11,474 nt of DNA, taken from an uncultured Pseudomonadota bacterium. Lineage in GTDB: Bacteria > Pseudomonadota > Gammaproteobacteria > Burkholderiales > SG8-39. A program made the translations under genes and the position numbers. The notes below the pieces were generated by a model, which worked only from the letters and a program-made list of their open reading frames with translations, was not told the DNA's origin and did not search any database. Shown piece after piece: positions 1-11,474 of the stretch. The stretch is taken from NCBI GenBank assembly GCA_903909415.1, contig CAIVVS010000237.1, positions 1-11,474 of the forward strand. The letters are read 5' to 3'. Position 1 is the first letter of the stretch. Every line of letters starts with the position of its first letter.

Positions 1-33
1 AGTCTACCAAAAACCCCTCCTGATTACACCCCC

Positions 34-1317
34 ATGACCGCCCCTGTCAGCCCACCGTCCGGTACCGCCAGTCCTGCTTCCACCGGGGATGCCCTGGGCG
101 TGCTGCGCGAACGCGGCTTTGTGCGCCAATCCAACGACGAATCCGGGCTTTCTGCGCTGCTTTTGCGCGAAAAACTCACTTACTACGTCGGTTTTGACGC
201 CACCCGCGACAGCCTGCACTGCGGCAGCCTGATGCCCATCATGGCCATGGCCCACCTGCAGCGCGCCGGCCACCGGCCGATCGGCCTGATCGGCGGGGGC
301 ACGACCATGGTCGGCGACCCATCGGGCAAGACCGAGGACCGGCCGATGATCCCGCGCGAGGAAATCGTCGCCAACGGGCAGGGCATCCTCGGCCAGTTGC
401 GCCGCTACCTGGACCTGGACGGCCAGCGCGGCCTGTTCCTGGACAACGCCGACTGGCTGCTGGACCTGAACTACGTCGCCTTCCTGCGCGACATCGGCCG
501 CCACTTCCGGGTCAACGAGATGATCCGCGCCGACGCCTACCGGGCCCGGCTGGAGCGGGAAGAGGGCCTGTCCTTCATCGAGTTCAACTACCAGCTGCTG
601 CAGGCCTACGACTTCCTGTGCCTGAACGAGCAGCAGGGCTGCGCGCTGCAGATGGGCGGGGACGACCAGTGGAGCAACATGCTGGCCGGCGTCGACCTGG
701 TGCGCCGCAAGCACGCCAGGCAGGCTTACTGCCTGACCTTCCCGCTGCTGACCACCGCGCGCGGCGAGAAGATGGGCAAGACCGCTGCCGGCGCGGTCTG
801 GCTGGATGCCGCCAAGACCCCGCCCTACGAGTTCTTCCAGTACTGGGTGAACACCGACGACCGCGACGTCGGGCGCTTCCTCGCCTACTTCACCTTCCTG
901 CCCATGCCCGAGGTGAACCGCATGGCGGCACTGCAGGGCGCCGAGCTCAATGCCGCCAAGCGCGTGCTGGCCTTCGAGGTCACCAAGCTCGCGCACGGCG
1001 GGCAGGCGGCGCAGGCGGCGATGGACGCCGCGCAGGCGGCCTTCGGCGGCGCGGGGGACGAGTCGGCCCTGCCGACCACGCAGCTGGCGCGCGCGCAGTT
1101 CGAGGCCGGCATCGCGCTGGTGGACCTGCTGACCGAATGCAAGCTGGCCGAGTCCAAGTCGGCGGCGCGCCGTCTGATCGTGCAGGGCGGGGTGCACCTG
1201 AACGGCAGCACCCGCACCGACGAGAAGGCGCGCATCGGCACCGGTGACCTCGACGGCGAGGGCGTGCTGCGCATCCGCGTCGGCAAGAAGACGCACCACC
1301 GCGTGGTCGTCGCCTGA
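34..1317 (+). CDS. tyrS: Tyrosyl-tRNA synthetase (TyrRS, class I)
   Basis: Charges tRNA-Tyr with tyrosine in the cytoplasm, using ATP. The 427-residue product has the usual length of the E. coli-type enzyme. The class I signature HIGH appears as HCGS (residues 62-65), followed by the GGGTTMVGDPSGKT stretch (87-100). The tyrosine-binding regions include NYQLLQAYDF (185-194) and the QMGGDDQWSN segment (206-215). The second signature KMSKS reads KMGKT (246-250). An S4-type RNA-binding domain occupies roughly the last 65 residues (CKLAESKSAARRLIVQGG onward). The first 20 residues are a Pro/Ser/Thr/Ala-rich extension of low complexity; no strong ribosome binding site lies in the 33 bases before the ATG, so a later start cannot be excluded. 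The catabolic gene downstream begins only 10 bases after the stop, an unusual partner for a translation gene. As I recall, Burkholderiales normally use a TyrRS of a different type (HLGH with an LGD-FT strand), so this could be a second copy; that is inference. Confidence 0.96.
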   Translation: MTAPVSPPSGTASPASTGDALGVLRERGFVRQSNDESGLSALLLREKLTYYVGFDATRDSLHCGSLMPIMAMAHLQRAGHRPIGLIGGGTTMVGDPSGKTEDRPMIPREEIVANGQGILGQLRRYLDLDGQRGLFLDNADWLLDLNYVAFLRDIGRHFRVNEMIRADAYRARLEREEGLSFIEFNYQLLQAYDFLCLNEQQGCALQMGGDDQWSNMLAGVDLVRRKHARQAYCLTFPLLTTARGEKMGKTAAGAVWLDAAKTPPYEFFQYWVNTDDRDVGRFLAYFTFLPMPEVNRMAALQGAELNAAKRVLAFEVTKLAHGGQAAQAAMDAAQAAFGGAGDESALPTTQLARAQFEAGIALVDLLTECKLAESKSAARRLIVQGGVHLNGSTRTDEKARIGTGDLDGEGVLRIRVGKKTHHRVVVA

Positions 1318-1321
1318 GGAG
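1317..1321 (+). promoter_or_regulatory. Ribosome binding site deciding the start of the PuuE-like gene
   Basis: AGGAG overlaps the end of tyrS (its first A is the last base of the tyrS TGA) and sits 6 bases before GTG at 1328. The frame is also open upstream to an ATG at 1244 inside tyrS, but only the GTG has a Shine-Dalgarno sequence and gives a protein starting about 17 residues before the conserved RDFVGYG block, as expected for PuuE relatives. Confidence 0.75.
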
Positions 1322-1327
1322 CTGGCC

Positions 1328-2320
1328 GTGAACGACGACCAGCCGCACGAAGAAAGTCCGCACGAAGAACACCCGCGCGACTTCGTCGGCTACGGCCCGA
1401 ACCCGCCCGACCCGCAATGGCCCGGCGGCGCGCGCGTCGCGGTGAACTTCGTGCTCAACGTCGAGGAAGGCTCGGAGTACGCCTACGACAACGGCGACGG
1501 CCGCTCCGAGACCACGCTCACTGACGCCGGCATGGGCCCGACCGGGGTCGAAGGGCGCGACCTCGCGGCCGAGTCCTTCTTCGAATACGGCACGCGCGTC
1601 GGCTTCTGGCGCCTGTTCCAACTGTTCCAGTCGCGCGGCGTGCCGCTGACCATCAGCGGCGCGGCGCTGGCGCTGGAAAAGAACCCGCCCATGGCGGCGG
1701 CGATTGCTGATGCCATGCGCGCCAACCGGGCCGAACTGCTGTGCCACGGCTGGCGCTGGGTAAACCAGTTCAACCTGCCGGAAGCAGAGGAACGCGAGCA
1801 CATCCGCCGCGCCATCGACAGCCTGCAGAAGACCCTGGGCGCGCGCCCGGACGGCTGGTACTGCCGCTACGGGCCCAGCCTGAACACGCGCCGGCTGCTG
1901 GCCGAGCACGGCTTCCTGTACGACTCCAACGCCTACAACGACGAGCTGCCCTACTGGACGCGCGTGCCCACCGCGCAGGGCGTGAAGCCGCACCTGGTGG
2001 TGCCGCACACCTTCGCGTCCAACGACAACAAGTACGCGCGCGGCTGGTTCGGCACCTCGGACGACTTCTACACGTGGACGCGCGACACCTTCGACGTGCT
2101 GTACCGCGAGGGCGCGACCCAGCCGAAGATCATGTCGGTGAGCCTGCACCTGCGCGTGTCCGGCCACCCGGGGCGCTCGGCCGGCGTGGAGCGCCTGCTG
2201 GACCACATCCAGTCGCACCGCGACGTGTGGCTGTGCCGGCGCATCGACATCGCGCGCCACTGGATGCGGACCCATCCCGCGCCTGACTGCCTTCCCTCCA
2301 ACGTCCCACCAGCGGGGTAA
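1328..2320 (+). CDS. PuuE-type allantoinase-like / polysaccharide deacetylase family (CE4 fold) protein
   Basis: A 330-residue protein of the PuuE branch of the polysaccharide deacetylase superfamily. Characterised PuuE hydrolyses allantoin to allantoate in the cytoplasm. Family blocks visible in order: RDFVGYGPNPPDPQWPG (17-33), the NVEEGSE strand (44-50) where PuuE has NYEEGGE, FEYGTRVGFWRL (85-96), CHGWRWVN (139-146), a YDSNAYNDELPYW block (198-210), and near the C-terminus SLHLR plus WLCRRIDIARHW. No signal peptide is present, so it should be cytoplasmic. Differences from the typical enzyme are Cys for Ser before HGWRW and Asn201 where DSD is usual, so the substrate may not be allantoin but another cyclic or linear ureide or imide. 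The N-terminus carries a polar repeat, QPHEESPHEEH. The start is GTG with a good AGGAG. It lies 10 bases after tyrS and 5 bases before the amidase gene, which suggests cotranscription with the amidase. Confidence 0.85.
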   Translation: MNDDQPHEESPHEEHPRDFVGYGPNPPDPQWPGGARVAVNFVLNVEEGSEYAYDNGDGRSETTLTDAGMGPTGVEGRDLAAESFFEYGTRVGFWRLFQLFQSRGVPLTISGAALALEKNPPMAAAIADAMRANRAELLCHGWRWVNQFNLPEAEEREHIRRAIDSLQKTLGARPDGWYCRYGPSLNTRRLLAEHGFLYDSNAYNDELPYWTRVPTAQGVKPHLVVPHTFASNDNKYARGWFGTSDDFYTWTRDTFDVLYREGATQPKIMSVSLHLRVSGHPGRSAGVERLLDHIQSHRDVWLCRRIDIARHWMRTHPAPDCLPSNVPPAG

Positions 2321-2325
2321 CCACC

Positions 2326-3270
2326 GTGCCAGCCACCCACCACCTGCCCGCCAGTCCCGCCACGTCCCACTGGGGTTTCCTCGACGCCAGGCTGCCGCCG
2401 GTGCTGCGCATGAAAAGCGGCGACCGGCTGGAGGTGGACACGGTGTCGGGCATGCCGCACCAGATGCCGCGCAGCGGTTTCGAGCACCTGCCCGAGATGG
2501 CGGCGATCCACGCGCAATGCGAACGCGGGCCGGGCCCGCACATCCTCAACGGCCCGGTGCATGTCGAGGGCGCCGAGCCGGGCGACGTGCTGGAGGTGCG
2601 CATCCTGGACGTGCGCCTGCGCCAGGACTGGGGCTACAACGTGATCCTGCCGCTGGCGGGTTCGCTGCCGGAGGACTTCCCCGAGGCGCACCTGAAGCAC
2701 ATCCGGCTGGACCGCGAGGCCATGGTCGGGCTCATGCCCTGGGGCGCGAAGGTGCCGCTGCGTCCGTTCTTCGGGATCATGTCCACCGCGCCGCGCCCGG
2801 AGTACGGGCGCATCACGTCGGTCGTGCCGCGCGAGTTCGGCGGCAACATCGACAACAAGGAACTGATCGCCGGCACCACGCTGTACCTGCCGGTGTTCGT
2901 GCCGGGCGCGGGCTTCTCGGTCGGGGACGGCCATGCGGTGCAGGGCGACGGCGAGGTCTGCCTGACCGCGATCGAGGCCTCGATGTCCGGCAGCTTCGAG
3001 CTCATCGTGCGCAAGGACCTGCGCCTCGACTTCCCGCGCGCCGAGACGCCCACGCACTGGATCACCATGGGCATGGACGCGGACCTGGACGACGCCGCCA
3101 AGCAGGCGCTGCGCGGCATGATCGCGCTGATCGTCGAAAAGGAAGGCATCGCCGCGCACGACGCCTACACGCTGTGCAGCCTGGCCTGCGACCTGCGCGT
3201 CACGCAGCTGGTGGACGGCAACAAGGGCATACACGCGATGCTCGCGAAGTCGCTGCTGGTGCGCGGCTAG
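2326..3270 (+). CDS. Acetamidase/formamidase (FmdA/AmdA) family amidase
   Basis: Family members release ammonia from small amides such as formamide or acetamide. The 314-residue protein is of the shorter family type. Recognisable blocks are an N-terminal HHLPASPATSHWGF (5-18), PVLRMKSGDRLEVDTVSG (25-42), the HILNGPVHVEGAEPGDVLEV motif (72-91), PLRPFFGIM (144-152), FGGNIDNKEL (171-180), and the glycine-rich LPVFVPGAGFSVGDGHAVQG stretch (188-207) ending in GEVCLTAIE. The start is GTG, 5 bases after the PuuE-like stop, with only a weak GGGG upstream, so translational coupling is likely. Its position right behind a cyclic-amide hydrolase suggests it hydrolyses an amide or carbamoyl product of that enzyme; this is inference. 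The natural substrate cannot be told from sequence. It is convergent with the AllA-like gene. Confidence 0.9.
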   Translation: MPATHHLPASPATSHWGFLDARLPPVLRMKSGDRLEVDTVSGMPHQMPRSGFEHLPEMAAIHAQCERGPGPHILNGPVHVEGAEPGDVLEVRILDVRLRQDWGYNVILPLAGSLPEDFPEAHLKHIRLDREAMVGLMPWGAKVPLRPFFGIMSTAPRPEYGRITSVVPREFGGNIDNKELIAGTTLYLPVFVPGAGFSVGDGHAVQGDGEVCLTAIEASMSGSFELIVRKDLRLDFPRAETPTHWITMGMDADLDDAAKQALRGMIALIVEKEGIAAHDAYTLCSLACDLRVTQLVDGNKGIHAMLAKSLLVRG

Positions 3271-3285
3271 CCGCGACGTCGCAGG

Positions 3286-3300
3286 GGCGCCTCAGGCGTC
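3286..3300. terminator. Weak hairpin between convergent genes (possible terminator)
   Basis: GGCGCC TCA GGCGTC forms a 6-bp stem (one G-U pair on the plus transcript) with a 3-base loop, 16 bases after the amidase stop and in the 73-base gap between convergent genes. No run of T follows on either strand, so it is at best a poor intrinsic terminator. Confidence 0.25.
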
Positions 3301-3343
3301 GGCCATCTCCGGCAAGGGAATGTCCCGGTACATCCGCGCCGCC

Positions 3344-3856
3344 TCAACTTGATTGCTTCAACACCACCTTGATGCCGAAGTGCTCATCCAGCCGGCAGGG
3401 ATGGTGGTCCGCCTGGTTGGTGTCGGCCAGTTCCAGGTTGAAGAAAGACTGCGAGGCCCCGTCGAAGAACGGTCCCGCATGCCAGGCGCTGCGTGCCAGC
3501 TGGATCGCCTGGTTGCCGGGGATGTGGAAGGCGCGGATGGTCGAGGGATCGCACAGCGCCTTCGGGTCATCGGGGTCGTTGGGTGGCGCGACCGCGATCA
3601 CCCAGGGCGCTCCGCCGGCCGAGCCGAGGCACTGCGTCACCTGCATGTGGCGCGTGATGTAGGAGAAGGCGAACTCGCGCCGCGCGATGTCCAGGATGTA
3701 GAAGCGCGGCGTGCCGCGGTCCAGCACCAGTTGCGCCTCGTCCGGGCCGAACAGCTTGCCGTCGGGCGAGCGTTCCAGTAGCGTGCCAAAAGGCCGGAAA
3801 TTGGCATAAGTGGCTGTTTCTATTGATATTTCAAGCGTGCGTGTGGGTCCGCTCAC
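3344..3856 (-). CDS. AllA-type ureidoglycolate lyase-like protein
   Basis: Ureidoglycolate lyase splits ureidoglycolate into glyoxylate and urea at the end of allantoin breakdown; relatives act on similar ureido compounds. The 170-residue length fits AllA, a small cupin-like barrel. Family features visible are FRPFGTLLE (20-28), ITRHMQVTQCL (67-77, matching the ERHPLGTQAF strand of AllA), WVIAVAPP (85-92), IRAFHIPGNQAIQLARSAWH (107-126, with the conserved Trp-His) and GPFF. The start is GTG at 3856, whose last two bases and the next A form the TGA stop of the upstream amidohydrolase gene (GTGA overlap); GAGG lies 5 bases before it. The open frame continues further upstream, but inside the amidohydrolase gene. 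The first 27 codons are strikingly AT-rich (ATA, TCA, ACA and similar), unlike the rest of the window. Family membership is clear; the exact substrate is not. Confidence 0.85.
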   Translation of the reverse strand: MSGPTRTLEISIETATYANFRPFGTLLERSPDGKLFGPDEAQLVLDRGTPRFYILDIARREFAFSYITRHMQVTQCLGSAGGAPWVIAVAPPNDPDDPKALCDPSTIRAFHIPGNQAIQLARSAWHAGPFFDGASQSFFNLELADTNQADHHPCRLDEHFGIKVVLKQSS

Positions 3857-3865
3857 CCCAGCCTC
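3853..3865 (-). promoter_or_regulatory. Coupled stop/start (GTGA) with GAGG ribosome binding site
   Basis: Read on the minus strand, GAGG (3865-3862) is followed by CTGGG and then GTGA (3856-3853), where GTG starts the AllA-like gene and TGA ends the amidohydrolase gene. This fixes the AllA-like start and implies translational coupling and matched production of the two enzymes. Confidence 0.75.
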
Positions 3866-5400
3866 GCAAACCGGTCCAATCCTCCCTGGGCCGCAGGCAG
3901 GTCCCGTGCCAGTGCCTCGCGCAGCAGCGGCTCGAACACCGCGCGCTCGCTGCGAGCGATGTCGCCGCCGCCGGCGTTGTCGCGCTCGTCCTGCGCCGCG
4001 AGTTCGTCCACTTCGGCCAGCAGCGCGTCCTCGTCCAGCCGCGTCGCACGCCCGCCCTGCAGCACCACCTCGCCCGCGACCAGCACCGTGTCCACCGCAT
4101 GCGCGGCCTCGTACATCACCAGGTGGCTGTAGGTCTCGCCGCGCGGGTGCCAGTCCAGCCCGCGCAGGTCCAGCAGCGCGAGGTCGGCGGCCGCGCCAGG
4201 CATGAGGGTGCCCAGCGGCGGCGCATCGGCGAGCCCGGCGTGCGCGGTGGCGAAGATGCGCGCCCCGCCGGTGGTCGCCATCGCGAAGGCGGCGCGCGAG
4301 TCCACCCAGTGCGCGTGGTCGATGTCGGTCACGCGCGACAGCAGCGAGGCGAACTTGGCCTGTTCCAGCACGCTCATGGACGCGCCGCTCTGGCCGTCGG
4401 TGCCCAGCCCGACGTTCACGCCGGCGGCGCGCAGCCGCGCGAGCGGGGCGATGCCGCTGCCCAGGTGCAGGTTGCTCACCGGGTTGTGGCTCACCGTGGC
4501 GCCGCGTTCGGCCGCGAGTTCCATGTCGCGCGGGGTGCACCAGACGAAATGCGCGAACGAGGTGCCCGGCCCCACCAGGCCGTGACGGTCCATGTAGCCG
4601 ACCATGCTGCCGTTCGCGTCGGGCGGCACCATCAGCGCCTGGGTGCGCGCCTCCAGCAGGTGGGTGTGCAGCCCGATGCCGTGCGCGCGCATGAACTCGC
4701 CGGCGAGCGCGAGCAGGCGCGCCGAGCAGCGTTGCGGCCCGTCCACGCCCAGCACCACCCCGACCAGCGGGTCGCCGCGCCAGCGTCCGAGCAGCTCGCC
4801 CATCGCCTCGAAGTAGGCCTCGGGCGCGGGCTTGGACATCGCCTGCCAGCGCGCACGCACCGCGGGCGGCAGCCGCGCCGGATCCAGCGGGAGGGACTGC
4901 AGGTAACTGAGGTCGTCGTACATCGGCGCGACCAGCGAGCGCATGCCGATGTCGCGGTAGGCGGTGAGCGCCGTGCCCACCGGCTCCACGCCGGGCAGCG
5001 CCCCGTAGCGCAGGTGGTCCACCTGCGCGGTGATCCCGCGCCTGAGCATCTCCAGCGCATGCAGCAGGCACGCTGCGCGCACCATGGCCATGCTGCGCGG
5101 CACCGGCCGCGCCATGGCCTGCATCACGAACAGGTCCAGCGGTTCGCCCGGCACCGTGCCGCGCAGCAGCGCCGAGTAGGAATGCGAATGCGCGTTGACC
5201 AGCCCGGGGATGGCCAGCCGTCCCGGGGCCTCGATGGTCTCGAACGGTTCGCTGAAGAACGGCGCGCCACCGGGTCCGGTCAGGGCGGCGATGCGCCCGT
5301 GCTCGATCCAGATGTCGCGCCGCGACGGCGCCGCCTCGCCGGCGTGCGCCAGCACCTCCGCGCCGCGGATGAGGCGGCGCCCGGCCGCGGCGGAAGGCAT
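3853..5400 (-). CDS. ATZ/TRZ-type metal-dependent amidohydrolase (cytosine/guanine deaminase-like)
   Basis: A 515-residue zinc- or iron-type TIM-barrel hydrolase of the amidohydrolase superfamily, in the group holding AtzB/TrzN, SsnA and guanine or 8-oxoguanine deaminases. These hydrolyse an exocyclic amino (or chloro/alkylamino) group on an N-heterocycle. Expected metal and catalytic residues are present: H71 and H73 in NAHSHSYSALLRG, H247 and E250 in LHTHLLE, H284 in SFAHFVWC, and D335 in NVGLGTDG. The SHNPVSNLHLGSGIAP block (304-319) is typical of the group. The active-site loop reads GTDGQSGASMS where many members have GTDG(A)ASNNNLDM, and THLLEARTQ replaces the usual HLAET, so substrate range may be unusual. 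The protein is longer than the usual 440-470 residues; the extra part is a C-terminal tail rich in Asp, Glu, Arg and Ala. The start ATG lies 8 bases after the stop of the binding-protein gene. No signal peptide; cytoplasmic. Confidence 0.9.
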   Translation of the reverse strand: MPSAAAGRRLIRGAEVLAHAGEAAPSRRDIWIEHGRIAALTGPGGAPFFSEPFETIEAPGRLAIPGLVNAHSHSYSALLRGTVPGEPLDLFVMQAMARPVPRSMAMVRAACLLHALEMLRRGITAQVDHLRYGALPGVEPVGTALTAYRDIGMRSLVAPMYDDLSYLQSLPLDPARLPPAVRARWQAMSKPAPEAYFEAMGELLGRWRGDPLVGVVLGVDGPQRCSARLLALAGEFMRAHGIGLHTHLLEARTQALMVPPDANGSMVGYMDRHGLVGPGTSFAHFVWCTPRDMELAAERGATVSHNPVSNLHLGSGIAPLARLRAAGVNVGLGTDGQSGASMSVLEQAKFASLLSRVTDIDHAHWVDSRAAFAMATTGGARIFATAHAGLADAPPLGTLMPGAAADLALLDLRGLDWHPRGETYSHLVMYEAAHAVDTVLVAGEVVLQGGRATRLDEDALLAEVDELAAQDERDNAGGGDIARSERAVFEPLLREALARDLPAAQGGLDRFARLG

Positions 5401-5408
5401 GGCCTTGC

Positions 5409-6470
5409 TCAGAGCGTGCGCTGGCCCCGCGGGGGCAGGAAGCTCGAGTTGAAGATCTGGTCGGGGTTGGGCATGGTCTTGAGCGCGAAGGCCTTGGCCA
5501 CGTCCTCGACCACGGTCTCCAGGCGCAACTTGTTCACCTCGCCTAGGCCCTTGGAACGGACGTTGTCGGTGACCACGAAGTTCTCGAACAGCCCGCGCAG
5601 CCGGCGTATCTCGGTGGCTTCGTCCACCAGCGGCTCGCGCGCCTTGATGAACTTCACCGCGGCCGGGTAGTCGGCGATGGTCTCCTTCATCGCGCGGTTG
5701 AAGGCGCGCAGGAACGAGGCGACCGCCTTGGGCTGCTCGGCGGCGAACTTGGGATTGACCAGGATGGCGTTGCCGAAGGCGCGCACGCCGTAGTCCTTGT
5801 AGTAGAACACCTTGAGCTCGCCTTCCTTGGCGCCCACCGCCATCGCGGAAATGACGCCGCTGGGCTGGTAGCCGGTGACCACGTCGACCTGGCCGCGCAC
5901 CAGCATCGTTTCGCGCAGCGCCGGGTCCATGGACTGCCACTTCACGCTCGCCGGGTCGATGCCCTGCGCGCGCGCGAACAGCGGGAACAGCTTGCGCCCC
6001 GCGTCGAATATCGGCGCGCCGAAGGTCTTGCCCACCAGCTGTTTCGGTTCGGTGATGTTGGACTTGGTCAGCGCCATCGCCGCTGCCGGCGTCGCGTCCA
6101 TCACCATGTACACCGCCTGCACGCGCGAGGCGGGGTTGGTGCCGTTGTTGGCGAGGAACTCGATCAGCGCGCTGGTATCGCCATAGCCCATGTCGTAGGC
6201 CGACGAGGCGGTGCGGCTGACCGCCAGGGCGGAACCCGCGCCCGGGTCGAGTTGCACCTCCAGGCCCTCCTCCTTGAAATAGCCCTTGGCCTGCGCCAGG
6301 AAGAACGGGGCCACCTGGCCGTCGATGCGCCAGTCGAGCTGGAAGCGCAGCTTGGTCTGTGCCTGGACGCCGCCGGACAGGGCGGACAGCGAAGCGGCGA
6401 TCGCGCCGAGCAGCAGGGTGCGCGTGGCGGTGCGGCGCAGGGCGGTGGTGACGGGGTGCAGCAAGGACAT
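5409..6470 (-). CDS. ABC transporter periplasmic substrate-binding protein, NMT1/THI5 (SsuA/ThiY-like) family
   Basis: A 353-residue exported binding protein. Residues 1-37 form a Sec signal peptide: positive region LRRTATR, hydrophobic core LLLGAIAASLSALS, and an A-x-A-like cleavage after GGVQA. The mature part starts QTKLRFQLDW, with the family's core segment QVAPFFLAQAKGYFKEEGLEV, then DMGYGDTSALIEFLANN and LVRGQVDVVTGYQPSGVISA. No lipobox cysteine is seen. Family members deliver thiamine-pyrimidine precursors, sulfonates, hydroxymethylpyrimidines, or other small heterocycles to an ABC importer. Its place as first gene of an operon with an amidohydrolase and an AllA-like enzyme suggests it captures the heterocycle or ureide that these enzymes degrade; this is inference. 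No permease or ATPase gene is present in the window. A strong GAGGAG precedes the chosen ATG. Confidence 0.92.
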   Translation of the reverse strand: MSLLHPVTTALRRTATRTLLLGAIAASLSALSGGVQAQTKLRFQLDWRIDGQVAPFFLAQAKGYFKEEGLEVQLDPGAGSALAVSRTASSAYDMGYGDTSALIEFLANNGTNPASRVQAVYMVMDATPAAAMALTKSNITEPKQLVGKTFGAPIFDAGRKLFPLFARAQGIDPASVKWQSMDPALRETMLVRGQVDVVTGYQPSGVISAMAVGAKEGELKVFYYKDYGVRAFGNAILVNPKFAAEQPKAVASFLRAFNRAMKETIADYPAAVKFIKAREPLVDEATEIRRLRGLFENFVVTDNVRSKGLGEVNKLRLETVVEDVAKAFALKTMPNPDQIFNSSFLPPRGQRTL

Positions 6471-6478
6471 GACGTGGT

Positions 6479-6484
6479 CTCCTC
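6479..6484 (-). promoter_or_regulatory. Ribosome binding site of the substrate-binding protein gene
   Basis: GAGGAG on the minus strand, 8 bases before ATG at 6470. It selects this ATG over open-frame extensions further upstream, and this start also places the signal peptide exactly at the N-terminus. Confidence 0.8.
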
Positions 6485-6573
6485 GTATCGTTGGGTCCTG
6501 CGGCCCGCAGCTACCCGCAGTCGGCACACCGACCGGCGAATCGCCCGGGATCAAACTGGTAGGAAAGGACTGC

Positions 6574-6589
6574 AGCAAGCTCCATGCCC
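6574..6589 (-). promoter_or_regulatory. Putative sigma-54 (RpoN) -24/-12 promoter
   Basis: On the minus strand GGGCATG-GAGC-TTGCT matches the consensus TGGCACG-N4-TTGCW at 10 of 12 specified positions, including the essential GG (6588-6587) and GC (6576-6575) with exactly 10 bases between. Transcription would start near 6563, leaving a leader of roughly 90 bases before the binding-protein ATG. RpoN control suits genes for scavenging nitrogen. A chance match cannot be ruled out by eye. Confidence 0.5.
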
Positions 6590-6756
6590 AATGGCGCTTG
6601 TCCGAAGCGGGGCCGCTCCAAGGGCACAGACGCAGGGTACTGCGGCCAGCGCGCACCGGCGAGGGGCGTTTGCATGATTTTGGCACGGGCTGCTGATCGC
6701 CACCCGGTCAGGCTGGCTTTGACCTGGCCCGCCGCTGCGGATGCCGGGAACAATTT

Positions 6757-6772
6757 GTTAGCACTAGCTAAC
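6757..6772. promoter_or_regulatory. 16-base dyad GTTAGC-N4-GCTAAC, possible regulator site
   Basis: A perfect 6-bp inverted repeat with a 4-base spacer (ACTA on the plus strand). It lies about 200 bases upstream of the predicted sigma-54 start site, which suits an upstream activator site for an enhancer-binding protein. It lacks a T-run, so it is not a terminator. It does not match the NtrC consensus (GCAC-N-GTGC type). The binding protein is unknown. Confidence 0.4.
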
Positions 6773-6778
6773 CGGTAA

Positions 6779-6804
6779 AGGCCCGCTGATCTATTGCCGG
6801 GCCT
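6779..6804 (-). terminator. Hairpin at the end of the alpha/beta hydrolase gene
   Basis: On the minus strand AGGCCCG, a 12-base loop, and CGGGCCT form a perfect 7-bp GC-rich stem followed by TTTACC. The first arm overlaps the TAG stop codon of the hydrolase gene. Only two further T follow the stem, so termination may be partial, but the place is right for an intrinsic terminator. Confidence 0.45.
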
Positions 6805-7972
6805 AGCGCAATGTCGCGGCTAGCCAGTCGGCCATGGCCGGCACCATGTCCATGTTGCGGTTGCACAGGGAGTGGCCACCGTCGGCGTATTCGTGCACGT
6901 CCACGGTGCCGCCTGCCTCCCTGCGAATCAGTTCGACCTCCTCGCGCTCGACCAGCGGGTCCTGTCCGCCGTGCACCAGCAGGATGGGGCAGCGGATGCG
7001 GCCGAGCTTGCCGTCCAGCGAGCCGTGCGCGCGGATGTAGCCGCGCAGCTCGGAGAAGGTCGCCATGCCGTACAGGTCGCGAGCCTCCTCGCGCACGTCC
7101 ACGGGGGCCGAGGGACTGGACTTGCGCCGGAAGTCGTAGCCGCCGGAGAGGGTCACCAGCGCGCGCACCCGCGGCTCCTCGGCCGCGGCCAGCAACGCGA
7201 GGTTGCCGCCGGTGCTCTGGCCCCAGAGCGCGATGCGCGAGGCATCGACGTCGGGCTGCGTGGCCAGCCAGTCGAACACCGCCGACACCACCGCCGGGAA
7301 ACGCTCCAGCCGCAGCGGCGCGCCGCCGTTCTTCACCGACAGCTCGCCTTGTCCCGGCCCGTCGATCGCCAGCACCGCGATGCCGCGCGCCAGCAGCGCG
7401 CTGCCCCAGTGGTGCAGTTCCTCCTTCACCGAGTTCGCGCCGGGCACCTGGACCGCGAGCGGGAACGGTCCCTTGCCCGCGGGCAGGCGCAGGTAACCGG
7501 GCAGCGCGTCCACGCCGCAGTGCGCGCGCCCGCAGGGCACGCGCACCAGCGTCACCTGCGGCGTGAGCAAGGGCGCGGCGCGGCGGTACAGTGCGACGCG
7601 CTGCGCCTGCCCCTCGCGCCGTCGTGCGTCCTCGGGCCGGGTGAACAGCTGCGCGAAGTGGTACAGCAGCGCGGCGCGCAGCAGGTGCTCGCCGGCGCTG
7701 GTGTGGCGTCCCGCGGCCTCCGCCGCCTCGCCCAGCAGGCGGAAGCGCTCGGCCGCATCGCGCCAGGCGTCGTACCAGGCGTGGAAGCTCGAGATGCGCG
7801 CGACGATGCGCTGCAGCTCGCTGTGGTCCAGCTGCGCGCCGATGGCCGCGCGCGACAGCCGGAAGAACAGCTCGGTGCGCGACACCTGCTCGGCGCCGAG
7901 CAGGCGGATGAAGGTGTCCACCGTCCGGTAGAACTGGTCGGCTTCCTGGTGGTCTGCTTGTTCGTCGCTCAA
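6803..7972 (-). CDS. Alpha/beta hydrolase, FrsA / 2,6-dihydroxypseudooxynicotine hydrolase-like
   Basis: A 389-residue alpha/beta hydrolase with a long helical N-terminal part (about residues 1-135) before the catalytic domain. This layout resembles the FrsA group and 2,6-dihydroxypseudooxynicotine hydrolase, which cleaves a carbon-carbon bond in nicotine breakdown. The triad is visible: nucleophile S253 in WGQSTGGNLAL, D338 in LLVHGGQDPLVE, and H367 in YADGGHSLCN. The oxyanion strand is AVQVPGANSVKEE (173-185), and AIDGPGQGE (202-210) is typical of the group. The start chosen is TTG at 7972, because AAGGGAG lies 6 bases before it; an in-frame ATG at 8029 has no ribosome binding site and would add 19 residues of low complexity. 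No signal peptide. It is transcribed away from the oxygenase operon and ends in a hairpin. Substrate unknown; a C-N or C-C cleavage in the same heterocycle pathway is a reasonable guess. Confidence 0.85.
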   Translation of the reverse strand: MSDEQADHQEADQFYRTVDTFIRLLGAEQVSRTELFFRLSRAAIGAQLDHSELQRIVARISSFHAWYDAWRDAAERFRLLGEAAEAAGRHTSAGEHLLRAALLYHFAQLFTRPEDARRREGQAQRVALYRRAAPLLTPQVTLVRVPCGRAHCGVDALPGYLRLPAGKGPFPLAVQVPGANSVKEELHHWGSALLARGIAVLAIDGPGQGELSVKNGGAPLRLERFPAVVSAVFDWLATQPDVDASRIALWGQSTGGNLALLAAAEEPRVRALVTLSGGYDFRRKSSPSAPVDVREEARDLYGMATFSELRGYIRAHGSLDGKLGRIRCPILLVHGGQDPLVEREEVELIRREAGGTVDVHEYADGGHSLCNRNMDMVPAMADWLAATLR

Positions 7973-7978
7973 TTCCGT

Positions 7979-7985
7979 CTCCCTT
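7979..7985 (-). promoter_or_regulatory. Ribosome binding site favouring a TTG start
   Basis: AAGGGAG on the minus strand, followed by ACGGAA and TTG (7972). It is the only good Shine-Dalgarno sequence near the 5' end of the hydrolase gene and is the reason for preferring TTG over the upstream ATG codons at 8029 and 8017. Confidence 0.55.
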
Positions 7986-8070
7986 GTGGCCGTGGCCGGG
8001 CCGGCCGCGCGCGGCATGTTTCCGGCCATTGTGACATCCGGGCGCGGGCGGGGAGCGACAGCGGCGGCCG

Positions 8071-8085
8071 CACCTTTCTCAGGTG
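8071..8085. promoter_or_regulatory. Inverted repeat CACCT-N5-AGGTG, possible operator
   Basis: A perfect 5-bp inverted repeat with a TTCTC spacer in the divergent region between the hydrolase and oxygenase genes, ending 13 bases before the proposed -35 element. Position fits an activator or repressor site controlling one or both divergent units. No specific regulator family can be named. Confidence 0.35.
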
Positions 8086-8098
8086 GTGATAGCCCGCT

Positions 8099-8127
8099 AC
8101 GACATGCCCGGGGTGAGGGCCTACAAT
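8099..8127 (+). promoter_or_regulatory. Putative sigma-70 promoter of the Rieske oxygenase operon
   Basis: ACGACA (8099-8104; 4 of 6 to TTGACA), a 17-base spacer, and TACAAT (8122-8127; 5 of 6 to TATAAT). Start of transcription would be near 8134, giving a short leader of about 24 bases before the ATG at 8158. Confidence 0.5.
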
Positions 8128-8157
8128 GTTTTTCCGTCCATCGCCCCGGCCCCGCCC

Positions 8158-9357
8158 ATGTCCGCCCTCGACAAGACCGACGACCTGTTCGACCCCGCCA
8201 CCTACGCGGCGCTGCGCCGGCCGCTGCTGGAAGCCAGCGGCCTGCCGCCCGCGGCCTACTACGACCCGGCGTTCTACGAGCGCGAGCGGCGCGCGATCTT
8301 CTGGTCGGGCTGGGTGCTGGTGGGACGCGCCGACCGGCTGGCGAAGAAGGGCGACTACTTCACCATCGAGTTCGCCGGCGCGCACCTGATCGTGCTGCGC
8401 GACCTGCAGGGCGGCATCCGCACCTACGCCAACACCTGCCGCCACCGCGGCGCCAAGCTGCTGGAGGGCGAGGGCAACTGCCGCGCCATCGTCTGCCCCT
8501 ACCACTCGTGGACCTATGCGCTGGACGGCAGCCTGCGCGGCCACGCCGGCATGGAAAAGACCGAGGGCTTCGACGCCACCGCCAGCGGCCTGCACGCGGT
8601 GCGCACCGACACCTGGGGCGGCTTCGTGTTCGTGTGCCTGGACCCGGCCGCGCCGGAGCTGGCCGCGTGGCTGGGCGACCTGCCGCAGCGCCTGGAAATG
8701 TACGGGCTGGACGAGATGGTGCAGACCCGCCGCAAGGAGTTCCGCGTGCGCTGCAACTGGAAGCTCTGGGTGGAGAACTACATGGAGGGCTACCACGTGC
8801 CCACCGTGCACCGCTCCACCATCAGCAAGATGCAGGAGATCAACCACGCAGAGGACCCGCCGGCGCGCGGCCAGTTCAACACCATCCACGAGCAGCACAA
8901 GGGCACGCTCGCGCTGCTGGACGGCGACTCCGGCTTCCCGGCCATCGAGACCCTGGCCGCGCACGGCGCGGACGGCGCCGGCAGCCGCTTCATCCTGGTC
9001 TACCCGATGGGCATGGTCGCGCTCACCATCGACTGCATGTGGACCTTCGAGTGCCACCCGCAGGGCCCGGAGGAGACGCTGGTGGTGCACACCTCGTGCT
9101 TCCCGAAGTCGCGCGTCGCGCGCGAGGACTTCGAGCAGCTCGCGGCCAACTACTACAAGCGCCAGGACATCGTGGTGCGCGAGGACAACGAGGTCTCGGA
9201 GATGCAGCACCAGGGCCTGCGCTCGCCGTTCGCCTCGGCCGGGCGCTACTCGCACAAGGAAAAGATCGTGCACGCGCTGGACAACTGGGTGGTGGACCGC
9301 GTGCTGGGCACCAAACCGCCGGTTCAACCGCATGTTCGACTAGAAGCCGTGGGCTGA
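8158..9357 (+). CDS. Rieske non-heme iron oxygenase, alpha (catalytic) subunit
   Basis: Catalyses O2-dependent hydroxylation, dealkylation or ring oxidation using electrons from a separate reductase. The Rieske [2Fe-2S] site is C94-R-H96 and C113-PY-H116. The mononuclear iron site is H213 and H218 in ENYMEGYHVPTVH, with an acidic third ligand probably in R341-E342-D343. The residue bridging the two metal centres would be E210, where many ring dioxygenases have Asp; Glu here recalls oxygenases acting on quaternary amines such as carnitine or glycine betaine. The ATG at 8158 starts the natural N-terminus; upstream sequence overlaps the promoter. No reductase or beta subunit gene is in the window. 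The last 15 sense codons lose the strong G/C third-base bias, and a +1 frame ending at 9343 restores it, so the true C-terminus may differ. First gene of a plus-strand operon with a RutB-like gene 24 bases behind. Confidence 0.92.
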   Translation: MSALDKTDDLFDPATYAALRRPLLEASGLPPAAYYDPAFYERERRAIFWSGWVLVGRADRLAKKGDYFTIEFAGAHLIVLRDLQGGIRTYANTCRHRGAKLLEGEGNCRAIVCPYHSWTYALDGSLRGHAGMEKTEGFDATASGLHAVRTDTWGGFVFVCLDPAAPELAAWLGDLPQRLEMYGLDEMVQTRRKEFRVRCNWKLWVENYMEGYHVPTVHRSTISKMQEINHAEDPPARGQFNTIHEQHKGTLALLDGDSGFPAIETLAAHGADGAGSRFILVYPMGMVALTIDCMWTFECHPQGPEETLVVHTSCFPKSRVAREDFEQLAANYYKRQDIVVREDNEVSEMQHQGLRSPFASAGRYSHKEKIVHALDNWVVDRVLGTKPPVQPHVRLEAVG

Positions 9358-9368
9358 GCCCCGCGCAG

Positions 9369-9373
9369 AGGAG
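9369..9373 (+). promoter_or_regulatory. Strong ribosome binding site of the RutB-like gene
   Basis: AGGAG inside a purine-rich run (9367-9377), 8 bases before ATG at 9382. It is the clearest Shine-Dalgarno of the plus-strand operon and suggests high translation of this gene. Confidence 0.7.
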
Positions 9374-9381
9374 AGGATCCA

Positions 9382-10092
9382 ATGAGCAACGCACACATCG
9401 ACGCCCGCCCCTACGCGCTGGACTGGGACGTTTCCGAGACCGCGCTGATCGTGGTCGACATGCAGAACGGCTTCCTCAAGCCGGGCGGCTACTTCGACAA
9501 GGTCGGCTACGACCTGTCGCACTCGCCGCGCACCATAGGCATGGTCGCCCGCTCGGTCGAGGCCGCGCGCAAGGCGGGCATGCAGGTGGTGTTCATCCAG
9601 AGCGGCTGGGATGCGCGCCACCTCTGGGTGGGCGGGCCGGACGCGCCCATGTACCACAAGTCCGAGGCGCAGATCCTGATGCGCCAGCACCCGGAGATCG
9701 GCAAGACCCTGATCACCGAGGGCAACTGGGACTACGAGATCGTCGACGAGTTGAAGCCGCGCGAGGACGAGCTGGTGGTGCGCAAGTCGCGCTACTCGGG
9801 TTTCGCCGGCACCAACCTCGACCAGGTGCTGCGCGCGCGCCGCGTGCGCAACCTCGCCTTCACCGGCGTGGCGACCAATGCCTGCGTGGAGACCACGCTG
9901 CGCGAGGCCTTCCACCGCGAGTACTTCGTGATGCTGCTGGAGGACGCCACCCACCACGCCGGCCCGCAGTACCTGAAGGACGCGACCGTGTGGAACATCC
10001 TCACCTTCTTCGGCTGGGTCACCACCACCGAGGCCTTCGAGCAGGCGCTGGCGCCGGCGCGCGCTGCCTCCGCTACGGCGGCTGCGGCTTGA
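9382..10092 (+). CDS. rutB: RutB-like ureidoacrylate amidohydrolase (isochorismatase-family cysteine hydrolase)
   Basis: RutB hydrolyses ureidoacrylate (or its peracid) to aminoacrylate and carbamate in the Rut pyrimidine pathway. The 236-residue protein shows the cysteine-hydrolase triad: D26 in LIVVDMQNG, K135 in VVRKSRYSGF, and C168 in FTGVATNACVE, with the family cis-peptide region just before the Cys. RutB-specific stretches include GGYFDKVGYDLS, WDYEIVDELKP, RYSGF, EYFVMLLEDATHHAGP and a C-terminal FFGWV block, which separate it from biuret hydrolase, nicotinamidase and maleamate amidase relatives. The last 13 residues are Ala-rich and nonconserved. It lies between a Rieske oxygenase and a beta-hydroxyacid dehydrogenase, while RutA, RutC and RutF genes are not seen here. 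The family placement is firm from visible motifs; the substrate could be another N-carbamoyl enamine or amide. Confidence 0.88.
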   Translation: MSNAHIDARPYALDWDVSETALIVVDMQNGFLKPGGYFDKVGYDLSHSPRTIGMVARSVEAARKAGMQVVFIQSGWDARHLWVGGPDAPMYHKSEAQILMRQHPEIGKTLITEGNWDYEIVDELKPREDELVVRKSRYSGFAGTNLDQVLRARRVRNLAFTGVATNACVETTLREAFHREYFVMLLEDATHHAGPQYLKDATVWNILTFFGWVTTTEAFEQALAPARAASATAAAA

Positions 10093-10119
10093 GCTGCACT
10101 GGCTGGTAACGAGCCGCGC

Positions 10120-10950
10120 ATGCCCACGATAGGTTTCTACGGCCTGGGCACCATGGGCTACGCCATGGCGTCGCGGCTCGCCGGCGCCGGCCTGCCGGTT
10201 GCGGTGGCGGACAGGGACGAGGCGCTGGTCGCGCGCTGGCGCGGAGAGCATGCGGCGGCCACGCACGCGCCCGACTCCGCCGAGGTGGTGATCAGCTGCG
10301 TCACCGACGAGCCGGCCGCGCGGTCCCTGCTGCTGGGCGAGGGGCTCCTGTCCCGCGCCGGCGCCGGACAACTGTTCATCGACCACACCACCACCTCGCC
10401 GGCCTTCGCGCGCGAGGCGGACGCGCTGGCCGCCGCGCGCGGCGCCGCCTTCATCGACGCGCCGGTGTCCGGCGGCGCTGCCGGCGCCAGGGACGGCAGC
10501 CTGTCGGTGATGGCCGGCGGCGAGGACGAGGCGGTGCGCCTCGCCTCCACCGTGCTGAAGCACTACGCCGCGCGCATCACGCCGCTGGGCGCGAGCGGCG
10601 CGGGCCAGGTCGGCAAGCTCTGCAACCAGGTGGCGATCGCCGGCATCGTGCGCGGCCTCGCCGAGGCGGTGGCGCTGGCGCGCGCCGCGCACCTGGACGA
10701 GGCGGCGCTGCTGGACGCGCTGGCCGTGGGCACGGCGCGCTCCAACCAGCTGGAACAGCACCGCGACAAGCTGCTGGATGCGAAGCAGGGCTTTGCCGCC
10801 AGCTTCGAGTGGCTGGACAAGGACCTGGCCCATGCCCTGGACGAGGCCGCCGCGCACCGCGCGCCGCTGCCGATGGCGAAGCTGGTCAAGGACATGCTCG
10901 GCCGCCGCCCGGTCGAGCCGGTGGGCCTGGCGCGCCGCAAGACGACCTGA
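10120..10950 (+). CDS. 3-hydroxyisobutyrate dehydrogenase-family NAD(P)-dependent reductase
   Basis: A 276-residue beta-hydroxyacid dehydrogenase, cytoplasmic, interconverting a 3-hydroxy acid and its semialdehyde. The Rossmann motif is G8LGTMG13. Acidic D31 at the end of the second strand (VAVADRD) suggests NAD(H) preference. Substrate-binding S117-G118-G119 lies in FIDAPVSGGAAG, and the catalytic Lys is K166 with N169 in GQVGKLCNQ; the KDLAHALDEA helix near residue 230-240 is typical. Candidates are malonate or methylmalonate semialdehyde reductase (end of Rut-type pyrimidine breakdown, giving 3-hydroxypropionate or 3-hydroxyisobutyrate) or tartronate semialdehyde reductase (glyoxylate disposal after ureidoglycolate cleavage). 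Both suit this neighbourhood. It starts 27 bases after the RutB-like stop, with only a weak ribosome binding site. Confidence 0.88.
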   Translation: MPTIGFYGLGTMGYAMASRLAGAGLPVAVADRDEALVARWRGEHAAATHAPDSAEVVISCVTDEPAARSLLLGEGLLSRAGAGQLFIDHTTTSPAFAREADALAAARGAAFIDAPVSGGAAGARDGSLSVMAGGEDEAVRLASTVLKHYAARITPLGASGAGQVGKLCNQVAIAGIVRGLAEAVALARAAHLDEAALLDALAVGTARSNQLEQHRDKLLDAKQGFAASFEWLDKDLAHALDEAAAHRAPLPMAKLVKDMLGRRPVEPVGLARRKTT

Positions 10951-10983
10951 ACGCTTACCGACCACAACCCGTCCGGATACCCC

Positions 10984-11474
10984 ATGGCCCTGCAGATCGC
11001 GCGCTTCGACACCGCCAACCAGGATGACGTCAGCGGGCTGGCGGCCGCGATCGCGGGGTTCGGCGCAGACCGCATCGCGCGCATCGCGGTGTTCCTCAAG
11101 GTCGAGGGCGACTACGACGACGGCTCGCGCGAGCGCGCCCGCGCGGCACTGGAGAAACTGGTCGCCGACACCGGCCTCGCGGACCGCGCGCAACTGCTGA
11201 CCGCAGTCGGCTGCGAGGGCGTGTCCACGCCCTTCGGCTATGCGCTGGTGCAACTGAAGGACCAGCCGCCTTCCAGCGGCACCGCCCCGCGCCTCGCGAT
11301 GGGCGTGGCGCGCAGCGATGCGCCGCCGGCCGACGAGCTGGATTCCGCGGTGCTCGCGCACCGCGTCGCCGACACGGTGCGTGCCGCGGTGGCGGACGCG
11401 GGCCTTTCCATCGACCAGGTGGCGATGTGCTTCGTCAAGGTGCCGCAGCCGCCGGCGGGCGCGGGCCGCGCGCA
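10984..11474 (+). CDS. Cyanuric acid hydrolase/barbiturase-family ring-opening amidohydrolase (partial, 5' end)
   Basis: The first 163 residues; the gene runs off the right edge (family length about 360). Members (AtzD, TrzD, barbiturase) open cyanuric acid or barbituric acid rings using Ser-Lys dyads in three related domains. Visible are the start of domain A, DVSGLAAAI (15-23), the Lys strand IAVFLKVEGD with K39, the GCEGVSTP turn (76-83), then the domain linker LAMGVARS and a long helix ending VAMCFVKVPQP, which matches the conserved strand ending in VKxP. The family's SGG(T/C)EG motif here reads A74-V-G-CEG, so the domain A serine is replaced by alanine, and the usual S/T-P-H after it is T-P-F. 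Whether domains B and C keep their dyads lies beyond the window. It starts 33 bases after the dehydrogenase gene in the same operon. Confidence 0.8.
   Translation, partial: MALQIARFDTANQDDVSGLAAAIAGFGADRIARIAVFLKVEGDYDDGSRERARAALEKLVADTGLADRAQLLTAVGCEGVSTPFGYALVQLKDQPPSSGTAPRLAMGVARSDAPPADELDSAVLAHRVADTVRAAVADAGLSIDQVAMCFVKVPQPPAGAGRA

Follow-up and report, generated by a model that had tools for sequence, protein, structure and literature searches.

A candidate catabolic cluster for a nitrogen-rich heterocycle, partly conserved among Burkholderiales

Do the genes that follow a tyrosyl-tRNA synthetase gene on a contig of an uncultured Burkholderiales bacterium belong to one catabolic route, and which ring compound would such a route consume? 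The window (the whole stretch of 11,474 nucleotides analysed here) had been read before from its letters alone, and this sequence-only reading named ten enzyme families lying side by side. All ten were confirmed with Pfam, each above its gathering score (Table 1), and each of these ten genes is an open frame with a GC3 of 0.81-0.96. None of the window proteins reaches the curated cut-off of the NCBIfam models that it matched, and no described pathway with this gene set was found in the open-access literature, which agrees with the earlier claim that the set fits no standard pathway. On the best reading, the window represents one end of a conserved, undescribed catabolic cluster for a nitrogen-rich heterocycle.

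Table 1. Genes of the window, with coordinates, strand and basis of assignment
Feature	Coordinates	Strand	Basis
Tyrosyl-tRNA synthetase (housekeeping flank, outside the cluster)	34..1317	+	By eye from translation
PuuE-like cyclic-amide hydrolase, polysaccharide-deacetylase family	1328..2320	+	PF01522 (Polysacc_deac_1)
FmdA-family amidase, accessory	2326..3270	+	PF03069 (FmdA_AmdA), E 1e-37
AllA-like lyase, ureidoglycolate lyase family	3344..3856	-	PF04115 (Ureidogly_lyase), E 3e-9
ATZ/TRZ-type amidohydrolase, deaminase-like	3853..5400	-	PF01979 (Amidohydro_1); start 5400 is an ATG picked by eye
NMT1/SsuA-type binding protein	5409..6470	-	PF09084, E 9e-34
Alpha/beta hydrolase like 2,6-dihydroxypseudooxynicotine (DHPON) hydrolase, accessory	6803..8029	-	2jbw, E 2e-37
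Rieske oxygenase alpha subunit, carnitine-monooxygenase-like	8158..9357	+	PF00355 + PF00848 (Ring_hydroxyl_A); start from alignment
RutB-like cysteine amidohydrolase	9382..10092	+	Isochorismatase (Pfam); RutB TIGR03614 (NCBIfam)
Beta-hydroxyacid-dehydrogenase-family reductase	10120..10950	+	PF03446 (NAD_binding_2) + PF14833 (NAD_binding_11)
AtzD/barbiturase-family protein, N-terminal part	10984..11474	+	PF09663 (Amido_AtzD_TrzD), E 1e-13

The gene neighbourhoods of the relatives bear on the first part of the question. The Rieske, RutB-like, reductase, AtzD-like, NMT1 and AllA-like genes lie together within 9-12 kb in three other Burkholderiales genomes (core loci L002, L025 and L033), and in two of these, L002 and L025, a PuuE1 gene adjoins the six-gene core. 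No relative of the tyrosyl-tRNA synthetase occurs in the three core loci, and 14 control loci with more distant Rieske relatives contained none of the other five core families and no PuuE. Since the core families recur in three other genomes and are absent from the controls, their clustering goes beyond chance, and the greater part of the window has the look of a single catabolic unit. Orthology is less sure for the NMT1 protein (63% identity in L002, 36% in L025 and 32% in L033) and the AtzD-like piece (35-39%) than for the Rieske (56-61%), RutB-like (67-71%), AllA-like (57-59%) and PuuE1 (74% in L002, 76% in L025) proteins; the reductase shows 39-47%. As a proxy for co-occurrence, contigs of identical size were counted among the listed relatives with a longest contig of at least 10 kb: AtzD and RutB relatives have 14 in common (38 and 44 listed proteins, one contig being that of L002 itself), AllA and AtzD relatives seven (34 and 38), and AllA and RutB relatives six (34 and 44).

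The earlier claim of one pathway, or two merged ones, to be checked by comparing neighbourhoods, thus gains support for the six genes found in 3/3 loci and, in 2/3, for PuuE, but not for FmdA, absent from the three core loci although one of these genomes has a partial match at another place, nor for the DHPON-hydrolase-like gene, with relatives in 0/3. The link of the amidohydrolase is weak, a relative (33%) being present in the L033 locus only, with an equally distant second copy elsewhere in the same genome; another (35%) adjoins a PuuE2 gene in locus L062. That two or more unrelated operons came to stand side by side by accident would agree with these two genes not travelling with the rest and with the use of both strands, but the genes of three window transcription units (PuuE; AllA and NMT1; Rieske, RutB, reductase and AtzD) are reunited in L002 and L025, so that this explanation is already unlikely for the core genes and highly improbable as a whole, though it may hold for FmdA and the DHPON-hydrolase-like gene.

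The PuuE-like protein matches the PuuE structure 3cl6 (E 5e-88), with 335.1 bits against TIGR03212, below the cut-off of 424.6, and may by family be regarded as a candidate allantoinase relative. The AllA-like lyase passes the gathering score of PF04115 (37.3 bits vs 23) and obtains 26.1 bits from its best NCBIfam model, against equivalog cut-offs of 230-282. Its profile finds four AllA structures (1xsr, 1xsq, 1yqc and 2bdr, E 4e-6 to 2e-5), and with 156 relatives at E 1e-3 it probably forms a subfamily of its own. The FmdA amidase scores 89 bits against a cut-off of 500. The amidohydrolase contains HxH, HLLE, AHF and TDG stretches, which we take to be the motif patterns of its family, and its top NCBIfam models, both below cut-off, are N-ethylammeline chlorohydrolase (179 bits) and 8-oxoguanine deaminase (175 bits). 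By eye, the N-terminus of the NMT1 protein is signal-like, and genes for an ABC ATPase and a permease adjoin its relatives in L025 and L033. For the alpha/beta hydrolase, 2jbw is the best solved structure.

The nearest structures of the Rieske oxygenase are carnitine monooxygenase (6y9c) and 4qup, an entry listed as monooxygenase/demethylase, and the Glu of the EN(Y/F)MEGYH motif, presumably the bridging residue of the enzyme, is present in 4/4 orthologues and aligns with a Glu of carnitine monooxygenase. This proximity would suggest N-dealkylation, the oxygenase stripping N-methyl groups from an N-methylated ureide or ring compound (methylxanthine, methylallantoin, betaine) and leaving the rest to the hydrolases; the accessible part of a review also describes trimethylallantoin degradation in caffeine C-8 oxidation as 'not yet fully characterized' (PMC4408171). 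We consider this route rather unlikely, however, as the carnitine monooxygenase match spans only query residues 55-247 and no Rieske reductase was detected with Pfam among the ten window ORFs scanned.

Taken at face value, the names RutB and barbiturase/cyanuric acid hydrolase would imply a pyrimidine or triazine route. The RutB-like protein is close to true RutB (8bkd, E 9e-74), scores 287.3 bits against TIGR03614 (cut-off 377.95) and, aligned with 8bkd, keeps the catalytic Asp-Lys-Cys triad as D26, K135 and C168; among 109 close relatives (58-98% identity) the Asp is found in 107, with 2 gaps, and the Lys and Cys in all. However, Asn72 of RutB, which we assume to be a pocket residue, is replaced by Ser in 109/109 of these relatives (Ser74 in the window), while Asn occupies this position in 11/11 relatives at 52-56% identity, and a Phe takes the place of Tyr29. 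Despite the shared triad, the protein thereby differs from its counterpart in the Rut pathway and belongs to a subfamily of its own with a changed active site, making the RutB name unsafe. No RutA-type protein is encoded among the ten window ORFs scanned, the window being cut at its end. The reductase belongs to the family named before, but 2-hydroxy-3-oxopropionate reductase (TIGR01505, 152 bits, cut-off 341) outscores 3-hydroxyisobutyrate dehydrogenase (132 bits, cut-off 292).

The AtzD-like piece ends with the window after 163 residues, less than half of the about 355 of its relatives, so that its 50 NCBIfam bits (cut-off 360) refer to an incomplete protein; relatives match their best structures with E 3e-34 and 2e-32. 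The family shares with AtzD/TrzD cyanuric acid hydrolases and barbiturases its Pfam membership and all three lysines, Lys156 included, in 67/67 close relatives (a set in which the L002 copy and the query, from L025, are counted). In the window, the equivalents of Lys40, Lys156 and Arg52 are kept and that of Ser79, in domain A, is Ala, as in 44 of the relatives (Thr in 22, Ser in one). According to the accessible part of PMC4051656, no dyad other than Ser226/Lys156 shows absolute conservation across the AtzD family (119 sequences), but Ser226 is replaced in 67/67 relatives, by Ile (37), Val (29) or Phe (1). As the window piece stops short of this position, the loss is assigned to it by subfamily only; the subfamily is devoid of the Ser226 nucleophile, and the barbiturase/cyanuric acid hydrolase name is likewise unsafe.

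A pyrimidine, barbiturate or hydantoin route, in which the Rieske enzyme would turn a substituted pyrimidine into a barbiturate-like ring, the AtzD-like protein open it and the RutB-like protein remove the carbamoyl group, draws on these two family memberships and on a sister family whose AtzD-like proteins, in further Burkholderiales, are encoded beside an amidohydrolase and not far from a gene of the ornithine cyclodeaminase family. In view of the replaced Ser226 and Asn72 and of the lack of a RutA-like protein among the ten window ORFs scanned, we regard it as improbable. The relatives point more to a purine- or allantoin-like route than to the pyrimidine or triazine route that the two names imply.

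The core-locus relatives add two flavoproteins and a nitrile hydratase or nitrilase, not visible from the window, to the gene set of the sequence-only reading. L002 and L025 contain a UbiH/HpxO-type FAD hydroxylase; neither it nor PuuE1 occurs in the 40 kb read of L033. A fused nitrile hydratase with CTLCSC in its alpha part, fitting CxxC[ST]C, which we take to be the alpha motif, is present in L025 and L033, and a Nit6803-type nitrilase with candidate Glu, Lys and Cys residues in L002. A nitrile enzyme in 3/3 core loci, of two unrelated kinds, points to a shared nitrile. A ring bearing or yielding a nitrile, such as 7-cyano-7-deazapurine, might be deaminated, hydrated or hydrolysed at the nitrile and opened oxidatively, consistent with the guanine-deaminase-like amidohydrolase of the window and, weakly, of L033. 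This is doubtful: the window ORFs scanned include no nitrile enzyme, although such a gene may lie beyond the window end, neither kind reaches its NCBIfam cut-off (226/250 for the L025 nitrile hydratase alpha, 276/503 for the nitrilase), and the nitrile might instead arise as an intermediate from some different compound. More doubtful still is the idea that the cluster serves specifically to break down a purine analogue that bears or generates a nitrile (e.g. of the 7-cyano-7-deazaguanine family), with the nucleophile-less AtzD and rebuilt-pocket RutB subfamilies acting on ring-opened deazapurines.

A cousin cluster in another genome (G1117:C34) carries AllA (54%), PuuE1 (71% to that of L002), two PuuE2 and FMO1 (50%), one of the two added flavoproteins, together with three UbiH/HpxO-type hydroxylases and a PucD-like xanthine-dehydrogenase-type subunit (641/784 bits). 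The flavin hydroxylases of this cluster and of L002 are only distantly HpxO-like, HpxO (NF033623) being the fourth-best NCBIfam match in L002 (70.7 bits, cut-off 500) and the third- or fourth-best in the cousin (64-83 bits). Even so, these hydroxylases and the cousin's dehydrogenase-like enzyme make the route look more purine- or allantoin-like.

We therefore favour, at slightly less than an even chance, a so far undescribed oxidative route whose lower half is of the allantoin type and whose substrate would be a modified purine or a purine-derived cyclic ureide. The NMT1/SsuA-type ABC importer would take up the heterocycle, the guanine-deaminase-like amidohydrolase would take off an exocyclic amine, and the Rieske oxygenase, in relatives also the flavin hydroxylase and two further flavoproteins, would oxidise the ring. 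The resulting hydantoin-like ring would be opened by the PuuE-like hydrolase, the ureido-carbinol split by the AllA-like lyase, an acyclic amide or carbamoyl group cleaved by the RutB-like hydrolase and a semialdehyde handled by the NAD-dependent reductase, relatives presumably converting a nitrile too. In favour of this pathway stand the six genes in one locus in all three core genomes, with PuuE1 in two, the shared contig sizes, the FAD hydroxylase of L002 and L025, the gene content of the cousin cluster and the gene types that follow the xanthine/urate riboswitch elsewhere. Against it count the Rieske kinship with carnitine monooxygenase, the distance of the flavin hydroxylases from HpxO, the gaps in L033, the less sure orthology of the NMT1 and AtzD-like proteins, the absence of such a hydroxylase, a xanthine dehydrogenase and a Rieske reductase from the ten window ORFs scanned, the absence of the riboswitch from the Rfam scans, and the nitrile hydratase or nitrilase, for which plain purine breakdown would have no use.

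Solving the cluster would assign a substrate to a conserved gene set that recurs in Burkholderiales without one, would provide an AtzD-family protein that, should it be an enzyme, does its work in the absence of the known nucleophile, and may yield enzymes for steps past allantoin-type intermediates, not fully characterised according to the accessible part of a 2015 caffeine review (PMC4408171). Automatic misnaming of its proteins is likely: one source names the AtzD-like relatives cyanuric acid amidohydrolase and the RutB-like ones ureidoacrylate peracid hydrolase, names that are unsafe because the subfamilies are devoid of residues on which those names rest or which their bearers share.

Among known systems, the xanthine/urate riboswitch (xanthine-I, NMT1 motif) precedes elsewhere, among other gene types, NMT1-type, HcaE-type dioxygenase and 8-hydroxyguanine/guanine-deaminase-like genes, as described in the accessible part of PMC7373994, and the window resembles this regulon in its NMT1-type, dioxygenase and guanine-deaminase-like genes. 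The studied loci differ in having no riboswitch: Rfam scans of 8 sources yielded nothing that reached the gathering score, those of the three core loci nothing at E 0.5, and that of the window at E 1 a single match, to M23, which falls short of its threshold. The caffeine C-8 oxidation cluster of Pseudomonas sp. CBB1 (cdhABC, tmuM, tmuH, tmuD and orf1-3 in the accessible part of PMC4408171) resembles the cousin cluster, by gene list, in its xanthine-dehydrogenase-type subunit, flavin hydroxylases and allantoinase-like genes, whereas the core loci carry no xanthine-dehydrogenase-type enzyme; a comparison of the cousin's dehydrogenase subunits with the window, the core loci and the flanking sequence read gave no match, and neither a xanthine dehydrogenase nor an HpxO-type hydroxylase occurs among the ten window ORFs scanned. 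With the Klebsiella route through hpxDE/hpxO and then PuuE and AllA, the cluster shares a Rieske oxygenase, PuuE-like and AllA-like proteins and, in two relatives, an HpxO-type hydroxylase, hpxDE being likened by its description in the accessible part of PMC7373994. It differs from hpx-type oxidation in that the NCBIfam cut-offs of HpxO, PuuE and AllA are reached by none of its members, and in that the cluster and its relatives possess a RutB-like protein, an AtzD-like protein, a reductase and nitrile enzymes in addition.

The core genes of the window are firmly linked in other genomes. A scan of genome contigs with the Rieske protein revealed 11 loci, of which the top one, L002 (from a Burkholderiales MAG), encodes a protein 61% identical, together with relatives of PuuE1, the window-type PuuE-like hydrolase (74%), NMT1 (63%), AllA (57%), RutB (69%), the reductase (45%) and the AtzD-like protein (39%). 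The same set, with gaps, appears in L025 and L033, two loci of further genomes of the same order, and the six common genes (Rieske, RutB-like, reductase, AtzD-like, NMT1 and AllA-like) lie within 9–12 kb. NMT1 identity is 36% in L025 and 32% in L033, where only a second PuuE type (PuuE2) is found. The proposal that the genes travel together holds for this core, present in three other genomes, but does not extend to FmdA and the DHPON-hydrolase-like protein (an alpha/beta hydrolase resembling 2,6-dihydroxypseudooxynicotine hydrolase), with no relatives in any of the three core loci. The window-type amidohydrolase (33%) occurs among these loci solely in L033, a weak link because a second copy (35%) is placed elsewhere in the same genome. 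An independent sign of linkage comes from exactly equal longest-contig sizes among the relatives listed whose longest contig is at least 10 kb: the AtzD and RutB lists have 14 in common (one being that of L002 itself), those of AllA and AtzD seven, and those of AllA and RutB six.

Every family named in the sequence-only reading was confirmed when ten ORFs were scanned with Pfam and NCBIfam. All window proteins, the last one being incomplete, score below the cut-offs of the NCBIfam models they match, so the names given to the enzymes are family labels only. Scores or residues led to rejection of the names RutB, barbiturase and formamidase. The starts of the DHPON-hydrolase-like and Rieske genes are separated by 128 bases. 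The third-position GC of the AllA-like gene (0.81) is below that of the other window genes (0.92–0.96). A sub-threshold Rfam match to M23 RNA (27.5 of 41.2 bits) is probably due to chance.

Features of the window and of two other loci
Feature	Sequence	Position	Strand	Remark
tyrS	window		+	flank, recognised by eye
puuE-like	window		+	
fmdA-like	window		+	
DHPON-hydrolase-like	window	start 8029	-	
NMT1	window		-	
amidohydrolase	window		-	
allA-like	window	3344-3856	-	
Rieske	window	start 8158 (chosen)	+	divergent from - strand genes
rutB-like	window		+	divergent, as above
reductase	window		+	divergent, as above
atzD-like	window		+	divergent, as above; first 163 codons
M23 RNA match	window	1636-1681		inside puuE-like gene
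Amidohydrolase relative, then PuuE2-type gene	L062	9249-11566		
Two AtzD-like genes	L048	5924-6976, 8959-10035		

Relatives of PuuE, AllA, NMT1, RutB, the reductase and AtzD were absent from all 14 control loci holding distant Rieske relatives (28–50%), two of which (L021 and L063) sit on contigs shorter than 4 kb. Outside these six families, L004 holds a relative of FmdA (37%) and L003 an amidohydrolase (26%). This count excludes L010 and L011, with weak partial Rieske matches and no other match, and the additional Rieske copies of genome G001 (L013–L019). In the order sample (399 genomes) a Rieske match at 1e-70 was present in five, with the core seen in G001 and G240 and the match of G357 lying on a 3.4 kb contig; by family, matches amount to 1/5 in that of G001 and 2/74 in that of G240. 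At 1e-90 the class sample gave 4/369, the core being seen in G240 only and the match of G724 being on a 3.8 kb contig. The three core genomes have one AllA copy each; by family, AllA matches number 0/4 for G006, 0/11 for G357 and 2/392 for G827, with none in G827 itself. Among culturable bacteria, Pseudacidovorax intermedius encodes relatives of the AllA-like (59%) and the RutB-like (65%) protein, and Aquabacterium sp. J223 a relative of the AllA-like one (63%). The plasmid collection yielded 945 records for Rieske and 817 for RutB, all below 60% identity, and only five Novosphingobium records (25–28%) for AllA.

Several additional genes accompany the core in the relatives. Two related flavoproteins of about 480 aa, FMO1 and FMO2, are present in L002, L025 and L033; in the first two, Pfam matches them to FAD-NAD(P)-binding and Lys/Orn-monooxygenase-like families, and those of L033 are assigned by similarity. 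FMO1 of L033 gave one weak match in the structure search (3d1c, E 4e-4). All three loci hold a nitrile enzyme. In L002 it is a nitrilase of the Nit6803 type (276 bits of 503); in L025 and L033 it is a fused nitrile hydratase, which has a CTLCSC motif in both and scores 226 of 250 bits for the alpha part in L025. A UbiH/HpxO-type FAD hydroxylase is found in L002 (HpxO its fourth-best match, 71 of 500 bits) and L025. L025 and L033 also share two ABC transporter components (permease and ATPase), a BD-FAE-type hydrolase and a further reductase. The scan of ten window ORFs showed none of these; the window ends within the AtzD-like gene. In L062, on a contig of G001 (C44) other than that of its main cluster, a PuuE2-type gene (52% identical to PuuE2 of L002) comes immediately after a relative of the window amidohydrolase (35%).

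Searches of an open-access library, whose hits include PMC5806882, PMC4051656, PMC4408171 and PMC13054789, found no description of this gene set. As a working hypothesis, with chances slightly below even, the substrate would be a purine-like or cyclic-ureide ring. The PuuE- and AllA-like proteins point to such a ring, as do the flavin hydroxylases of the relatives and the amidohydrolase, which has 8-oxoguanine deaminase among its highest-scoring families. The gene types associated with xanthine/urate riboswitches point the same way, since PMC7373994 includes among them NMT1-type proteins, HcaE-type dioxygenases and guanine-deaminase-like amidohydrolases; the riboswitch itself was not found in Rfam searches, which points away from it. 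A further pointer is a cousin cluster, G1117:C34 (a contig of genome G1117), possibly a methylxanthine-type or purine-analogue pathway, where AllA, PuuE1, PuuE2, FMO1 and three UbiH/HpxO-type hydroxylases (HpxO third or fourth match, 64–83 bits) share the site with two dehydrogenase subunits, one PucD-like and of the xanthine-dehydrogenase type, the other FAD-binding. These two subunits have no match in the window, the core loci or the flanks read, and their lack points away from the purine-like or cyclic-ureide ring, as do the nearness of the Rieske enzyme to carnitine monooxygenase and the nitrile enzymes, which call for explanation. The cousin cluster (L073/L074) spans about 25 kb and also contains DUF3891, asparaginase-like and creatininase-family genes. 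At a second site of the same genome (G1117:C42) AllA and FMO2 are accompanied by an ABC importer, a BD-FAE hydrolase, an amidase and an AtzH-like protein; with the queries used, contig G1132:C180 showed nothing beyond an AllA relative and an amidase of this kind.

The RutB-like active site was inspected in the best 120 of 558 matches, by alignment to the RutB structure 8bkd and with residues numbered as in RutB. The triad is kept in the 109 close relatives (Asp in 107, with two gaps; Lys and Cys in 109). The position of Asn72, presumably a pocket residue, is occupied by Ser in all 109 and that of Tyr29 by Phe in 107, with two gaps; Asn and Tyr are both seen in 11 of 11 more distant relatives (52–56%).

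A sister AtzD family from other Burkholderiales (seven loci fetched, L047–L053, from 10 genomes with the family) is 38–42% identical to the L002 copy and lacks a clear counterpart of Ser226 of cyanuric acid hydrolase, showing Phe, or Ser one place later. An ATZ/TRZ amidohydrolase adjoins it in six of the seven loci, the seventh being a 4 kb contig, and the four checked (L047, L048, L050 and L052) also have an amidase and a gene of the ornithine-cyclodeaminase family close by. In L048 one amidohydrolase gene is flanked by two different AtzD-like genes.

For cyanuric acid hydrolase, PMC4051656 describes three Ser-Lys pairs (79/40, 226/156 and 333/285), with Ser226 as the likely nucleophile and 226/156 as the sole pair absolutely conserved across the family. 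The core AtzD-like proteins were compared with it through the 67 relatives listed of the L025 protein (54–100% identity, including the query and the L002 copy), scored among the 7995 candidates with most words in common. The three lysines are present in all 67, and Ser333 in 65, with Thr in two. The Ser79 position holds Ala in 44, Thr in 22 and Ser in one; the window copy, with Ala at this position, stops before Ser226. At the Ser226 position, where the alignment could mask a one-residue shift, chiefly in sister families, these 67 relatives have Ile (37), Val (29) or Phe (1), followed one place later by Thr (58), Ala (7) or Cys (2).
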